DNA from: Sorangiineae bacterium NIC37A_2 | GTDB lineage: Bacteria; Myxococcota_A; Polyangia; Polyangiales; Polyangiaceae | Direction: 5' to 3' | Length of the DNA: 64,000 nt | NCBI GenBank assembly: GCA_002085155.1 | Contig: NASX01000017.1 | Span: forward strand, 8,681 to 72,680 | Part shown: positions 1-64,000 of the stretch, piece after piece | How the letters are laid out: every line of letters begins with the position of its first letter | Position numbering within the stretch: position 1 is the stretch's first letter | The notes under the pieces: model-generated | The model's database searches: none | What the model saw: the letters and a program-made list of their open reading frames with translations, nothing else | What the model was told of the DNA's origin: nothing | Program-made: the position numbers and the translations under genes

Positions 1-1705
1 CCTGCCGATGAGCGTCGATGACGCCGTTTCCCTGCGCATCGCTTCGCTCCGGCCCGAAGAGCGGCGGGTCCTCGAACACGCCGCGGCAATGGGCAACGTG
101 TTTTGGCTCGGCGGTTTGGTCGCACTCGGGCGTATGGATCGAGAAGCGCCGGAGCTCTGGAACAAGCCTGATCCCGGCGACATTGCGCGCATCGAAGAGA
201 TCGTGGGTCGCCTCATCGAACGGGATCACATTCTGGCCCTCGAGGACGCGGTGTTCGCGGACGAGCGAGAGTTCGTCTTCCGGCATAACTTCGAGCGCGA
301 GAAGATCGTCGCGCTCACGGCCGCGGGCGCTGCTCGCAGGTATCACCAGACCATCGCCGATTGGCTCGCTCAGAAGACGACCGCGCGCTCTCGGGAAGAA
401 TACACGGCGATGCTCGCGACGCACCTCGAGAAGGCTGGCTCGCTCACGCGCGCAGCTTTCGCCCACCTCGACGCGGGTGACATCGCGCGTTCAAACTTCG
501 CGCTGCGCAAGGCGGTTCAGTATTACGAAAAGGGCCTCGAGCTCCTGAAGGATGATGACGCGCGGCGTCGCATCGACGCGCTCCACAACAAGGGCGACGT
601 CTTGATGCTGCTCGGCAACAACGACGACGCCATGGAGGCGTTTCGCCAGATGCGCGAGCTCGCCTACATGATGAATCTGCCGGCCAAAGGTGGCGCGGCG
701 CACAATCGAATCGGCCGCCTCTACCGGGATACAGGCTTTTTGGCGGAAGGCTCGCGGCACCTGTCGGCGGCGCTCGGTCTGTTCACCGCGGTCGGCGACT
801 TGCGCGGCGTGGCCGCCTGCCACGACGATATCGGGAAGCTGCTCTGGGTGCGCGGTGACTATGAAGATGCTCTCAAAGAGCTCACGCAGGCCCTCGCTAT
901 GCGCCAGGAGCTCGGTGACCGTCGTTCGATCGCGCTGTCCTTGAACAACATCGGCATGGTCTGGATGGATCATGGGCAGCCGGACGCAGCGCGCGAGGCT
1001 CTGGAGTCGGCGCTCAAAATCCGCCGCGAAATCAACGATCCGGTCGGCGTCGCCGAGAGCCTCAACACCCTGGGGGCGCTCAGCATCGACCAGAACCAGT
1101 TTGGCTCCGCGCTCGCCTACTTCCGCGAGGCGCATCAGGTCTCCGAGCAGATCGGCGAGCGAACTCGCATCGCGATTTGTCTCACGAACATCGGCGAGAC
1201 CCTGCAGCGGCTCGGAGAAGGCGAGGAGGCGATCCGGATCCTCGAGCAGGCAGTGAAGCTCTGCGAAGAGCTCGGCGACAAACTTCAGCTCGCAGAGGCG
1301 CGCCGCGGCCTCGCCAAGTCGTACCTTCTGAGCGGCGACTTAAGGAGCGCACGCCGCAACATTCGCTCCGCGGTCGAGCTGTTCGGCGAAGTGCGCAGCA
1401 AACCCCACCTCGCCATTGCCCTCCGCACCCTCGGCGAGGTCACGGGCGCCGGAGCCTGGGGCGGGCAGCACGAAGGTAAAGCCGTCGAATATTTCATGCG
1501 TTCGATCAGCATCGCCAAAGAGATCGGCAACGAGATCGAGGTCGCGCGCAGCTACCTCGCCTTCTCGAACTACGTGCTCGGTTCGGGCGGCTACGTGCAC
1601 AATGACGAGATCCGCCGCGAGGCGGCCAAGCTGCGTGAGATGGCGGGCGAGATCTTCGAGCGTCATCGCATCGCGCTGCTCGAGGGAGCGAAAGCGAAGA
1701 GTTGA
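1..1705 (+). CDS. TPR-repeat signalling protein, 5' truncated by the window edge
   Basis: The frame is open from the first bases of the window to a stop at 1705. The first ATG (position 8) lies inside a conserved-looking stretch (LRPEERRVLEHAAAMG) typical of the region after the AAA/NACHT-like ATPase of large myxobacterial signalling proteins, often Ser/Thr kinase-ATPase-TPR fusions. The true start is therefore probably outside the window. From about residue 160 to 480 the protein is a run of tetratricopeptide-type helices with repeated G-A-L/A-A-Y patterns, for example SLNNIGMVWMDHGQ and ESLNTLGALSIDQNQ. Such repeats mediate protein-protein contacts. No kinase or ATPase motif is visible in the part present, so its signal and partner cannot be read here. 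The next gene begins 53 bp downstream behind a strong Shine-Dalgarno, so co-transcription is possible. Confidence 0.75.
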   Translation, partial: LPMSVDDAVSLRIASLRPEERRVLEHAAAMGNVFWLGGLVALGRMDREAPELWNKPDPGDIARIEEIVGRLIERDHILALEDAVFADEREFVFRHNFEREKIVALTAAGAARRYHQTIADWLAQKTTARSREEYTAMLATHLEKAGSLTRAAFAHLDAGDIARSNFALRKAVQYYEKGLELLKDDDARRRIDALHNKGDVLMLLGNNDDAMEAFRQMRELAYMMNLPAKGGAAHNRIGRLYRDTGFLAEGSRHLSAALGLFTAVGDLRGVAACHDDIGKLLWVRGDYEDALKELTQALAMRQELGDRRSIALSLNNIGMVWMDHGQPDAAREALESALKIRREINDPVGVAESLNTLGALSIDQNQFGSALAYFREAHQVSEQIGERTRIAICLTNIGETLQRLGEGEEAIRILEQAVKLCEELGDKLQLAEARRGLAKSYLLSGDLRSARRNIRSAVELFGEVRSKPHLAIALRTLGEVTGAGAWGGQHEGKAVEYFMRSISIAKEIGNEIEVARSYLAFSNYVLGSGGYVHNDEIRREAAKLREMAGEIFERHRIALLEGAKAKS

Positions 1706-1758
1706 GGAGAGACGAGGGCGGCGCGCGCCGCTCGAGCGAATGTGGAGGTGAGTGAGAG

Positions 1759-3897
1759 ATGGATCGATTGCTGTCAGACTTGAGTCATCCCGATCATGCT
1801 TACGCCTTCGGTTGCATTGCCGCGGGAGGGCACGTCGACGGCGAGCATCTAGAAGTTCGCTTGCCAGGCAGGGGCGGAGCTTTCGTGCGGCTGCTCCGGG
1901 AGTCCCGGGGCGCTGAGTCCGAGGCTCGGGTGAGCCGCGAAGGGCGCGCGACGCGGGTCCGCTTGCCGCTCTCGCCTCTTCTCCGTGGATCCTTCGGAAA
2001 AGGGCAGGGAGCGCGGGTCTCGGCTCCTTTCCCTGCTCTCGATCGCAAGCTGTCGCTCGCGTTCTGCCGCGGCGTTTTCGACGTGGCGGGGACGATTCGT
2101 CACCCGGACGCAGTCGAGCTCGCGGTGCGCCTGGAGCGCCAGCCGGAAGCGCTTGAAAAAGGCGTTCTCGAGTGGCTCGGGACGCCGCCCTCCGAAGTGG
2201 ACGCCGCTGCCCTCACTTGGTTCGGAGCCGCCGCTCTCGACGTGCTCGGGTTCCTCTACGACGGGCTCTCGTCGGAGGCAGCCAATGGCCACCATGCGCG
2301 CGATTTTGCGCTCGCTCGCAAGAAGAACCTGAAGCGCTACGCGGCCTGGTGCCGCAAGGTGCAATACTTCGCGCACACCCTCGAGCGGCCCCAGAGGGTC
2401 TACGTCCAGAGAGTCCACCCGGATGCCATCATGCCCGGCAAGGGTCGCGTCTCCGACTCCGGCTACGACCTGACTGTCGTGCACAAGGTGAAGAGCTTTG
2501 GGCCGACGATCCTTTACGGCACGGGCATCAGCCTCGAGCCGCCCCAGGGCTGGTACTTCGACGTGGTCGCGCGCAGCTCCATCATCAAGCTGGGCTACAT
2601 GATCTCGAACAGCGTCGGCATCATCGATCGCGCCTACCGCGGAGAGATCATGGTGCCGCTCGTGAAGATCGATCCGGACGCGCCCGAGCTTGTCTTGCCC
2701 GCCCGCATCGCTCAGCTCATCCCGCGCCCCATCGTGCACTTCCCCTTCGTCGAGACCAAGGAGCTCGGCGCGACCCATCGCGGGGCCGGCGGCTTCGGCT
2801 CGACGGGGGGATTTCTTTTTTGGGGTCGCCGGCCCGAGCTGTCGCGGGGGAGCTCGGGCGGCGAGTGCGCGGGGGAGCCCGGCTCAGACGCCCGCGATGG
2901 TCGTCGGGTTCTTGAGCGGGGGATGCTCCGGCCGACGAACGACCGGCTTTCGGTTCCAGAACGCGAGGAAGGACTCCTTCGTGAGCGGACGGCTGTAGGC
3001 GTAGAGCATCAAGCCGCAGAAGAGGAAGAAGATGTAGCTCTGGGCCGTGAAGTTATCGTCGACGTAGTAGAAGCCGGAGAGCCCCACGTCTGCGTAACCG
3101 ATGTCCCTGCCGAGCAAGACCACACTCGCCGTCGCGGTCGCGAGCAGCAAGATGCCGATCGGCTTTCTCACTTTCGTGAGCGTGCCGGCGATGATGAACA
3201 TCGAGTAGTAGTAACAAGTCAGATCGGTCAGGCAGAGAACGAGCGGCAGGCTGAGCGCAGGAGCCATCCAGAGCAGCTTCGAGCGATGCAGAGCCCAGCC
3301 GATCCAGAGCAAGAAGGTCGCGAAGATCCCGTATTGGATGAACTTGCGCTCGTCCTTGCGCTGGTTGCGCCCGTCTTTCCACTTCTGGAACGCGTCATCG
3401 AGGTTATTGTCTCGCGTGAAGCGCATCCGCCCTTCCCAGGTATGGGAGAGGATGGTCGGGAGCCCCATGTGGTTGGTCAGAGGGGTGCGCTTGTGGACGC
3501 CGATGTGATGGGAGAAATCCTTCCAGGCCTGCACGCCGCCGCCGCCCGCGATGGAGAGCGGGACGAGCACGGAGAGGGCGACGAAGGCGCCGGCGATCAG
3601 ACGGCGGTGGTCCGGGTGGAGATAGGAGAGCAAGCCCCTGTCACCTGGCGCGGCCGGTCGACCCCGGAGCCGCTGGATCAGGAAGATGAGCACCATCATC
3701 GCCCAGCCTCCGAACAGGGCGCCGGGGAAGATGCGCAGCAGCGCCGACCACATGAGCGCGCCTCCCGCCCAGAAGGGCTTCTTTTTCCGCGCCAAACAGA
3801 CCGAGAGCACCAGCAGGAACACCCAGTCCTGGCGCAAGAAGGCGCCACCGGTCCAATAGAAGTTCGCCGCAGCGTTGCAGCCCCAGAAGATCGCTGA
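1759..3897 (+). CDS. dut: dUTPase with degenerate LAGLIDADG-like N-terminal domain; frame runs on past the domain
   Basis: The start has a near-perfect Shine-Dalgarno (GGAGGTGA, 7 nt before the ATG). Residues 233-350 carry all five trimeric dUTPase motifs: DSGYDLT (233-239), ARSS (271-274), GIIDRAYRGEI (287-297), RIAQLI (316-321) and RGAGGFGSTG (341-350). The enzyme should hydrolyse dUTP to dUMP and pyrophosphate, sparing DNA from uracil and feeding dTMP synthesis. Residues 13-170 are extra. They look like two LAGLIDADG-type half-repeats (AYAFGCIAAGGHV at 14-26 and AFCRGVFDVAGTI at 101-113), but the acidic catalytic position is Gly in the first and Ala in the second. The supported protein ends near base 2810. 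The frame nevertheless stays open to 3897, antisense to the next gene, with no stop in any frame until 2915. A lost stop, a frameshift or a sequence error is likely, so the true 3' end is uncertain. Confidence 0.7.
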   Translation: MDRLLSDLSHPDHAYAFGCIAAGGHVDGEHLEVRLPGRGGAFVRLLRESRGAESEARVSREGRATRVRLPLSPLLRGSFGKGQGARVSAPFPALDRKLSLAFCRGVFDVAGTIRHPDAVELAVRLERQPEALEKGVLEWLGTPPSEVDAAALTWFGAAALDVLGFLYDGLSSEAANGHHARDFALARKKNLKRYAAWCRKVQYFAHTLERPQRVYVQRVHPDAIMPGKGRVSDSGYDLTVVHKVKSFGPTILYGTGISLEPPQGWYFDVVARSSIIKLGYMISNSVGIIDRAYRGEIMVPLVKIDPDAPELVLPARIAQLIPRPIVHFPFVETKELGATHRGAGGFGSTGGFLFWGRRPELSRGSSGGECAGEPGSDARDGRRVLERGMLRPTNDRLSVPEREEGLLRERTAVGVEHQAAEEEEDVALGREVIVDVVEAGEPHVCVTDVPAEQDHTRRRGREQQDADRLSHFRERAGDDEHRVVVTSQIGQAENERQAERRSHPEQLRAMQSPADPEQEGREDPVLDELALVLALVAPVFPLLERVIEVIVSREAHPPFPGMGEDGREPHVVGQRGALVDADVMGEILPGLHAAAARDGERDEHGEGDEGAGDQTAVVRVEIGEQAPVTWRGRSTPEPLDQEDEHHHRPASEQGAGEDAQQRRPHERASRPEGLLFPRQTDREHQQEHPVLAQEGATGPIEVRRSVAAPEDR
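2832..2859. terminator. 9-bp perfect hairpin between convergent genes
   Basis: GCCCGAGCT (2832-2840) pairs with AGCTCGGGC (2851-2859) around a 10-nt loop. It lies just after the last dUTPase motif and 24 bp before the stop of the opposing membrane-protein gene, the usual place for a terminator between converging genes. There is no T-run on the proper side, so intrinsic termination is unproven. Confidence 0.35.
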
Positions 3898-4740
3898 GAC
3901 AGCTCCCGCTCGATATCCAAACGCCCACCAGATGAGCACGGTCATGCCGATCTGCAGTACGACGTCGATCGCCGCGAGGGCTTTGAAGAAGCTGTCGCTG
4001 GCCGGGGCGATACTGGCGATCGCCTTTCCGGTCATCGTCCAAACGGGCGGCGGGTTATAGCCGTGGTCCTGCTGCATCCGCTCCCAGTAGGACCCGCGCG
4101 CAGAATTGTAGAACCAGTCGATGTCCTTGCGGAACGCTTCCCACCGCTCGGGCGTGAAGTGTTTCTTGCATATCTCAGGCTCTTTGAGGATGTAAGTGTC
4201 CTCGACCTTCTTGATCAGGTTGACGCGCAGATCGCGGAACTCGCGCTTGGCGACCTGAGCTTTGCGGCCGTTGTCGACCTCAGCGATCAGGGTGCACTCA
4301 TAGAGGCGCTGGTAGCCGATCTCGTCGAAGTACTTCGAGCCGAGGTAATAGTGGTAGAGCTCGTGCCGGTGGTAATACTCGCTGTAGCGGGTGTTGGGGT
4401 TCCCGAAGTCGAAGTAGGCACCGAAGGCGAGCACCGTAAACAGAAGTGCGACGCGCTTCTTCGTCCGTTCGCGCACCGGCTCGCCCATGCGGCGGGCGCG
4501 CACCTCGTAGATCAGGAACAGAGCGCCGAGCACGCACAGCGCAACGCGCAGCCCGAACATGATGCCCGTCCAGACCGGCTTCTGGAACGGTTTGGTATCC
4601 CAGATCCTCTTGCCCGCCGCGGCGAGCAGGTCGGCCCCTTGGTAAACGGATTCGGCGGCTGAAGCGACCATCGCGGGGAAGTCGACGGCACTCGAGCCAA
4701 CGCTCGCGAGGGACGAATGGATCACTGAGAGGAGAGACAT
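2884..4740 (-). CDS. Polytopic membrane protein, GT-C glycosyltransferase-like
   Basis: This is a protein of about 618 residues with some ten hydrophobic segments. A longer open frame begins at 4863, but its first 41 codons look non-coding and the ATG at 4740 (MSLLSVIHSS) opens a plausible N-terminus. A large extra-membrane loop follows the first membrane segments (YHRHELYHYYLGSKYF, then a charged stretch), after which come the remaining helices, including SALLRIFPGALFGGWAMM. This arrangement resembles DUF2029/GT87 mannosyltransferase-like proteins that use polyprenyl-phosphate sugars, but I see no diagnostic catalytic motif. The function is therefore inference only. It stands alone on the minus strand, converging on the dUTPase gene. 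Confidence 0.6.
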   Translation of the reverse strand: MSLLSVIHSSLASVGSSAVDFPAMVASAAESVYQGADLLAAAGKRIWDTKPFQKPVWTGIMFGLRVALCVLGALFLIYEVRARRMGEPVRERTKKRVALLFTVLAFGAYFDFGNPNTRYSEYYHRHELYHYYLGSKYFDEIGYQRLYECTLIAEVDNGRKAQVAKREFRDLRVNLIKKVEDTYILKEPEICKKHFTPERWEAFRKDIDWFYNSARGSYWERMQQDHGYNPPPVWTMTGKAIASIAPASDSFFKALAAIDVVLQIGMTVLIWWAFGYRAGAVSAIFWGCNAAANFYWTGGAFLRQDWVFLLVLSVCLARKKKPFWAGGALMWSALLRIFPGALFGGWAMMVLIFLIQRLRGRPAAPGDRGLLSYLHPDHRRLIAGAFVALSVLVPLSIAGGGGVQAWKDFSHHIGVHKRTPLTNHMGLPTILSHTWEGRMRFTRDNNLDDAFQKWKDGRNQRKDERKFIQYGIFATFLLWIGWALHRSKLLWMAPALSLPLVLCLTDLTCYYYSMFIIAGTLTKVRKPIGILLLATATASVVLLGRDIGYADVGLSGFYYVDDNFTAQSYIFFLFCGLMLYAYSRPLTKESFLAFWNRKPVVRRPEHPPLKNPTTIAGV

Positions 4741-4887
4741 AAGAGATCGACCCGAAATGGGGTGCCCGAGGCTAGGGAACAATGTCCAATCGGTCCAGGT
4801 ACCGAAGGCGAGGACGGGTGAAGGCTCGGTCGAGCTCAGGGGGAGGTGATGGACCGGGGCCAAAGACGCCCGAGGGGCAAGGTCGAC

Positions 4888-4926
4888 AAAACAGAAAACG
4901 CCCCGAGCCCGAGTGGCCCGAGGCGT
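4888..4926 (-). terminator. Rho-independent terminator for the small basic-protein gene
   Basis: Read on the minus strand, a GC-rich hairpin (arms at about 4914-4926 and 4898-4910, with one or two G-T or mismatched positions) is followed by TTTTCTGTTTT. It lies about 55 bp past the stop of the 54-codon gene at 4982-5146. Confidence 0.6.
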
Positions 4927-4981
4927 CTCTCGAAGGAAGGGGGGATGAGCTCGCGCTCGGTCCCGGACGCTTCGCTTCGGC

Positions 4982-5146
4982 TCAGCCCTGCTGCGCTTCG
5001 CCTTCGGTCGAGGTTCCCGCCTTGCGGTCGAGAGCTTCCTGGAGGCCGATGCGTGCGCGCTTGCGGCGGCTCAGGTACTTGCCCTTGCGGTCCTTGGAGA
5101 GGGATTCGTGACGGAGGCGGACATTCCAGACTGCGTAGTTCGACAT
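4982..5146 (-). CDS. 54-residue basic protein, unrecognised
   Basis: An ATG at 5146 opens a 54-codon frame ending in TGA at 4982. The protein begins MSNYAVWNVRLRHES, continues with a strongly basic segment (KDRKGKYLSRRKRARIG, residues 18-34) and ends in an acidic/Gln tail. The sequence just upstream of the ATG is purine-rich (AAAGAGAAAAG). A clear intrinsic terminator follows. The basic core would suit an RNA- or ribosome-binding protein, and the aromatic, Arg-rich start does not look random. I do not recognise the family. It lies in the same orientation as valS but about 280 bp beyond it, so it probably has its own promoter. Confidence 0.6.
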   Translation of the reverse strand: MSNYAVWNVRLRHESLSKDRKGKYLSRRKRARIGLQEALDRKAGTSTEGEAQQG

Positions 5147-5359
5147 GCTTTTCTCTTTCGCGTGCGAGGGATTCGAAGGCGCGGTGGACGCGGTGCTTCA
5201 GAGTCGTCCGCGAGCCGAAAATTGAGGCGGGTGCTTAGCGCTCTCTCGGGCCCGTCGCAAGCGACTTCATGATGTCCGAGGCGAGGGGAGGCGGGAATTG
5301 TGGTGGGAGGAGGGGAGGGGACCTTTCGGGGGCCCCGGTTCACGCCTCTCGGGAGGGCT

Positions 5360-5389
5360 CCCAGGCGAGGTGAGGAGACCCCGCCTGGG
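5360..5389. terminator. 8-bp inverted repeat downstream of valS
   Basis: CCCAGGCG (5360-5367) pairs with CGCCTGGG (5382-5389) across a 14-nt loop, about 40 bp past the valS stop. No U-tract follows on the minus strand, so it is only a candidate terminator or transcript end. Confidence 0.3.
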
Positions 5390-5426
5390 CTCGGCCAAAA
5401 TCCGTGCTCGGCCGTGACTAGAGGGC

Positions 5427-8090
5427 TCAGGCCTTGGGCGCGAACTCGATCTTTTCAACGACAAAGGTCCCCTCGGGAACTTCGTCGCTCGCGCTGAGCT
5501 CCGAGCTGGTCACGCGGGCGGCTTCGAGGGCCGAGGCCATGACCGCCTGCGCTCGTTCGAGGGTCTTTGCGCTGGCCCGGAGCGTCAAGGCGGAGACGAC
5601 GCGGCCCGCTGAGACCTGGTGATCCGCTTTGGCTTTGTTGATGGACGAGAAGGCGGCCACACAAAGGGCAAATGCGTCGGGTTCGCTCGGCGGAGGCGCG
5701 TCGATTTCGTTGGCGCTCGGCCAGGGCGCGCGGTGGATCGTCTTTTGGCCCGTCTCCTCTGCGAACACCCAGGACCAGATTTCCTCCGTGATGTAGGGGA
5801 GCGTCGGGGCGAGCAAACGCAAAAGGACCGAGAGGCCGAGGCGGAGCGTCGTGACGGCGGAGTTCCGCTCTTCGGCCGGATATTGGACGCTGCCGGGGAC
5901 GTCGGACTGCCAGGCGCGGGGCTTCGAGAGCTCGAGATAGGTGTCGGTGAACTGCGTCCAGAAGAAAGTTTCGGTCTCCTGGAGCGCTTGGGCATAGTGG
6001 AAGTTCGCCTGGAGCTCGGTGACGCGCTCGACGAGCGAGCGCAGCTCGGCGAGGAAGGCGCGATCGAGCTCGTTTTTGATCGGGCCCTTTTCGCCAGCGT
6101 GGGAGAGCACGAACTTCGCTGCGTTCCAAAGTTTTGTTGTCAGGCGGCGCCCGATCTTGAACACCTGGGGATCGAAGGCGGTGTCCGCGCCGAGTCGCGC
6201 GCTCGCGGCCCAGTAGCGCACAGCGTCGACGCCGTGTTCGTCGAACAGGTGCATCGGGGTGACCACGTTGCCCTGACTCTTTGACATCTTCTTGCGGTCC
6301 GGATCGAGGATCCAGCCGCTGATCACGATGTTCTTCCAAGGCACCGTGCCCGAATGGAGCATGGCCTTGGCGATCGTATAAAAAGCCCAGGTTCGGATGA
6401 TCTCGTGGCTCTGGGGCCGGATGTCGGCGGGGAAGAGCTTCTTATGACGCTCCTCATCGAGCCCCCAGTGGGAGCCGATTTGGGGCGTGAGGGAGCTGGT
6501 GAACCAGGTGTCGAAGATGTCGGTCTCGCCGACGAATCCCCCCGGCTGACCGCGCTGGGACTCATCATAGCCAGGCGGAGCGTCCGCCATGGGATCGACG
6601 GGCAGGGAAGCTTCGTCGGGCAGGATCGGATTTTCCCAATCGACGGCGCCTTCTTTTGAGAGCGGGAACCAGACCGGAATCGGCACGCCGAAGTAGCGCT
6701 GGCGAGACACACACCAATCGATGCTGAGGTTCTGGGTCCAGTCGCGGTAGCGCGCGTGCATGAACTCCGGGTGCCAGGCGATCTCTTCGCCCTTCTTGAG
6801 AAGGTTCTCCTTCTCCTGCACCAAACGCACGAACCACTGACGCGTCGAAAGGAACTCGAGGGGGCGCTCGCCTTTTTCGAAGTATTTGACGGCTTGTTCG
6901 ACGGGGATCGGATCGCGCACGAGGGGCGCTCTTTGGTGTGTGGCGCCGCCCGCCGGATCGCGGAGCAGGTTCACGATGGCTTCGCGGGCCTGGGTGACGC
7001 TCTTGCCAACGAGGGCGCTGTAGAACTCCTGAGCCGCCTTCGGGTTTTCGCTCGGGAAGCCGGCGCTGCCGAACTCGATGGGCTCAAGGCGGCCGCTCTT
7101 GCCGATGATCTGGCGCGAGGGGAGCTTCTCCTGACGCCACCAGAGAACGTCGGTCTGGTCACCGAAGGTGCAGACCATGAGGATACCGCTGCCCTTTTCG
7201 GGGTCGGCGAGCTCGCTCGGGAAGATCGGGACAGGCGCACGGAACAGAGGCGTAATCGCCAGCTTGCCGAACAGGTGCTGATAGCGGGCGTCACTCGGAT
7301 GCGCCGTCACGCCCACGCAGGCGGGCAGGAGCTCGGGGCGGGTGGTCGCGATGGTGAAGGTCTCGTCGGAGCCTTGGACGCCGAACTCGATGTGATGGAA
7401 ATGGCCCTGTTTGGGGCGATCGTGGACCTCCGCTTGGGCGACGGCGGTCTGGAAATCAACGTCCCACATGGTCGGGGCGACCGACTGGTAAGCGTAGCCC
7501 TTCTTATAAAGATCGAGGAACGAGAGCTGCGCCTGTTTACGGGAGCGCGCGTTGATCGTCTCGTAGGTTTGGCGCCAGTCAACGGAGAGGCCGAGGCGCT
7601 GGAAGAGCTGTTCGAAGGCCTTTTCGTCGACGCGGGTGAGCTGCTCACAAAGCTCAATGAAGTTCTGACGACCGACCAGGCGCGGGCGCTCCTTTTTTTT
7701 GTCGCCGGTGGCTTCTGTCAGCTTCAGGTCCGGGATGTACTTCTCGGTCGGCTCGCAGCGGACGTTGAAATAGTTTTGGACGCGGCGCTCCGTGGGGAGA
7801 CCGTTGTCGTCCCAGCCCATCGGGTAAAAGACGTTCTTTCCCGTCATGCGCTGGAAGCGGGCGATCACGTCGGCGTGCGTATAAGAAAAGACATGTCCGA
7901 CGTGGAGCGAGCCGCTCACGGTCGGAGGAGGCGTGTCGACCACGAAGTTGTCCTCGCGGGGGCGCGAGGGGTCGTAGTGATAGGTGCCCGTGGTTTGCCA
8001 CACTTCGTTCCAGCGCTTCTCGGCTTCCTGGGATTCGAAATGCTTCGGGAGGGCACTCGGGTCGACGGTCTTGAACGGGGTCTGGGTCAT
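5427..8090 (-). CDS. valS: Valyl-tRNA synthetase (archaeal/actinobacterial-like form)
   Basis: This class I aminoacyl-tRNA synthetase of about 887 residues attaches valine to tRNA-Val in the cytoplasm. The HIGH-type motif is HVGH in TVSGSLHVGHVFSYTHAD near residue 60, and the KMSKS motif is intact in DRKKMSKSQGN. WDDNGLPTERRVQ and the following text match the form I associate with Actinobacteria and, more broadly, archaea-like ValRS rather than the E. coli form. An editing (CP1) domain lies between the motifs (TIATTRPELLPACVGV), with an anticodon-binding helical domain after KMSKS. The frame is open from 8198, but the ATG at 8090 (MTQTPFKTVDP) is preceded by a purine-rich stretch and fits the family N-terminus. 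There is no sign of a T-box leader upstream. Confidence 0.95.
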   Translation of the reverse strand: MTQTPFKTVDPSALPKHFESQEAEKRWNEVWQTTGTYHYDPSRPREDNFVVDTPPPTVSGSLHVGHVFSYTHADVIARFQRMTGKNVFYPMGWDDNGLPTERRVQNYFNVRCEPTEKYIPDLKLTEATGDKKKERPRLVGRQNFIELCEQLTRVDEKAFEQLFQRLGLSVDWRQTYETINARSRKQAQLSFLDLYKKGYAYQSVAPTMWDVDFQTAVAQAEVHDRPKQGHFHHIEFGVQGSDETFTIATTRPELLPACVGVTAHPSDARYQHLFGKLAITPLFRAPVPIFPSELADPEKGSGILMVCTFGDQTDVLWWRQEKLPSRQIIGKSGRLEPIEFGSAGFPSENPKAAQEFYSALVGKSVTQAREAIVNLLRDPAGGATHQRAPLVRDPIPVEQAVKYFEKGERPLEFLSTRQWFVRLVQEKENLLKKGEEIAWHPEFMHARYRDWTQNLSIDWCVSRQRYFGVPIPVWFPLSKEGAVDWENPILPDEASLPVDPMADAPPGYDESQRGQPGGFVGETDIFDTWFTSSLTPQIGSHWGLDEERHKKLFPADIRPQSHEIIRTWAFYTIAKAMLHSGTVPWKNIVISGWILDPDRKKMSKSQGNVVTPMHLFDEHGVDAVRYWAASARLGADTAFDPQVFKIGRRLTTKLWNAAKFVLSHAGEKGPIKNELDRAFLAELRSLVERVTELQANFHYAQALQETETFFWTQFTDTYLELSKPRAWQSDVPGSVQYPAEERNSAVTTLRLGLSVLLRLLAPTLPYITEEIWSWVFAEETGQKTIHRAPWPSANEIDAPPPSEPDAFALCVAAFSSINKAKADHQVSAGRVVSALTLRASAKTLERAQAVMASALEAARVTSSELSASDEVPEGTFVVEKIEFAPKA

Positions 8091-8329
8091 TTTCTTTTCG
8101 AGCCGATCTCTTTCTGATCTGTTCGGACGCGGAGTCCTCCCCAAATTCGGGCCGACTTTCAACCGCTCTTGGTGCAGAACTCGCCGAGGCGCGGGCACCT
8201 CAAGAGAGGTCGCGTCTCAGTTGAGCTTTGGTGAGGGACTCTTCAGCGCTCGCCCACGCGTAAAGTAATGCGTTCTGCGCGCCCCATCGGAAGAAAATGA
8301 ACTTCGTGTGCGGATCCGTGAAATCACTC

Positions 8330-8357
8330 TTGATTAGGGAATGTCGCATGCTAAACA
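8330..8357 (+). promoter_or_regulatory. Candidate sigma-70 promoter for tRNA-Asp
   Basis: TTGATT at 8330-8335 is followed 16 bp later by TAAACA at 8352-8357, itself preceded by TGC like an extended -10. It lies about 105 bp before the tRNA. Fit to consensus is moderate, so this is tentative. Confidence 0.3.
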
Positions 8358-8441
8358 CGCGCTCCCTGAACGAGACAGGGCTTCGGCCCCGCCCCGCCAG
8401 GGAGCGTCGAAAAAGCTCGAAAGAGTGTTTCGTCGAAAATA

Positions 8442-8460
8442 GTCTCGGCCGAGCCGAGAC
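8442..8460. other. Perfect 8-bp hairpin abutting the tRNA-Asp 5' end
   Basis: GTCTCGGC (8442-8449), loop CGA, GCCGAGAC (8453-8460). It ends 2 nt before the mature tRNA 5' end. It could be a stem in the pre-tRNA leader. Confidence 0.4.
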
Positions 8461-8462
8461 AC

Positions 8463-8539
<77 letters not shown>

Positions 8540-8595
8540 TTTTGTGGGGGACCATTGGGGACAGCCCACTTGTGGGGGCCACTTTGGACAGAAGC

Positions 8596-8619
8596 GCGGG
8601 CTCGCTTGCGCGAGCCCGC
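8596..8619. terminator. 10-bp perfect hairpin after the collagen-like gene and tRNA-Asp
   Basis: GCGGGCTCGC (8596-8605) and GCGAGCCCGC (8610-8619) flank a 4-nt loop. It lies between the plus-strand tRNA and the stop of the minus-strand lipoprotein gene, so it may end both transcripts. There is no U-tract. Confidence 0.5.
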
Positions 8620-8635
8620 CGCACGCTCTTCCGGG

Positions 8636-10177
8636 TTACTCGACGCGGAGCGGTCCTTCGATGAGCAAGGGGAGACCGATGTCCGGCGCGTCGAGCTGGA
8701 TCGTGGACCACTCCTGGGCGCCCATCACAGTGTAGTTTGCGCACCCCACCCCCGTCTCGTGGTAGCTGAGCGAGTCGTGCGGGGACGAAGCGATCACTCC
8801 GTTCGTTACCGTGCCGATGGGGACCAAATACTTGCCGTTGTAGGGGGACCAGAACGCCGACATTTCGTGGAGCGTGCCCCCGGACTGCTCGAAGAAGAGT
8901 CGAGGGTCCCCGCCGCAGTTCAGACCGCTGAAGTCCACATATCTGACGGGAACGGGCCCGCCGTCCCAGCCGAGCGTGACGATGTGACCTGTGATCGTTC
9001 GGAACGTGATCCCCATCGGCCCCGTGGCCAGCTCGTCGCCGAGAGGGAGGCCGGACGCGTCCACGACCATTGGGCTTCGGGCACCGCCCGCCGCTGAGCA
9101 GACGTAGCTCGTGGCTTGGATCTCAGAAACATCGAGCGCCCCGTTTCGGTTCGTGTCGAGGCCGCTCTCGATGCGAACCCCAGCGCCTGCGCAGCTGCCT
9201 TGAGCGTTGATCGGCGTCTGTGTGACGAGCGCGCTATAGCCAGCTGCACCCGTCGCACCCGTTGCCCCCGTGGGACCTGCGGGACCCTGTGGTCCGGCGT
9301 CGCCCGTCGGCCCAGAGGGACCGGCGTCACCGGTGGGACCCTCCGGACCTTGGGGACCGGTGTCGCCCGCCGGGCCTTGAGGTCCGGGAGGACCTTCGGG
9401 ACCTGTGGGACCCGTTGCGCCCGTGGGGCCCGTATCGCCCTCCGGACCTTGGGGACCTTCGGGTCCTTGGGGGCCCGTCGCGCCCGTGGCACCCGCTGGG
9501 CCCGTGGGGCCTGTGGCGCCGTCAGCGCCATTACAAAGATAGGCGCTCTGGTCGATTTCTCCGACGCCCAAGATCCCGTCGCGGCTCGTCTCCTCACCAT
9601 CTCCGTTGTCGAGGCCGATATCGAGGCGATAGCCGCCGTGGACACAGGTTCCCGAGAGATCTGCGGTCAAGAGAGTCAGGACGGGGAAGCCGTCGACGCC
9701 ATGACAGACGAAGGAGGCCTCGTCGACTTCGCCGTCTCCGAGCACACCATCCAATGCAGTTTCGTCGCCGTCTCCATCATCGACTCCCGTCTCGACGAGA
9801 TAGCCACCGGAAGGACACTCCTCTCCCGGATCGAGGTTCGTGACGCGAATCAGCGAGCCGCTTTGGCCGTCTTGTCCGTCGGTTCCATCCTTCCCATCGG
9901 CCCCGTCCTTACCGCTGTCGCCGTTGCACAGGTGGATGACGTCCGCGACCTCGCTGTCATCGAGCGTTCCATTTTCGTTTCGATCGGGCCCGACCTCCAG
10001 GCGAGTGCCACCCGAAGGGCAGTCTTCCGATGCCTCCGTGGAGGAAGAACGCGTCAAGAGAGACGGCGCATCCTTGCCGTCCTTTCCTTGGACGATGGGG
10101 TCACCGGTGCAGGAGACGACGAGCGTTGAAAGCGATGCGGCGAGGACGGTGAGCGGACGAGTGTAGTTCTTTTGCAT
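8636..10177 (-). CDS. Collagen-like (G-x-y) surface lipoprotein with DUF7151-type repeats
   Basis: The 513-residue product begins with a lipoprotein signal peptide (LSTLVVSC, Cys near 23), so it should be exported and lipidated. Three Cys-containing repeats of the type [15 protein letters not shown]...CNG follow, each pairing a C-x-S/H-GG start with an acidic Asp/Asn/Gly-rich stretch like a metal-binding loop. A fourth copy lies after the collagen region ([18 protein letters not shown]). I know this pattern as DUF7151, common in myxobacterial lipoproteins. Residues of roughly 245-315 are uninterrupted G-x-y triplets ([19 protein letters not shown]), which should form a trimeric collagen-like stalk. 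The C-terminal 150 residues form an unrecognised globular domain. The role is probably at the cell surface, with the ligand unknown. Confidence 0.85.
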
Positions 10178-10397
10178 GGTTCCCTTTCAGAGACGGTCGG
10201 CAATCTGCCGGCGTCAGCTCAACAAGCTTCGTGGAGAAGTGACGATCGGCGTGGGGGGCTACGGCGCCTCGTGTGATCGGTAAATGAGTGATGCGAAGGG
10301 CTCTTGAAATTTGAACCGAGAGCCAATGCACTTTCCTTTGGCGACACGAGGTTTGTTGAACTGCTGCGCGCGCGATGTTGAGCTGTCTCCTCGTTGG
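10178..10397. other. Intergenic region upstream of the collagen-like gene
   Basis: About 220 bp lie between the lipoprotein start and the minisatellite. Short open frames here lack ribosome-binding sites and protein character. The minus-strand promoter of the collagen-like gene must lie here. I cannot pick out its boxes with confidence. Confidence 0.4.
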
Positions 10398-10600
10398 GCG
10401 GGTGCATGCGCAGGTGCGCGGGTGCGTGCGGCGGGTGCGTGCGGCGGTGGCGTGCGCGGGTGCGCGGGTGCGCGGGTGCGTGCGCGGGTGCGTGCGCGGG
10501 TGCGTGCGCGGGTGCGCGGGTGCGTGCGCGGGTGCGCGGGTGCGTGCGCGGGTGCGTGCGCGGGTGCGTGCGGCGGTGGCGTGCGCGGGTGCGTGCGGCG
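10398..10600. repeat. GC-rich minisatellite of GCGGGTGCGT/C units
   Basis: About 200 bp consist almost entirely of variants of the 10-mer GCGGGTGCGT or GCGGGTGCGC with extra GTGCGC steps. A larger module of about 30 bp containing GCGGCGGTGGCG occurs near both ends (about 10434 and 10564), so the array seems to have grown by nested duplication. Long stretches alternate purine-pyrimidine (GTGCGTGCGC), which favours Z-DNA. All three plus frames are open through it simply because it lacks T-A steps. I do not call a gene here. Confidence 0.9.
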
Positions 10601-10955
10601 AGGATGTGGGTGATAACTAATGCATCACAACGAAGAGCGCCGGAGCCGTCGCTGTCGAATCAGACGGGCGACTTTGTCTCTCGCCGCCGCTCGAGATGCC
10701 TGGGAGGGAGTGGCAGCTCGGGTGTGCAGGCACAGCAGTATTTTCTAGTGTGGCGCAAAGCGTTCGGGGCGCAAATTTGAGCGCAACGTGGAAGTGAGCG
10801 GTCACAACGCGAATTTTGACAAATGTGGAGGCTTAAGATCGCGGAAACAGGCGAAAGAAAGTGTGAGCGATGCCTGATAAGAGATGTTCAGCGATTCCGC
10901 GCTCGAAAATGAGCTTCGACGGACGCCCCACCTTCTCAGAGGCATCGAATCCCCT
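10601..10955. other. Intergenic region upstream of the CE15 esterase
   Basis: About 355 bp without a supported gene. A TTGACA box at 10816-10821 matches a -35 consensus, but no good -10 sits at the right spacing. This stretch most likely carries the promoter of the esterase gene at 10956. Confidence 0.4.
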
Positions 10956-12440
10956 ATGTCCAGAACCACGCGTCCTCTTCTCGCTGTAGCGATCCCACTT
11001 CTCGCCATCCTTCATTTCACAGGCTGTTCCGGGGCTACCACGGACCTCGCTGGCAGTGGCGGGGATGTCCCAGCAGCGGGAGGCTCAGCTCCCGGCGCCG
11101 GGGGCCAAACTGCGGTCGGCGGCGCACCTGCGGCCGCCACAGGAGGGGCAGCGTCCGGCGGAGACAACGCAGGGGGTGCTCCTGTGGCGAGCGGAGGGAT
11201 GGACCCAGGTGGTGGCCTGGGCGCAGCGCCGGGCAGTGGCGGAGCCCATGCCAGCGGTGGCGCGTCGGGCACGGGCGGAGAACCGACCGGCTCCGGCGGC
11301 GGAGGTGGAGAAGACTTCGAGTGCGAGTTGCCCGAGCTCCCGGAGGCGTCGGCGCTTCCGGACCTCGGCATGAAGCTTCCCGATCCCTTCACCTTCTACA
11401 ACGGCACGAAGGTCACCACGAAGGCTCAGTGGGAGTGTCGTCGCAAGGAGATCTTGGCGATGGCGGCGAAGTATCTCTACGGACCGATCCCCGGCGACTG
11501 TGACGAGGTCAGCGGGTCTGTCCGGGATGGCAATGTTTCTATCACCTGTAAGGTCGGAGCCAAGTCGGAGAACTTCTCCGCGACGATCACCGGGTCCGGC
11601 AAGTCCATCAACCTGAACCTCTCCATGGGGATTTTGCCCCAAGGCAAGACGCTCTCCCTCGGGTCCGGCAATGACGCGAAGATCCGCAACCTCTACGGTC
11701 TCTCCGAGATCAACCCGAACATCGCTAACGGTTGGATGATCAACCGCGTGATGGACGTGCTCGAAAAGAATCCTGACAGCGGTCACGATCCGAAGACGAT
11801 CGCCGTCTCTGGATGTTCCGGCTGCGGCAAAGGAGCGTTCCTCGCAGGCGTCTTCAGTCGAGCGCCCATCGTGGTCATCGTCGAATCGGGCGGCGGCGGC
11901 GGCACCAGCTGGCGGATGACCGAGTGGTTCCGTCATGGCGCAGGGGGATCGCGCTGGAACTGCAGTGACAAACCTCAAGGCATCGACAACCTCGAGAACA
12001 ACGGAATCTGTGGTCCTTGGGTGACCGGCGCAGCGCAGTACTTCCGAAATAACCACGCCAAGGTGAATAACCTTCCCTTCGATCAGCACATGCTGCTCGC
12101 CACGATCGCTCCTCGATACTTGGTCCACTTCACCAACGCGAACGGCTCAGGCTCCTGGTGTCACTTGGCGGGGACCAGTGAAGCGCTCGCCTCCTGGGCA
12201 GCTCACTCCGTGTACAAGGCCCTCGGCGTCGAGAAGAATCACTCCTTCGAGGTCTATAACGGAAACCATTGCAGCGTTGGGGACACCGGCATCGCCGCTG
12301 AGATGTTCAAGCGCGCCCTCGACGGCAACATGAACGCCGACACCGGCAAGATCATCATCCAGGACTCTCGTGTTCAGGTCCCGGTCAGTGAATGGAAAGA
12401 CCTCTTCATCGATTGGGACATGGACGTCACGCTCCAGTGA
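10956..12440 (+). CDS. Glucuronoyl esterase-like lipoprotein (CE15 family)
   Basis: The 494-residue product starts at MSRTTRPLLA (an upstream ATG at 10884 adds 24 unlikely residues). The signal peptide ends in HFTGC with the lipid-bearing Cys at 24, followed by about 85 residues of Gly/Ala/Ser spacer. The rest is an alpha/beta hydrolase of the CE15 kind. The nucleophile is Ser288 in SGCSGCGKGAF, the acid is Glu310 in VESGGGGGTSWRM and the base is His438 in NGNHCSV. CE15 enzymes cleave the ester between 4-O-methyl-glucuronic acid of xylan and lignin alcohols. One oddity is that the Arg normally following the nucleophile (GCSR) is Gly here, so activity or specificity may differ. A terminator follows at 12500. 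It belongs with the two other esterase lipoproteins downstream. Confidence 0.85.
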   Translation: MSRTTRPLLAVAIPLLAILHFTGCSGATTDLAGSGGDVPAAGGSAPGAGGQTAVGGAPAAATGGAASGGDNAGGAPVASGGMDPGGGLGAAPGSGGAHASGGASGTGGEPTGSGGGGGEDFECELPELPEASALPDLGMKLPDPFTFYNGTKVTTKAQWECRRKEILAMAAKYLYGPIPGDCDEVSGSVRDGNVSITCKVGAKSENFSATITGSGKSINLNLSMGILPQGKTLSLGSGNDAKIRNLYGLSEINPNIANGWMINRVMDVLEKNPDSGHDPKTIAVSGCSGCGKGAFLAGVFSRAPIVVIVESGGGGGTSWRMTEWFRHGAGGSRWNCSDKPQGIDNLENNGICGPWVTGAAQYFRNNHAKVNNLPFDQHMLLATIAPRYLVHFTNANGSGSWCHLAGTSEALASWAAHSVYKALGVEKNHSFEVYNGNHCSVGDTGIAAEMFKRALDGNMNADTGKIIIQDSRVQVPVSEWKDLFIDWDMDVTLQ

Positions 12441-12499
12441 GCTCTGGGCTCCCGTAGGAGGGGGCTCCCGTAGCGAGATCTGCGGGTGTTTCGAAATGG

Positions 12500-12534
12500 C
12501 GAGGCCGGCGAGAGTCGGCCTCGTTTTCATTTTT
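12500..12534 (+). terminator. Rho-independent terminator after the CE15 gene
   Basis: The stem CGAGGCCG/CGGCCTCG is followed by TTTTCATTTTT, about 60 bp past the esterase stop. Strong stem plus U-tract. Confidence 0.85.
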
Positions 12535-12587
12535 CGCCCGAGGCGCGAAGTGGATCGGGGTCGCGCCTGCAGCAGTTGTTTCTGCTG

Positions 12588-12605
12588 TGTTATAATCTTA
12601 TAACA
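12588..12605. promoter_or_regulatory. AT-rich 18-bp palindrome, candidate operator with embedded -10 box
   Basis: TGTTATAA-TC-TTATAACA is a perfect inverted repeat in an otherwise GC-rich 314-bp gap between the CE15 and CE1-like genes. It contains TATAAT (12591-12596), a consensus -10. Position and symmetry suit a repressor that blocks the promoter of the downstream esterase. No good -35 is visible at 17 bp. The rest of the gap shows only the terminator listed separately. Confidence 0.5.
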
Positions 12606-12754
12606 GGACAAGAAGCGCGCCGTGGCCCGGCCGATCCGGACAGCGGGGGAGGTGTGAGGGGGCAAAATTGTCCCCAGGTTTATGGCTGGATTCCAGTTAC
12701 TAAAGATATCGGAATGAGCACGCGATCGTTTGCGCGCACCGAAAGAGGATAGCC

Positions 12755-14020
12755 ATGACTGTGATGCATATGAGAGCCAAGAAACTTCTCCCTTCCGCGT
12801 CCCTCTTGATGTTCTCGCTGGCGATGGCGCCCGGTTGTAGCGAAGCGGGCGATGGCGGCGGCGTGCCGACGGGAGGCGCGGTGAACGGCCCCGCGGGCGG
12901 CGCACCAGGCAATGGAGCTGAGCCGGGCAGCGGCGGTGCGCCCGGTCCTGGGGCTGGTGGTACGCTCGGTCCTGGGGCTGGTGGTACGCTCGGTCCTGGG
13001 GCTGGTGGTACGCTCGGTCCTGGGGCTGGCGGTGCGCCCGGTCCTGGACCGGGTGGTCCCGGGACTGGAGGAGACTCAAACCCTGGTGGTGCCGGTGGTC
13101 CGGGGGTCGGCGGTGCATTCGGCGCTGGCGGGATGGGTCCCGGTTTCCCCCCAGGAGCGGGCGGAGCAGGGATCCCCGGAGCGGGAGGTGGCGGGACGGA
13201 CCCCGGCGGGAGCGGCGGCAGTCCGAGCGGAGGCGACGACGAGGTCAAGGCGAGTCAGGGCTGCGGCAAGGCACCGCCCATGGCGGGACAAGCCTCGATT
13301 TCGGTCGGCGGGCAGATGCGCAACTACATCCTCGCGCTCCCCGACAACTACGACAACAACAAGAAGTATAGGCTCGTCTTCACCTGGCACCCCTGGGGAG
13401 GGTCCGCTCAACAGGTCGCGGGCAATGGCCCGACCGGGTACTACGGCCTGCGAGGTGCTTCGGCTGGAGAGGCGATCCTGGTCTCTCCCGACGGGACCGA
13501 CTTTGGTGGGATGGGTAAGGGCTGGGGCAACGAAAACGGGAAAGATATCCAGTTCTTGGAGGCGATGCTCGAGCGGTTTGATAGCGAATTGTGCTTCGAT
13601 CACAATCGCATCTTCTCGACCGGCTTTAGCTTTGGCGGGATGATGTCGAACGCTGTCGCTTGTTCGGGACTGGCCCGAGCTGTCGCTCCCATGGCGGGCA
13701 ATTCCTCGGTGGCGGGCTGCGCGAATGGAACGAAACCTGTGGCTTACATGGGCTTCCACGGTGTCGACGACAACGTTGTGACCCTCGATGGCGGCCAAAA
13801 AGCCCGGGACGTGTTCGTGTCTCGCAACGGGTGCGGCATGGCGAAGGCGTCCGACTCGAACTGGTGCCAGCTTGCAGGGAACCAGTACCAGCCCTGCGAA
13901 TGCAAGACCTACGACGGATGTGACGAAGGGTATCCGGTGACTTGGTGTGAGTACAAAGGGGGCCACATGGTCGCACCGAACTCCGGCGAGACGATCTGGG
14001 ATTTCTTCAAGCAGTTCTGA
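12755..14020 (+). CDS. CE1-like esterase / PHB-depolymerase-family lipoprotein
   Basis: The 421-residue product starts at an ATG preceded by GAAAGAGG. A signal peptide ends in MAPGC, then a very long Gly/Pro/Ala spacer (about residues 30-165) carries a tandem octapeptide GAGGTLGP encoded by a 24-bp DNA repeat. The catalytic half is a Lpq-C/feruloyl-esterase-like alpha/beta hydrolase. It has RNYILALPDNYD at its start, an oxyanion region HPWGGS, the nucleophile Ser292 in GFSFGG, a GFHGVDDNVV segment with the likely Asp, and the likely His in KGGHMVAPNSG. Relatives deacetylate or deferuloylate xylan, or cleave polyhydroxybutyrate. Six cysteines in the last third suggest an exported, disulphide-bonded fold. 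Context with CE15 and CE2 favours a plant-polysaccharide substrate, which is inference. Confidence 0.85.
   Translation: MTVMHMRAKKLLPSASLLMFSLAMAPGCSEAGDGGGVPTGGAVNGPAGGAPGNGAEPGSGGAPGPGAGGTLGPGAGGTLGPGAGGTLGPGAGGAPGPGPGGPGTGGDSNPGGAGGPGVGGAFGAGGMGPGFPPGAGGAGIPGAGGGGTDPGGSGGSPSGGDDEVKASQGCGKAPPMAGQASISVGGQMRNYILALPDNYDNNKKYRLVFTWHPWGGSAQQVAGNGPTGYYGLRGASAGEAILVSPDGTDFGGMGKGWGNENGKDIQFLEAMLERFDSELCFDHNRIFSTGFSFGGMMSNAVACSGLARAVAPMAGNSSVAGCANGTKPVAYMGFHGVDDNVVTLDGGQKARDVFVSRNGCGMAKASDSNWCQLAGNQYQPCECKTYDGCDEGYPVTWCEYKGGHMVAPNSGETIWDFFKQF
12944..13040 (+). repeat. 24-bp in-frame tandem repeat encoding GAGGTLGP
   Basis: The unit GGTCCTGGGGCTGGTGGTAC plus GCTC occurs three times almost identically and then decays into a GCGCCC variant. 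It sits in the linker of the CE1-like esterase, so copy-number slippage would lengthen or shorten the linker in frame. Confidence 0.8.
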
Positions 14021-14034
14021 GCCTGCGGCATTCG

Positions 14035-14083
14035 GGGACGACCGGCTCTTTTTGGATGAAGGGCCAGTCGTCCCTGAAATTTT
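14035..14083 (+). terminator. Probable terminator after the CE1-like gene
   Basis: GGGACGAC (14035-14042) pairs with GTCGTCCC (14067-14074), followed by TGAAATTTT. The loop is 24 nt, longer than usual. Confidence 0.45.
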
Positions 14084-14126
14084 ACGTATCTCCTTTTTCG
14101 GCAGAGCGGGTAGACTGTGAGAGATC

Positions 14127-14543
14127 ATGGAAAAGAAGCCGAGCTCGAATCCCGCCGTCACCGCGTCCGGAGCGGCTTCGCGCGCTCGGTACGATCGCCC
14201 TGGGCACATTGATCCCGAGCACGCCGAACGCCTGTTGGCGCTTTCAGGCTCCTCCCGGAACGGTCAAGGGCGTGCCTTTGTCGAAGCTGAGCGCGTCGAG
14301 GACGACTTCGCCGAGGAGCTCGCGGAGACTGCTATCGCTTCGATGACGAGCGGCGAGGATGCGCTGACGGAAGATCTCGACGCGCCCGTCGATGAAGAGA
14401 AGGGCGGACCGTTCATCGAAACGTCCGGGAACGTGGAGTTCGCTGGGGGAACGGATGAGTCGAATACCGAAGACGCGACGCGCGAACCCTTGCCCCTGAC
14501 GCACGGCGAGGAAGAGGACGAGTCGGACGAAGCCGAAGAGTGA
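14127..14543 (+). CDS. Acidic hypothetical protein
   Basis: The product has 138 residues. The first 60 are mixed (YDRPGHIDPEHAERLLALSG), and the remainder is dominated by Asp and Glu, ending GEEEDESDEAEE. There is no signal peptide, membrane segment or known motif, and it is probably cytoplasmic and largely disordered. It converges on the small membrane-protein gene at 14578. I do not recognise a family. The even spread of codons and lack of a better frame support it as coding, with moderate certainty. Confidence 0.5.
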   Translation: MEKKPSSNPAVTASGAASRARYDRPGHIDPEHAERLLALSGSSRNGQGRAFVEAERVEDDFAEELAETAIASMTSGEDALTEDLDAPVDEEKGGPFIETSGNVEFAGGTDESNTEDATREPLPLTHGEEEDESDEAEE

Positions 14544-14577
14544 GCGCTGCGCGTCCTTCGCTGTCGCTCGAGCTCGA

Positions 14578-14790
14578 TCAGCGCTCTTCTGGCGTCTCGA
14601 TTTCCATCTTTGGAGCGCCCTGTCCCGGGACGTTGGACATGCTCGGCAATTGCACGTCCGGTCCGCCGCTCCCAGGGAGCTCACTGGTTGCGGGAGCAAA
14701 CAGGCCCCAGGCAAGGATGCCTCCAAGGAGAATCACGCCTCCCACGAGCCAAAGAACTCGACGCTGATCTGTGAACGGTTTTTTCTCCAT
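14578..14790 (-). CDS. Small single-pass membrane protein
   Basis: The 70-codon frame starts at the ATG at 14790, which is preceded by AAGGAGG seven bases away, an ideal Shine-Dalgarno. Earlier in-frame starts up to 14943 have no such support. The N-terminus is basic (MEKKPFTDQRR), followed by one membrane span at about residues 12-31 (VLWLVGGVILLGGILAWGLF). An external tail rich in Gly, Pro, Ser and Met ends in METPEER-like charge. This is an inner-membrane anchor with a short periplasmic tail. The function is unknown. Confidence 0.7.
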   Translation of the reverse strand: MEKKPFTDQRRVLWLVGGVILLGGILAWGLFAPATSELPGSGGPDVQLPSMSNVPGQGAPKMEIETPEER

Positions 14791-14972
14791 TTTCGCCTCC
14801 TTGTGAGTAGTTTCATTCAGGGGTGATGCAGGGACCGGGCCAGGTCGTCGTTTGTCCATGTGGGACAAGGGAGGCAGAAGCGAGCCCTTGTCAGAAAAGG
14901 CTCGGCCGCGCCCCCGGCGCGGCGGTCGAAGCGCTTTGTGCACAGACCCAAGGGCTACGAAAGCGCGGGAAC

Positions 14973-14997
14973 TGCGCCTCTCCTCCTGAGAGGCGCA
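14973..14997. terminator. 10-bp perfect hairpin after the hemerythrin-like gene
   Basis: TGCGCCTCTC (14973-14982) pairs with GAGAGGCGCA (14988-14997) around a 5-nt loop, 11 bp past the stop at 15008. There is no U-tract, but placement and stem strength favour termination or 3'-end protection. Confidence 0.5.
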
Positions 14998-15007
14998 AGA
15001 ACTGCGT

Positions 15008-15508
15008 CTAGAAGGACTCTCCCGAGTCCAAGTCGTCGTCCTCGGGAGGCCGTCCAGAGAGGAAGTCGGTCATCAGACGATTTTCCTCTCGCTCATGGCG
15101 CTCCAGCCACTCGAGGAGGCCCAGGGTGGCGGCTGATAGGCCGTAGAAGCGTGCTTCATCTTTGCTCAGCGCGATGAGACGACTGGTAGCGTGGAGAAGG
15201 GCCTCATGGTCGGCGCGGAGCTGAGCGATGGTTTGAGCAAGGGCGGGGGAAGCCGCTTCCAGGGTTCCGAAGTACTGGACCGATTCCTCTCGCGCGAAAT
15301 GTTCCGTGAGGACTTCTTCGAAGTGGAACAGGAGCACATCCGGCCGGAGCTCAGGAGGAAATTCCTTTCCGCTCGCTCCGATACGACTCATCTCGCGCAG
15401 CTGCTGAAGGACTTTGTGGAGCGCATCGTGATCGGCGAAGACCGCTGTGTAGCGGCCGAAAAGGGACGGATACGAGGGCGCGTCGGCACGCAGGAGCGGG
15501 GGCTTCAT
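15008..15508 (-). CDS. Hemerythrin HHE-domain protein
   Basis: The start is the ATG at 15508 (MKPPLLRADAPSY), preceded by GGGAGG. The longer open frame to 15820 runs into the divergent esterase and is not supported. The 166-residue product is all-helical with the spaced His/Glu ligands of a hemerythrin-like di-iron site: FADHDALHKVL, LLFHFEEVLTEHFAREES, RADHEALLH and WLERHEREENRL. Such domains bind O2, sense iron/oxygen or act in nitric oxide and peroxide defence. It is cytoplasmic and carries no extra domain that would fix its role. The C-terminus is acidic (PPEDDDLDSGESF). It is divergent from the CE2-like gene across about 107 bp. Confidence 0.8.
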   Translation of the reverse strand: MKPPLLRADAPSYPSLFGRYTAVFADHDALHKVLQQLREMSRIGASGKEFPPELRPDVLLFHFEEVLTEHFAREESVQYFGTLEAASPALAQTIAQLRADHEALLHATSRLIALSKDEARFYGLSAATLGLLEWLERHEREENRLMTDFLSGRPPEDDDLDSGESF

Positions 15509-15615
15509 GGCCTCCCGCTCTGCAGAGATCGCGCCAAGCCGACCGCCCTGGGGGCGATTTTTCGCAGGTTCTTGGCTCGCTACTCTCCTTGGCTGGGTCG
15601 TGTTAGGAAAATCAC

Positions 15616-16938
15616 ATGATTCTCTGCCACCCCGCGCTCCTGCTCGGCTGTGTCGCTCTCGCCTTTGCCTCCTCTTGTGCGGAATCATCCGACTCAGGAA
15701 GAATCGACAGCGGCACCCAGAGCGGAGGAAGCCCGGCGACCGGCGGCGGCGCGGCGAGCGGAGGCGCCGGCAGCCCAGCAGGAGGTGCGCCAGGCAACCC
15801 GGCGACCGGCGGCTCCGCAAGCGGAGGCGGATCCGCGCAGGGGAGCGGCGGGTCGCAGTCGGGAAGTGGTGCGGCGACGGGCAGCGGGGGCGCGGCGTCG
15901 GTGGGGGGAAGCTCTCCGGGGACGGGCGGCGCCGCGGGCGAGCAGAAGGAGCCGGGCCCTGTGTATCTGGGAGTTCGGTTCGTCGGGAGGGTCGACGGGA
16001 GCGAGCCGACTCGGCCGCGCTTCACCTGGTCGGGGACGGGATTCCTGGCGCGCTTTTCAGGGACGGGCCTCCGGGTGAAGTGGTCGAACGAGCAGCCCGT
16101 CATGTTTCAAGTGGTCGTGGATCACGAGGAGCCGCGCTCCGTCACCGCAGCGCAAGGGGAGGCGACGATCGCTCTTGCGGAGGGCCTCGGAGCGGGAGAG
16201 CACACACTGCTTTTGCATCGAGAGACCGAGGGACAGTACGGAACGACGGCTATCTCGGAGATCCAGGTGCTTGAAGGAGAGCTGCTCGACCCACCGGAGC
16301 TCCCGAACCGACTCATCGAGATCGTGGGGGACTCGATCACCTGCGGCTACGGGAACCTCGGCGCCGACCAGTCCTGTCCCTTCTCCTTCGATACCGAGAG
16401 CCATTTCGTGAGTTACGGCGCAGTGGCGGCTCGGGAGCTCGACGCCGAGCTCTCGACGATTGCGATTTCAGGTCACGGCATCATTCGAAACTACGACGGC
16501 GGGACCTCGGACCTCTTGCCGATCTCTTATGAGCGAACGCTGACCATGGATCCGACCACGAGCTGGGACTTCGTGCGGGAGCCGGACGTGGTGGTGGTGA
16601 ATCTCGGGACGAATGATTTCGCCAAAGGAGATCCGGGGATCGCCTTCGAAGACGAGTATTTCCGCTTCCTCGCGGATCTGCGCGACCGACATCCGGAGGC
16701 TTATTTGCTCGTCACGTTGGGGCCGATGCTGAACGGAGAAGATCTGAACAAGGCTCGCGCCTATTTACAGAACGCGCTCGAGTCGATGACGAGCATGGGC
16801 GACGACAACGTCGGCTTCCTCGAATACGCGGCGCAGGGTACGGGGGAGCTCGGTTGCGACTGGCATCCGAATACGAAGAAGCACGCCTCGATGGCCACGG
16901 TGCTGACCGAGGAGCTTCGCACGAAGCTCCATTGGTGA
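15616..16938 (+). CDS. CE2-like SGNH acetyl esterase lipoprotein
   Basis: The 440-residue product begins with a signal peptide ending in FASSC and a Gly/Ser/Ala spacer to about residue 115. Next comes a beta-rich domain (VYLGVRFVGRVDGS...KVKWSNEQPVMFQVVVD type) as in the N-terminal jelly roll of CE2 enzymes. The SGNH hydrolase domain follows with all blocks visible: VGDSITCGYGN (nucleophile Ser), NLGTNDF (Asn) and CDWHPN near the C-terminus (Asp-His). CE2 enzymes remove acetyl groups, typically at O-6 of sugars in xylan, glucomannan or oligosaccharides. It is the third surface esterase within 6 kb. The start has little Shine-Dalgarno support but fits the signal peptide. Confidence 0.85.
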   Translation: MILCHPALLLGCVALAFASSCAESSDSGRIDSGTQSGGSPATGGGAASGGAGSPAGGAPGNPATGGSASGGGSAQGSGGSQSGSGAATGSGGAASVGGSSPGTGGAAGEQKEPGPVYLGVRFVGRVDGSEPTRPRFTWSGTGFLARFSGTGLRVKWSNEQPVMFQVVVDHEEPRSVTAAQGEATIALAEGLGAGEHTLLLHRETEGQYGTTAISEIQVLEGELLDPPELPNRLIEIVGDSITCGYGNLGADQSCPFSFDTESHFVSYGAVAARELDAELSTIAISGHGIIRNYDGGTSDLLPISYERTLTMDPTTSWDFVREPDVVVVNLGTNDFAKGDPGIAFEDEYFRFLADLRDRHPEAYLLVTLGPMLNGEDLNKARAYLQNALESMTSMGDDNVGFLEYAAQGTGELGCDWHPNTKKHASMATVLTEELRTKLHW

Positions 16939-17010
16939 GGCTCCTCTCACTGACAGCGACGCTGCGCGAGAGGCGAGGGCGGCTCCGAACCTATACTCGC
17001 GTCCGCTTCT

Positions 17011-18819
17011 TCAGAAGGGGAAGAACAGCGGCACGATCAGGAGCGTGATCGCGAAAACCACCAACAATAGGGGCGCCCCGATGCGTCCGAAGTCCCCGAA
17101 GCGGTAGGAGCCGGGGTTGGCGACCAAGAGATTGACCGGCGAGCTCACCGGGGTCAAAAAGGCGGAAGAGCAGGCGATGGCCACCGCCATGAGCAGGGGA
17201 TGGGGCTCGATGTGAAGGTTCCCTGCGACTTGAATCGCGATCGGGGCCACGAGCACCGCTGTTGCGGTGTTCGAGATGAAGACTCCGCAAAGGACGGTGA
17301 GCCAGAAGAGCGCAGCCATGACCACGTAGGGCCCGGCGCCTCCGGTCACCGTTGCGATGCCGCTTACGACGAGGTCGATGACCCCAACCTTCGTCAGAGC
17401 TGTCGTCATCGGGAGAAATGTCGCAATCAGGAGCAGACTCTCCCAGTTCACTGAGCGTTCGGCGGATTTGGCGTCGAGGCATCCGAAAACGAGCATGCCG
17501 AGCGCAGCGGCGAGGACGACGGTGACGGGGGCCGTCCACTCGAAGGCGAATCCGAGCAGCATGGCCAAGACCACGACAAGGGCGTGAGGAGCGCGGTGGC
17601 GACGGAAACGGCCCTTGTTGAGGGCCTCGCTCTCGGTGACGACGAGAACATCCGAGAGCTCATCGCGCAGTTGGGCGAGGGAGGTGGCGCTGCCGAGGGC
17701 GAGCAAGAGGTCGCCTACCTGGGTCGTCGTGAGTGCCACCGAATCACGCAGCACTTCTCGCGTGCGGAACACTGCCACGATCGTCACACCGAATCGGCTG
17801 CGAAGGCGGCTGTCCCGAATGGTCTTGCCGACGAGGTGAGAGCCGGGCGGGATCAACAGCTCTGCCACCACGGTTCCCTTGGGCAGGCTCTCGGGCTCTG
17901 CGATCTCGGTGAGATGGGTCTCGCCACAGAAGGCGGCCATCGACGACGGCGCGCCTTTGATCGTGAGGATATCTCCCGGGCCGAGGATCCGCTCCGGGAG
18001 CGGGCGCTCGGGGTTCACCTCCTCTTCGTCCGGGCTCCGGACGGCCATGATCACGACCCCAAATCGAGATCGTACGGCGCTGTCCCTGATACTCTTCCCG
18101 ATGAGCGGCGAATCGGGTTCGACGCGCACCTCGAGGATCCAGCCAGCCAGTCCGTAGCGCTGCCACAGCTCCCGAGCGCTCGGCATTCTGTCGACATTTT
18201 CTCCGAGCGGCGCCCGGTCGGGCAGGAGCTTGGGCCCGAGAGTGACCAAGAAGGCGATGCCCGCGGCGACGAGGATCAGACCCGGACCTGTGAAGTCGAA
18301 GAAGGAGAAGGGGCGATAGCCTGCGCTCTGCAGGGCGGCCGAGACGACCAGGTTCGGCGCTGTTGCGATGAGCGTGAGCAAGCCTCCGAGCAGGGTGGCG
18401 TAGGCAAGAGGGATCAGGAGCTTCGAAGGACTGACCTGAGCTCGCCGCGCGAGGGTCAGGACCACAGGCACCATCAGGGCGACGGTGCCCGTTGAGCTCA
18501 AGAACGCCGAGAGGCACGACGTCGCGACGAGAATCGAGAGGAGTAGCCGCGTCTGGCTCTCGCCCCCGAAACGCTCGATGAGATTGCCGAAGCGCTCGGC
18601 GAGGCCTGTCTCGAACACGGCTGCACCGACGATGAAGAGGCCACCGATCATGTGCACACTTGGATCCGAAAAGCCCGCGAGCGCTTCCGGAACGGTCAAG
18701 ACTCCTCCCAAGAGAAGGAGCGTGAGCGCCGAGAAGCCGACGAGGTCCATGCGGTAGCGGTCGCTCACGAACAGAGCGACCGAGCCAAACAGAACGAAGA
18801 GGACGAAGGCGATCTGCAC
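17011..18819 (-). CDS. DASS/SLC13-family transporter with two RCK_C (TrkA-C) domains
   Basis: The 602-residue inner-membrane protein starts at GTG 18819 (MQIAFVLFVLFGSV). About six helices at each end form the transport fold and carry the paired Ser/Thr motifs of the divalent anion:Na+ symporter family (AFLSSTGTVALMVP and VFISNTATAVLVAP). Between them (residues about 215-385) lie two TrkA-C-like soluble domains with matching texts (LIGKSIRDSAVRSRFGV and LVGKTIRDSRLRSRFGV). These usually bind a small ligand and gate transport. The substrate is probably sulphate, a dicarboxylate or a similar anion, and cannot be fixed from sequence. It lies about 70 bp downstream, in the same direction, of the FG-GAP lipoprotein gene's stop on the other side, without sign of coupling. 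Confidence 0.88.
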   Translation of the reverse strand: MQIAFVLFVLFGSVALFVSDRYRMDLVGFSALTLLLLGGVLTVPEALAGFSDPSVHMIGGLFIVGAAVFETGLAERFGNLIERFGGESQTRLLLSILVATSCLSAFLSSTGTVALMVPVVLTLARRAQVSPSKLLIPLAYATLLGGLLTLIATAPNLVVSAALQSAGYRPFSFFDFTGPGLILVAAGIAFLVTLGPKLLPDRAPLGENVDRMPSARELWQRYGLAGWILEVRVEPDSPLIGKSIRDSAVRSRFGVVIMAVRSPDEEEVNPERPLPERILGPGDILTIKGAPSSMAAFCGETHLTEIAEPESLPKGTVVAELLIPPGSHLVGKTIRDSRLRSRFGVTIVAVFRTREVLRDSVALTTTQVGDLLLALGSATSLAQLRDELSDVLVVTESEALNKGRFRRHRAPHALVVVLAMLLGFAFEWTAPVTVVLAAALGMLVFGCLDAKSAERSVNWESLLLIATFLPMTTALTKVGVIDLVVSGIATVTGGAGPYVVMAALFWLTVLCGVFISNTATAVLVAPIAIQVAGNLHIEPHPLLMAVAIACSSAFLTPVSSPVNLLVANPGSYRFGDFGRIGAPLLLVVFAITLLIVPLFFPF

Positions 18820-18890
18820 GGGGACCTCGCAGCGCTCGCTCCTTGATGGAGGTTCGAGAGGGCGTCAAGGGCGCCGCGGGAACTCGTCCG

Positions 18891-20471
18891 TTACCAGGGG
18901 AAGATGTGGACGGTGCCCAGCCCGGAGTTCGGGTCTTCGGCAGAGCTCCCCGTGCCGTAAGCGCCAACAACAAGGGTCGTGGGGGTCGAGGCAATGGCCC
19001 AGCCGAAGCGGTCCCCCGCGCTCGCCTCGGGGGCCTTGAGGCGCTTCACTTCAACGAACCTCCCGTCTCTCCGTTGTTCGAAGAGGTAGGTTGTCCCGGA
19101 GTTCGGTGCGGAGTTGTCTCTTGGACGCTGGGGGTGCGCGCTGTCATCGCCAAATGCCCCGACGGCGATGCGACCTTCGGCGAGCGTGACGCTGCTGCCG
19201 AAGTTGTCCCCAGGATCGGCGTCGCGCGCCTTCAGCTTCTGGATCTCGATGAAAGCATCCCCTTGGCGCTCGAAGACGTACGCGGCCCCCGAACCTCGGA
19301 CAAGCGGTCCGGGGCCTGGCCGGGGCCCCCGAGGAGACGAATCTTCCCCGTAGGCTCCAACGACCAGAAAACGCTCGTCTGCCGCAAGGCTCACCCCGAA
19401 CCAATCTCCGGCATCTGGATCACTTGCTTTGATGTAAGCGGTTTGTGTGTAACCTGTCTCCGTGCGCCGGAACTCATAGACGGCGCCCGCCGCGCGAGCG
19501 GAAGTGTCGAAGGGATCCCCATTGCCGCTGGACTCGCCGATGGCGGCGATGAAGAGAGAATCGCCGACGAACGCGACGCTGGAGCCGAACTGGGCGCCAC
19601 TGTTGAGAGGGGTGGAGAGCAATTCGGCCGCTTCTTTCCACTCTCCATCGGTTCGTTCGAAGACGACCACGGAGCCCGTGTTTTGCCCCGCCCGATCGTC
19701 CCCATAGGCGCCGACGGCGATGCGGTTTCCCGATACGGCGACACGTCGTCCGAACCAGGCGGTCGGCGAGGGATCTCGACTCTTGAGGTAAGCCTCCTGA
19801 ACCCACTGTTCGCCGCGGCGCACGAAGACATAAGCTGCGCCGGCATCGGTCACAGAGTTGTCCGAAGGGTCCTCGCTGCCGGAGTCTTCCCCGTAGGCGC
19901 CGACGACCAGCGTGTCCCCATCGAGAGCGATCCGGCGCCCGAACCAGTCACCGGGGTCGGGGTTGGAGGCCTTGAGATAAGCCTGCTCGACCCACTCATC
20001 TCCGCGGCGCACGAAAACATAAACGGCTCCGCTTTCGCTGACGCTGTTGTCGTCGGGATCGAGGCTTCCTCTCCCCGCTTCCCAGGAGGCCCCCACCGCC
20101 AGAGTGTCGCCAGAGAGGGCCACGCTGAACCCGAATTGGTCTCCCGGATCCGCGTTCGGAGCACGAACCTCGACGGGACAGGTCCCTTCCTCGACGCAGC
20201 TCGGGGCGCCGCCGCTGCCAGACATGCTCCCTCCGGTCCCGAAGGATCCACCGGCCGGCACACTGCCATCGCCACCGGAGCCTCCCGCCGCCGATCCCCC
20301 GGTGACTGAGCCCCCCATGGCGGGGCCAGCGAGGCCTCCCGCGCTGGGCTCAGAGGGAGCGCCTCCGCTCTCGGCGGGAGCGGACTCGCCAGTATCCCAG
20401 AGCAGAGCCGACCGCGTGCCGCAGCCGACCGGAGTGACGAGGAGGCAGAGCCATGCCCAACGGATTCGCAC
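18891..20471 (-). CDS. FG-GAP beta-propeller lipoprotein
   Basis: I place the start at GTG 20471 (MRIRWAWLCLLVTPVGC) because CGAGGG lies just upstream and this gives a compact lipoprotein signal. A GTG at 20489 would add six residues. After the lipidated Cys a Gly/Ser-rich spacer leads to about seven repeats of some 60 residues. Each has D-x-FG/WFG, a GDTLVVGAYGED-like strand and a YVFxRxG strand, the integrin-alpha FG-GAP pattern. Acidic loops (DPDDNSVSES, DPSDNSVTDAG) could bind calcium. Such propellers bind proteins or glycans at the surface. The gene may be co-transcribed with the downstream SLC13-type transporter, although the two share no obvious function. Confidence 0.85.
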   Translation of the reverse strand: MRIRWAWLCLLVTPVGCGTRSALLWDTGESAPAESGGAPSEPSAGGLAGPAMGGSVTGGSAAGGSGGDGSVPAGGSFGTGGSMSGSGGAPSCVEEGTCPVEVRAPNADPGDQFGFSVALSGDTLAVGASWEAGRGSLDPDDNSVSESGAVYVFVRRGDEWVEQAYLKASNPDPGDWFGRRIALDGDTLVVGAYGEDSGSEDPSDNSVTDAGAAYVFVRRGEQWVQEAYLKSRDPSPTAWFGRRVAVSGNRIAVGAYGDDRAGQNTGSVVVFERTDGEWKEAAELLSTPLNSGAQFGSSVAFVGDSLFIAAIGESSGNGDPFDTSARAAGAVYEFRRTETGYTQTAYIKASDPDAGDWFGVSLAADERFLVVGAYGEDSSPRGPRPGPGPLVRGSGAAYVFERQGDAFIEIQKLKARDADPGDNFGSSVTLAEGRIAVGAFGDDSAHPQRPRDNSAPNSGTTYLFEQRRDGRFVEVKRLKAPEASAGDRFGWAIASTPTTLVVGAYGTGSSAEDPNSGLGTVHIFPW

Positions 20472-20573
20472 CAAAAACCCTCGGCCCACCCTATCCTGGG
20501 GGATCTGTCTGGCAACACGGGACCCGCCGGGCGGAGCGGAGAAAACGCTTCCGCTCCTAGGCCGATCGGATCT

Positions 20574-21566
20574 TTATTGTAGGGCTGAGTCCACACCGCG
20601 GGTCGGCGCGGTGGGGACGATCCAGTCCGCGAGCCAGGGGAGATCTACGAACAAGAAAACGATCCCCACGATACTGCAAGCGACGACCGCGGCCATGAGC
20701 ACCGGCTCCTTGTAGAGGCCTTCGGGGCGTTGCACGGCCGAATCGGGCTTGAAGGCGAGCCAGAGATAAATGGCCATCACCAGCGCTACGAGCGGGAAGG
20801 CCAAGATCTCCTCGAGCCGGTAACGCATGACGAACGCTCCGAGAAAGAGCATCGCCGACGAGCCGTAGAACATGATCGAAACGAGGAGCCTCTCTTCGGT
20901 GTAGTGCTTGAAGGACTTCCGGTAGGCGCCCGCTCGGGCGGGATCGGCGATCTGGCGGTACTCGGCGAAGCGCTTCATGGCCATGAAGTAACAGCCGACC
21001 ATCCAGTAGCTGAGGAGCAACGAGCCGGGAGCGACGGAAGCTGTGCCGACGATGAACCAACCAGCGAGCATACGGAGCGGGTTGTTCACCGCCTCCGAAA
21101 GCACATCGAGATAGGGGACGTCTTTGCTGCGGATGGGGCGGATATTGTACACGCAGCCCATCACCCAAAGAACGAAGGCTGTGATGGCGAAGGGGAGTGA
21201 GATCATCCAGCCGAGGGCGATGCCGACGACCATCAAGAGCAACCACTGCACGTAGGCGAGAGGAATGCTGACGCGTCCTGAGGGGACTGGCCTGAGCCTC
21301 TTCGTCGGATGAGACAGATCGTGCGGCGCATCGAGCACCTCATTGATCGTGTAGTTGCTCGAAGCGACGAGACAGATCGACAAAAGGCCGACGACGATGC
21401 GGAAACCGAGATTGTCGGCGATATGTTCCGGATCGAGCGCGTAGGCCGCGATCCCACCCGGAATCATGAAGACGTTCTTGAACCAGTGGTCGATGCGAGC
21501 GATCGACAAATGGCCAAGGAGCGTCGGGCGGCCACGGATCGGCAGTGCGGTAGAGGTGTCGGTCAT
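20574..21566 (-). CDS. UbiA-family prenyltransferase, decaprenyl-phosphate phosphoribosyltransferase-like
   Basis: This is a 330-residue polytopic membrane protein with about nine helices. The first Asp-rich motif is NEVLDAPHD (residues 75-83), followed by HPTKRLRPVPSG. The K-R-x-R-P text is the mark of the UbiA branch that uses phosphoribosyl pyrophosphate (Rv3806c-like DPPR synthase) rather than aromatic acceptors. The second conserved region is YLDVLSEAVNNPLRMLAG. The predicted reaction is transfer of 5-phosphoribose to polyprenyl phosphate at the inner membrane, the first step toward polyprenyl-phospho-arabinose or -ribose donors. The divergent neighbour is a flippase-like membrane protein, and a GT-C enzyme resembling arabinofuranosyltransferases lies at 49.7 kb. 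The exact substrate is inferred. Confidence 0.8.
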   Translation of the reverse strand: MTDTSTALPIRGRPTLLGHLSIARIDHWFKNVFMIPGGIAAYALDPEHIADNLGFRIVVGLLSICLVASSNYTINEVLDAPHDLSHPTKRLRPVPSGRVSIPLAYVQWLLLMVVGIALGWMISLPFAITAFVLWVMGCVYNIRPIRSKDVPYLDVLSEAVNNPLRMLAGWFIVGTASVAPGSLLLSYWMVGCYFMAMKRFAEYRQIADPARAGAYRKSFKHYTEERLLVSIMFYGSSAMLFLGAFVMRYRLEEILAFPLVALVMAIYLWLAFKPDSAVQRPEGLYKEPVLMAAVVACSIVGIVFLFVDLPWLADWIVPTAPTRGVDSALQ

Positions 21567-21838
21567 GGGACTGCTGGAGGTCTAGTCGGACTCAGGGTGG
21601 GGATTGGAAGGTCCCATGGGAGAACCGCGTGACAGGAAGGTGGTCGGTCTCACCCCGGGCGCACACGCCCAAACGGGCACAATGAGCTCAGTCTTTCAAT
21701 CATAAGCAGGGTCTGGCGTCTAGGGCTTTTGGCGCGTATCCATGGGAGCGCGTGTGGCCCTTTTCTGTGCAAGGGGCTGCGCGTCTCGGGCCTGCTGCGC
21801 GACTTGTTGGCGGCGCCTGCTTAGGAACGACGCTGCTC

Positions 21839-22912
21839 ATGGAACCGGACCCTCCGAACAAATCCTGGTCGCCTGCCCGTATCGCCCGGATTTCCGGGAT
21901 GTCGCTGGTCCTCTTGGGGGCGTTTGTGGCGATCTTTCGCGCCGGTTCGCTCCCGCTGCTCCCGCCCCCGGGCGCGCTCGATCGTTTGAATATCTCGTGG
22001 CTTCTCCTTGCTGCGCTCAGCCTCGAGCTCAGCATCCTCCTCAAGTACGCCCGCTACCACTTCCTCGTCGCGCCTCTCGCTCAAATTTCGTTCGGGAAGA
22101 TCCTCAATATCGGCTCGATCGCCGGAGCGCTGATCCTGATCCTTCCGCTCCGGCTGGGTGAGTTCTCACGGCCTGCGCTCCTGCGCGAAAAAGGGAAGGT
22201 CTCTGGCTGGAACATCACCGGGACGGTCGCAGCGGAACGTCTTGTGGATGGCGTACTGTTTGGCTTCACGCTCTTGGCTGGGTTAGCGATCGCTCGGCCC
22301 CAGGAGCCGCTCCCTGACCGCATCGGGAACTTGGCGGTGCCCGTCGCCCTTGTGCCGAAGGCGGCCCAGGCAGCGACGGTCCTCTTTGGCGGAGCACTGC
22401 TCGTCATGGCGCTCTTGCTCTGGAAACAAAAGTGGGTCGAGCGTTTCATCCATTTGACCGTGGGCCGCTTGAATGCTCGCTGGGGCGAGGTGCTGGCTCA
22501 CATGTCCGCGCGTTTGGTGGAGGGGGCGAGGTTCCTACCGAAGCCGGGGCTTGCCCTGCCTTACCTCTTCCTTTCGTGGCTCCACGTCGCAACCCACGGA
22601 CTCGCCCTGGTCTGGGGCGCTCGCGCTGTCGGATTTGAGCTCAGCTTTATCGAGTCGATGACCGTGACGGGAGTCTTGGCGCTGGGGTTTGCTCTCCCCA
22701 ATGCCCCCGGGTTCTTCGGAGCGATCCAGCTTGCCCTCTACGCAGGCATGGGACTCTACGTGGATCCGAACGTGGTCGTTCGTGAGGGGGCCGCGGTGAC
22801 GTTCTTCTTTTATGTGGGATTTGTGGGGTTCGTTCTCTTGAACGCGCTCATCGCTGCTGCCATCGAATACGGGCCCTGGTCGCGGGCGCGCGCGGCGCGC
22901 GCGGTCGGTTGA
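21839..22912 (+). CDS. Flippase-like / LPG synthetase-type membrane protein (UPF0104, AglD-like)
   Basis: The 357-residue polytopic protein starts at ATG 21839 (MEPDPPNKSWSPARI). An upstream start at 21752 adds 29 poorly supported residues. It has about eight helices and the family texts LKYARYHFLVAPLAQISF, GALILILPLRLGEFSRPALL and ERLVDGVLFG. These match the lysylphosphatidylglycerol synthetase transmembrane domain (DUF2156-less, UPF0104), which includes AglD and other proteins tied to polyprenyl- or phospholipid-linked transport. The soluble aminoacyl-transferase domain is absent. It is divergent from the UbiA-type gene over about 270 bp, which suggests a shared role in lipid-linked sugar handling. 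Confidence 0.75.
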   Translation: MEPDPPNKSWSPARIARISGMSLVLLGAFVAIFRAGSLPLLPPPGALDRLNISWLLLAALSLELSILLKYARYHFLVAPLAQISFGKILNIGSIAGALILILPLRLGEFSRPALLREKGKVSGWNITGTVAAERLVDGVLFGFTLLAGLAIARPQEPLPDRIGNLAVPVALVPKAAQAATVLFGGALLVMALLLWKQKWVERFIHLTVGRLNARWGEVLAHMSARLVEGARFLPKPGLALPYLFLSWLHVATHGLALVWGARAVGFELSFIESMTVTGVLALGFALPNAPGFFGAIQLALYAGMGLYVDPNVVVREGAAVTFFFYVGFVGFVLLNALIAAAIEYGPWSRARAARAVG

Positions 22913-22933
22913 GCAGCTGTCGCCAGCTGCACT

Positions 22934-23788
22934 TCAGTTCGAGCGCCGCTCGAAAGAAATCAGCGGACCGAAGTTCGAAAGAATGTTGGACTTGAGGGTG
23001 CGCAGGGCGGCGCCCTCCAGCCTGAGCTCATCTTGGCAACCCAGCCCCGGCACACACACCTGGTCTTGAGCCAGACAATCAGTGATCTCTTCGGGCCCTT
23101 CGTCTTCGGGACAGACGACCATCAAGTCTCCCCGGCATACGACGGCGTCCGGCGAGCAGGGCTCTTCGGCGAAGTAAGGAGAGAAATCGACGGACGCGAG
23201 CCAGCGGGCCGCAGAGAAGCGCACGTTCACTTCAGAGAGGTCCGTCGTGACTTCCTCGGAGAAGCGTTGGCTCTGGGGACTTTGGATGAGCGGTGTGCCT
23301 GAAACGGTGGCCTCAGTTTGGGCGAGGGGCAGGGAGGCGGACCAAGGTAAGCTTCTTGCGTCGAACTCCACGGTGCCGCGCAAAAGGAGCGAGTTTTCCC
23401 CGAGCTCTGCGGCCGCCTCGAGGACGAAGGGCTCGTCGCTCGTGAGTTGTGAGCTGATGCCGAGATCACACAAGTAAGAGGCGACTGCTCCGCTCGACCC
23501 GTGGAGAGTTCCGGCGCGCCGAGGGCTGTCGTCGAGTAGATCGACGACGGAGCTTCCGAGCCACTCGAGACGGGCCACGTCACAGGACTCAGCGCCGCTT
23601 GGGCTTGGGCAAAAGTAGAGCGGGCCGAAGGCGAGCTGGCCCTGGTCGAGTCGAAGGAGGGCACCTGTGGCTGTTTCGATCTCGCTCGACGCGGCGTCTC
23701 CCGAGAGGGTGAGCGGGACTTGGACCGGGCGGGGGCCCGGATCGCTGCAGCCGAAGGCGACGAGAAGCAATGGCAGTGCGCGTCTCAT
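22934..23788 (-). CDS. Lipoprotein partner of the TonB-dependent receptor
   Basis: The 284-residue product has a short lipoprotein signal (LLLVAFGC). The mature part has a beta-rich domain containing GQLAFGPLYFCPS, CDVARLEWLGSSVVDLL and YLCDLGI. I recall this pattern from myxobacterial lipoproteins coded beside TonB receptors. A C-terminal Cys-rich segment (CSPDAVVCRGDLMVVC...CVPGLGC) probably forms disulphides. The start codon overlaps the stop of the receptor gene (ATGA), so the two are translationally coupled. A surface ligand-capture role for the receptor is the natural inference. No ligand motif is evident. Confidence 0.7.
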   Translation of the reverse strand: MRRALPLLLVAFGCSDPGPRPVQVPLTLSGDAASSEIETATGALLRLDQGQLAFGPLYFCPSPSGAESCDVARLEWLGSSVVDLLDDSPRRAGTLHGSSGAVASYLCDLGISSQLTSDEPFVLEAAAELGENSLLLRGTVEFDARSLPWSASLPLAQTEATVSGTPLIQSPQSQRFSEEVTTDLSEVNVRFSAARWLASVDFSPYFAEEPCSPDAVVCRGDLMVVCPEDEGPEEITDCLAQDQVCVPGLGCQDELRLEGAALRTLKSNILSNFGPLISFERRSN

Positions 23789-26421
23789 AGTCGGATGCCC
23801 AAGTTGACCATCAGGGAGAGAGGAGCGCCCGCCGCGAGATGGCGCGCGGGGAGACGAGAGCGGACGCCGTCGTTCGGCGACCAGTCAGAAGCGTAGGAAT
23901 ATTCCACGGCACCGTAGCGCACGTCGAAGAGATTAAAGGCGTCGAGGCTCAAATCGAGCGGCCCCCAGAGCAGCCCCAAGGTTGCGTCGAGGAGCGACAC
24001 GGCTTCCGAAGAAGCTCCGTAAGGAAGAGGTCGCGGTGAGAGAAACGAGAAGCCGAGCCCGGCGCGCCCAACGAGTGCGTTCGGACCCAGGCGCCTCAGC
24101 AGCTCTTTTTTCACTGAAGCATCGAGGCGGACCACGAGGGGCGGTACGAAGGGGACGCGCGCGCCAGAGGTGAGCGGAGAGATCGGTTCCTCCGCTGTGG
24201 GAGGCGGAGGGTCTGTGAGGCGAGCGTCCACAAACGTCGAGGATAAGGAGAGCAAAGACCACTCGACAGGACGCGCGAGGATATAGAGAGTCGCGCCGGC
24301 TCGCGACGTCGGTCCTGTTGCTTCGAGGCGTCCTTCGCTCGGATCGAAGGCTAGGTCGTTCGAGAGCGTCGTGTAGAAGCCGCCGAGCGCCGCTTCGAAG
24401 ACGTCGTCGCTTCTGTAGCGAACGCCGATGTCCGTGGAGTGGACCTTGGTGAAAGGGGCCTCTTCGCCGTCCTCGAGCATCCGGCCTGCGGGAGAACGGT
24501 AGCCTTGGCCGTAAGCGGCCATGACTTCGAGAGCGGGAGTGAATCGGAAGGTGAGGCTGGTTCGGGGACCGGCTGCCATCCCTGCTGCGGAGCGGCGGTA
24601 GCCAGGAATGCTCGCGTCTTCGGGGCGAGAGCGCTCGGCGACCTGATGGAGCCGGTCGTCGACCGAGTAGCCGAGCAGGTCACCGCGCAGGCCGACGCGC
24701 GCTGTGACAAAGCGGGTCAAATCGACGTTCAGGTCTCCGAATAGGCCCGCGTCCGCGGCGCGGATGGTCGCGTCGAGGCGCTTGTCCCAGATCTGATTGT
24801 TCGAGGCGGCATCGATCAGGTTCTGGGATTGGTCGATGGTGTCGACGCGCCCGGTGAGCCCGACCTCGATCGATGCCTTTGCCCACGGGGTGAGCTCCGC
24901 CTTCGCCGTCCGGTAGCGGCCTTTCAGACCGAAGGAGAGCGTCTGATTTTCCTGCTCGAAAAGGTCGCCGCGTCCACTGGTTCGATCGAGGAGCGAAGAA
25001 CGCTCGAGGAAACCTGTGAAGTTCCCCTGCAGCCTGAAGGTGTCATAGCCGAGCCAGACTCCCGCCTCACCATTCGCTCCGTCTTCTCCGAGATAGTCGG
25101 CGAACAACCCCGCCAGAAAGCGGCCCGTTTGACCACCCTGAGCGCGCGCTGTCGCTTCATCGTAGACGCAGAGAAAACAAACGGCGCCGCTGTCGATATC
25201 GTCTCGTCGAAGCACGCCCGCCGAGCTCGAGCGGGCGACGTTCATGAGGGCGATGGCTCGAAAGGTCAGCTCGCCTTTGCCGAAGCGATGCTGAAGATTG
25301 AGCCGGGCGCTCTGGCCGCGCCGATTTTGACCAAAGCCGTCGGTGCTTCGATACTCGGCGGCGCCGAAGCTCTCCTCACGTTGACCCTGCGGGGCAAAGA
25401 GGGCGAGCTGGCGGAAGGAGTGAAAAGAGCCGTAGCTCGAGCGAAGCGTGACCCCGCGCGCCGCTTCTGGAACGCCGAGCCGGGCGTCGATGGTGCCAGC
25501 GATCGCGAAGTCCCCTTGTTCTGGATCGTAGATTCCCTCCCGGACCGATAAGGAGGAGACCGCGTCCGCGATGAGCAGGTCCATGTCGGAATAGCCCTGC
25601 CCATGGATGTGGGAGGGAAGATTGATCGGCACGCCACCGACGCGAAACTCAATGTCCTGTCCGTGTTCGCTATCGAATCCGCGCAGCATGTAGTTGTGCG
25701 CGACGCTCGCGCCTTCGCCGCGCCCGACATAGAGCCCCGGCACGGAGCGAAGGATTTCGGCGCCTTCGGAGCGAGGAGCCGCGAGCAAGGTGTCGCGGCC
25801 GAGGTCGAAATCTCCGGTGCTTCGGGCTTTCGGCCGGAGCTCCCGGGCACCTTCCACGGTAACTTCGACAGGGACCCCCTCCACCTCAGGGCCTTGGGGC
25901 TTGTGAGCGTGACCGTGAGCTTCGGTCGCTCCGCCGAGCAAGAGCTCGGGGGGAATGAAATGGAAAGGAATGCGGATCTGGGAGCGTACGGGGTTGTCGT
26001 CGCGGTAGGCCGGGACGAACTTCCATTGACGGACCGCCTCGAGGGCCGCCTCGTCGAAATCGCGACCACCGGAGGCGAGCACGCGCGCGCCGGTGACGTC
26101 TCCCTGCTCAGAGATCTCGACCACGAGGACAACGTGGACCTCGACCGCGTCGAGGATATGACCCTCTGGATAGATCGCTTCCTTTTGGACGAGGACCTCC
26201 GGGAGCCGAACGGCGGGGGGCTTTTCGGCAGCAGGAGCATCCGCTTCGGTGGCGGGCGGGTTCCCGTTCGACGACGGTGGCGCGTCTTTCGGCGCGCCTT
26301 CGGTCGGCTCCTCGGCCTCGGAGGGGCGTTCTTGGCCTTCTGAAGCGTCGGACTCAGCGCTCGGCTCTTGGGCCAGGCTTGGTGCCACATTCAGGAGCGC
26401 GGCCAGGCAAAAGGCTGCCAT
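23785..26421 (-). CDS. TonB C-terminal domain fused to a TonB-dependent outer-membrane receptor
   Basis: The start is ATG 26421, preceded by GAAGGAG. A 173-codon open extension upstream is antisense to the next gene's leader and unsupported. The 878-residue product has a signal peptide (to about 18) and an acidic/Pro-rich linker. A TonB C-terminal-like domain follows (about 75-158: IYPEGHILDAVEVHV...FDEAALEAVRQWKFVPA), then a His-rich segment AHGHAHK (168-174), a plug domain (about 185-330, including LRGFDSEHGQDIEFRVGGVPI) and a 22-strand-type barrel to the end (final residues LMVNLGIRL). The receptor imports a scarce ligand powered by ExbBD. The fused TonB-like domain may self-engage or dock the energiser. 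The His-rich patch hints at a metal, unproven. It is translationally coupled to the lipoprotein downstream. Confidence 0.85.
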   Translation of the reverse strand: MAAFCLAALLNVAPSLAQEPSAESDASEGQERPSEAEEPTEGAPKDAPPSSNGNPPATEADAPAAEKPPAVRLPEVLVQKEAIYPEGHILDAVEVHVVLVVEISEQGDVTGARVLASGGRDFDEAALEAVRQWKFVPAYRDDNPVRSQIRIPFHFIPPELLLGGATEAHGHAHKPQGPEVEGVPVEVTVEGARELRPKARSTGDFDLGRDTLLAAPRSEGAEILRSVPGLYVGRGEGASVAHNYMLRGFDSEHGQDIEFRVGGVPINLPSHIHGQGYSDMDLLIADAVSSLSVREGIYDPEQGDFAIAGTIDARLGVPEAARGVTLRSSYGSFHSFRQLALFAPQGQREESFGAAEYRSTDGFGQNRRGQSARLNLQHRFGKGELTFRAIALMNVARSSSAGVLRRDDIDSGAVCFLCVYDEATARAQGGQTGRFLAGLFADYLGEDGANGEAGVWLGYDTFRLQGNFTGFLERSSLLDRTSGRGDLFEQENQTLSFGLKGRYRTAKAELTPWAKASIEVGLTGRVDTIDQSQNLIDAASNNQIWDKRLDATIRAADAGLFGDLNVDLTRFVTARVGLRGDLLGYSVDDRLHQVAERSRPEDASIPGYRRSAAGMAAGPRTSLTFRFTPALEVMAAYGQGYRSPAGRMLEDGEEAPFTKVHSTDIGVRYRSDDVFEAALGGFYTTLSNDLAFDPSEGRLEATGPTSRAGATLYILARPVEWSLLSLSSTFVDARLTDPPPPTAEEPISPLTSGARVPFVPPLVVRLDASVKKELLRRLGPNALVGRAGLGFSFLSPRPLPYGASSEAVSLLDATLGLLWGPLDLSLDAFNLFDVRYGAVEYSYASDWSPNDGVRSRLPARHLAAGAPLSLMVNLGIRL

Positions 26422-26680
26422 CGCTCCTTCAGAGCGTGAGGCGATGAGGTGGGTCAAAGGCAAGACGCCGCGCACAGGGATGCGGGCCGTAACAAAAGGG
26501 TCCTCTTGATGCAACTGACTTGCGATAGGGCGTTTCACCCACGGATTTGGCGATGAATGAGTGGGGAGAGGGAGCCTCGGGCCATCGGCCCCGGATGTAG
26601 GTTTGCCAGCTTCGGGCGGTTGCGGTTCACTCGCCGCAAGGAGCCGATTGGACGACAGAATTGGAGACCCGAGACCAGTG

Positions 26681-27970
26681 ATGAGGGTGTTGGAGGAGAA
26701 AGGACCTGTCCCGGGGTGGCGCTCAGTCTGGGCCCTGCTCGTGCTGCTTGTGAGTTTGTGCTGGGCGAGCGTGGCGCTCGCCACGGAGAAGCCCGCGGCT
26801 GTCCGACTCGGAGACGAAGTCGTTTTCACCCTCGAGCGCCCGCTCGGCAAACAGACGGCCAAGGAGCGCGCTGCCGCGGCAGAAGCGGCTCTCGAAGCGC
26901 TCGTGCTGGAAGAGCCCGGGGAAATCAAGATCATCCGCAAGCCGGGGTCCTCTCTGCTTCAAGTCGGCTCGACCACCATCGTGGAGCTGACCGAGGAGGA
27001 TCAGATCGCCGAAGGGCGCGCCGATCTCGAGTCGTACGTGAGCGAGGTGGCCATGAAGGTGCGCTCGGGGCTCGAGCGCGAACAGCGTCGCTCCCGCATC
27101 GCCCGTCGTGTCCTCAGCATCTCGAGTGTGGTCTTCCTTGGCCTCATCGCGCTCTTGCTCCTCCGGGCTGTGCGAACTTGGGCGAGGAGCGCCGATGAGT
27201 GGGTTGACGCGCAGGGGGACCGCATCGGAGCGCTCCGCATCCACACCGTCGAGCTGATGCACCCGGCCGCGGCCCGTGAGGCGGTCCGCATCGGTACACA
27301 AGGGGCTCTGTGGCTCTTGCGCTTCGGCATCCTGTACGCCTGGGGACTCCTCACGCTCTCCTTGTTCGACTCGACGCGGGCGCTCGCGCAGCGCATGACC
27401 GGGCGACTCTTCTCGCCGGGGGCGGAGTTCCTCGAGCGCCTCGGGGCCCAGGTGCCGATCCTGGTTGCGTTCTTGATCGGCGCGGTGGTCCTGCTCATCG
27501 CTGTGCGGTTTGCGCTCGCCTACTTCGCCGCCATCGAGAAGGGCGAGGTCGACAGCGACTGGGCGCGACCGGAGACGGCGCGCGTCACCGGAAGGCTCGT
27601 CGCTTTTGGCATCGTCCTCGGGGCGATGCTTTTTGTGGTCCCACTTCTGACCGGTAAAGACGATGGGCTCCTGACCCGGGTCGGAGTCTTGGCTCTCGGG
27701 GCCGTGGCCCTCGCGCTCACGCCGCTCTGGGCTTCTTGTGCGCTTGGCATTCGACTCGTCTACGCGCGGCACATTCGGGTCGGGGATTTTGTCGTCTACG
27801 GCGGCCACGCCGGGCGGGTGCTCGAGGTCGGTTTGTTCGACATCACGCTCATCGACGACGAGGACATGAGCGTCCGCGTGCCGCACCTGATGAGCCTCTG
27901 GCACGTGACGCGGGCGCCGGTGCATCGCAGGGAACGCAGGGAACGAGTGAGGCGGGGGAGGGAGCGGTGA
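26681..27970 (+). CDS. MscS-type mechanosensitive channel-like protein
   Basis: The product of about 429 residues starts at ATG 26681 (MRVLEEKGPVPGW). It has a signal-like first helix ending near ALATEKPA, a periplasmic segment with coiled-coil character, and several membrane helices. A beta domain near the C-terminus (IRVGDFVVYGGHAGRVLEVGLFDITLIDDED) matches the MscS cytoplasmic beta domain, including the G-D-x-V/V-x-V pattern. The C-terminal alpha/beta part of classic MscS is missing and is replaced by a short Arg-rich tail. Such proteins release solutes on hypo-osmotic shock or regulate ion flux. Its stop overlaps the next start (GTGA), coupling it to two antiporter-like genes. Confidence 0.75.
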   Translation: MRVLEEKGPVPGWRSVWALLVLLVSLCWASVALATEKPAAVRLGDEVVFTLERPLGKQTAKERAAAAEAALEALVLEEPGEIKIIRKPGSSLLQVGSTTIVELTEEDQIAEGRADLESYVSEVAMKVRSGLEREQRRSRIARRVLSISSVVFLGLIALLLLRAVRTWARSADEWVDAQGDRIGALRIHTVELMHPAAAREAVRIGTQGALWLLRFGILYAWGLLTLSLFDSTRALAQRMTGRLFSPGAEFLERLGAQVPILVAFLIGAVVLLIAVRFALAYFAAIEKGEVDSDWARPETARVTGRLVAFGIVLGAMLFVVPLLTGKDDGLLTRVGVLALGAVALALTPLWASCALGIRLVYARHIRVGDFVVYGGHAGRVLEVGLFDITLIDDEDMSVRVPHLMSLWHVTRAPVHRRERRERVRRGRER

Positions 27971-29196
27971 ATCCCGTCCTGCTCCTCGTCGCCCTGCTGG
28001 TAGCTGCCTACCTGGGGGGACTCGTTTCTTCGAAGCGCACCCTGAATCTCTCCTCCGGCGGCGAGTTTCTGGTCATCGGCGCCCTGGTGGGACCGACGAT
28101 GCTCGGTTTTGTCGACCGGGAGACCCTCGACTCTTTTCGTCCGCTCTTGCTCATGGCGCTCGGCTGGATGGCGGCTGTTCACGGTCTGTCCCACGGCGCC
28201 TTGGGGGCTGGGGCGGTGCGCGCCCGGAGCTACTTCGCCTCGGTGTTCGCGACCTCTGTGGCCGCGGCGGTGATGGGCACTTGTGCTTTCTTCATCTCGG
28301 GCTTTCTCGGAGCCTTCAGTGGGGACGAGCGATTCTTGATCGCGCTCGCGGCGGCCTCCGTCCTCTCGGGCACGCGTGAGCTGCACTTCCCGAGCTCTGA
28401 TCTACCGTCGGCGACGCGCTACCGCGCCGAAATCGGCAACTCTCACAACTTGGTGGGACTCGGACTGCTGGCGGCCATTCCATCTCTCGTTCCACCGGAG
28501 GCCGCGTTCCGTTTGCCTTCCTGGTCGTGGCCGCTGCTCGGTGTGGCCACCGGCATCGTGCTCGGGGTGACTGTGGCTTCTCTCATCGGTGCTTCTCTGC
28601 ACCGGGCGGAGCTCTGGCCGATCCTTCTCGGGGCCGTGCTGATGACCGTGGGGCTGAGCTTGCGCTTCGATCTCCCGCTGTTGCCACCAGCTTTTGTGCT
28701 CGGGTCGACCGTCGTCGCGCTCTCCCCTGAAGCTGCCAAGGTGCGAGCCCTCACCCAAAAGACGGAGCGACCCCTCGTCTTGCCGGTGACGATCCTCGCG
28801 GGAGCGTTCATCGCCTGGCAGATGCCGTCCGTGACCTGGCTCTTTGTGGGCTGCATGGTGGTCTTGCGGGGCCTTGTCCAATATGCCCTGGGGCGCGTCT
28901 TCACAGCGGGTGCGGGGAGCGTCTCGGCAGGCGCTCACGTGTTTGCTCTCTCGTTTCTGCCCGTGGGAGCAAGCAGCCTGGCGATCGGTTTGACCATCCT
29001 GTTCTGGGATGAAGGTATGGTGGGCCGCTCTGCTTTTGCCATGGCAGCGGTGGCCCTGATCCTCGGAGATCTCTTAGGGACGAGGGCGCTCGGGCGAGTG
29101 GCACTCGTCTCTGAGTCTGATCCTGCACCCGCACCTGAGCCTGACGCTCAGGAGGACGAAGAACCGGCGGCTCGGCCGGAGGAAGAAGCTGTATGA
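27967..29196 (+). CDS. Antiporter-like membrane protein (CPA-related, divergent)
   Basis: Start GTG 27967 overlaps the stop of the MscS-like gene as GTGA. The product of about 409 residues has 11-12 hydrophobic helices. It opens NPVLLLVALLVAAYLGG, then LSSGGEFLVIGALVGPTMLGFVDRETL, which resembles the first helices of CPA2 cation:proton antiporters (G-x-x-x-G-P). The paired acidic residues of the transport core are not obvious, so it may be a regulatory or partner subunit. The C-terminal tail is very acidic and Pro-rich. It overlaps the next, clearer antiporter gene by ATGA. The three genes form one coupled operon. Confidence 0.65.
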   Translation: MNPVLLLVALLVAAYLGGLVSSKRTLNLSSGGEFLVIGALVGPTMLGFVDRETLDSFRPLLLMALGWMAAVHGLSHGALGAGAVRARSYFASVFATSVAAAVMGTCAFFISGFLGAFSGDERFLIALAAASVLSGTRELHFPSSDLPSATRYRAEIGNSHNLVGLGLLAAIPSLVPPEAAFRLPSWSWPLLGVATGIVLGVTVASLIGASLHRAELWPILLGAVLMTVGLSLRFDLPLLPPAFVLGSTVVALSPEAAKVRALTQKTERPLVLPVTILAGAFIAWQMPSVTWLFVGCMVVLRGLVQYALGRVFTAGAGSVSAGAHVFALSFLPVGASSLAIGLTILFWDEGMVGRSAFAMAAVALILGDLLGTRALGRVALVSESDPAPAPEPDAQEDEEPAARPEEEAV

Positions 29197-30608
29197 GCGG
29201 CGGCGGACGTGGCTGGCGACATCGAGTCGTCCAAGGGCTCTCTCTCATCATCGTGCTCGCCGTCCTGTTGGTGGCGAGCCAGGTCGGGCAAAGCTCATCG
29301 GCTCCCGGCGGACTCACCCTGGCCCTCGGTCTATTGCTCCTGCTCGGAGTTCTGCTGAGCGAAGTGCTCGATGTGGTGGGGCTGCCGCACTTGACCGGTT
29401 ACCTCGCCGCCGGCGTGCTCGCCGGACCTCACGTTCTTCACATGGTCGACCATCAGGCCGTCGACCAGCTGAGCCGGGTCAATGGCCTCGCCCTGACTTT
29501 GATCGCCCTGGCCGGTGGTCTCGAACTTCGCCTCACGACGCTCCGCGAAGTGCGCAAGAGCCTTCTGCGCGCGACGATCGTCCAGTCGACGGTCGGTCTC
29601 GCGGTCTCGACGTTCGTTTTCTACGCCATGAAGCCTTACCTGCCGTTTTTGAACGAGCTGGAGCCTCAGGCGGCCTTTGGTGTGGCTCTTTTTTGGGGCG
29701 TGCTGGCGATCAGCCGAAGCCCGTCAGCAACCCTCGGTATCTTGTCCCAGACGCGAGCAGACGGACCTCTCACCCGCTTCTCCCTGGCATTCGTGATGTC
29801 CTCGGACATCGTCGTGATCTTGCTCATGGCTGCGGCGATGGTCATTGGCAGGCCGCTCATCGATCCCAGCGCGACCATCTCGCTCGAGGCCTTCCGTGGC
29901 CTCAGCCACGAGATCTACGGGAGCATCTGCGTCGGTACGACGCTGGGTCTGGTGCTCGCGCTGTACCTCCAGTTTGTCGGGTCGTACCTGATGATCGTCT
30001 TGGTCCTGCTCGGCTTTGGTTTCTCCGAGGCGGTCCAATATCTGCACCTCGAGCCGCTGCTCACATTCCTGACAGCGGGATTCGTGGTCCAGAACCTTTC
30101 ACCCCACGGCGACCGTCTGCTTCACGCGATTGAAGAGTCCGGAGCGATCGTCTTCGTAGTGTTCTTTGCAACTGCGGGGGCGCACCTCGATCTGCCGCTC
30201 TTGTTCTCGATGTGGCAGGTCGCGCTCTCCCTTGTGGCCTTCCGGGCGCTGGCGACGATCTTGAGTCACCTCATCTCCTCCCGTTGGTCCAAAGACACGC
30301 CAACTCTCAGGCGCTGGGGATGGTCCTCGCTCCTCAGTCAGGCCGGCCTCACGCTCGGCCTCAGCATCATCGTCGAGCGCGCCTTCCCGTCCTTCGGTCC
30401 CCAGTTCCGATCGCTCGTGGTCGCCACAGTGGGCATCAACGAGGTCTTGGGCCCGATCTTCTTCAAGACAGCGCTCGATCGAACCGGTGAGACGGGGGCT
30501 GGGGTCGCGGCGGCTGGATCCGAGGGGAATCTCCCCCGGGCGAGCCTCCGGCCCCCGTCCGAAATGTCTGAAGCGCCGGCGACCGAGTCGCCGGCGCCGG
30601 AAGCTTGA
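29193..30608 (+). CDS. Cation:proton antiporter (CPA2 family)
   Basis: The 471-residue inner-membrane protein starts at ATG 29193, overlapping the upstream stop (ATGA). About 12-13 helices are present. LPHLTGYLAAGVLAGPHVL is the typical CPA2 second-helix region, and ALAGGLELRL, ISRSPSATLGIL and MSSDIVVILLMAAAM correspond to the core helices, the last with Ser-Asp instead of the common Asn/Asp-Asp pair. It should exchange Na+ or K+ for H+ and help set internal pH or volume. Context with an MscS-like channel points to osmotic or ionic homeostasis. No TrkA-N/C domain is fused. The C-terminal 40 residues are disordered and Pro/Glu-rich. Confidence 0.8.
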   Translation: MSGGGRGWRHRVVQGLSLIIVLAVLLVASQVGQSSSAPGGLTLALGLLLLLGVLLSEVLDVVGLPHLTGYLAAGVLAGPHVLHMVDHQAVDQLSRVNGLALTLIALAGGLELRLTTLREVRKSLLRATIVQSTVGLAVSTFVFYAMKPYLPFLNELEPQAAFGVALFWGVLAISRSPSATLGILSQTRADGPLTRFSLAFVMSSDIVVILLMAAAMVIGRPLIDPSATISLEAFRGLSHEIYGSICVGTTLGLVLALYLQFVGSYLMIVLVLLGFGFSEAVQYLHLEPLLTFLTAGFVVQNLSPHGDRLLHAIEESGAIVFVVFFATAGAHLDLPLLFSMWQVALSLVAFRALATILSHLISSRWSKDTPTLRRWGWSSLLSQAGLTLGLSIIVERAFPSFGPQFRSLVVATVGINEVLGPIFFKTALDRTGETGAGVAAAGSEGNLPRASLRPPSEMSEAPATESPAPEA

Positions 30609-30631
30609 GCGACGCGCGCTCTCGCCCGCGA

Positions 30632-31651
30632 CTAGTCGTCATGGGCGACCAGACGCAGAGGCTGATCGCTGATCTTCATCTCGAGCACGCTCCGCTTGCC
30701 TTGAGCGTCGCCGCCAATTTGGAGCTCGGTGGCAGGGTTACACTCGATTTTCACGGCTTCGACGAGGAAGTCGAAGAGAGTGCTCGGATCATCGAAAGAA
30801 CCGTTCCACATCGCCCCGATGTTCTGGGCAAACTCAAGAGAGCCCATGGTCGAGACGCGCAGATGCATGCGGTCCGGCTCGATGTCCGCGAAGGGGAACA
30901 TGCGGAGCCCGAAGCCGTAATAAGGGATCGTCGAACAGCTCGCGATGCGCGCCTTGCCTTCGAAGATGACCTCTCCGTGGGCGAAGGGGCGACCGATGAT
31001 CTGTTTTCCTTTTCCCACTCGGTGGCAGGGGCCGCCGAGGTTCGTGATGCGGAAGAAGGGCATTTCCTTGCCGATCTGCTTCGGGATGGAGCGGGTCAAA
31101 GCTGCCAAGGAATACCCGGCGAGACCGACGCCGATCGAGCTGAGAGGAGTCCCCCGGAGGCGTCGATTCAGAGCGATGTAGTCGGCCAAGACCTCGGCGT
31201 CCGCACCGAGACCAGCGAAGGGCGTCAGGAAACCTTCTACCTCCACCATCCTGATCTCCCGCGTCAGCGGGGAGCGTGCGAGCTCGAGGAGCTCGTGGTC
31301 GGAGATGTCGCGCAGAGAGCGGTCGGGGCCGGCAACTTTGGCCATCGCGTTGCCCGTACCGAGCTTGAGGACTCCGAGGCGGGGCGTGGCCACGTCTTGC
31401 TCGCGGGCGCGCCGAGTGATCTCGGTCACCATGACCGTGAAGGTTCCGTCCCCACCGCCGACGAGCACTGTGTCGTACTCGTCACGGAGGATGCGGTCGG
31501 CGATGGGCCCGACGTCCTCGAGGCTCTTTGAGACGAAGACGTCCCGCTCGCCAAAGAGGCGTCCCAGGCGTGAGCAGATCTCGGGCGTGACGCTTCCTGC
31601 GTTGCCGTTCAGTACGAAAGCAACGCTAGATTCCCGAGCACCGGTGGGCAC
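30632..31651 (-). CDS. Diacylglycerol kinase-family lipid kinase
   Basis: The product of about 339 residues is placed at GTG 31651, preceded by GGAGAA. A GTG at 31669 would add six residues. The N-terminal catalytic domain has VLVGGGDGTFTVM (nucleotide loop) and LGVLKLGTGNAMAKVAG, the DAGK/YegS signatures. The C-terminal beta domain follows. It should phosphorylate diacylglycerol, sphingosine-like bases or a related lipid. In bacteria these enzymes recycle diacylglycerol or act in lipid modification. It lies about 30 bp downstream of the chlorite dismutase-like gene and probably shares its transcript. The lipid substrate cannot be told from sequence. Confidence 0.85.
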   Translation of the reverse strand: MPTGARESSVAFVLNGNAGSVTPEICSRLGRLFGERDVFVSKSLEDVGPIADRILRDEYDTVLVGGGDGTFTVMVTEITRRAREQDVATPRLGVLKLGTGNAMAKVAGPDRSLRDISDHELLELARSPLTREIRMVEVEGFLTPFAGLGADAEVLADYIALNRRLRGTPLSSIGVGLAGYSLAALTRSIPKQIGKEMPFFRITNLGGPCHRVGKGKQIIGRPFAHGEVIFEGKARIASCSTIPYYGFGLRMFPFADIEPDRMHLRVSTMGSLEFAQNIGAMWNGSFDDPSTLFDFLVEAVKIECNPATELQIGGDAQGKRSVLEMKISDQPLRLVAHDD

Positions 31652-31680
31652 GACGACTTCTCCGAGCACGGACGAGAGCT

Positions 31681-32436
31681 TCAGCGATTGCCCGGCGAGC
31701 GGAAGGCGGCGCGGCCGACGAAGAAGGGGCCCATCTGCGAGATATACTCGGAGGTTTGACGAGTGCCGCGCATCGTCTGGACCACGTGAGAGAGCGGGTG
31801 CAGCTCGCGCCCGATGAGACCGATGACGAACTCGTTATCGTTTTCGTCGAGACCGTGGCACGCGAGCCGTACGTCGTGAGCCAAGTCGGCGGCCCCATAA
31901 CGCTTCCCGATCTCACCGTGTTCTCTCAAGATGGCGCCCTTTTCCTGCCCGCTCAGTTTCTCGAACGCGCCGCTTCGACGCAGCGGATACCAAACCGCGA
32001 AGTTCCAAGCATCGTTCATGACCGTCTCGACGGGACGCCGGAGCAGCCAATAGTCGAGATCTTGCTCGTAGCCGGTCGAGTAGGTGCGTCCGAACATCGT
32101 GAGGTTCGATCGATACCGGGGCGCGCTGTCCTTGGCGGAGCCGAGGGAGTTCAGCGCCGGGCGCAGCCGCGTGACGAAGTCGGCCGGGTCGGGGGAGAAG
32201 GTCAGGACGCCGAAGGACGCGGGGTGGTTCACGTCTTCGTAGACGACCACCGGCATGCCCCGGTCCGCGACGGCCGATCCAATGGCGGTGGAAGTTGTTT
32301 CGCTCGGCCTCTGGAACTCGAGGACGAGCAGCTGCATGAAGAGCCGAGAGTCGAGATATTGCGGAGTTCCATCGCGGGGAGCGCCGCGTTCGCGGAGGTC
32401 CAGGCTCGATTCTTGGCTATCGTGCGGGGCGGTCAT
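31681..32436 (-). CDS. Chlorite dismutase/HemQ-family haem protein
   Basis: The 251-residue product starts at ATG 32436 (MTAPHDSQESSLD). Family texts are clear: VVVYEDVNHPASFGVL, WNFAVWYPLRRSGAF, LREHGEIGKRYG (the His in REHG is the expected proximal haem ligand) and HPLSHVVQTMRGTRQTSEYI ending in MGPFFVGRA. Members are either true chlorite dismutases or HemQ coproheme decarboxylases. No perchlorate genes are nearby, so a haem-related or peroxidase-like role is more likely, and HemQ function is not proven. It is divergent from hisZ over 66 bp and upstream of the lipid kinase. Confidence 0.85.
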   Translation of the reverse strand: MTAPHDSQESSLDLRERGAPRDGTPQYLDSRLFMQLLVLEFQRPSETTSTAIGSAVADRGMPVVVYEDVNHPASFGVLTFSPDPADFVTRLRPALNSLGSAKDSAPRYRSNLTMFGRTYSTGYEQDLDYWLLRRPVETVMNDAWNFAVWYPLRRSGAFEKLSGQEKGAILREHGEIGKRYGAADLAHDVRLACHGLDENDNEFVIGLIGRELHPLSHVVQTMRGTRQTSEYISQMGPFFVGRAAFRSPGNR

Positions 32437-32502
32437 GGCCCGGAACGAATACAACGGAATCCGGGTGACTCACAGGTCCGTTCTTGATAAACCCCGCCGG
32501 CT

Positions 32503-33891
32503 TTGACGAAGCCTCGCCCTAGAAGCGACCAAGAGCAGGCAGGCCGCGCCGCGATCGAGGTCGAAGAAGAGCCATTTTCCCCCGTAGCGCGGGGCCTGGG
32601 TTTGCCTATCGGCATGCGGGATGCGCTCCAGGAGGAAATTTCTGAAGAGCGAGCCCTCGGTCGAGCCGTATCAAGGACCTTTGCGCTTTATGGCTACGAA
32701 GAGGTCGGCTTGCCCGCCTTCGAGTACCTCGACGTCATCTCGAGGGGGCTCGGCCACGTGGGTCCCGAGCTCTTGCTCCGTTTTGTCGAACCCGAGACCG
32801 GGCACATTGTCGCCCTGCGTCCGGACATGACTCCTCAAGTCGCCCGGCTCATCGCGAGCCGCTGGCCGGACGCGCCGCGCCCGCTGCGCCTCTCTTATTT
32901 GGGCAACGTCCTGCGCCGCCGACCCGAGCGCGCTCGTCACGACATCGAGGTCGTTCAATGCGGCATTGAGCTTGTGGGCGACGAGGGACTCGAGGCGGAT
33001 CTCGAGGTCATCTCTGCGACCCTCGGCGCTGTTCGCGCCGCAGGGCTCAAGGACTTTGTGGTCGACCTGGCCCATGGCGGGATCGCGCACGGGCTCCTTT
33101 CGGGGGTTTCGGGTGAACTCCGGGCCGCCCTTCTCGCCGACTTGGCCCGTAAGGATCAATCCCGGGTGGCGTCACGCGCGGAGCGAGGCGGCCTCGAGCG
33201 CGAGCTCGTGCGCACGCTTGCGGCTCTTCCGGAGCTCCAGGGCGGCGTCGAGGTGATCGAGCGGGCTCGCGCGCTCCCTGGTTTTGCTCCAGCGCTGCCT
33301 TTCGTTTTGGAGCTTTCAAGGCTCGGTGAGCGGGTGGCGCGCGCGGAGGACGGCCCCCGGGTGGTCTTCGATCTCGGGGAGACTCGTCCGGTTCCCTATT
33401 ACACGGGCATGATGTTCCAGGTACTCGCCGAGGGCCCGGGACAGGCGGTAGCCTCGGGCGGCCGTTATGATGAGCTCTATGCGCGCTTCGGGGTTCCTCG
33501 AGCGGCCGCGGGCGCGGCGGTGAACATCGACCACCTCGCTTGGGCAGTTTCGCTCGGGCGGAAGGAGCCCCCCCCAAGGCTTCGGGTGCTCGTCTTTGGA
33601 GCGGCCGAGGCGCCGACGAACGACGAAGGTCAAAAGGGGCTCGCGACCCTCCGCGCCCAGGGTATTCCGGCGGCGCCGCTGTTCCGAGCGACCTCCCGCG
33701 CCGATGCGCTCGAGTACGCCCGTCTCGGCAACTACTCGTTCGTCGCCGAAATGTCGGGCGGCGCGAGCGTTGTCCTCTATAGAACAAGCACACAGGCGGA
33801 AGTCGCCCGTGGAACTTTCGAGCAGGTCGCCCAGTTCATCGTGGCCCGCTCTCGAGCAGGAGATCCTGCGTTTGGTGCGCTCCACGGTTAA
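32503..33891 (+). CDS. hisZ: ATP phosphoribosyltransferase regulatory subunit (HisZ)
   Basis: The 462-residue product is a class II aminoacyl-tRNA synthetase paralogue related to HisS. It shows GLPIGMRDALQEEISEERAL, LRPDMTPQVARLIASRW, a conserved LRRRPERARHDIEVVQCG and a GGRYDELYARFG block, but lacks the C-terminal anticodon-binding domain expected in HisRS. HisZ forms a complex with short-form HisG and carries its feedback control in the first step of histidine synthesis. I take TTG 32503 as start because the conserved region begins before the first ATG (32614) and no earlier start is in frame. purA follows after 33 bp, a linkage seen in other bacteria, so co-transcription is likely. Confidence 0.85.
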   Translation: MTKPRPRSDQEQAGRAAIEVEEEPFSPVARGLGLPIGMRDALQEEISEERALGRAVSRTFALYGYEEVGLPAFEYLDVISRGLGHVGPELLLRFVEPETGHIVALRPDMTPQVARLIASRWPDAPRPLRLSYLGNVLRRRPERARHDIEVVQCGIELVGDEGLEADLEVISATLGAVRAAGLKDFVVDLAHGGIAHGLLSGVSGELRAALLADLARKDQSRVASRAERGGLERELVRTLAALPELQGGVEVIERARALPGFAPALPFVLELSRLGERVARAEDGPRVVFDLGETRPVPYYTGMMFQVLAEGPGQAVASGGRYDELYARFGVPRAAAGAAVNIDHLAWAVSLGRKEPPPRLRVLVFGAAEAPTNDEGQKGLATLRAQGIPAAPLFRATSRADALEYARLGNYSFVAEMSGGASVVLYRTSTQAEVARGTFEQVAQFIVARSRAGDPAFGALHG

Positions 33892-33924
33892 GACCGTGCT
33901 GTCCGTTGAGTTTGGAGAATATTC

Positions 33925-35229
33925 ATGTCCGCAGTCGTTGTGGTGGGTGCCCAGTGGGGCGATGAAGGCAAAGGCAAAATCGTCGACATCTACACTGAGC
34001 ACGCCGATTTTGTGGTGCGCTACGCAGGTGGTCCGAACGCGGGTCACACGCTGGTCGTAGGCTCCGAGAAGCTCGTGGTTCGGCTCCTGCCGAGCGGTAT
34101 CTTGCGGCCGAGTACTCGCTGTATCCTCGGGCAGGGCATGGTCGTCGATCCGGCCGTCTTGGTCGGAGAGATCGATGAGCTGATCCGGCGCGGCCAGACT
34201 GACGTGGAGAAGCGTCTCTTGCTGAGCGACCGCGCTCACATCATCCTTCCCTACCATATCGAGATCGACTCGCTACGCGAGAGCTCAGCGCCGCGCGATC
34301 GCGCCATCGGCACGACCAAGAAGGGCATTGGCCCTTGCTACGAGGACAAGGTCCGCCGCACCGGTATTCGTGCCGGAGACCTTCGGGACTTGGCCGCCCT
34401 CGAGGCAAAGATCGAGAGCACGCTCGGCCAGTGGCGGGCGACCATGGAAGCCCTCGGAGGAACGACCCCTAGCGCTCGAGAAATCGTCGAACAAGTTCGT
34501 CCCTTCGCTGAGCGCCTGGTCCCGCTCCTCGGCAACGCTTCGAAGGCCACCGATGACGCAATCCGCGCGGGCAAGCGCGTGATGCTCGAAGGCGCGCAGG
34601 GCACGCTGCTCGATGTGGACCACGGGACCTATCCCTACGTCACCTCGAGCTCAGCTGTTTCCGGTGGCGCTGCGATCGGTGCGGGCATCGGTCCGAACCG
34701 CATCGACACCGTGCTTGGTATCGTCAAGGCTTACACGACCCGCGTGGGCGAGGGACCGTTCCCGACGGAGCTGAAGGACGGGACCGGTGAACACCTCAGG
34801 AACGTCGGAGACGAGTACGGCTCAGTTACTCGCCGCCCGCGACGCACCGGCTGGCTCGACTTGCCGGGCCTCCGCTATGCCGCGCGCGTCAACGGCATCG
34901 ACGGTCTTGCCCTCACGAAGCTCGACGTCTTGACGGGCCTCGACACGATCCAGGTCTGTGTCGCTTATGACACTCCCTACGGCCGCACCACAGATCTCCC
35001 GATCGACCTGCTCACGACCCCCGGGCTCGTCGAGCCCGTTTATCGCTCTTTCCCGGGCTGGTCCGAGAACCTCGAGAACGTGCGCAGCCTCGACGAGCTC
35101 CCCGAGACCGTCCGAAGCTACGTCGACTTCATCGCCGAAGAGGTCGGGGTCCCGATGTATTTGGTGAGCGTCGGCCCGAGCCGGGACGCGACGATCGTCC
35201 TGAAGAGTCCCTACGCCGAGCGCGCCTGA
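33925..35229 (+). CDS. purA: Adenylosuccinate synthetase
   Basis: The 434-residue product has the full family length. The N-terminus VVVVGAQWGDEGKGKIVD holds the GTP P-loop equivalent and the catalytic Asp. The IMP-binding and dimer regions are complete (YAGGPNAGHTLV, GIGPCYEDKVRRTGIR, LEGAQGTLLDVDHGTYPYVTSS, GVGEGPFPTEL-type text). PurA joins IMP and aspartate with GTP to make adenylosuccinate, the committed step to AMP. The start is supported by TTTGGAG about 10 nt upstream. A GC hairpin follows the stop. Confidence 0.97.
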   Translation: MSAVVVVGAQWGDEGKGKIVDIYTEHADFVVRYAGGPNAGHTLVVGSEKLVVRLLPSGILRPSTRCILGQGMVVDPAVLVGEIDELIRRGQTDVEKRLLLSDRAHIILPYHIEIDSLRESSAPRDRAIGTTKKGIGPCYEDKVRRTGIRAGDLRDLAALEAKIESTLGQWRATMEALGGTTPSAREIVEQVRPFAERLVPLLGNASKATDDAIRAGKRVMLEGAQGTLLDVDHGTYPYVTSSSAVSGGAAIGAGIGPNRIDTVLGIVKAYTTRVGEGPFPTELKDGTGEHLRNVGDEYGSVTRRPRRTGWLDLPGLRYAARVNGIDGLALTKLDVLTGLDTIQVCVAYDTPYGRTTDLPIDLLTTPGLVEPVYRSFPGWSENLENVRSLDELPETVRSYVDFIAEEVGVPMYLVSVGPSRDATIVLKSPYAERA

Positions 35230-35254
35230 GAGCGGCTTCGCTTTGAACTCGGTC

Positions 35255-35284
35255 GCGCGAGCGCTGGCGAGGGCGCGCTCGCGC
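35255..35284. terminator. 10-bp perfect hairpin between convergent purA and the OmpA-like gene
   Basis: GCGCGAGCGC (35255-35264) pairs with GCGCTCGCGC (35275-35284) around a 10-nt loop. The position between two converging stops suits bidirectional termination. There is no U-tract on either side. Confidence 0.5.
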
Positions 35285-35317
35285 GGGGGCGCTCCCTGCT
35301 TTGGAAAGTGATCGTCC

Positions 35318-36427
35318 TCAGAAACGCGCTGTCACGAGGACGACCTCGAGTCGGCGGTTCTCGGCTTGGGCGCTCCGCGCCCGAGGATCCACCCGTGGCT
35401 CAGCGCCGAGGGCACTTCGGGTCTCAGGGTTTGCGCGATTCGTACTCCTGAGGGCCGAGGAGGCGGCTTCCAGCCATGCGGCGCTGTTCTTTTCGTCCGC
35501 GGCAACTGCCGTGTGCGCGACGACGATGGTGCGGAGGCCGGGGTGACCCTCGAGCAGCGCGCCGAGTCGAGCGAGATCGCTGCGCGTCTTGTCTCGAAGG
35601 GCAGCTCCCTCTGCTGGGTCCCGGAACTCGACGACAACCCCGCGGTCGTCGCGGTAGGCAGTGAATGAGTTCTCTGTGAGCTCACGCAAGAGCTGGTCGC
35701 TGACGTTGACCTGAGGCGCCGCCTTCGAGTTTTCTCGGCGCAGGGTGGTGAGCTCTTTCAAGCAGCCCGCGCGTAGCTCCGTCGCCCGCGGGAACATGTC
35801 ACGGCTCAGGCCTTTGACGTTGAGCTCTCCCTGAAGCTTCTTGAGCTGCTCTTCAAGGGGAGCGAGCTTTTCGTTCGGTGCTCCCAAGATGCGGGCCCCG
35901 AGACACAAGCTCTCGGCTTCGCTCGCGAGTTTTGCGGCGGCCTTGCGCCGGACCAAGAGCCGCTCGCTGTCGACCGTTTTCAGGTCAGAGACCGGCTCCG
36001 CGTCGAGCAGCACTCGCGCCTTGAGCTCGAGGGCTTCGACCTCGCCTTGGAGCGTAGCCTGAGCGCCATCGAGCAGGGCGAGCTGCTCTTCTTTCTTGGA
36101 GCGTTCCTGTTCGACGCGCTCGGCGCGGGCCATTGCGCGAGCGCTCCGGCTCTGGAGCGCGGCGAGCTCGTAGGCGGCGAGGGCTTGTTCTGCGACGATC
36201 TCAGCTTCGTCCGTCTTGCCAGCGTCGAAGAGCTCGAAGGCTTCTTTTTTCCTGCGATCGGCGTCTGCTTTGGCCTGGGGCGCGAGGTTGGCTGCGTCTA
36301 AGGAAGCTGGGGATCGGGACGCAGCGTCGGCGTCCGCCAAACTGCGGGGGGCAGGCTGTGCGGGGGCACAGGCGACGGTCATCCCGAGAGCGAGGAGCGA
36401 GAGGAGAAGAGAAGAAGAGGACCTCAT
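35318..36427 (-). CDS. Lipoprotein with coiled-coil and OmpA-like C-terminal domain
   Basis: The 369-residue product begins with a lipoprotein signal ending in LGMTVAC. A long Ala/Glu/Lys-rich coiled-coil region spans about residues 45-240. The last 120 residues have an OmpA/MotB-like pattern (FTAYRDDRGVVVEF, LLEGHPGLRTIVVAHTAVAADE and a final QAENRRLEVVLV), which normally binds peptidoglycan. It would tether the envelope to the wall. The start has a good Shine-Dalgarno (GAAGGAGC) and overlaps the stop of the upstream His-rich gene (ATGA), so the two are coupled. The canonical Asp/Arg pair of OmpA is only partly kept, so wall binding is likely but not certain. Confidence 0.8.
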   Translation of the reverse strand: MRSSSSLLLSLLALGMTVACAPAQPAPRSLADADAASRSPASLDAANLAPQAKADADRRKKEAFELFDAGKTDEAEIVAEQALAAYELAALQSRSARAMARAERVEQERSKKEEQLALLDGAQATLQGEVEALELKARVLLDAEPVSDLKTVDSERLLVRRKAAAKLASEAESLCLGARILGAPNEKLAPLEEQLKKLQGELNVKGLSRDMFPRATELRAGCLKELTTLRRENSKAAPQVNVSDQLLRELTENSFTAYRDDRGVVVEFRDPAEGAALRDKTRSDLARLGALLEGHPGLRTIVVAHTAVAADEKNSAAWLEAASSALRSTNRANPETRSALGAEPRVDPRARSAQAENRRLEVVLVTARF

Positions 36428-36957
36428 TTTTGTGCTCCTTCGAGCTCCTTGAGGCGGGCGAGAGCGCGGGCGCGCCGCGCTTCGGTCTGCTCCGTCAAAA
36501 GCCGAGCCCGTTCGATCCGGGCCTCGAGTTCGACGACCTCCTGTTCCTTCTGGTCAGCAGCTTTCTCGAGGGCCAGCGCGCGCTCCAGCTCCTTTTGCAC
36601 CTGCTCCCAGAGCTCAGCGAGCTCCTCGAGGCGAGGAGAGAGGCGCGCGCGGTCTTTGTCGACAACGGCCTGGGCTCGCTGCCGAGCGGCTTGAGCTTTC
36701 TTCAGGCTCGCGTCGTCTTTGCCGCGCGCTTTCGGGCGGGGTCCATGTCCGTGGCCGGGACCATGCCCATGCCCATGCCCGTGGTGCCCGTGAGCGCGTC
36801 CGTGGCCCTTCGGGCTCTCGGAAGGCGCAGGCGAAGCAGGAGGTGCGTCGGGAGCGGGCGGGCTTTCGGGAGTTTCAGCGTGCGCGAGGGCTGTCCAAGA
36901 GGCGAAGCCGAGCACGAGCGACCATGGGGTTCGACGCATCGCCCGCGAGCAGGCCAT
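36424..36957 (-). CDS. Exported His-rich coiled-coil protein
   Basis: The 177-residue product has a signal peptide cleaved near LAHAE. A second ATG at 36939 (MRRTPWSLVLG) may be the true start. A Pro/Ala/Ser linker leads to a histidine patch (RAHGHHGHGHGHGPGHGHG) coded partly by a GGGCAT-type hexamer repeat, then a basic stretch and a long charged coiled coil to the end. The His patch should bind Zn, Ni or Cu. It is also a run of small-His-small-His motifs like those methylated by METTL9-type enzymes, one of which is coded at 43.6 kb. It is coupled to the OmpA-like lipoprotein, so both probably work together in the periplasm. Confidence 0.75.
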   Translation of the reverse strand: MACSRAMRRTPWSLVLGFASWTALAHAETPESPPAPDAPPASPAPSESPKGHGRAHGHHGHGHGHGPGHGHGPRPKARGKDDASLKKAQAARQRAQAVVDKDRARLSPRLEELAELWEQVQKELERALALEKAADQKEQEVVELEARIERARLLTEQTEARRARALARLKELEGAQK

Positions 36958-37068
36958 GCGCGCTTGCTCTGGTCAAGCGGCTTGTGCGAGCCGGCCTTCC
37001 CCTGGTTTTTTCGAGCCTTCGAGGGAGTGAGATGCGTCCGAATCAGCGCACTGGTAAGGCGCTCGGCC

Positions 37069-38058
37069 ATGAAAGTCGCCGTCGTCATGGGAGGCCCGTC
37101 CGCCGAGGCGGAAGTGAGCCGCGTCTCGGCTCGCGCCATCATGGGTGCACTCGCGGAGCGCGGGTATGTCGCTGAGGCCATTGAGCTCAATGAAAAGGTC
37201 GCGGCAGAGCTGCTGTCCTTCGCGCCCGACGTTGTCTTTCCCATCGCCCACGGAGCTCTGGGCGAAGACGGCTGCCTTCAGGGGCTGCTTGAGATTTTGG
37301 GGCTGCCTTATGTGGGCTCCGGGGTCTTGGCGAGCGCCGTGGCTGCCGACAAGGCGCATACCAAAAAGCTCTATCGGGGCGCCCGGCTCCCGGTGGCCGA
37401 AGAATGGCTTCTCACGCGCGCTGAGCTCGAACGGGTCGCGCGCGACCCCGAGAGTTTTTACGGGGAGGCGCTGTCTCGTCTCGGGCCGGAGATGATCGTG
37501 AAGCCCAATACCGGCGGAAGCGCCGTGGGGACAACGCGCCTCTTGCGAGGTTTCTCGAAGGAAGAACTCGCGCGAGCCGTTGAGCTTTCCAGTCGCGTCT
37601 CGGAAGAGACCCTGCTGGAGACCTACTTCCGCGGGAGCGAGCTCACCTGCGGCGTGCTCGAGCGAGACGGAGTCCCTGTGGCTCTACCGCCGACGCTCAT
37701 CCACCAGCAGGTCTCCGGTTGGTATGATTTCGAGTCGAAGTACAAGAGCGGAGGCAGCCGTCACGAGTGTCCTGCGCCTTTTGCTCCCGAGATCTTATCG
37801 GCGATCCAAGAGGCGGCCCTCACCGCGCATCGGGTCATCGGCGCCCGCGACCTGTCGCGCACCGATTTCTTACTCTCCGGTTCCGAGTTCATCGTTCTCG
37901 AGACCAACATGCTGCCGGGGATGACACCTGTGTCTCTGTTCCCGGAAGCGGCCCAGGCCTTCGGGATCCCCTTTGCGGAGCTCATCGACGGCTTGGTGCG
38001 CACAGCGGCGAGTCGCAAACCGGCCCGGCCCGGTGAGGTCCCGGCATTCCCGAGCTGA
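37069..38058 (+). CDS. ddl: D-alanine--D-alanine ligase
   Basis: A much longer open frame starts at 36133, but homology starts only at ATG 37069 (MKVAVVMGGPSAEAEVS), giving 329 residues, the usual length. The ATP-grasp features are visible: the Gly/Ser start loop MGGPSAEAE, EDGCLQGLLEILGLPYVGSG, VAADKAHTK, MIVKPNTGGSAVGT and the metal-binding end FIVLETNMLPGMTPVSLFP. The enzyme makes D-Ala-D-Ala for peptidoglycan in the cytoplasm. It is monocistronic as far as can be seen, divergent from the His-rich gene. Confidence 0.95.
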   Translation: MKVAVVMGGPSAEAEVSRVSARAIMGALAERGYVAEAIELNEKVAAELLSFAPDVVFPIAHGALGEDGCLQGLLEILGLPYVGSGVLASAVAADKAHTKKLYRGARLPVAEEWLLTRAELERVARDPESFYGEALSRLGPEMIVKPNTGGSAVGTTRLLRGFSKEELARAVELSSRVSEETLLETYFRGSELTCGVLERDGVPVALPPTLIHQQVSGWYDFESKYKSGGSRHECPAPFAPEILSAIQEAALTAHRVIGARDLSRTDFLLSGSEFIVLETNMLPGMTPVSLFPEAAQAFGIPFAELIDGLVRTAASRKPARPGEVPAFPS

Positions 38059-38232
38059 AACGCCGGGCGACCTTGCTCTCAAGAGGGCCGAAGGGGCTCC
38101 AGGCGACCCCCGACGTCCAATTGCGGGACAAGAGGCGAAAACGCAGCCTGGTTCCAGTGCTCCAGCAACGCCCCAGCTTTTTTGAGGCGTGCTCGTGTTC
38201 TCTTTGGCGCGGGTTTTGTTAAACGGGGCGCC

Positions 38233-39528
38233 ATGAATAGCGGCCTCAAGGTCCTCGTTGTCGGCTCAGGAGGGCGCGAACACGCCCTCGCTCTCGGCCT
38301 CCTCCGCTCGCCGTCGGTCCGTGAAGTGCTGCTCTGTCCGGGGAGCGAGGGGATGATGGCGCTGCCCCCGGGCCTCTCGGATAAGAAGCTCGGGCGCGCC
38401 GAAGGCGAGCCGGCTGCTGTCGCTCGGGCGGAGCAGGTGGACCTCGTCGTGGTGGGTCCTGAGGTGCCGCTCGTGCGCGGTCTCGCCGACGAGGTGCGAG
38501 CGCTGGGCATCCCCTGTTACGGCCCGAGTCGCACTGCCGCCCAGCTCGAGGGCTCGAAGGCGTTCATGAAAGAGTTTTGTGAGCGGCACGGCATCTTGAC
38601 CGCTCGCGCGGTGATCGTCAGAAGCCCCGACGAGCTCGACGGCGCCCTCGCTCGATTCAAGGAGCCACCCGTGGTCAAGGCCGATGGACTCTGCGCAGGC
38701 AAGGGCGTGGTCGTCGCCGATACGATGGATGAGGCTCGCGATGCGGCCCGGCGCATGCTCACGGGCGAAGCCTTCGGCGACGCCGGCAAGATCGTGGTGC
38801 TCGAAGAGCGCTTGCTCGGCAAAGAAGCCAGTGTGCACGCGATCATCGACGGCAAGAGGGCGCTCACGCTGCCCGTGGCGCAGGATCACAAGCGCATCTT
38901 TGAGGGAGATCGCGGTCCGAACACCGGCGGCATGGGGACCTATGCTCCGGCGCCGCTTGTCGGTCCAGAGCTGCTCGCCGAGATTGAGCGAGAGGTCATC
39001 GGACGCGTGGTGCGCGGCATGGCCGAAGACGGGGTGCCTTTTGTGGGGACTCTCTTCGCGGGCATCATGGTGTCCCCGGACGGAAAGCCCTTTGTGCTCG
39101 AGTTCAATGTCCGCTTCGGCGATCCGGAGACGCAGGTGCTTATGGAGACGACCCGCGGCGACTTGGGGCTTGCGCTGCTGCGAGCGGCGCGCGGTGAGCT
39201 CGTCGGAAATGAGCTTGAGCCGTCGGGGCAGAGTGCTGTTTGTGTCGTTCTCGCGGCCCGAGGCTACCCTGAGTCGCCCCAGGTCGGCGACGCCATCAGC
39301 GGCATCGCTGAAGCCCTCGAAATCCCTGGAGTTCAGGTTGTCCACGCGGGGACTCGAGTCGTGGATGGACAGCTTGTGACCGCGGGAGGACGAGTCCTCG
39401 GAGTTGTCGGCTCCGGAGCGAATTTCGTGGAAGCGAGAGAGCGCGCTTACCGCGCCGCAGATAAGATCCACTTCGCAGGAAAACAAATGCGCCGCGACAT
39501 CGGCGCCCAAGCGCTTCCGCAGAACTGA
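38233..39528 (+). CDS. purD: Phosphoribosylamine--glycine ligase
   Basis: The ORF opens at 38182, but ATG 38233 (MNSGLKVLVVGSGGREHAL) matches the family N-terminus, giving 431 residues. The ATP-grasp core is complete: VVKADGLCAGKGVVVADT, FEGDRGPNTGGMGTYAPAP and FVLEFNVRFGDPETQVL. It ligates glycine to 5-phosphoribosylamine, the second step of purine synthesis. serC follows 61 bp later on the same strand, so a transcript with serC is possible though the pathways differ. Confidence 0.96.
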   Translation: MNSGLKVLVVGSGGREHALALGLLRSPSVREVLLCPGSEGMMALPPGLSDKKLGRAEGEPAAVARAEQVDLVVVGPEVPLVRGLADEVRALGIPCYGPSRTAAQLEGSKAFMKEFCERHGILTARAVIVRSPDELDGALARFKEPPVVKADGLCAGKGVVVADTMDEARDAARRMLTGEAFGDAGKIVVLEERLLGKEASVHAIIDGKRALTLPVAQDHKRIFEGDRGPNTGGMGTYAPAPLVGPELLAEIEREVIGRVVRGMAEDGVPFVGTLFAGIMVSPDGKPFVLEFNVRFGDPETQVLMETTRGDLGLALLRAARGELVGNELEPSGQSAVCVVLAARGYPESPQVGDAISGIAEALEIPGVQVVHAGTRVVDGQLVTAGGRVLGVVGSGANFVEARERAYRAADKIHFAGKQMRRDIGAQALPQN

Positions 39529-39589
39529 GCCGGGCGATAGCTCAAAACGGCTCACTCCCATCGATCGTCACCCAGAGACACCCTAAAGC

Positions 39590-40687
39590 ATGGCCCGCGT
39601 ACACAACTTCAATCCTGGTCCCGCCGCTCTTCCTTTGCCTGTGCTGGAGCGCGCGCAGCGTGAGCTCCTCGACTTCGAGGGCAGCGGAATGAGCATCATG
39701 GAACACTCCCATCGCGGTAAGGTGTACGAGAAGGTCCATGACGAAGCGCTGGAGCGGATGCGCCGGCTCATGGCCGTGCCCGATACGCACGAAATCCTCT
39801 TCTTGACCGGAGGCGCGACTCAGCAGTTTGCGCAGGTTCCGATGAATCTGCGCGCCGACGGGCAGAGCGCCGACTATGTGATCGGTGGCGTCTGGGGCAA
39901 AAAGGCGTTCAAGGAAGCGAGTCACCTAGGAAAGGCGCGCATCGCTGCGACGACTGAGCTCCCCGACGGACGATTCCTCCGGGTGCACAAGCCTTCGGAG
40001 CTGAGCGTCGATCCGAAGGCTGCTTACCTCCACATCACGAGCAACAACACCGTGATGGGGACCCAGCTGCACGACTGGCCCGAAGATCCCGGGATCCCGA
40101 TCGTGTGCGACATGTCGAGCGACATCCTGTCGCGCCCGATGGACGTGAGTCGTTTCGGGGTCATCTACGCGGGCGCCCAGAAGAACTTGGGTCCGAGCGG
40201 CGTCACCGTCGTCATCGTCCGGAAGGATTTGATCGAAAACGGTCGCAAGGACATCCCCTTTTCGCTCCAGTACCGCACGCAAGCCGCTGATAAGAGCCTG
40301 GCCAACACGGCGCCGACCTTTGCCATTTACATGCTGCGCAACGTGCTGGCCTGGGTCGAGGAGGCCGGCGGGCTCGCCTGGGCCATCGACCAAACCGAAA
40401 AGAAGTCGAGCGCTCTTTACAAAGTGCTCACAGAGCGCAGTGACATCTTCCGTCTGTCGGTGGAGCCCGAGAGCCGTTCCAAGATGAACGTGGTCTGGAA
40501 CATGGCGGCGCCTGAGCTGGAGGCGGAGCTTGTTCAGCGAGCCACCGCTGCCGGGTTTGTGGGTCTCAAGGGGCACCGCATTGTTGGTGGCCTCCGCGCT
40601 TCCATCTACAACGCAGTGCCGCTTGCTTCTGTGCTCGCACTCTGTGACTTCCTCCGCGGCTACGAGCCGGGGCGCCCGGGCGTTTGA
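39590..40687 (+). CDS. serC: Phosphoserine aminotransferase
   Basis: The 365-residue class V aminotransferase opens MARVHNFNPGPAALPLPVLE. EHSHRGKVYEKVHDEA follows, and the PLP-lysine lies in VIYAGAQKNLGPSGVTVVIV. The C-terminal half carries GLKGHRIVGGLRASIYNAV. It interconverts 3-phosphohydroxypyruvate and phosphoserine in serine synthesis and can serve in pyridoxal phosphate synthesis. Length and motifs are normal. Confidence 0.95.
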   Translation: MARVHNFNPGPAALPLPVLERAQRELLDFEGSGMSIMEHSHRGKVYEKVHDEALERMRRLMAVPDTHEILFLTGGATQQFAQVPMNLRADGQSADYVIGGVWGKKAFKEASHLGKARIAATTELPDGRFLRVHKPSELSVDPKAAYLHITSNNTVMGTQLHDWPEDPGIPIVCDMSSDILSRPMDVSRFGVIYAGAQKNLGPSGVTVVIVRKDLIENGRKDIPFSLQYRTQAADKSLANTAPTFAIYMLRNVLAWVEEAGGLAWAIDQTEKKSSALYKVLTERSDIFRLSVEPESRSKMNVVWNMAAPELEAELVQRATAAGFVGLKGHRIVGGLRASIYNAVPLASVLALCDFLRGYEPGRPGV

Positions 40688-40766
40688 TCATCTTCGCCCG
40701 GCGCGAAAAGGGTCGCGACTGGATTTTTGAGTCACTCGGCGCTTCGCTGTCGTTCATGGAAGGACG

Positions 40767-41168
40767 ATGCGCCCGGTTGTTCTGAGCCCACCGGCGGAAA
40801 GTGATCCGCTCGCTCGCGAGCTCGAGCGGCGGGTCCTCGCGAATCTGAAGAAGCCAGAGGTGCGCCGTGTCTTCGCGCGGATGTGGGCAACTGTGGTTGT
40901 GGTTTGTCGGCCGAGTCCCGCGTCCGGCGGAGACGCGGGGTACTCACGGGGCACTACGCTCACCCTGCGCTTTGATTATGGAGTCCTCACGATCCACGAG
41001 GGCAGGGTGGGCCGGCCCGACATCACACTTTGGGGAACAGCGGAAGAAATTCTAGGACTTAGCTTGCTTCGCACATTGTTACCAGGTGTGGGTGCGCAGG
41101 TGTTTGGGAAGGGAGCGCACCCCCGCCTCGTGTATCGACTGGTGAGAATTCTCGACGACGGCTCATAG
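40767..41168 (+). CDS. Small SCP2-like protein
   Basis: The 133-residue product starts at an ATG preceded by GGAAGGA. The C-terminal half has the pattern LTLRFDYGVLTIHEGRVGRPDITLWGT, then a hydrophobic stretch, similar to SCP-2 sterol-carrier-like proteins that bind lipids in a hydrophobic tunnel. There is no signal peptide. The assignment is weak and rests on this one block. It precedes the FHA genes by 54 bp on the same strand and may be part of their operon. Confidence 0.55.
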   Translation: MRPVVLSPPAESDPLARELERRVLANLKKPEVRRVFARMWATVVVVCRPSPASGGDAGYSRGTTLTLRFDYGVLTIHEGRVGRPDITLWGTAEEILGLSLLRTLLPGVGAQVFGKGAHPRLVYRLVRILDDGS

Positions 41169-41222
41169 GTTAGCTACCCTGGTCTGAGCGAGCGGATTTT
41201 TGTCGCTGCTCGTTCTGGTCGC

Positions 41223-42059
41223 GTGACACGCTTTCGTCTTCGGTTCTCCGTTCATGAGCTCGACTTGCCTCTTGGGGAGAGCATTGTCGGAAGAAGTTCC
41301 AGTGCGTGGATCACGATCGACGATCCGCTCATCTCACGCCGTCACGCGCGCTTTGTTGCGACGGAAGAAGGCGCGACCATTGAAGACCTCGGCTCTCGGA
41401 ACGGGGTGCGCGTCAACGGGCGCACCGTACACGGCCCGGTAGCCCTCGCGGACGGTGATCGAATTCGGCTCGGGTCTCAGCAGTTCACGATCCGCAAAGC
41501 AGTAGAAGCGGAAGCTGGGCCGAGACGGGCGACAGGATTTTTGGTCCGCTGTCCGACTTGTCAGCTCGCTTGCGCTAAGGATGCGATTGTATGCGCCGGC
41601 TGTGGCAGCTCCCTCGCCGAGAAGGACGAGACGACAACTACTGTCCATCCCGCCTGGAGCATCGAGCTCCTCCTCGACACGTTCCGTAAGGCAGAGGGGT
41701 TAGGCCGGCCGACCGACATGGAGCGGATCCTCGCCAAGATCCGCGAAGAAGTGGACAAATCCCATGAACTGCTCCAGCGGCACCGCCTCGATCAGCTCGC
41801 CGACGTCGCTGTGCGTTTCTCCGTCGAACAGCGCGACCTCGAGTGGGCGCGCTGGGCCCTGTCACTCTTCGCGACGCATCGTGTGGTGCCGAGGCGGGAG
41901 CTCGGGGAACACTTGGGTCGTTTGCCCGCAGCTGAGCGAACCACCTTGGCTCCCGCGGTGGATGAGGTCGTTCGAAGTCTCGGGCCCGGCCCGGTGGCGG
42001 ACCCGATCGACAGAGAAACACTGCGCACGCTGAGCTCCGTCGTGGGAGGCCCCCCATGA
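41223..42059 (+). CDS. FHA-domain protein with zinc ribbon
   Basis: The 278-residue product starts at GTG 41223. Residues 3-90 are an FHA domain with the phosphothreonine-binding residues in GRSSSAWITIDDPLISRRHAR, DLGSRNGVRVNG. Residues about 108-130 form a Cys4 zinc ribbon (CPTCQLACAKDAIVCAGC). The remaining 150 residues are helical with no known motif. The FHA part should bind Ser/Thr kinase substrates, common in myxobacteria. Its stop overlaps the next start (ATGA), and the neighbour is a paralogue without the zinc ribbon. Confidence 0.88.
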   Translation: MTRFRLRFSVHELDLPLGESIVGRSSSAWITIDDPLISRRHARFVATEEGATIEDLGSRNGVRVNGRTVHGPVALADGDRIRLGSQQFTIRKAVEAEAGPRRATGFLVRCPTCQLACAKDAIVCAGCGSSLAEKDETTTTVHPAWSIELLLDTFRKAEGLGRPTDMERILAKIREEVDKSHELLQRHRLDQLADVAVRFSVEQRDLEWARWALSLFATHRVVPRRELGEHLGRLPAAERTTLAPAVDEVVRSLGPGPVADPIDRETLRTLSSVVGGPP

Positions 42060-42802
42060 CTTGGCAGTTCCGCTATCGAGATCGCCTTTTCTCTCTGGAA
42101 GAGGGACAGTGCACGATCGGGCGGAGCGAAGACTGCACCATCTGCCTCGACGATCCGCTGGCCTCTCGACGTCATGCCCAGGTCACACTGACAAAGGACG
42201 ATCCGCCCGTGATCCTGGACCTGTCGAGCCGGAACGGGACCTTCGTGAACGGCAAGCCCATCTCCGGGGCCGTGACCTTGGCCGCGGGAGATACGGTGCG
42301 CGTCGGGACCCAGGACATCGCTGTTTCGTTCTTAGCCGCGTCGAAGCTCGACACGCTGACGGATTTGCCCGGAGCTCGAAGCCTCGAAGCGCTCAAACTT
42401 CTCGGCCAGCTCGCAGAAAAGGCGCTCACCATGGGCAACGCGGTGGAGGCTGAGCGGATCGTCAGCAGATACCTTGAGGAGCAGCTCGAGGGCGCGCGCC
42501 AAGGACACTTGCTCTCCGACGAGCGCTTTGAGCTTGTCGCTTCCCTGGCTCATCGCCTCGCCCAGGGGACTCGGCGCTCCTACTGGCTCGACTTTCTGTT
42601 CACGATCCATGAGCTCCACGGCAAGATCATGGAGGCGGAAATGGTGCACAGTCTCTACGAGATGAGCCGCCACGTGAGCGGTTCGAGCCGACCTCAGCTT
42701 GTCAGCTATATCAATTCCCTGCGAGACCCGACGGCGCCCCGAACGCCGAGCGAGAAGTTCGTGTTGGGACGACTCGATGGTCTCACCAAGCTGATGAGCT
42801 GA
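42056..42802 (+). CDS. FHA-domain protein, paralogue of the upstream gene
   Basis: The 248-residue product starts at ATG 42056 inside the ATGA overlap. The FHA domain occupies residues 3-90 (GRSEDCTICLDDPLASRRHAQ and LSSRNGTFVNGKPI), followed by about 150 residues of helices. It is similar in build to the upstream protein but lacks the zinc ribbon. Together they look like a coupled pair reading Thr-phosphorylated partners, with specificity unknown. The tRNA-Leu gene lies beyond on the other strand. Confidence 0.88.
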   Translation: MTWQFRYRDRLFSLEEGQCTIGRSEDCTICLDDPLASRRHAQVTLTKDDPPVILDLSSRNGTFVNGKPISGAVTLAAGDTVRVGTQDIAVSFLAASKLDTLTDLPGARSLEALKLLGQLAEKALTMGNAVEAERIVSRYLEEQLEGARQGHLLSDERFELVASLAHRLAQGTRRSYWLDFLFTIHELHGKIMEAEMVHSLYEMSRHVSGSSRPQLVSYINSLRDPTAPRTPSEKFVLGRLDGLTKLMS

Positions 42803-42848
42803 TGACTCCGAAAGGCGGGCGGCCCGTTTCGCGCGCCGGGATTGATTG

Positions 42849-42932
42849 TGCCGAAGAGAGGGGTCGAACCTCCACGAGGGGTTGCCTCGGCGGATTTTGA
42901 ATCCGCTGCGTCTGCCATTCCGCCACTTCGGC
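42849..42932 (-). tRNA. tRNA-Leu (anticodon CAA), CCA not encoded
   Basis: On the minus strand the acceptor arms GCCGAAG and CTTCGGC pair (with one G-T region), discriminator A follows and no CCA is coded. The anticodon stem GCGGA/TCCGC holds loop TTCAAAA with anticodon CAA, reading UUG. A long variable arm (CGAGGCAACCCCUCG-type) and T-arm GAGGTTCGACCCCTC mark a class II tRNA-Leu. Confidence 0.95.
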
Positions 42933-43093
42933 TTGCTCAGCGAGAGAGCGACGGGCGTTTAGCTTGGCCCGCGAGGTGAGTCAAACGCCTGAATTTTCTT
43001 GCGCCTGTGGCCCGAGGCCCCCTGGGGTGATTCAGTCGCAGGATGCTCGGCGAGCGCGCCCCGCGGACTGCTGTGATAGCTTGGAGCTCGCCG

Positions 43094-43693
43094 ATGAATG
43101 ACCAGCGTGACAAGCCAGGGACCACGCGGGCGTGGATCCCTGCGCCACCCGTCGTAAAATCTCGGCCGGCGTCGCTCGCTGAGGTGCTGGTCCGGACCCA
43201 CGACGCGATGATCCAACGCTCCGGGTCCGTCATCAGCCAGGACGCCTGGCGAGCGATCGTCGGAGAGCGCATCGCTGCCCGCACGCGCGTTGCGTCCCTG
43301 TCGAAGGGAGTGCTCACGATCCGTGTGGCATCGGCGGCTTGGAGCACGGAGCTGTCTTTCCTCGAAACGGACCTCCTCGCGCGCTTTGCGGTAGCGGGCC
43401 TCCAAGTCAAAAAGCTCCGCTTTCAAGTGGACAAGGAGGCCTTAGGGACGACGCCGATGCCGCGAGCCCAGAGGTTCGCGTCGAAGACGGAAGATGATTT
43501 CCGAGCGGGCGCGGCGACAGCGCTGCCCCCCGAACTCACGGCTCGCCTCGCCCAGATCGAAGATCCGGCGCTCCGTGCCTCTATCGCTGCTGCAGCGCGG
43601 AGCTCTCTTTCGCGGAGGAGCGAAGTGCCTCGGGAACCGGATCGGGCACGCGGAGCAGGGGCACGTCGGGGCCCGCCCGGCAGATCACGATGA
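43094..43693 (+). CDS. DciA/DUF721-family protein
   Basis: The product of about 199 residues starts at ATG 43094 (MNDQRDKPGTTRAW). The conserved domain spans about 25-120: ASLAEVLVRTHDAMI, then AWRAIVGERIAARTRV, KGVLTIRVASAAWSTELSFLE, ending in KLRFQVD. This is the DUF721 fold now known as DciA, the ancestral loader of the replicative helicase. The tail is Arg/Pro-rich and probably disordered. Its last 113 bases overlap the end of the opposing methyltransferase gene. Confidence 0.75.
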   Translation: MNDQRDKPGTTRAWIPAPPVVKSRPASLAEVLVRTHDAMIQRSGSVISQDAWRAIVGERIAARTRVASLSKGVLTIRVASAAWSTELSFLETDLLARFAVAGLQVKKLRFQVDKEALGTTPMPRAQRFASKTEDDFRAGAATALPPELTARLAQIEDPALRASIAAAARSSLSRRSEVPREPDRARGAGARRGPPGRSR

Positions 43694-44534
43694 CATCGTC
43701 GAGCTCGTAGAGGGGAGCCTCAGGATCGCCTCCCGACAGGTAAGGAACGCGGCTCAGGACCAGGGGCTCGAGGCCGAGAGGCAGGAGAGCATTTTGCACG
43801 AACTCGCTCGCGGCGCGCTCGAAGCCCTTCGCGTGGATCGGCAGACGCTCCCGGGGGGCCCGACTCCGCCCGCCATCATAGACGAAGGGATCGTAGGGGA
43901 GCACGAGGGCGACGATGAAGAGTCCGCCCTCTCGAACGAAGGAGCGAGCGGCGCCGAGCAGTGAGAGGGGGCGGTCGCAGCGATCGAGCACGTTGAGAAG
44001 GCTGACGGCGTCGAACTTCTCTCCGCCGGCGAGTAAGGCGCCCTCCGCCAGGTCGCCGTGGACCGCCCGAAACCCTCGCTTGGCCAGGCGAGAGACCATG
44101 GCTTTGGAAGTCTCGGTGGCTGTGACTTCCTGGAAGCACCGCGCGAGCTCGGAGGTGACGTCGCCGCGCCCTGCCCCAATGTCGAGCAGGCTGCGCAAGG
44201 GGGCGGTCTCGGCCGCGGGCGCCTTCAGGGCGGCCTGGAACAGCTCTCTCCACTGGGCCTCCGACAGGACGTGCATGGGGTAGAGACCGAGCAGGCCGTT
44301 GATGTCGAAGTCAGAAAGAAAGCCCTGGAGCAGGCCATGGAGCCAAGCCAAGAACCTCCCGTGGCGCTTTCGGAGCGCGTGGCGGACGTAGGCCTCGGTC
44401 CCCGCGTCAAAGGCGAGCTCATGGAAACGCAATTGGTTCGCAAGTTGCGCGCGGTCGACGGAATATTCGAGCCGGAGCCCGGAGAGCACAGGGTCGAGTT
44501 CGGGAGCCCAGGGGCGCGCAGAATTTTCTTTCAT
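43581..44534 (-). CDS. METTL9/DREV-type protein-histidine methyltransferase homologue
   Basis: I place the start at ATG 44534 (MKENSARPWAP), giving 317 residues. The open frame runs to 45224, but that part is antisense to sodB. The SAM-binding loop is LLDIGAGRGDVT (116-127). Around it the protein follows eukaryotic METTL9 block by block as I remember it: DINGLLG (77-83), ATETSKAM (139-146), LNVLDRCDRPLSLL (180-193), ALVLPYDPFV (209-218), RVPYLSGGD (262-270) and YELDDVIVI (276-284). METTL9 methylates the pros nitrogen of the second-position His in His-x-His motifs with small x. A bacterial substrate is not known to me. Two His-x-His proteins are coded in this window. It is divergent from sodB over about 95 bp. 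Confidence 0.8.
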   Translation of the reverse strand: MKENSARPWAPELDPVLSGLRLEYSVDRAQLANQLRFHELAFDAGTEAYVRHALRKRHGRFLAWLHGLLQGFLSDFDINGLLGLYPMHVLSEAQWRELFQAALKAPAAETAPLRSLLDIGAGRGDVTSELARCFQEVTATETSKAMVSRLAKRGFRAVHGDLAEGALLAGGEKFDAVSLLNVLDRCDRPLSLLGAARSFVREGGLFIVALVLPYDPFVYDGGRSRAPRERLPIHAKGFERAASEFVQNALLPLGLEPLVLSRVPYLSGGDPEAPLYELDDVIVICRAGPDVPLLRVPDPVPEALRSSAKESSALQQR

Positions 44535-44630
44535 CGAGTGATCTTCGACAGTGTTCGTCCTATGTTGCCGAAAGCGTTGAGCGCGCCCTGACTCGTGCTC
44601 ACTACACAAATCCCCTGAAGGAGAAAAGCA

Positions 44631-45218
44631 ATGGACTTTACTGTGCCCCCGCTGCCCTATGGCAAAGACGCTTTGGCCCCCGTCATGAGCGCGGAGACCC
44701 TCGAGTTCCACTACGAGAAGCATCACAAAGGCTACATGGCGAAGCTCGAGCCGCTTTTGGCCGGCAAGCCTGAAGCGAGCAAATCGCTCGAGGAGATCGT
44801 GAAGACCTCGAGCGGCGCGGTCTTCAACAACGCGGCCCAGGTTTGGAACCACACGTTCTTCTGGAACAGCATGAAGCCCGGTGGTGGCGGGGCTCCCCCC
44901 GCGGGTCCGGTCGCCGATCTCATCGGAAAGCTCGGTGGTTACGAGAAGTTCCGTGAAGAGTTCATCGCTGCGGGCAACGGCCGCTTCGGCTCTGGCTGGG
45001 CTTGGTTGGTGCTCTCCGGTGGCGCGCCGAAAATCGTCTCGACGAGCAACGCGGACACCCCTCTCACGACCGGCGATATCCCTCTGCTCACCGCGGACGT
45101 GTGGGAGCACGCCTACTATATCGACCACAGGAACAACCGAAACGCCTTCCTTGAGGCTTTCGTGGACAAGCTCCTGAACTGGGACTTCGTAGCGAAGAAC
45201 CTCGCAGCGGCTGGCTGA
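44631..45218 (+). CDS. sodB: Iron/manganese superoxide dismutase, Fe-type
   Basis: The 195-residue product starts after a clear AAGGAGAAAAGC. The metal ligands are all visible: His in EFHYEKHHKGY, His in VWNHTFFW, and Asp and His in ADVWEHAYYIDHRN. FNNAAQVWNHTFFWNSMKPGGGG and GSGWAWLVL are typical of the iron enzyme. It is cytoplasmic with no signal peptide. It converts superoxide to O2 and H2O2. It is followed by a strong hairpin. Confidence 0.95.
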   Translation: MDFTVPPLPYGKDALAPVMSAETLEFHYEKHHKGYMAKLEPLLAGKPEASKSLEEIVKTSSGAVFNNAAQVWNHTFFWNSMKPGGGGAPPAGPVADLIGKLGGYEKFREEFIAAGNGRFGSGWAWLVLSGGAPKIVSTSNADTPLTTGDIPLLTADVWEHAYYIDHRNNRNAFLEAFVDKLLNWDFVAKNLAAAG

Positions 45219-45227
45219 TTTCACTCA

Positions 45228-45269
45228 AGCGGAGCGCGGACCTCGCCTGTGAGGTCCGCGCGCTCCGCT
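45228..45269. terminator. Long hairpin between convergent sodB and Nudix genes
   Basis: AGCGGAGCG plus CGGACCTC (45228-45244) pairs with GAGGTCCG plus CGCTCCGCT (45251-45269) with a 2-nt bulge and a 6-nt loop. Seventeen paired bases with no U-tract. Likely a bidirectional terminator. Confidence 0.6.
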
Positions 45270-45328
45270 GCCACTCAGCGCCTGCGTCGGGCGGTCAGAG
45301 AGGGCTTTGCCTCGAGCGACGTTGCGTC

Positions 45329-45925
45329 TCAGCTCGCCTCTGATTCGACGAGAAGTCCTCGTCGCACCGCGAGCAGGAGCGCCGCCACATGGACGGCATG
45401 CACCATTTGGTCGAGCACGCGATCGAGGTGCTCAACAGGATGGAGCTCGACCAGGATGTCCTCGGTCACATCTAGGGCCTGGGCTCGCGTTTTTTTTGCG
45501 CCGCGGGCGAACGCAAAATGAGCTAGCTGTCGGTGTCGCGCCGGTTCAGGGCGCGCTTGCCAGAATAGTTCCAATGTTTCGGGCTCATACCCCGTCTCCT
45601 CGAAGAGCTCGCGGCGAGCCGCGTCCTTCGGATCTTCTCCGGGTTCGAGGATGCCAGCAGGCAGCTCGAGAGAGGGCCCCTCATGCCCGTGGCGATATTG
45701 TCGGACCAAAACGAGCTCGCGTTTTTCCGTGACACACACTGTCGCTGCCCAAGAGGGCGACACGACGAGCTGGTAGTCGGGGATCACGAAGCCCGAAGCT
45801 GTAGTGACACGCTCCCGGACGATCTTGAGGTAGCGCTCGTCGAGCACGGTTTCCGACATGTCGACCTTCCACGGCCTCAGCTTGTCGTGCACGTTCGCTC
45901 CCTCGGGCGCTGGGCGGGCGAGCAT
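45329..45925 (-). CDS. Nudix hydrolase, ADP-ribose pyrophosphatase-like
   Basis: The 198-residue product carries a complete Nudix box, GILEPGEDPKDAARRELFEE plus TGY, near residues 90-112. The preceding VLVRQYRHG and LELPAG are typical of ADP-ribose pyrophosphatases. It hydrolyses ADP-ribose or a similar nucleoside diphosphate derivative in the cytoplasm. An internal ATG at 45859 is possible, but the conserved LRPWKVDMSE text precedes it, so I keep 45925. It converges on sodB. Confidence 0.85.
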   Translation of the reverse strand: MLARPAPEGANVHDKLRPWKVDMSETVLDERYLKIVRERVTTASGFVIPDYQLVVSPSWAATVCVTEKRELVLVRQYRHGHEGPSLELPAGILEPGEDPKDAARRELFEETGYEPETLELFWQARPEPARHRQLAHFAFARGAKKTRAQALDVTEDILVELHPVEHLDRVLDQMVHAVHVAALLLAVRRGLLVESEAS

Positions 45926-46015
45926 CGTCGCCCCGGGACCGTTGTAGACAAACGCGAGAAGTCCTCGGATCCCATTGCTTTCCTGTCACATTTGACTACT
46001 TGGAAAGTCGTCGCC

Positions 46016-46687
46016 ATGAAAAAAGCGCTCTCTTTTCTCGAGACGACCATCGGCAAAAAAGTCGTCATGGCCCTCTCGGGCCTCGTCCTGTTCGGCTTCG
46101 TGATAGCGCACATGCTCGGGAACCTCCAGGTCCTCATGGGCCCCGAGGTCTTCAATGCCTACGCGATCGGGATGCACAGCCTGCCTGCCCCGATCTTCTG
46201 GGGTGGTCGCGCGGTGATCCTGATCGCCTTCGTGCTGCACGTGACGATGGCTCTCCAATTGGTCACAAGGACCGCCGCCGCTCGACCCGTTCCGTACACC
46301 AAAAAGAAGAACGAGCGGACGACCTACGCGGCTCTGACGATGAAGATGAGCGGGCTGACCCTGCTCTTTTTCGTCCTCTACCATCTGGCTCACTTTACGT
46401 TTCCTGGCGTCGCAATGGGCGCCTACGAGCACCTCGGTTACACCCAGGTCTACTCGAACTTCGTGAACGGCTTCTCGATCCCCTGGGTGACCGCGCTCTA
46501 CGTCGCGGCCATGATCTCCCTCGGGTTTCACCTCTACCACGGCTCGTTCAGCCTGTTTCAGACGCTCGGCCTCGTTCATCCCAAGCGAAACCACATCATC
46601 AAGGGCGCCGCTCAAATCGTCGCGCTCACGGTGACCACCGGGAACATTATCCTGCCGCTGTCCGTGACCTTCGGCCTCGTCTCCTGA
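46016..46687 (+). CDS. sdhC: Succinate dehydrogenase cytochrome b subunit (single five-helix type)
   Basis: The ORF opens at 45683, but ATG 46016 (MKKALSFLETTIGKKVVMAL) gives the expected 223-residue protein. It has five membrane helices and the haem-ligand histidines in VIAHMLGNL, AFVLHVTMA, VLYHLAHF and LGFHLYHG. This is the type-B anchor that carries two haems and needs no SdhD, and indeed none is coded. It heads the sdhCAB operon and binds the quinone side of complex II. Confidence 0.93.
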   Translation: MKKALSFLETTIGKKVVMALSGLVLFGFVIAHMLGNLQVLMGPEVFNAYAIGMHSLPAPIFWGGRAVILIAFVLHVTMALQLVTRTAAARPVPYTKKKNERTTYAALTMKMSGLTLLFFVLYHLAHFTFPGVAMGAYEHLGYTQVYSNFVNGFSIPWVTALYVAAMISLGFHLYHGSFSLFQTLGLVHPKRNHIIKGAAQIVALTVTTGNIILPLSVTFGLVS

Positions 46688-46718
46688 AAATTAGAAAGCC
46701 TCGATCAGGATCTCCTCC

Positions 46719-48647
<1,929 letters not shown>

Positions 48648-48672
48648 AAAGCGGCGCCCAGAGGAACAGAAA

Positions 48673-49461
48673 ATGAGCAAGACTTTGAACCTCGTTCTCC
48701 ATATCTGGCGGCAAAAGAACCGAGACAGCCGAGGCGGTTTTGTCCGCTATGAAATCTCGGACGTGAGCGAGCACTCCTCATTCTTGGAGATGCTGGACCA
48801 GCTCAACGAGCAGCTCATCGCTCGTGGCGAAGAGCCTGTCGCGTTCGATCATGACTGTCGCGAAGGCATCTGCGGAGCCTGCGGCATGGTGATCAACGGC
48901 GAGCCTCACGGGCCCCAGAAACTCACCACGACTTGTCAGCTCCACATGAGAAAGTTCAAGTCCGGCGACGAGCTCTATCTGGAGCCGTTCCGGGCGCAGG
49001 CTTTCCCTGTGATCCGCGACTTGATCGTCGACCGGGCCCCGCTCGATCGCATCGTCCAAGCAGGCGGGTTCATCGGAGCTCGTACCGGCAGCGCCCCCGA
49101 CGCAAACTCGATTCTCGTGCCGAAGGAGAACGCCGATCGCGCCATGGACGCCGCTGCTTGCATCGGTTGCGGCGCTTGTGTGGCGGCGTGTCCGAACGCT
49201 TCGGCGATGCTGTTCACAGCGGCCAAAGCGGGCCATTTGAACCTTTTGCCTCAAGGGCAGCCCGAGCGCACAGCCCGCGTGCTGAACATGGTCTCTCAGA
49301 TGGACTCGGAAGGTTTTGGGCATTGCACGAACCACTTCGAGTGCATGGAGGCTTGCCCGAAGGGAATCGACGTCGACTTCATTGCGAAGCTGAATCGCGA
49401 CTACCTCCGCGCCAATGTCGAGTCTCGCGAGGTGAACTCCTCGGACAACTCGGCAGGCTAA
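48673..49461 (+). CDS. sdhB: Succinate dehydrogenase iron-sulphur subunit
   Basis: The 262-residue product carries the [2Fe-2S] cysteines in [12 protein letters not shown] with a later Cys in TTTCQLHM. The 4Fe and 3Fe clusters are in [13 protein letters not shown] and [13 protein letters not shown]. It passes electrons from SdhA to the haem/quinone subunit. It is the last gene of sdhCAB, 25 bp after sdhA. Confidence 0.95.
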
Positions 49462-49693
49462 AAGGGGCTCGGCCGGAGGTTCGAAAAAGGCCAGGGCCGC
49501 GCGCTTTGCCCGGGAGGTGCGAAGCAGCCGGCCGCTGCGCCCTTTTAGTCATTGGAACCGGACTCACGCAGGAAACAGAGCGAACGAGCTGGGTTCATCT
49601 CCCCCGAACTCAATCTCATACAACCCAATTGAGCGGCTTGATCGAGACGCTGAGGTCTGGATCGAGACCGGACCCCCAGTATAGTCTGGCGCC

Positions 49694-51337
49694 ATGGTGG
49701 GCGCAGGTCGGGCCGGATGGGACACAGGAGTAGCCGGTGGGCTTGCCCTCCTGACTTGGGGCATCACGGCGGGGTCCGTGGCCGGCTTCGAGACGCCTTT
49801 TGAAGACGCCGCCATGCTCCTCCGTTACGCGGATCATCTCGCGAGGGGTCATGGGATTCGCTGGAATCCGGGGGAAACTCCTGTCGATGGGGCCACGGAC
49901 TTCCTTTACATGGTGAGCGTTGCGGCTCTGAGCTGGCTCGGCGTCCCCCTCGTTGCAGCGGGCAAGGGGCTTTCTCTAGCCTGTCACGTCGCGACGGTCC
50001 CGGTCATCTATCTCGTCAATCGGCGTGTGCTCGGCGTGTCGTTGGTGTTGTCCGCGCTCGCAGCGCTGGTGTTCGCCATCGGACCCGGCATCGCGCTCAT
50101 CGCGGCCCATTTTGGCACTCCTATGTTCGCCCTTGGTGTGGCGATCGCATGGGGCGTTGCGCTGCAGATCCGGAAAATCGGGCTGACAGTTGGGTCGGCG
50201 CTCGCATTTTCGGCAGCTGCGCTCTTTTTCTCGCTGGTGCGCCCCGAGGGAGTGCTCCTCTCCCTTCTCATCTTGGCTCCGCTCGCCGCGGGTTTGGAAA
50301 CGACGCAGCGGAGGAAGCTGATCATTGTTTTCGCGGCCGTTTTCGGCGTCGTGGGGGGAGCGTACTTCCTCTGGAGGTGGGGATACTTTGGGCATCCTTT
50401 CCCGAACCCCTTCTACAAGAAGGGTGGGGGGCGCCTTTACCCCGCGAGTCTGTTGCACTCCTTTGAGAACGTCCTGAAGACAGGCGGAATCTTTCTGCTC
50501 TTTCATGTCGCGGCGCTGTTTCACCCGAGGCTGCAGCGTGATGCTCGTTTTGCTTTGATCCCGATCCTGGGATTTTCGAGCGTTTGGCTGTTTCTCTCGG
50601 ACGAGATGAACTTCATGGGACGCTTCCAGTATGCCGTCCTGCCTCTCATTCTCATGTCCTTTGCTCCGCTCGCGGCTCACCTAGCGGAGAGCGCAGGACT
50701 CAAGTGGCCGGACCGGGGACCCCGCAAGCTCTTGCTCGGCTCGTGGCTCGTGGCTGGGCTCTGTCTTGGTGCCGTGGTGATGCGGCGCGCGTTTCCGGCG
50801 CAATACGCAAGTTATGACGGTCTCCGCGAGGTCGGTCGTGTCCTCGCTCCTTTGCGGGATCGGGGATACACGCTGGCGGTGACGGAGGCCGGTCTCCTGC
50901 CACTCTATTCCGGCTGGCGCACCATCGACCTCTGGGGCTTAAATGATGGAGAGATCGCTCACGCTGGGGGACTCACTGAGGAATACCTGAGGGCGAGCGC
51001 TCCTGACGTCGTCCTCTACCACTCCTTCTCTTCGCCGATCCAACCAGAGCAGGGCCGTGAGACTCTGCGTGGCTGGAATCGCATGGTCAGCCTGCTCGAG
51101 AAGTACGTCAAAGAGAACGACTACGTTCTCGCAGCGGCTTACGGGAGCGGGACCAGCGAGAGGCATTGGTACTTCGTGCGCCGGGGCATCGAACACGAGG
51201 CAGCCATCGTGAAGGCGATTCGGGCGGTGCGTTACAATTGGCTTGGACAATGCGTGAATTGGGCTGCGCTGGGGCTTCCTCCTGCGCGCGAGGAGCCCTT
51301 TACATTCGAGACAAGCCTGCGAATGTCCGGCCCGTGA
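49694..51337 (+). CDS. GT-C membrane glycosyltransferase, AftB-like
   Basis: The 547-residue product has about ten membrane helices in the first 370 residues and a soluble C-terminal domain. The first extracytoplasmic loop has FEDAAMLLRYADHLARGHG followed by RWNPGETPVDGATDFLYM. This is the acidic-Asp/D-A-x-x-x-x-R-Y-A and N-P-G-E pattern of terminal arabinofuranosyltransferases and related GT-C enzymes that use polyprenyl-phosphate sugars. It likely adds a sugar to a surface glycan on the periplasmic face. The sugar could be arabinofuranose or ribofuranose if it works with the UbiA-type enzyme at 20.6 kb, which is inference. Its stop overlaps the next start (GTGA). Confidence 0.7.
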   Translation: MVGAGRAGWDTGVAGGLALLTWGITAGSVAGFETPFEDAAMLLRYADHLARGHGIRWNPGETPVDGATDFLYMVSVAALSWLGVPLVAAGKGLSLACHVATVPVIYLVNRRVLGVSLVLSALAALVFAIGPGIALIAAHFGTPMFALGVAIAWGVALQIRKIGLTVGSALAFSAAALFFSLVRPEGVLLSLLILAPLAAGLETTQRRKLIIVFAAVFGVVGGAYFLWRWGYFGHPFPNPFYKKGGGRLYPASLLHSFENVLKTGGIFLLFHVAALFHPRLQRDARFALIPILGFSSVWLFLSDEMNFMGRFQYAVLPLILMSFAPLAAHLAESAGLKWPDRGPRKLLLGSWLVAGLCLGAVVMRRAFPAQYASYDGLREVGRVLAPLRDRGYTLAVTEAGLLPLYSGWRTIDLWGLNDGEIAHAGGLTEEYLRASAPDVVLYHSFSSPIQPEQGRETLRGWNRMVSLLEKYVKENDYVLAAAYGSGTSERHWYFVRRGIEHEAAIVKAIRAVRYNWLGQCVNWAALGLPPAREEPFTFETSLRMSGP

Positions 51338-52950
51338 TTCAGCTCGACAAAGTCGCCAAGCGTCATGGAGGCCAGATCCTCTACGTCGACGCTAGCCTCG
51401 CGGTGTTTCGGGGCGAGAAGGTAGGTCTGATAGGCGCGAATGGCTCAGGGAAATCGACCCTGTTTCGCTTGATCATGGGCGAAGAGCAGCCGGACGCGGG
51501 CCAGGTCATTGTCGATCGCGGGGTCACGATTGGCTACTTCGATCAGAAGGTCGGAGAGATGTCCGGTCGCAGCGTGCTTGAAGAGACATTGCGCGGCGTG
51601 GGTGAAGTCGCTGAGTGTCGCCATGAGCTTGCTGAACTCGAGCGGAAGATGGCTGATCCCGAGTACGCGGATGAGCTCGAGGCGACGATCGAACGGTTCG
51701 GAACCGTCCAGGCGCGCTTTGACGAGCTCGGGGGCTATAGCCTGGAGGCGCGTGCGCAGGAGGTCCTGGCCGGGCTCGGTTTTTCGCCCGAGATGGTGAG
51801 CGGGGACAGCGGGAAGCTCTCGGGAGGCTGGAAGATGCGTGTGGCTCTCGCGCGCGTGCTTCTCATGCGGCCCGATGTGCTTCTGCTCGACGAGCCCACG
51901 AACCACCTCGATCTCGAGTCGATCCTCTGGCTTGAGGAGTTCTTGAAGCGCTTTGAAGGCGCTTTGATCATGACCTCGCACGATCGCGAGTTTCTCAATC
52001 GCATCGTCACGCGCATCGCGGACATCGATGGCGGCGAGCTCACCGTCTACACCGGGAACTACGAGTTCTACGAGAAGCGCTTTGCCGAGCGACGCGCGGA
52101 ACGAGAAGCTCAGTTCGAGCGACAGCAAGCGATGCTCGCGAAGGAACAAGCTTTCATCGATCGCTTCAAAGCTCGCGCCTCCCACGCCGCACAGGTCCAA
52201 TCTCGCATCAAGAAGCTCGACAAGATCGAGAAGATTGAGCCGCCGCGGGAACGCAAAGTCATCGATTTCGATTTCAAGACTCCGCCTCGCTCCGGGGAGG
52301 ACGTCGTGCGCTTGAGTCACATTTCGAAGGCCTATGGCCAGAAGGTCCTGTACCAGGACTTTGATCTGACGCTGAGGCGGCTTGAGCGTTGGTGTATCAT
52401 GGGTATCAACGGGGCCGGCAAGAGCACCCTGCTCAAGATGATTGCAGGAGTGACCGAACCCGATCAGGGTGAGGTGCGCATCGGAGCGGGCGTGAAGCTT
52501 GGCTACTTCGCTCAGCACTCGATGGAGCTCCTGGATCGGGAGCAAACGGTGCTTTCCAGTGTCATGAACGCCTTCCCGACAGCCGGGCTCGGGGTTGTAC
52601 GGAACCTCTTAGGAGCCTTCGGTTTCGGCGGGGACAGCGTGGAGAAGAAGGTCGACGTGCTCTCCGGCGGGGAAAAGGCCCGCCTCGTCCTTGCGCTGAT
52701 GCTGTTCGATCCGCCGAACTTCCTCGTGCTTGATGAGCCGACGAACCACCTGGACCTCGACACCAAGCAGATGCTCGTGCGTGCCCTCCGCAACTTCGAG
52801 GGCACGATGATCTTCGTCTCCCACGACCGCGCTTTCTTGAGCGCGCTTTCGAACCGGACGCTCGAGGTCTCTTCCGGTACGGCTCGCGTCTACGGCGGCG
52901 GCTATGACGAGTACGTGAGCCAGGTCGGCTACGAAGCGCCTGTCAAATAG
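51334..52950 (+). CDS. ABC-F ATPase
   Basis: The longer frame begins at 51166, but GTG 51334 (MIQLDKVAKRHGGQ), overlapping the upstream stop, matches the family start and gives 538 residues. Two ATPase domains are present: first Walker A IGANGSGKST, signature LSGGWKMRVALAR and Walker B LLLDEPTNHLDL, then second IMGINGAGKST, LSGGEKARLVLAL and LVLDEPTNHLD. The linker is a charged helical pair. No membrane domain is present. ABC-F proteins act on ribosomes (translation factors or antibiotic protection). The coupling to a glycosyltransferase is unusual and may be incidental. Confidence 0.92.
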   Translation: MIQLDKVAKRHGGQILYVDASLAVFRGEKVGLIGANGSGKSTLFRLIMGEEQPDAGQVIVDRGVTIGYFDQKVGEMSGRSVLEETLRGVGEVAECRHELAELERKMADPEYADELEATIERFGTVQARFDELGGYSLEARAQEVLAGLGFSPEMVSGDSGKLSGGWKMRVALARVLLMRPDVLLLDEPTNHLDLESILWLEEFLKRFEGALIMTSHDREFLNRIVTRIADIDGGELTVYTGNYEFYEKRFAERRAEREAQFERQQAMLAKEQAFIDRFKARASHAAQVQSRIKKLDKIEKIEPPRERKVIDFDFKTPPRSGEDVVRLSHISKAYGQKVLYQDFDLTLRRLERWCIMGINGAGKSTLLKMIAGVTEPDQGEVRIGAGVKLGYFAQHSMELLDREQTVLSSVMNAFPTAGLGVVRNLLGAFGFGGDSVEKKVDVLSGGEKARLVLALMLFDPPNFLVLDEPTNHLDLDTKQMLVRALRNFEGTMIFVSHDRAFLSALSNRTLEVSSGTARVYGGGYDEYVSQVGYEAPVK

Positions 52951-52990
52951 GCGCCTCGGGTTCGACCCGATCGCCGAGGGCGCCCTTGCC

Positions 52991-54502
52991 CTATGCGCTC
53001 TTCTTCCGGAGCATCGACTTGAGCGCACCGAGCCGCTCTTTGGTCAAGAGCCCCATCCTCCATAGAACCACGAGGTAAGCGAGCACCGCGATGGGTGCCG
53101 AGAGCCAGGGGTTCATGACCATCCGCGTCAGGTACGCAGTGAGCGCCATGACGGAGCCCGCGGCGAAAGACGCGAAGGCGAGTCGCAGCACTGCACGTCC
53201 CAGGAGGATTTCGGGCAAGAGCGCGATCGCGAAGCCGAGGATGACGAGCTCTCCGAAGATCACAGAGATACAGACGCCGAGGCCGCCGTTTCCATAGTGC
53301 TCCTGAAAATAGGGGACGAGGAAGGGATCGAGACCCGCGCTCACGCCGACGCAGGCGAGCTGAGCCAATGACCAGGCCTTCTGGCGACCTCCCGCGATGG
53401 CCGTCGTGCCGGAGACCATCGTCATATAGGCGAGCACGAGGAAGATGGACAGAAGGCGCAAGTTGTCTTCCGCTTCGTGGAAGGTCTCTTTGCTGAAGAG
53501 CTGAATGCCGAGATCCGGGTACATCGAGGCGCCCACAGCGGCGGGTGCGACGAGGAGGATCACGGTGCCGAGGGCGTTGCTGGCGGTGGACAGGTAGGCG
53601 GCGCGGTCAGCGTGGGCCAGTCGAACCAAGGTGGGGTGAAGCGCGGAGCACACCGTTGTCACCGGGAGGCCCAGCGTTCCGATCAGCTTTTGGGCGGCCG
53701 CGTGCCAGCCGGCGGCGGCGGGCGACGCGGCTCTCGACAGGAAGAACGCGTCAATGTTCGGCTGAAGCGCCATCGTGATGCCGAGGATCAAATGGGGTGT
53801 TCCGCGCCCGAGAAGTTCGCGCGCCGCGCTTCGACTGAAATAGAGCGAACCGATGTTGAGTCGTTTGAGACTTCGAGACAGAAAGATCAGGATGGCGCAG
53901 GCGGCGGTCGCCTGTGCAAAGAGCACCTGATAGAGCGAGCCCCCTGAAAGCAGCACTGTGGCCGTCAAAGCTGCTGTGAGCAGTTGGTGCAGGACCTGGG
54001 TGAGGGCAGGCAGCGCGGAGCGCTCAAAGCTACGAAAGCCATTGATGTAGGTCTGGTGCAGCGACTGAAACCACTGGGAGAGGCCGACAATCAAGACCGC
54101 CGTCTGCAGCTTGTCGCTCTGGTCCGAGAGGTAAGCAATCCCGAAGGAGAGAGAACAAGCGATGGGCCCGAAGGCAATTTTCAGCCAGCGTCCAGTGCCG
54201 ATGATCTCCGCTGCGCGCGCGCGATCGCGCGCGACCACCTCCATGAGAGCACCACCTTGGCCCCAGTCTGTCAGGAGAAAGGCGAGACTGTTGAAGGTGG
54301 TGGCGAGGTAGATCGTGCCAAAGTCCTCAGGACCCAGGAACCGGCCGAGAAGCGCCGAGATCAGGATGCTGATGGGCATGACAGCGATCTGTCCTGCCAT
54401 GAGCAGAGAGGTGTTCTTGACGAGGAGACGCGACGCCTCTTGGTTGGTGGCGTTCCGTTTGCGCTCTTCCTCCTCTAGTTTCTCTTTCGAATCCGCATCC
54501 AT
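52991..54502 (-). CDS. Polysaccharide flippase (Wzx/MATE-MVF type)
   Basis: The 503-residue membrane protein has about 14 helices. The opening RLLVKNTSLLMAGQIAVMPI and GRFLGPEDFGTIYLATTF are typical of Wzx-type polysaccharide transporters. It moves lipid-linked sugar units across the inner membrane. It lies 18 bp downstream of the outer-membrane barrel gene on the same strand, and the pair suggests an export pathway. A Wzy-like gene lies at 59-60.7 kb. Confidence 0.85.
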   Translation of the reverse strand: MDADSKEKLEEEERKRNATNQEASRLLVKNTSLLMAGQIAVMPISILISALLGRFLGPEDFGTIYLATTFNSLAFLLTDWGQGGALMEVVARDRARAAEIIGTGRWLKIAFGPIACSLSFGIAYLSDQSDKLQTAVLIVGLSQWFQSLHQTYINGFRSFERSALPALTQVLHQLLTAALTATVLLSGGSLYQVLFAQATAACAILIFLSRSLKRLNIGSLYFSRSAARELLGRGTPHLILGITMALQPNIDAFFLSRAASPAAAGWHAAAQKLIGTLGLPVTTVCSALHPTLVRLAHADRAAYLSTASNALGTVILLVAPAAVGASMYPDLGIQLFSKETFHEAEDNLRLLSIFLVLAYMTMVSGTTAIAGGRQKAWSLAQLACVGVSAGLDPFLVPYFQEHYGNGGLGVCISVIFGELVILGFAIALLPEILLGRAVLRLAFASFAAGSVMALTAYLTRMVMNPWLSAPIAVLAYLVVLWRMGLLTKERLGALKSMLRKKSA

Positions 54503-54520
54503 ATTGAGATCGGCCTGGTC

Positions 54521-55708
54521 CTAGAGCCGGAGGCCTCGCGGCGTGAAGCTGAGCCCAAGCTGCGCGAAGAAAATGGCCGTGTCGTTCTGCTCCACGTAAG
54601 GCGCGAGCTGGTAGCTGGTTCCGCCTCCCGCCGTCAACTCAAGCTCGCGAGTCAAGGCGTAGCCTACGCCTGCGTTTCCAAAAATGGAGACAAAGCCCCC
54701 AATCCGATCTTGATCGACCGAGGTAGAAGTACCAAGCGATCCGTTCCAGGAGTACTTCCCCTTCTTCTCCATGTACTGCAGAGCACCGGTGACTCGGGTG
54801 TCGACTTGACCGGCAATTTGGTCGATGACCGGATTGACGCCCACAGTGACCGTAAACGGCGTCTGATCCATGTTCAGGCCGAGAGCGATCGTGGGATAAA
54901 TGGCGGCGTCTCTGATCCCGCCTTCATCCTTGGGTTTCGTCTCGGGCACGACGTACGAAGCACCTAAGTTGAGGAAGCCGGAAATCCTCGGAGTGAAGGC
55001 ATGGGTCCAGATCGTGCCGAGGCCGGCCGAGATCAGCGGATTGAGGTTGCGCGTCGTGGTCCGGTCCACCCAGAACTGGAGACCAATGGTCTCCTTCTCG
55101 GTGATCCGATACTGGCCTTGGAAGCCGCCGCCAAAGCTGAGCTGGGAGGGGTACTTGTTGACGTCTTCTCCGAACCCGCCGGTTGCCGTAACGCGAGCGT
55201 ATTGTCCAAGGCTCGCGTTCTGCGAGATGGCTTCGCTCACGACCAGGTTCGTTGAGGTCGAGCCGTAGAGCACCATTTCGTCGAGTAAGACCCCGTTGGA
55301 TGTGGTGCTTCCTGTGCTCGGTGGCAAGGGGGCTGCACCGGGGGCGACCGCGCTCGCGGCGGCTGCGCCGCCCATGGTGAGGGCCCCAAGCCGCAGGTTC
55401 TGGTACCCGACCTGTCCGTTTTCGGACAGGGTGACCGTGACGCGTTTCGTGCGATAGCTAAACGAGGCGACGACGCTTTCCATGATGCCGAGGGGGTCCT
55501 TCGGTTGGAAGACGTCGAGATAGCTGCCCATCGTGGTCGAGGTGACGCTCAGGGTCCAAGCCCGCTCAGTCATCGCCAGAGTGACCGTCGGGATCGCGAG
55601 GAGGTCGCCAGCAACATGGCGTGAGATCGTGTCGGTGCGCGCCCGCGCGGCCGTCTGGGCCTGGAGCGTGAGTACCGTCAGGGGGACGAGGAGGCCGACT
55701 GACACCAT
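54521..55708 (-). CDS. Outer-membrane beta-barrel, candidate polysaccharide export partner
   Basis: The 395-residue product has a signal peptide (MVSVGLLVPLTVLTLQAQTA), then alternating polar/hydrophobic strands throughout and a C-terminal aromatic/Leu strand (LGLSFTPRGLRL) as in outer-membrane barrels. A low-complexity Ala/Pro/Ser loop lies near residues 113-138. Long strands such as ETIGLQFWVDRTTTRN fit an 18- or 20-strand barrel. Being coupled to a Wzx gene, it could be the analogue of the barrel (WzpX/EpsX-like) that myxobacteria use with short OPX proteins to export polysaccharide. That is inference, as I see no direct motif. Confidence 0.6.
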   Translation of the reverse strand: MVSVGLLVPLTVLTLQAQTAARARTDTISRHVAGDLLAIPTVTLAMTERAWTLSVTSTTMGSYLDVFQPKDPLGIMESVVASFSYRTKRVTVTLSENGQVGYQNLRLGALTMGGAAAASAVAPGAAPLPPSTGSTTSNGVLLDEMVLYGSTSTNLVVSEAISQNASLGQYARVTATGGFGEDVNKYPSQLSFGGGFQGQYRITEKETIGLQFWVDRTTTRNLNPLISAGLGTIWTHAFTPRISGFLNLGASYVVPETKPKDEGGIRDAAIYPTIALGLNMDQTPFTVTVGVNPVIDQIAGQVDTRVTGALQYMEKKGKYSWNGSLGTSTSVDQDRIGGFVSIFGNAGVGYALTRELELTAGGGTSYQLAPYVEQNDTAIFFAQLGLSFTPRGLRL

Positions 55709-56112
55709 CTTACACGAAAGGGGCCCTGAGGTGGCTCCCGGGGAACGGCCAGAGGGCGCCGCTTTCGGGCCCGGTGAAGTTGAACTGCTCGGCGCCGGGT
55801 CGCATTCGCTCCGCGCGCACCCATACCACGGCGGGAGTCCGCGGAGCTACTGGCATTTTCCGATTCCCTCTTTGACTCCGGTCGGAGCTCCGGGGAGCGA
55901 TTTCAAAGGAGAAGGGGCGGAGAAGGAAGCCGCGAGAACCGGTGGGCAGTCCATTGCGGCGAAGTCGGAATTCGTCGAGCGAGCTCGGCCGAGGCAGAGA
56001 GCCCTCTTCGGCGCTGTGTGAGCCTTAACCTGCGCTGGGCAAGGTCGCTAGGTGTATGGTAGCCTTGGCCGACGTCTCAGCGGCCACCCTTCCAAGAGGT
56101 CTAGTAGCTCCT
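55709..56112. other. Divergent intergenic region
   Basis: About 404 bp lie between the barrel gene (minus) and the lectin-like lipoprotein gene (plus). Open frames here look non-coding. It should hold both promoters. I see no clear boxes, palindromes or structured RNA. Confidence 0.45.
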
Positions 56113-57717
56113 ATGCGACAATACTCAGTTCTCCCACTGGTTCTCGCTCTCGCTGCCTATGCTTGCGGGGGCCCTCCAAGTCCTGAGAACGCGGACGATA
56201 CCGGCAAGACATCGGGAGGCCGTGGCTCCGGCCGGGGCGATGGCGGACGCTCAGGCGGCGGCGATTCGTCCGGTGACGACGGGCAAGGTGGGGGCAATCC
56301 ATCGGGTGACGACGGGCAAGGCGGGCGCAACTCCGGGTCGGGTGGAAGCGTCGAGATCGTCGTCGGTGCCGAGAACTGCGGACTGGAAAATCCTGCATTC
56401 TGCGAGGATTTCGAGGATGCGAGCGCCACGGTTCCTGGCGGACGGGGCGGGGACCTTGATGAGGCGAGGTTCGCGTTCTCGCGCTGGGGTCATACGCTCG
56501 AGTTCTTCGATCGCCTGGGAGCCTACACGCAGCGCTCAGATGAACTGTACAGTGTCCAGCGTAACCGGCCTGTCTTCTGCGGTGAAGAGTTCAAGAACCT
56601 GATCATCGGACAAGATGCGCGCATTTGTCCGGGCCCCGGCGTTGGCAATCTCGTGTCCAATCAGTTCAATGAGGTCTTCGACGACAGTGGGGATTTCGGG
56701 TTGAACTCGCTCATGATCCGTCAACCTTTCGACTTTTCCGAAGGGGGCGTGTTGGTGTTCGATGTCGACGGTAAGCGAAACCACTATTACGAAGGGCACG
56801 GATGGTGGTTTGAGGTCTGGATCACCGAGGATCCAGCGCCCGTGCCGTACCACACTGCTCCGACGGTGAGCTCCTTTCCCCGAAATGGCCTAGGGATTCA
56901 GTTCTCTCCGATCGGCACCTGTTTGCAGAAAGAAACGGAGGACTGCAACGAGGTTGCCGTCCTGTTCCTCAGCCGGAACTACCAAATTTATCGAGAAATC
57001 CCGGGTTCCGGGAACTTCCCCCGCCGAGGAGGCTTTGTTGCTCGCGATCAGGAGCTCAATCATTTTGAAGTACGCGTGAGCCCTGAGCACATCGAGATTT
57101 GGGCTACAGATGCGGGCAAGACGAACCTCTACCTCGTTCAGGAGTTCAACGGTTTGAGTCTCCCGTTTACGCGAGGCTTCGTGCACTTTCAGCACTCGCA
57201 ATATAACTCCTGGAAAGATGGCCGACCTCAGTATTCGAGCGGCGTATGGGCCAGCCCAGCGCAAACATATCGCTGGGATAACCTTGGCTTTGACGGACCG
57301 AAGCTCCCACTACTCCGCAGCTACGACGCACCGCTCAACAACAACAAGCGCGAGGTCGACTTCCACGCGGACACAACCCTCGTGAAGTACGGTTATCATC
57401 TGAGTCGTCCCGTAACGGTCGAGTTTGATGGTGTCGATCTCGATGGGGCTACCAAAGCCTTGTTGAATGTAAACGTGAACCTCGGTCACCCCCGCCAGCT
57501 GGATTACAAGATCAACGGTGGCGAGAAGCACACGTTCCCGATCCCCGACTATGGCAACGCAGGCTCGAATTTCGACGGGCTCTTGCGCGCGGTGTCGATC
57601 GAAGTGCCTGTGGGAGAGCTCGTCTCCGGCAAGAACAAGGTTGAATTCAGCATTCCTGACTACACTGGCGGCTCGGAGATGATTGGCAACATCGACTTGT
57701 CTCTGGTGGTCCCGTGA
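56113..57717 (+). CDS. Surface lipoprotein with lectin/laminarinase-like beta-sandwich
   Basis: The start is ATG 56113 (MRQYSVLPLVLALAAYACGG), which gives a lipoprotein signal ending in AYAC. The mature 515 residues begin with a Gly/Asp-rich spacer containing the direct repeat SGDDGQGG. A large beta domain follows (CEDFEDASATVPGG, NHYYEGHGWWFEVWIT, LNHFEVRVSPEHIEIWA, FVHFQHSQYNSW), resembling a concanavalin/LamG fold. A C-terminal beta-sandwich of some 110 residues (VTVEFDGVDLDGATKALLNV) resembles a carbohydrate-binding module. No glycosidase catalytic pair is evident. Its stop overlaps the next start (GTGA), coupling it to a di-haem peroxidase. It may bind or shape the surface glycan. Confidence 0.65.
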   Translation: MRQYSVLPLVLALAAYACGGPPSPENADDTGKTSGGRGSGRGDGGRSGGGDSSGDDGQGGGNPSGDDGQGGRNSGSGGSVEIVVGAENCGLENPAFCEDFEDASATVPGGRGGDLDEARFAFSRWGHTLEFFDRLGAYTQRSDELYSVQRNRPVFCGEEFKNLIIGQDARICPGPGVGNLVSNQFNEVFDDSGDFGLNSLMIRQPFDFSEGGVLVFDVDGKRNHYYEGHGWWFEVWITEDPAPVPYHTAPTVSSFPRNGLGIQFSPIGTCLQKETEDCNEVAVLFLSRNYQIYREIPGSGNFPRRGGFVARDQELNHFEVRVSPEHIEIWATDAGKTNLYLVQEFNGLSLPFTRGFVHFQHSQYNSWKDGRPQYSSGVWASPAQTYRWDNLGFDGPKLPLLRSYDAPLNNNKREVDFHADTTLVKYGYHLSRPVTVEFDGVDLDGATKALLNVNVNLGHPRQLDYKINGGEKHTFPIPDYGNAGSNFDGLLRAVSIEVPVGELVSGKNKVEFSIPDYTGGSEMIGNIDLSLVVP

Positions 57718-59189
57718 CATCCTCTGTGTTCGATCGAATATCCGGATCGAGCCGTCGACTTGCCCGCTTGCGCGGCACGCTCCTTTCTGAAGTTCTGCCG
57801 GCGATCCGGCTGGCCCTCCTCTTGGGTGTGGTCGGGTGTTCGGTATCGGCCCAGCCGTCAAGACCCGGCGATGGCGGCGGCGCGGCGGGCGAGGGTGGAG
57901 GCGGCTCGGCCGAGGCGCCCCCACCACCAGGGTTGTCGGAGGAAGACCTGCTCGCGCGCCTGAAGAAGCATCTCCTTCCGGCGAATCGTCCTCGGCGGCC
58001 CGATATCACGAACGCCTACGCAGACGATCCTCGGGCGGCGAAACTCGGGAAGAAGTTCTTTCACGATCGGCGATTTTCCGGACCGCTTCTGGCTCATGAC
58101 AACACCGGCGGCATTGGAACGCTGGGTCGCGCCGCTGAGGTCAACAAGGTCTCCTGCGCCGACTGCCACATCCCGCATGACGGGTACGTGGATACCCGAA
58201 GCACCCGCGGTCAGCTTTCGCTTGCTTCGGGCTGGACCCGGCGGAGAACACCGACGCTGTTGGACGTGGCGCAGGTCGACATCTTGAACTGGGATGGCCG
58301 AAGGGACACCGCTTATTCCGTAGTATTTGGGGTCATCGAGAGTCCGCTCGAGTTCAACAGCTCGCGGCTTTACGTCGCCCAGCAAATTGCGCGCTTCTAC
58401 CGCGAAGACTACGAGGAGGTCTTCGGCCCGCTGCCATCCCTGCATCAGTACGACCCCTTGGATGCCGCGCGTGCGGGGTGTGAGATCATGCCCCTCGACG
58501 CGACCAATGAGCAATGCCTCCATCCCGGCGTCGATGATGCTGAGGTCACGAGGGTCGTCGTCAATTTCGGAAAAGCCATCTCTGCACATATGCGGCAGCT
58601 TGAGTGTGGAAGAAGTCGGTTTGACGATTGGCTCGAGGGGGACGAAGACGCGCTTTCGCCGGAGGAAGTCGCCGGAGCCAAGCTGTTTGTCGGGAAGGCC
58701 GAGTGCGCGACCTGCCACGTGGGGCCCTATTTCTCGGACCACAAGTTTCACAACGTAGGCGTCCCAGGGAGCTTGTCGCCGTTTACGGGCATCGACACTC
58801 GGGGAGATCGCGGCGCAGCCCTCGGTTTGCAGCTCGTTCAAGAGGATTGGCTCAACTCGCGGGGACCCTTTAGCGATGGCGATGACAACCGCCTGGACCA
58901 GATCCCCGGCGACCTCGAGAAACTCGAAGGAGCCTTTCGCACACCCATGCTCCGCTGTGCGGGGCGCCGGCCCTCGTATTTCCACAACGGCGACTTCCGA
59001 AGTCTGATCGATGTGGTCGAGCACTTCATTCGTGGTGGCGGGGACCAAAAGGACGTCGTCGGTAAATCGGAGCTCAAGCCGCTTCCTCTATCTCCGACAG
59101 AGCGGGACGAACTTGTCGCGTTCTTGAAAGCGCTCGAGGGCCCCGGACCCGACCTCGAGATCATCTCGACGCCGGAACTCCCACCTTAG
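57714..59189 (+). CDS. Di-haem cytochrome c peroxidase/MauG-family lipoprotein
   Basis: Start GTG 57714 overlaps the upstream stop. The 491-residue product has a signal/lipobox region ending in LLGVVGC, then a Gly/Pro-rich spacer. Two CxxCH haem sites follow: CADCHIPH in the N-terminal half and CATCHVGPYF near two thirds. Family texts include FFHDRRFSG, RRTPTLLDVAQ, LFVGKAECATCH, FRTPMLRCAGRRPSYFHNG and VVEHFIRGGG. It should reduce H2O2 or oxidise a protein or small substrate at the cell surface. It is coupled to the lectin-like lipoprotein, so oxidation of a bound partner is a reasonable guess. Its end overlaps the opposing Wzy gene by 4 bp. Confidence 0.85.
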   Translation: MTSSVFDRISGSSRRLARLRGTLLSEVLPAIRLALLLGVVGCSVSAQPSRPGDGGGAAGEGGGGSAEAPPPPGLSEEDLLARLKKHLLPANRPRRPDITNAYADDPRAAKLGKKFFHDRRFSGPLLAHDNTGGIGTLGRAAEVNKVSCADCHIPHDGYVDTRSTRGQLSLASGWTRRRTPTLLDVAQVDILNWDGRRDTAYSVVFGVIESPLEFNSSRLYVAQQIARFYREDYEEVFGPLPSLHQYDPLDAARAGCEIMPLDATNEQCLHPGVDDAEVTRVVVNFGKAISAHMRQLECGRSRFDDWLEGDEDALSPEEVAGAKLFVGKAECATCHVGPYFSDHKFHNVGVPGSLSPFTGIDTRGDRGAALGLQLVQEDWLNSRGPFSDGDDNRLDQIPGDLEKLEGAFRTPMLRCAGRRPSYFHNGDFRSLIDVVEHFIRGGGDQKDVVGKSELKPLPLSPTERDELVAFLKALEGPGPDLEIISTPELPP

Positions 59190-60703
59190 GCCGCCTTGGC
59201 TTTCCCTCGCCCCCCTGGCCAGGCGCCGGTGGTGACTGCGAGCTTTCCAGCGGAGGCGATGGAGGTCGACATCAGAAATACTCCCGCCCACGAACCGAGG
59301 CCCATGTCTCCGTAGGACTGGAGGAGATAGATGAGCACTGAGCCTAAGCAGATGACGGCTCCCACGCGCTCGATCGGCTTTTTGGTGTGTCGGTAGCCGA
59401 GCATGGCGAAGTAAGCGCAGCCCGCCCAGAGTAGAACCAGCCCGGTGTATCCTACGACGCCGCCGAACGCCCAAATCCCAAAGATGGCATTGTGAGGGCA
59501 ATAAAGCTCAAGGGGGTAGGCTACGGCGGGGAGTGGGATCACTTCCCAGAATGGATGGCCGTAGCCGTGGCCCAAGATGGGGTGCATGCGGAAGGTAAAA
59601 AGGATGTCGTAGTTCTCGATTTCACGCCAAAGGGAAGACCCGTCCGTGGAAGGTTCGACGACGGACCTGATCGTCGCCACGGGCTTGAAGAGCTTGTTGG
59701 TCGTGGCGTTCCAACCGGCAGCGATATAGGCCGCCACGAAGGGGGCGAGGGCCAGCGCTCCGTTGCGGATGCGACGCTTGATGGGGTTGGGCGGTGTGAT
59801 GAGGTAGAGCGTGAACAGGACCATCACGATCAGCACCCAGACCATGCGCCTGTCGTTCGCCACCATACCCCAGAGCAAGAGCGGGAGGCAGAGAATGGCT
59901 CGTCGGCCTGCGCCTTTTCCCATCCGCTCGACGATCGGGAGAAGCAGAATCAGCGTCGCTGCAGCGAAGAGCATCGAGTCATGATGGGTCGTGGCGGTTT
60001 CCATCGGCGACTCGCCCCATTCGTTGAGCGGGAGAACCACAGCCTGTCGGACATACACGCAGAGCCCCGCTCGATAGAGCCCTGAGATCAGGAGGATCTT
60101 GGCAAGGGGGACGAAATCGCGCGAATCCCGGAGCCCTGCGTCGAAAAGGAAGGTGAGGATAGGCAGGTAGACCACCCGGTCGAGCTGCCAGAGCGCCATG
60201 TTGAACGTTCCTCCCCGAAAGAACACGCCCCAAATCAGCATCCAGAACGAAGTGAGGAGCGACAGGTGTGCCAGGCGCATGAGCTCCCGGGGCGCTCTCG
60301 TGCGACCTATGCGATCGATGGGAGAGTTGCTCGCCTCTCGGAAATAGGAGAGCCCGAGAAGGAAGAAAATGAAGAGCTCGATAGGCGACAAGACGCCAAT
60401 GGAGAGGCCCGTCGTATTCTTCAGGTGGAGAAAAAAAACAGTGCCGACGAGGTGGAGCGGCGTATCCCAGAACCCCGAGGCCATACCATCGTTCGGATTC
60501 TGCAGGACGTAGGCCCAGAACATGAGCACGTAGAGCGAGTACCGAAGCGGCGAGCGGATGGCCGCGTAAAGGAAGCCGCTGACGAAGAAGGGCGACAGCG
60601 CCCACGCGAGGGGGCCCGATTCTATTGCCCCTGCCAGAGCGACGAGCACACAAGAGGCGATGAAAGCGCCTTTGGCGTCTCCAGGGGGACCTCGGTCAGC
60701 CAT
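59186..60703 (-). CDS. O-antigen polymerase/ligase-like membrane protein (Wzy-type)
   Basis: The 505-residue product starts at ATG 60703 after a good AGGGAGG. It has about 11-12 helices and a large periplasmic loop (residues about 330-410, including IENYDILFTFRMHPILGHGYGHPFWE) as in Wzy/WaaL proteins. LGHGYGHPF is a recurring loop motif of this family. It should polymerise lipid-linked repeat units in the periplasmic leaflet. It is the first of the minus-strand run after the acyl-transfer pair, about 190 bp away. Confidence 0.75.
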   Translation of the reverse strand: MADRGPPGDAKGAFIASCVLVALAGAIESGPLAWALSPFFVSGFLYAAIRSPLRYSLYVLMFWAYVLQNPNDGMASGFWDTPLHLVGTVFFLHLKNTTGLSIGVLSPIELFIFFLLGLSYFREASNSPIDRIGRTRAPRELMRLAHLSLLTSFWMLIWGVFFRGGTFNMALWQLDRVVYLPILTFLFDAGLRDSRDFVPLAKILLISGLYRAGLCVYVRQAVVLPLNEWGESPMETATTHHDSMLFAAATLILLLPIVERMGKGAGRRAILCLPLLLWGMVANDRRMVWVLIVMVLFTLYLITPPNPIKRRIRNGALALAPFVAAYIAAGWNATTNKLFKPVATIRSVVEPSTDGSSLWREIENYDILFTFRMHPILGHGYGHPFWEVIPLPAVAYPLELYCPHNAIFGIWAFGGVVGYTGLVLLWAGCAYFAMLGYRHTKKPIERVGAVICLGSVLIYLLQSYGDMGLGSWAGVFLMSTSIASAGKLAVTTGAWPGGRGKAKAA

Positions 60704-60892
60704 GGGAAGCCTCCCTAGGAAGGGAGATCCTGGAAGTCACACGAGGGAGGAAGGCGTTGGGGCTCACGATAGCGATGGGCGCAGACTTATGGGGAGTACA
60801 ACGATCCGGAGGCAACGGTCAACGGCGCCCCGTGTTCGCTGGTGGCGGAAAAATGGCTACGGTCTGGGCTCGTAGGCCCGTCGCCCGAGCAC

Positions 60893-61603
60893 TTATCGAG
60901 AAGCGTCAATGAGCGAAGCCACTTCGCCGACGGTCTTGGCTTTCGCGATCTTGGATTGATCGAGGAGCACTCCGAAGGTCTCCTCGAGGGCGAGCAGAAC
61001 TCGAAGGCTTCCGAGGGAGTCCCATCCGGGAATCTGGTCCGGCCCAGCGCTCGTGGGGGGCGCATTCGGGAGCCCAAAAACTCTCCTAAAGACCTCTTCG
61101 ACGGTCGTCGCTTGACCGCTGGGGTCGCTGAATCCGCTGCCTACTGGACGAGCAGGCACACCTCCGACCGTCGCCCCGCTCTCGATCGGGGACGAAACGA
61201 CGCTGCCGCTCAGAACTTCCACGTCATCACCGATGGTGCTCCCAGGGAGGATGGTCACGCGGGCACCGATCCGGACTCTCTTGCCGATGCGAATCGGCGC
61301 GACGCGGCCGCTTTTGTTTCGATCGCCGACAGCGTGAAAGTCGGAGTCCGCGATCGCCGCGTAGGGGCCAATCTGGGTCCCTTCGCCGATCTCGACCAGC
61401 TCTGCCGCGTAGATGGCGGCACCGAAGGAGATCACCGAGCTCGCTCCGACGCTGACTTGCCCTTCGGGTCCCGCGGCGAGATGGGAAGGGGCCGGCTGAC
61501 CTGAGAGGCGCACCCTGTCCTGAACGATGATGCGCCCGGGGCCGCGGAACTCAACCGAGCCGACGATTTTGGCTGTCGGAGCTATCTGCTGGGCTTTGCT
61601 CAT
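60893..61603 (-). CDS. Hexapeptide acyltransferase fused to an acyl carrier protein domain
   Basis: The 236-residue product has a left-handed beta-helix acyltransferase domain at about residues 8-155 (VSVGASSVISFGAAIYAAEL, IGEGTQIGPYAAIADSDFH with the likely catalytic His, RIGARVTILPGSTIG). An acyl carrier protein domain follows at about 166-236. The 4'-phosphopantetheine Ser is Ser196 in IPGWDSLGSLRVLLALEE. The fusion would let the acyl group loaded on the carrier be passed straight to a sugar. It lies 12 bp after the FkbH-fusion gene, in one operon. The acyl group is probably glyceryl or derived from it given that partner. Confidence 0.8.
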   Translation of the reverse strand: MSKAQQIAPTAKIVGSVEFRGPGRIIVQDRVRLSGQPAPSHLAAGPEGQVSVGASSVISFGAAIYAAELVEIGEGTQIGPYAAIADSDFHAVGDRNKSGRVAPIRIGKRVRIGARVTILPGSTIGDDVEVLSGSVVSSPIESGATVGGVPARPVGSGFSDPSGQATTVEEVFRRVFGLPNAPPTSAGPDQIPGWDSLGSLRVLLALEETFGVLLDQSKIAKAKTVGEVASLIDASR

Positions 61604-61615
61604 GAGAATCCCGTT

Positions 61616-63955
61616 TCAGCGTGCAAAGTCGAGACTGATGCACGAAGGCAAGGGGAGCGGATCGTGGAGCTCTGCGGAGAAGCGCGAGCCGTCGCGAGTG
61701 AGCCCCGAGCGCTCGAAGAACTCCAGACAAGGTTTGTTCTTCGCGGTCTCGATGTAGTCCGCGATCAAGCGGGTCGCGCCGCGCTCCCGGCCGAACTCGG
61801 ACGCTAGGTGGAGGAGGGTTTCTTCAACGCGGCGTCCCATGACGCGGCAGCTCAGGACAAAATCGATGATGTGCGCGTCGGTCCCGTTCACCTCGAGCCC
61901 GAGCAGCCCCGTCAACCCTGAATCTCCGAACTTGTCGGAGACGTGGACCACGTAAAAGCGGTGGTTCGGAGCCTCCGCCCAAGCCTTCAGCTCGGACTCG
62001 GTGAGGCGCCGAGTCGTCAGGTTCATCTGATTGGTCTTGTTGAGGAGCTGGGCCGCGCGGGTGAGATTTGTGGTGCTGAGCGGTTCCGCGCGAAGACGAA
62101 GTCCGAGCGTGTGAAGCCACTCGTCCACGGAGCCGAGCTGTTGCTGCAAGGCTTCGCGCTGCTTCTCTTGCTGGTACATCGTGCCGCGCTCAGCATCTTC
62201 AGCGGTCAGATAGGGACTGTCGAAGCAGGTGAGCGAAGCGAAGGCCTTGACGTACTCGAGGTGGTCTTTGGGCCACTCGGGCACGAACACCTCAGGCAAG
62301 GCGTCACGGACGCGGGCGCGCTCGACGGGATTGTCGTCGATGAAAACCACGGACTGAAGGCCGAGGTTCAGCTCGCGGGTCAGGTCGGCGATGTTCTGGG
62401 CCTTGTCCTGCCAATTGATGCGCCAGGTGACGAAGTCCTCCTTGCGCAGGATCATCTCGGGGTGTTTCTCGATGGCCTCAAGGGCAACCGATTCTGTGTT
62501 CTTGCTCACGACCGCTAGCAAGATGCCGCGGCGCTTGAGGGCTTTGATGGAGCGTTGGAAGTCGACGAGCGCTTCTCCGACGGCGTCGTGCCCGCCGAGC
62601 CTCAAGTTTTCCCAACCGACATCGCCCACGATCCCTCCCCACAGGGTCTCATCGAGATCCAAGACAAGAAGCTTGCGCGGAGCGATGGTCGCGGCTCCCA
62701 CCGCCGCACGGATGTCGCGAGCGGCCTCGCGGAGCATTTGCCTCGGAAAGGCAATTTTTCCCATGAACCAGGCTCGCGGAGAGGCGGGCGCTGCTGCGTC
62801 CGCTTGCCAGCGCTCCGCTGGTAGAACGAACACATTTTTGTGCTGTTCGAGCTGGGACATGAGCCGCAGATTCATCTCTGCGAGGGTGCGGCGCACTCCG
62901 CCCGAGCGACTGTCCATGAGTCCGGAGCCGCGGATCCATGTTGGGACGACCCAGGTCGGCACAATGACGATCCGATAGGCGGCAGCCGCGTGGCCGATGA
63001 GCTTGCAGTAGTCATCGACCTCCTGGTCGATCACGTCCTTCGCGACGGGCTCTCCTCGAAGCACGCGCTCAAAGCTCGGCACGATGGATTCGGGGCGCGT
63101 CCAAGCGAGGATGAAATCCCCGAAACCCGTCTCCGGAGGTGCGAGGAGGGCTTGGGCTACCTGACCGAAACCTCCGAAGCACGCTTCGATCGGCGGTTCG
63201 GCCATGGGCAAAGCGAGAAACTCCGAGAGCTCGTCGACCGTGAAGTCCGCGGCGACGAAGCCCCGTGCGATGGGTTCAACGGTCGCCTTCGGGAGCTCGT
63301 GGCCACAGGTGTTCTGAGTGGTAGCGGGCGGCGCTTCTGCTTCCGGAGCCGGCTCCGCTGCATCGATCGTACGCAAGATACGCGCGGGGTTTCCGCCTGC
63401 GATCACCCCCTCAGGCAGATCCGAGGCGACGATACTTCCTGCTGTGATGACGGTGCGAGCGCCGATGGTGACGCCGGGGAGGACCGTGACTCGGCCCGCA
63501 ATCCAGACGTCGTCGCCGATGACGATGGGCTTTGCGCTGTCGCCCAGGTCAGCGGCCAGCTCCGGAACGTCGACGTCCGAAACGATGCTGTGCTGACCGA
63601 TCATGACTCGGTCGCCGATCTTCACCTTCGAGCCGGCGGCGATCACGACACCGAAGTTGATCCAGACGTCATCGCCGATCTCGAGCTCGGCACCGGGACC
63701 CGCGTAGAAATCTACCGGTAGGGATTCAGCGTGTACGTTGAGACCATGGCCTATCACAATCCGGCCATGATTCTCGACATGGAGTCGCCCGCCGACTCGT
63801 GCGCCGGCTCCGCCTTCGCACCCCTTGAGCGCTCCACTGGCGTTCGCCGTTTCGCTCAGGAGCCTCACGCCTCGCTTCAGCTTGTCTGGAAGGGAACCCT
63901 TGTCCCTGGCTCGCACACCGCCAACAATTTTCGACAGCAGTTCAGGCTTTCGCAC
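61616..63955 (-). CDS. Hexapeptide transferase-FkbH-like-GNAT fusion
   Basis: The 779-residue product starts at GTG 63955, with an in-frame stop 15 bp upstream, so it is complete. Residues about 50-195 form a left-handed beta-helix acetyltransferase-like domain (IGDDVWINFGVVIAAGSKVKI, IGQHSIVSD, TVLPGVTIGARTVI). Residues about 240-425 match the N-terminal domain of FkbH-like proteins (EACFGGFGQVAQAL). The HAD domain follows with LLVLDLDETLWGGIVGD (DLDET at 433-437), VVSKNTESVA and FIDDNPVERARVR. The last 140 residues are a GNAT-like module (LSCRVMGRRVEETLL). FkbH proteins load glyceryl from 1,3-bisphosphoglycerate onto a carrier protein. The adjacent gene supplies an ACP domain. Confidence 0.85.
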   Translation of the reverse strand: MRKPELLSKIVGGVRARDKGSLPDKLKRGVRLLSETANASGALKGCEGGAGARVGGRLHVENHGRIVIGHGLNVHAESLPVDFYAGPGAELEIGDDVWINFGVVIAAGSKVKIGDRVMIGQHSIVSDVDVPELAADLGDSAKPIVIGDDVWIAGRVTVLPGVTIGARTVITAGSIVASDLPEGVIAGGNPARILRTIDAAEPAPEAEAPPATTQNTCGHELPKATVEPIARGFVAADFTVDELSEFLALPMAEPPIEACFGGFGQVAQALLAPPETGFGDFILAWTRPESIVPSFERVLRGEPVAKDVIDQEVDDYCKLIGHAAAAYRIVIVPTWVVPTWIRGSGLMDSRSGGVRRTLAEMNLRLMSQLEQHKNVFVLPAERWQADAAAPASPRAWFMGKIAFPRQMLREAARDIRAAVGAATIAPRKLLVLDLDETLWGGIVGDVGWENLRLGGHDAVGEALVDFQRSIKALKRRGILLAVVSKNTESVALEAIEKHPEMILRKEDFVTWRINWQDKAQNIADLTRELNLGLQSVVFIDDNPVERARVRDALPEVFVPEWPKDHLEYVKAFASLTCFDSPYLTAEDAERGTMYQQEKQREALQQQLGSVDEWLHTLGLRLRAEPLSTTNLTRAAQLLNKTNQMNLTTRRLTESELKAWAEAPNHRFYVVHVSDKFGDSGLTGLLGLEVNGTDAHIIDFVLSCRVMGRRVEETLLHLASEFGRERGATRLIADYIETAKNKPCLEFFERSGLTRDGSRFSAELHDPLPLPSCISLDFAR

Positions 63956-64000
63956 CGCCTGTCGTCTATCCTAACTCATTGCTCAATTCAACACACCGGG

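Follow-up and report, generated by a model that had tools for sequence, protein, structure and literature searches.

A two-gene LbH-FkbH and LbH-ACP module beside a Wzy polymerase: a predicted acyl supply-and-transfer system for an exopolysaccharide

Introduction

What might an FkbH enzyme and an ACP, each fused to a domain of the LbH hexapeptide acyltransferase fold, be doing beside the gene of an exopolysaccharide polymerase? The question is raised by a stretch of 64,000 nucleotides from Sorangiineae bacterium NIC37A_2, here called the window; the draft source genome comprises 150 contigs and 5.0 Mb. Lipid A synthesis offers examples of LbH enzymes that use acyl-ACP, namely LbH trimers of the LpxA/LpxD type, which take acyl groups from ACP thioesters. 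Some FkbH-family enzymes are reported to lead to small acyl groups other than glyceryl. The formation of glyceryl-ACP from 1,3-bisphosphoglycerate (1,3-BPG) by FkbH and an ACP is the accepted scheme (PMC7489565). On balance we favour the reading that the two fused genes encode the two subunits of a module supplying and transferring acyl groups for an exopolysaccharide.

Results

Both genes were found on the minus strand, like all window features described below, at the places given in an earlier note on this DNA: gene 1 at 61616-63955 (779 aa, GTG start) and, 12 bases downstream, gene 2 at 60893-61603 (236 aa), after which the Wzy gene is next. Hexapeptide repeats (PF00132) were detected in both products. 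Gene 1 consists of an LbH domain, LbH1 (aa ~46-202, 63350-63820), the FkbH N-terminal domain (aa ~222-413, 62717-63292), and the FkbH HAD phosphatase with a GNAT-like part (aa ~414-772, 61640-62716). Residues 427-752 matched the FkbH model TIGR01686 with 301 bits (E 7e-90), about twice the curated cut-off of 147, and since the sequence preceding the HAD part fits a local HMM of the FkbH N-terminal domain of relatives (equivalent to PF21211), LbH1 is joined to a complete FkbH. The HAD catalytic residues and the conserved Ser-Cys-Arg (S702, C703, R704) are present in gene 1; across 77 FkbHs, D433, D435, T437, K518, D540, D541, Cys703 (codon at 61847-61849) and Arg704 were 99-100% conserved. The earlier note had listed GNAT as a third fusion partner. 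This was rejected, as the Foldseek matches to GNAT fall inside the canonical FkbH domain, and what stood was the joining of LbH to FkbH. AlphaFold models were weak (pLDDT 60-65) and too poor for claims on active sites or complexes.

Gene 2 combines a second LbH acyltransferase domain, LbH2 (aa ~3-155, 61139-61597), with an ACP domain (aa ~166-236, 60896-61108). The latter matched PF00550 with 21.3 bits (cut-off 20.8) and, among solved structures, the Geobacter ACP 2lml, and its candidate phosphopantetheine residue Ser196 (61016-61018) lies within WDSLG and is invariant in all relatives aligned, which bears out the LbH-ACP fusion proposed before. The top Foldseek matches of LbH2-ACP were ACPs alone, none of them with an E-value under 0.001. 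The source genome carries one PPTase gene. Among the 73 FkbH loci having flanks of 1.5 kb, 44 had an ACP gene on the same strand.

The two LbH domains, both taken for hexapeptide transferases in the earlier note, indeed share the fold but proved unequal. His90 of LbH2 (61334-61336), the candidate catalytic residue, aligns with the His of maltose acetyltransferases, whereas LbH1 has Pro131 at this position; in an alignment covering five loci, every ACP-fused LbH2 retained the catalytic His and every FkbH-fused LbH1 had lost it to Pro or Ala. The same His pattern was seen in an unfused LbH1/LbH2 pair of two genomes of the same family (G037, G090), where the pair adjoins a free ACP, an AMP-ligase, an asparagine-synthase-like amidotransferase and an NAD synthase. 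In the LbH tree, the unfused LbH2s nest within the LbH2-ACP clade (support 100/98), and all 14 domains of the LbH1/LbH2 group cluster with support of 84/89, below the strict threshold. The constant core is the pair of an active and an inactive LbH, and the loader is exchangeable, FkbH in one form and an AMP-ligase in the other. Unfused LbH1 and LbH2 genes with a free ACP, a TIGR03098-like AMP-ligase and an asparagine-synthase-like amidotransferase were recorded at L057 (9367-14871, minus strand) and L058 (2568-8254, plus strand).

A second lineage of neighbouring His-plus and His-less LbH genes occurs in the genomes G007, G256 and G657, while G627 has the two types on separate contigs. Adjacent genes of this lineage lie at L049 (1351-3245), L060 (9498-10804) and L135 (9900-11712), and neither FkbH nor ACP was detected beside these three pairs.

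Pattern-based and so incomplete scanning of 84,980 species genomes returned three relatives spanning nearly the full protein, whose neighbour in every case is the LbH2-ACP gene. A search of the relatives' genomes revealed a second full copy in a lichen Myxococcales MAG (G286). The fused pair is thus present in the same gene order at five loci (the window, L004, L005, L006 and L073) of four genomes, two of them Myxococcota of one family and two Proteobacteria, including Hyphomicrobium. Recurrence at the four further loci, where the two genes overlap by ~13 bases, shows that the fusion in the window is not due to chance, and it bears on the proposal of the earlier note that the same domain order be sought elsewhere. 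Searches of 284 phylum genomes, 297 from the Hyphomicrobium order and 107 from the family added no member to the fused clade; tblastn against plasmids gave partial matches alone, with no record reaching 80% coverage. The module is rare and patchy over two phyla, which suggests horizontal transfer. The window genome appears to belong to the same family as the lichen MAG, since G037 and G090, which count as members of the window genome's family, have the same coordinates as G637 and G638, two entries from the lichen MAG's family.

In the FkbH tree, the fused FkbHs form a single clade (99/97), which groups at 100/100 with its sister L059/L008, the FkbH at L059 being an unfused one from an EPS-type locus. 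An LbH-FkbH fusion in G679 (L104/L141) was considered as a family member and rejected, as it falls outside the clade, carries a different LbH and has an SDR-ACP neighbour; it is an independent fusion. At L141 (4916-9199, plus strand) it is followed by the SDR-ACP fusion, with a glycosyltransferase near. In G012, at L147 (7718-10519, minus strand), LbH, ACP and FkbH are encoded by three overlapping separate genes, with a sulfotransferase-like gene nearby, and this is an unfused form of the same idea.

The polymerase next to the module (59186-60703, 505 aa) matched NCBIfam Wzy_EPS with an E-value of 1.8e-105, a match that falls short of the equivalog cut-off, in agreement with the Wzy-like neighbour noted before, and a Wzx-type flippase (503 aa) is encoded at 52991-54502. 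Few glycosyltransferases or sugar-modifying genes lie near the window copy. The second lichen-MAG copy, at L073, has a Wzy fragment 51% identical to the window Wzy over 239 aa, and its locus also contains Wzx, glycosyltransferases and a tyrosine-kinase-like protein. The Hyphomicrobium copy adjoins WecG-type and other glycosyltransferases, and genes for a Wzy_C protein and a flippase lie at a distance of some 13-18 kb; the L006 copy lies away from obvious polysaccharide genes. Eleven of the 12 family genomes with LbH2-like genes also carry the Wzy lineage of the window, a lineage present in 35 of the 107 (p 1.2e-5, a value that ignores shared ancestry). Both genes share one contig in several genomes and are ~230 bases apart in G653. 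Elsewhere in the window, an open reading frame at 43581-45224 matched PF05219 strongly (149 bits), the DREV methyltransferase family, known mainly from eukaryotes (METTL9-like).

Discussion

The accepted FkbH/ACP scheme, together with the use of acyl-ACP by LbH enzymes, makes glyceryl-ACP feeding LbH2, with LbH1 in a structural role, the best reading of the module. FkbH would dephosphorylate 1,3-bisphosphoglycerate and load the glyceryl group onto the phosphopantetheine arm of the gene 2 ACP, as the intact active-site residues of gene 1 and the scheme for its family suggest, probably via Cys703, a role to which the conservation of this residue points. LbH2, tethered to the ACP, would then use His90 for cytoplasmic acylation, at a hydroxyl or an amino group, of either a lipid-linked repeat unit or its nucleotide-sugar precursor. 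Since LbH domains trimerise, we propose that LbH1, having lost its His, serves as structural partner in a hetero-oligomer with LbH2 that would gather loader, carrier and transferase. The decorated unit might subsequently be flipped by Wzx and polymerised by Wzy, judging from the genes of the locus. The glyceryl decoration of a surface polysaccharide put forward in the earlier note thus has FkbH, ACP and LbH in a Wzx/Wzy context on its side, with glyceryl as the predicted acyl group and a sugar as the predicted acceptor. Weighing against this reading are the scarcity of glycosyltransferase and sugar-modifying genes around the window copy and the position of the L006 copy apart from evident polysaccharide genes.

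A bolder reading, which we advance only tentatively, holds that LbH1 and LbH2 form an obligate heteromer, the dead subunit bearing the loader and the live one the carrier, in a self-contained channel from 1,3-BPG to the repeat unit. It also takes the pair as a modular scaffold on which an AMP-ligase and a free ACP can replace FkbH, and as one case of a wider class in which active/inactive LbH pairs are carrier-fed sugar acyltransferases.

Might the module act as proposed, but transfer something other than unmodified glyceryl, such as lactyl or a derivative that is oxidised or O-methylated? Glyceryl-ACP is oxidised and methylated in other FkbH pathways (PMC7489565), and two reports describe di-O-methylglyceric acid on the pseudaminic acid of the Campylobacter jejuni flagellar glycan (PMC3068675) and an fkbH-domain gene, cj1302, in the flagellar-glycan locus (PMC7099621). 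The two-gene module, however, lacks a dehydrogenase or O-methyltransferase gene, and none was recognised as conserved next to it at the five loci, so that we regard a modified acyl group as unlikely. It is more improbable still that LbH1 and LbH2 are ordinary, independent acetyl-CoA O-acetyltransferases and that FkbH and the ACP serve another enzyme. At related Wzy loci in G650, G653 and G658 there are indeed solitary LbH genes from this wider group that possess the His, with FkbH and ACP undetected beside them; against this, no copy of LbH1 has the catalytic His, the fusion is conserved over two phyla, and the unfused version keeps an ACP and a ligase alongside.

The FkbHs treated in the literature searched come mostly from polyketide clusters (PMC7489565), and the ACP might accordingly carry an intermediate of a small secreted metabolite, a polyketide- or NRPS-like methoxymalonyl or tetronate unit, with the polysaccharide genes being incidental. 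We give this very little credence. The 12 kb adjoining the window yielded no polyketide genes, as the earlier note had expected; PF14765, which is the family of PKS dehydratases, does not occur in the source genome; and the partners of methoxymalonyl or tetronate formation (dehydrogenases, an O-methyltransferase, a FabH-like gene, a PKS) were not recognised in the flanks. Furthermore, both FkbH and ACP are fused to LbH transferases, and the module is linked to a Wzy lineage. The preferred reading therefore remains an acylation module of an exopolysaccharide.

With the FkbH/ACP pairs of FK520, tetronate and methoxymalonyl pathways the module shares a canonical FkbH domain, intact active-site residues and a dedicated ACP, whereas it differs from the polyketide-cluster pairs in that no polyketide genes accompany it, FkbH and ACP are each LbH-fused, and the locus is a polysaccharide one. 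LpxA/LpxD-type enzymes use long-chain acyl groups from a free ACP in lipid A synthesis, whereas the present module has its ACP fused to the transferase and pairs it with a His-less subunit. Exosortase-A-associated EPS loci, which have an acyl-CoA ligase (TIGR03098) and hydrolases (TIGR03100/03101), recall the G037 arrangement, in which LbH1/LbH2 and ACP stand with a ligase nearest TIGR03098 (492 bits, below the cut-off of 592), but the window module has no ligase. A precedent is the C. jejuni locus, where an FkbH-domain gene lies among surface-glycan genes and the glycan bears a glyceric acid derivative, so that the biochemical idea is not new. In the passages covered, cj1302 is described only as present and its link to glyceric acid is presumptive, whereas the window holds a fused two-gene module with paired LbH domains. 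The claim that the arrangement is undescribed has to be narrowed by this precedent; a literature search that took in a minority of subscription journals turned up no paper on an LbH-FkbH fusion or on two LbH domains paired and fused in this way. The separate steps are known chemistry, and what seems undescribed is the fusion of loader and carrier each to one half of a matched LbH pair.

If this holds true, the decoration of polysaccharides would be tied to 1,3-BPG, a central intermediate of glycolysis, with no coenzyme A thioester as donor, and sugar acylation would have a new layout, consisting of a scaffold of dead and live paralogues, an exchangeable loader and a tethered carrier. The LbH1/LbH2 pairing could serve as a sequence signature for locating carrier-fed sugar acyltransferases, whose acyl group might become predictable from the neighbouring loader.

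Two further gene neighbourhoods of FkbH came to light. Two-domain alpha/beta hydrolases resembling the exosortase-A-associated hydrolases 1 and 2, with scores below the TIGR03100/03101 cut-offs, flank two FkbH loci and lie beside FkbH/ACP genes at L148 (10333-12075) and L073 (15725-17602). At L144 (6349-12162, minus strand) and L150 (2767-9084), FkbH and ACP genes adjoin a DltB-like MBOAT gene, on the opposite strand in L150, and this set is possibly a glyceryl counterpart of D-alanylation, with FkbH in place of DltA.
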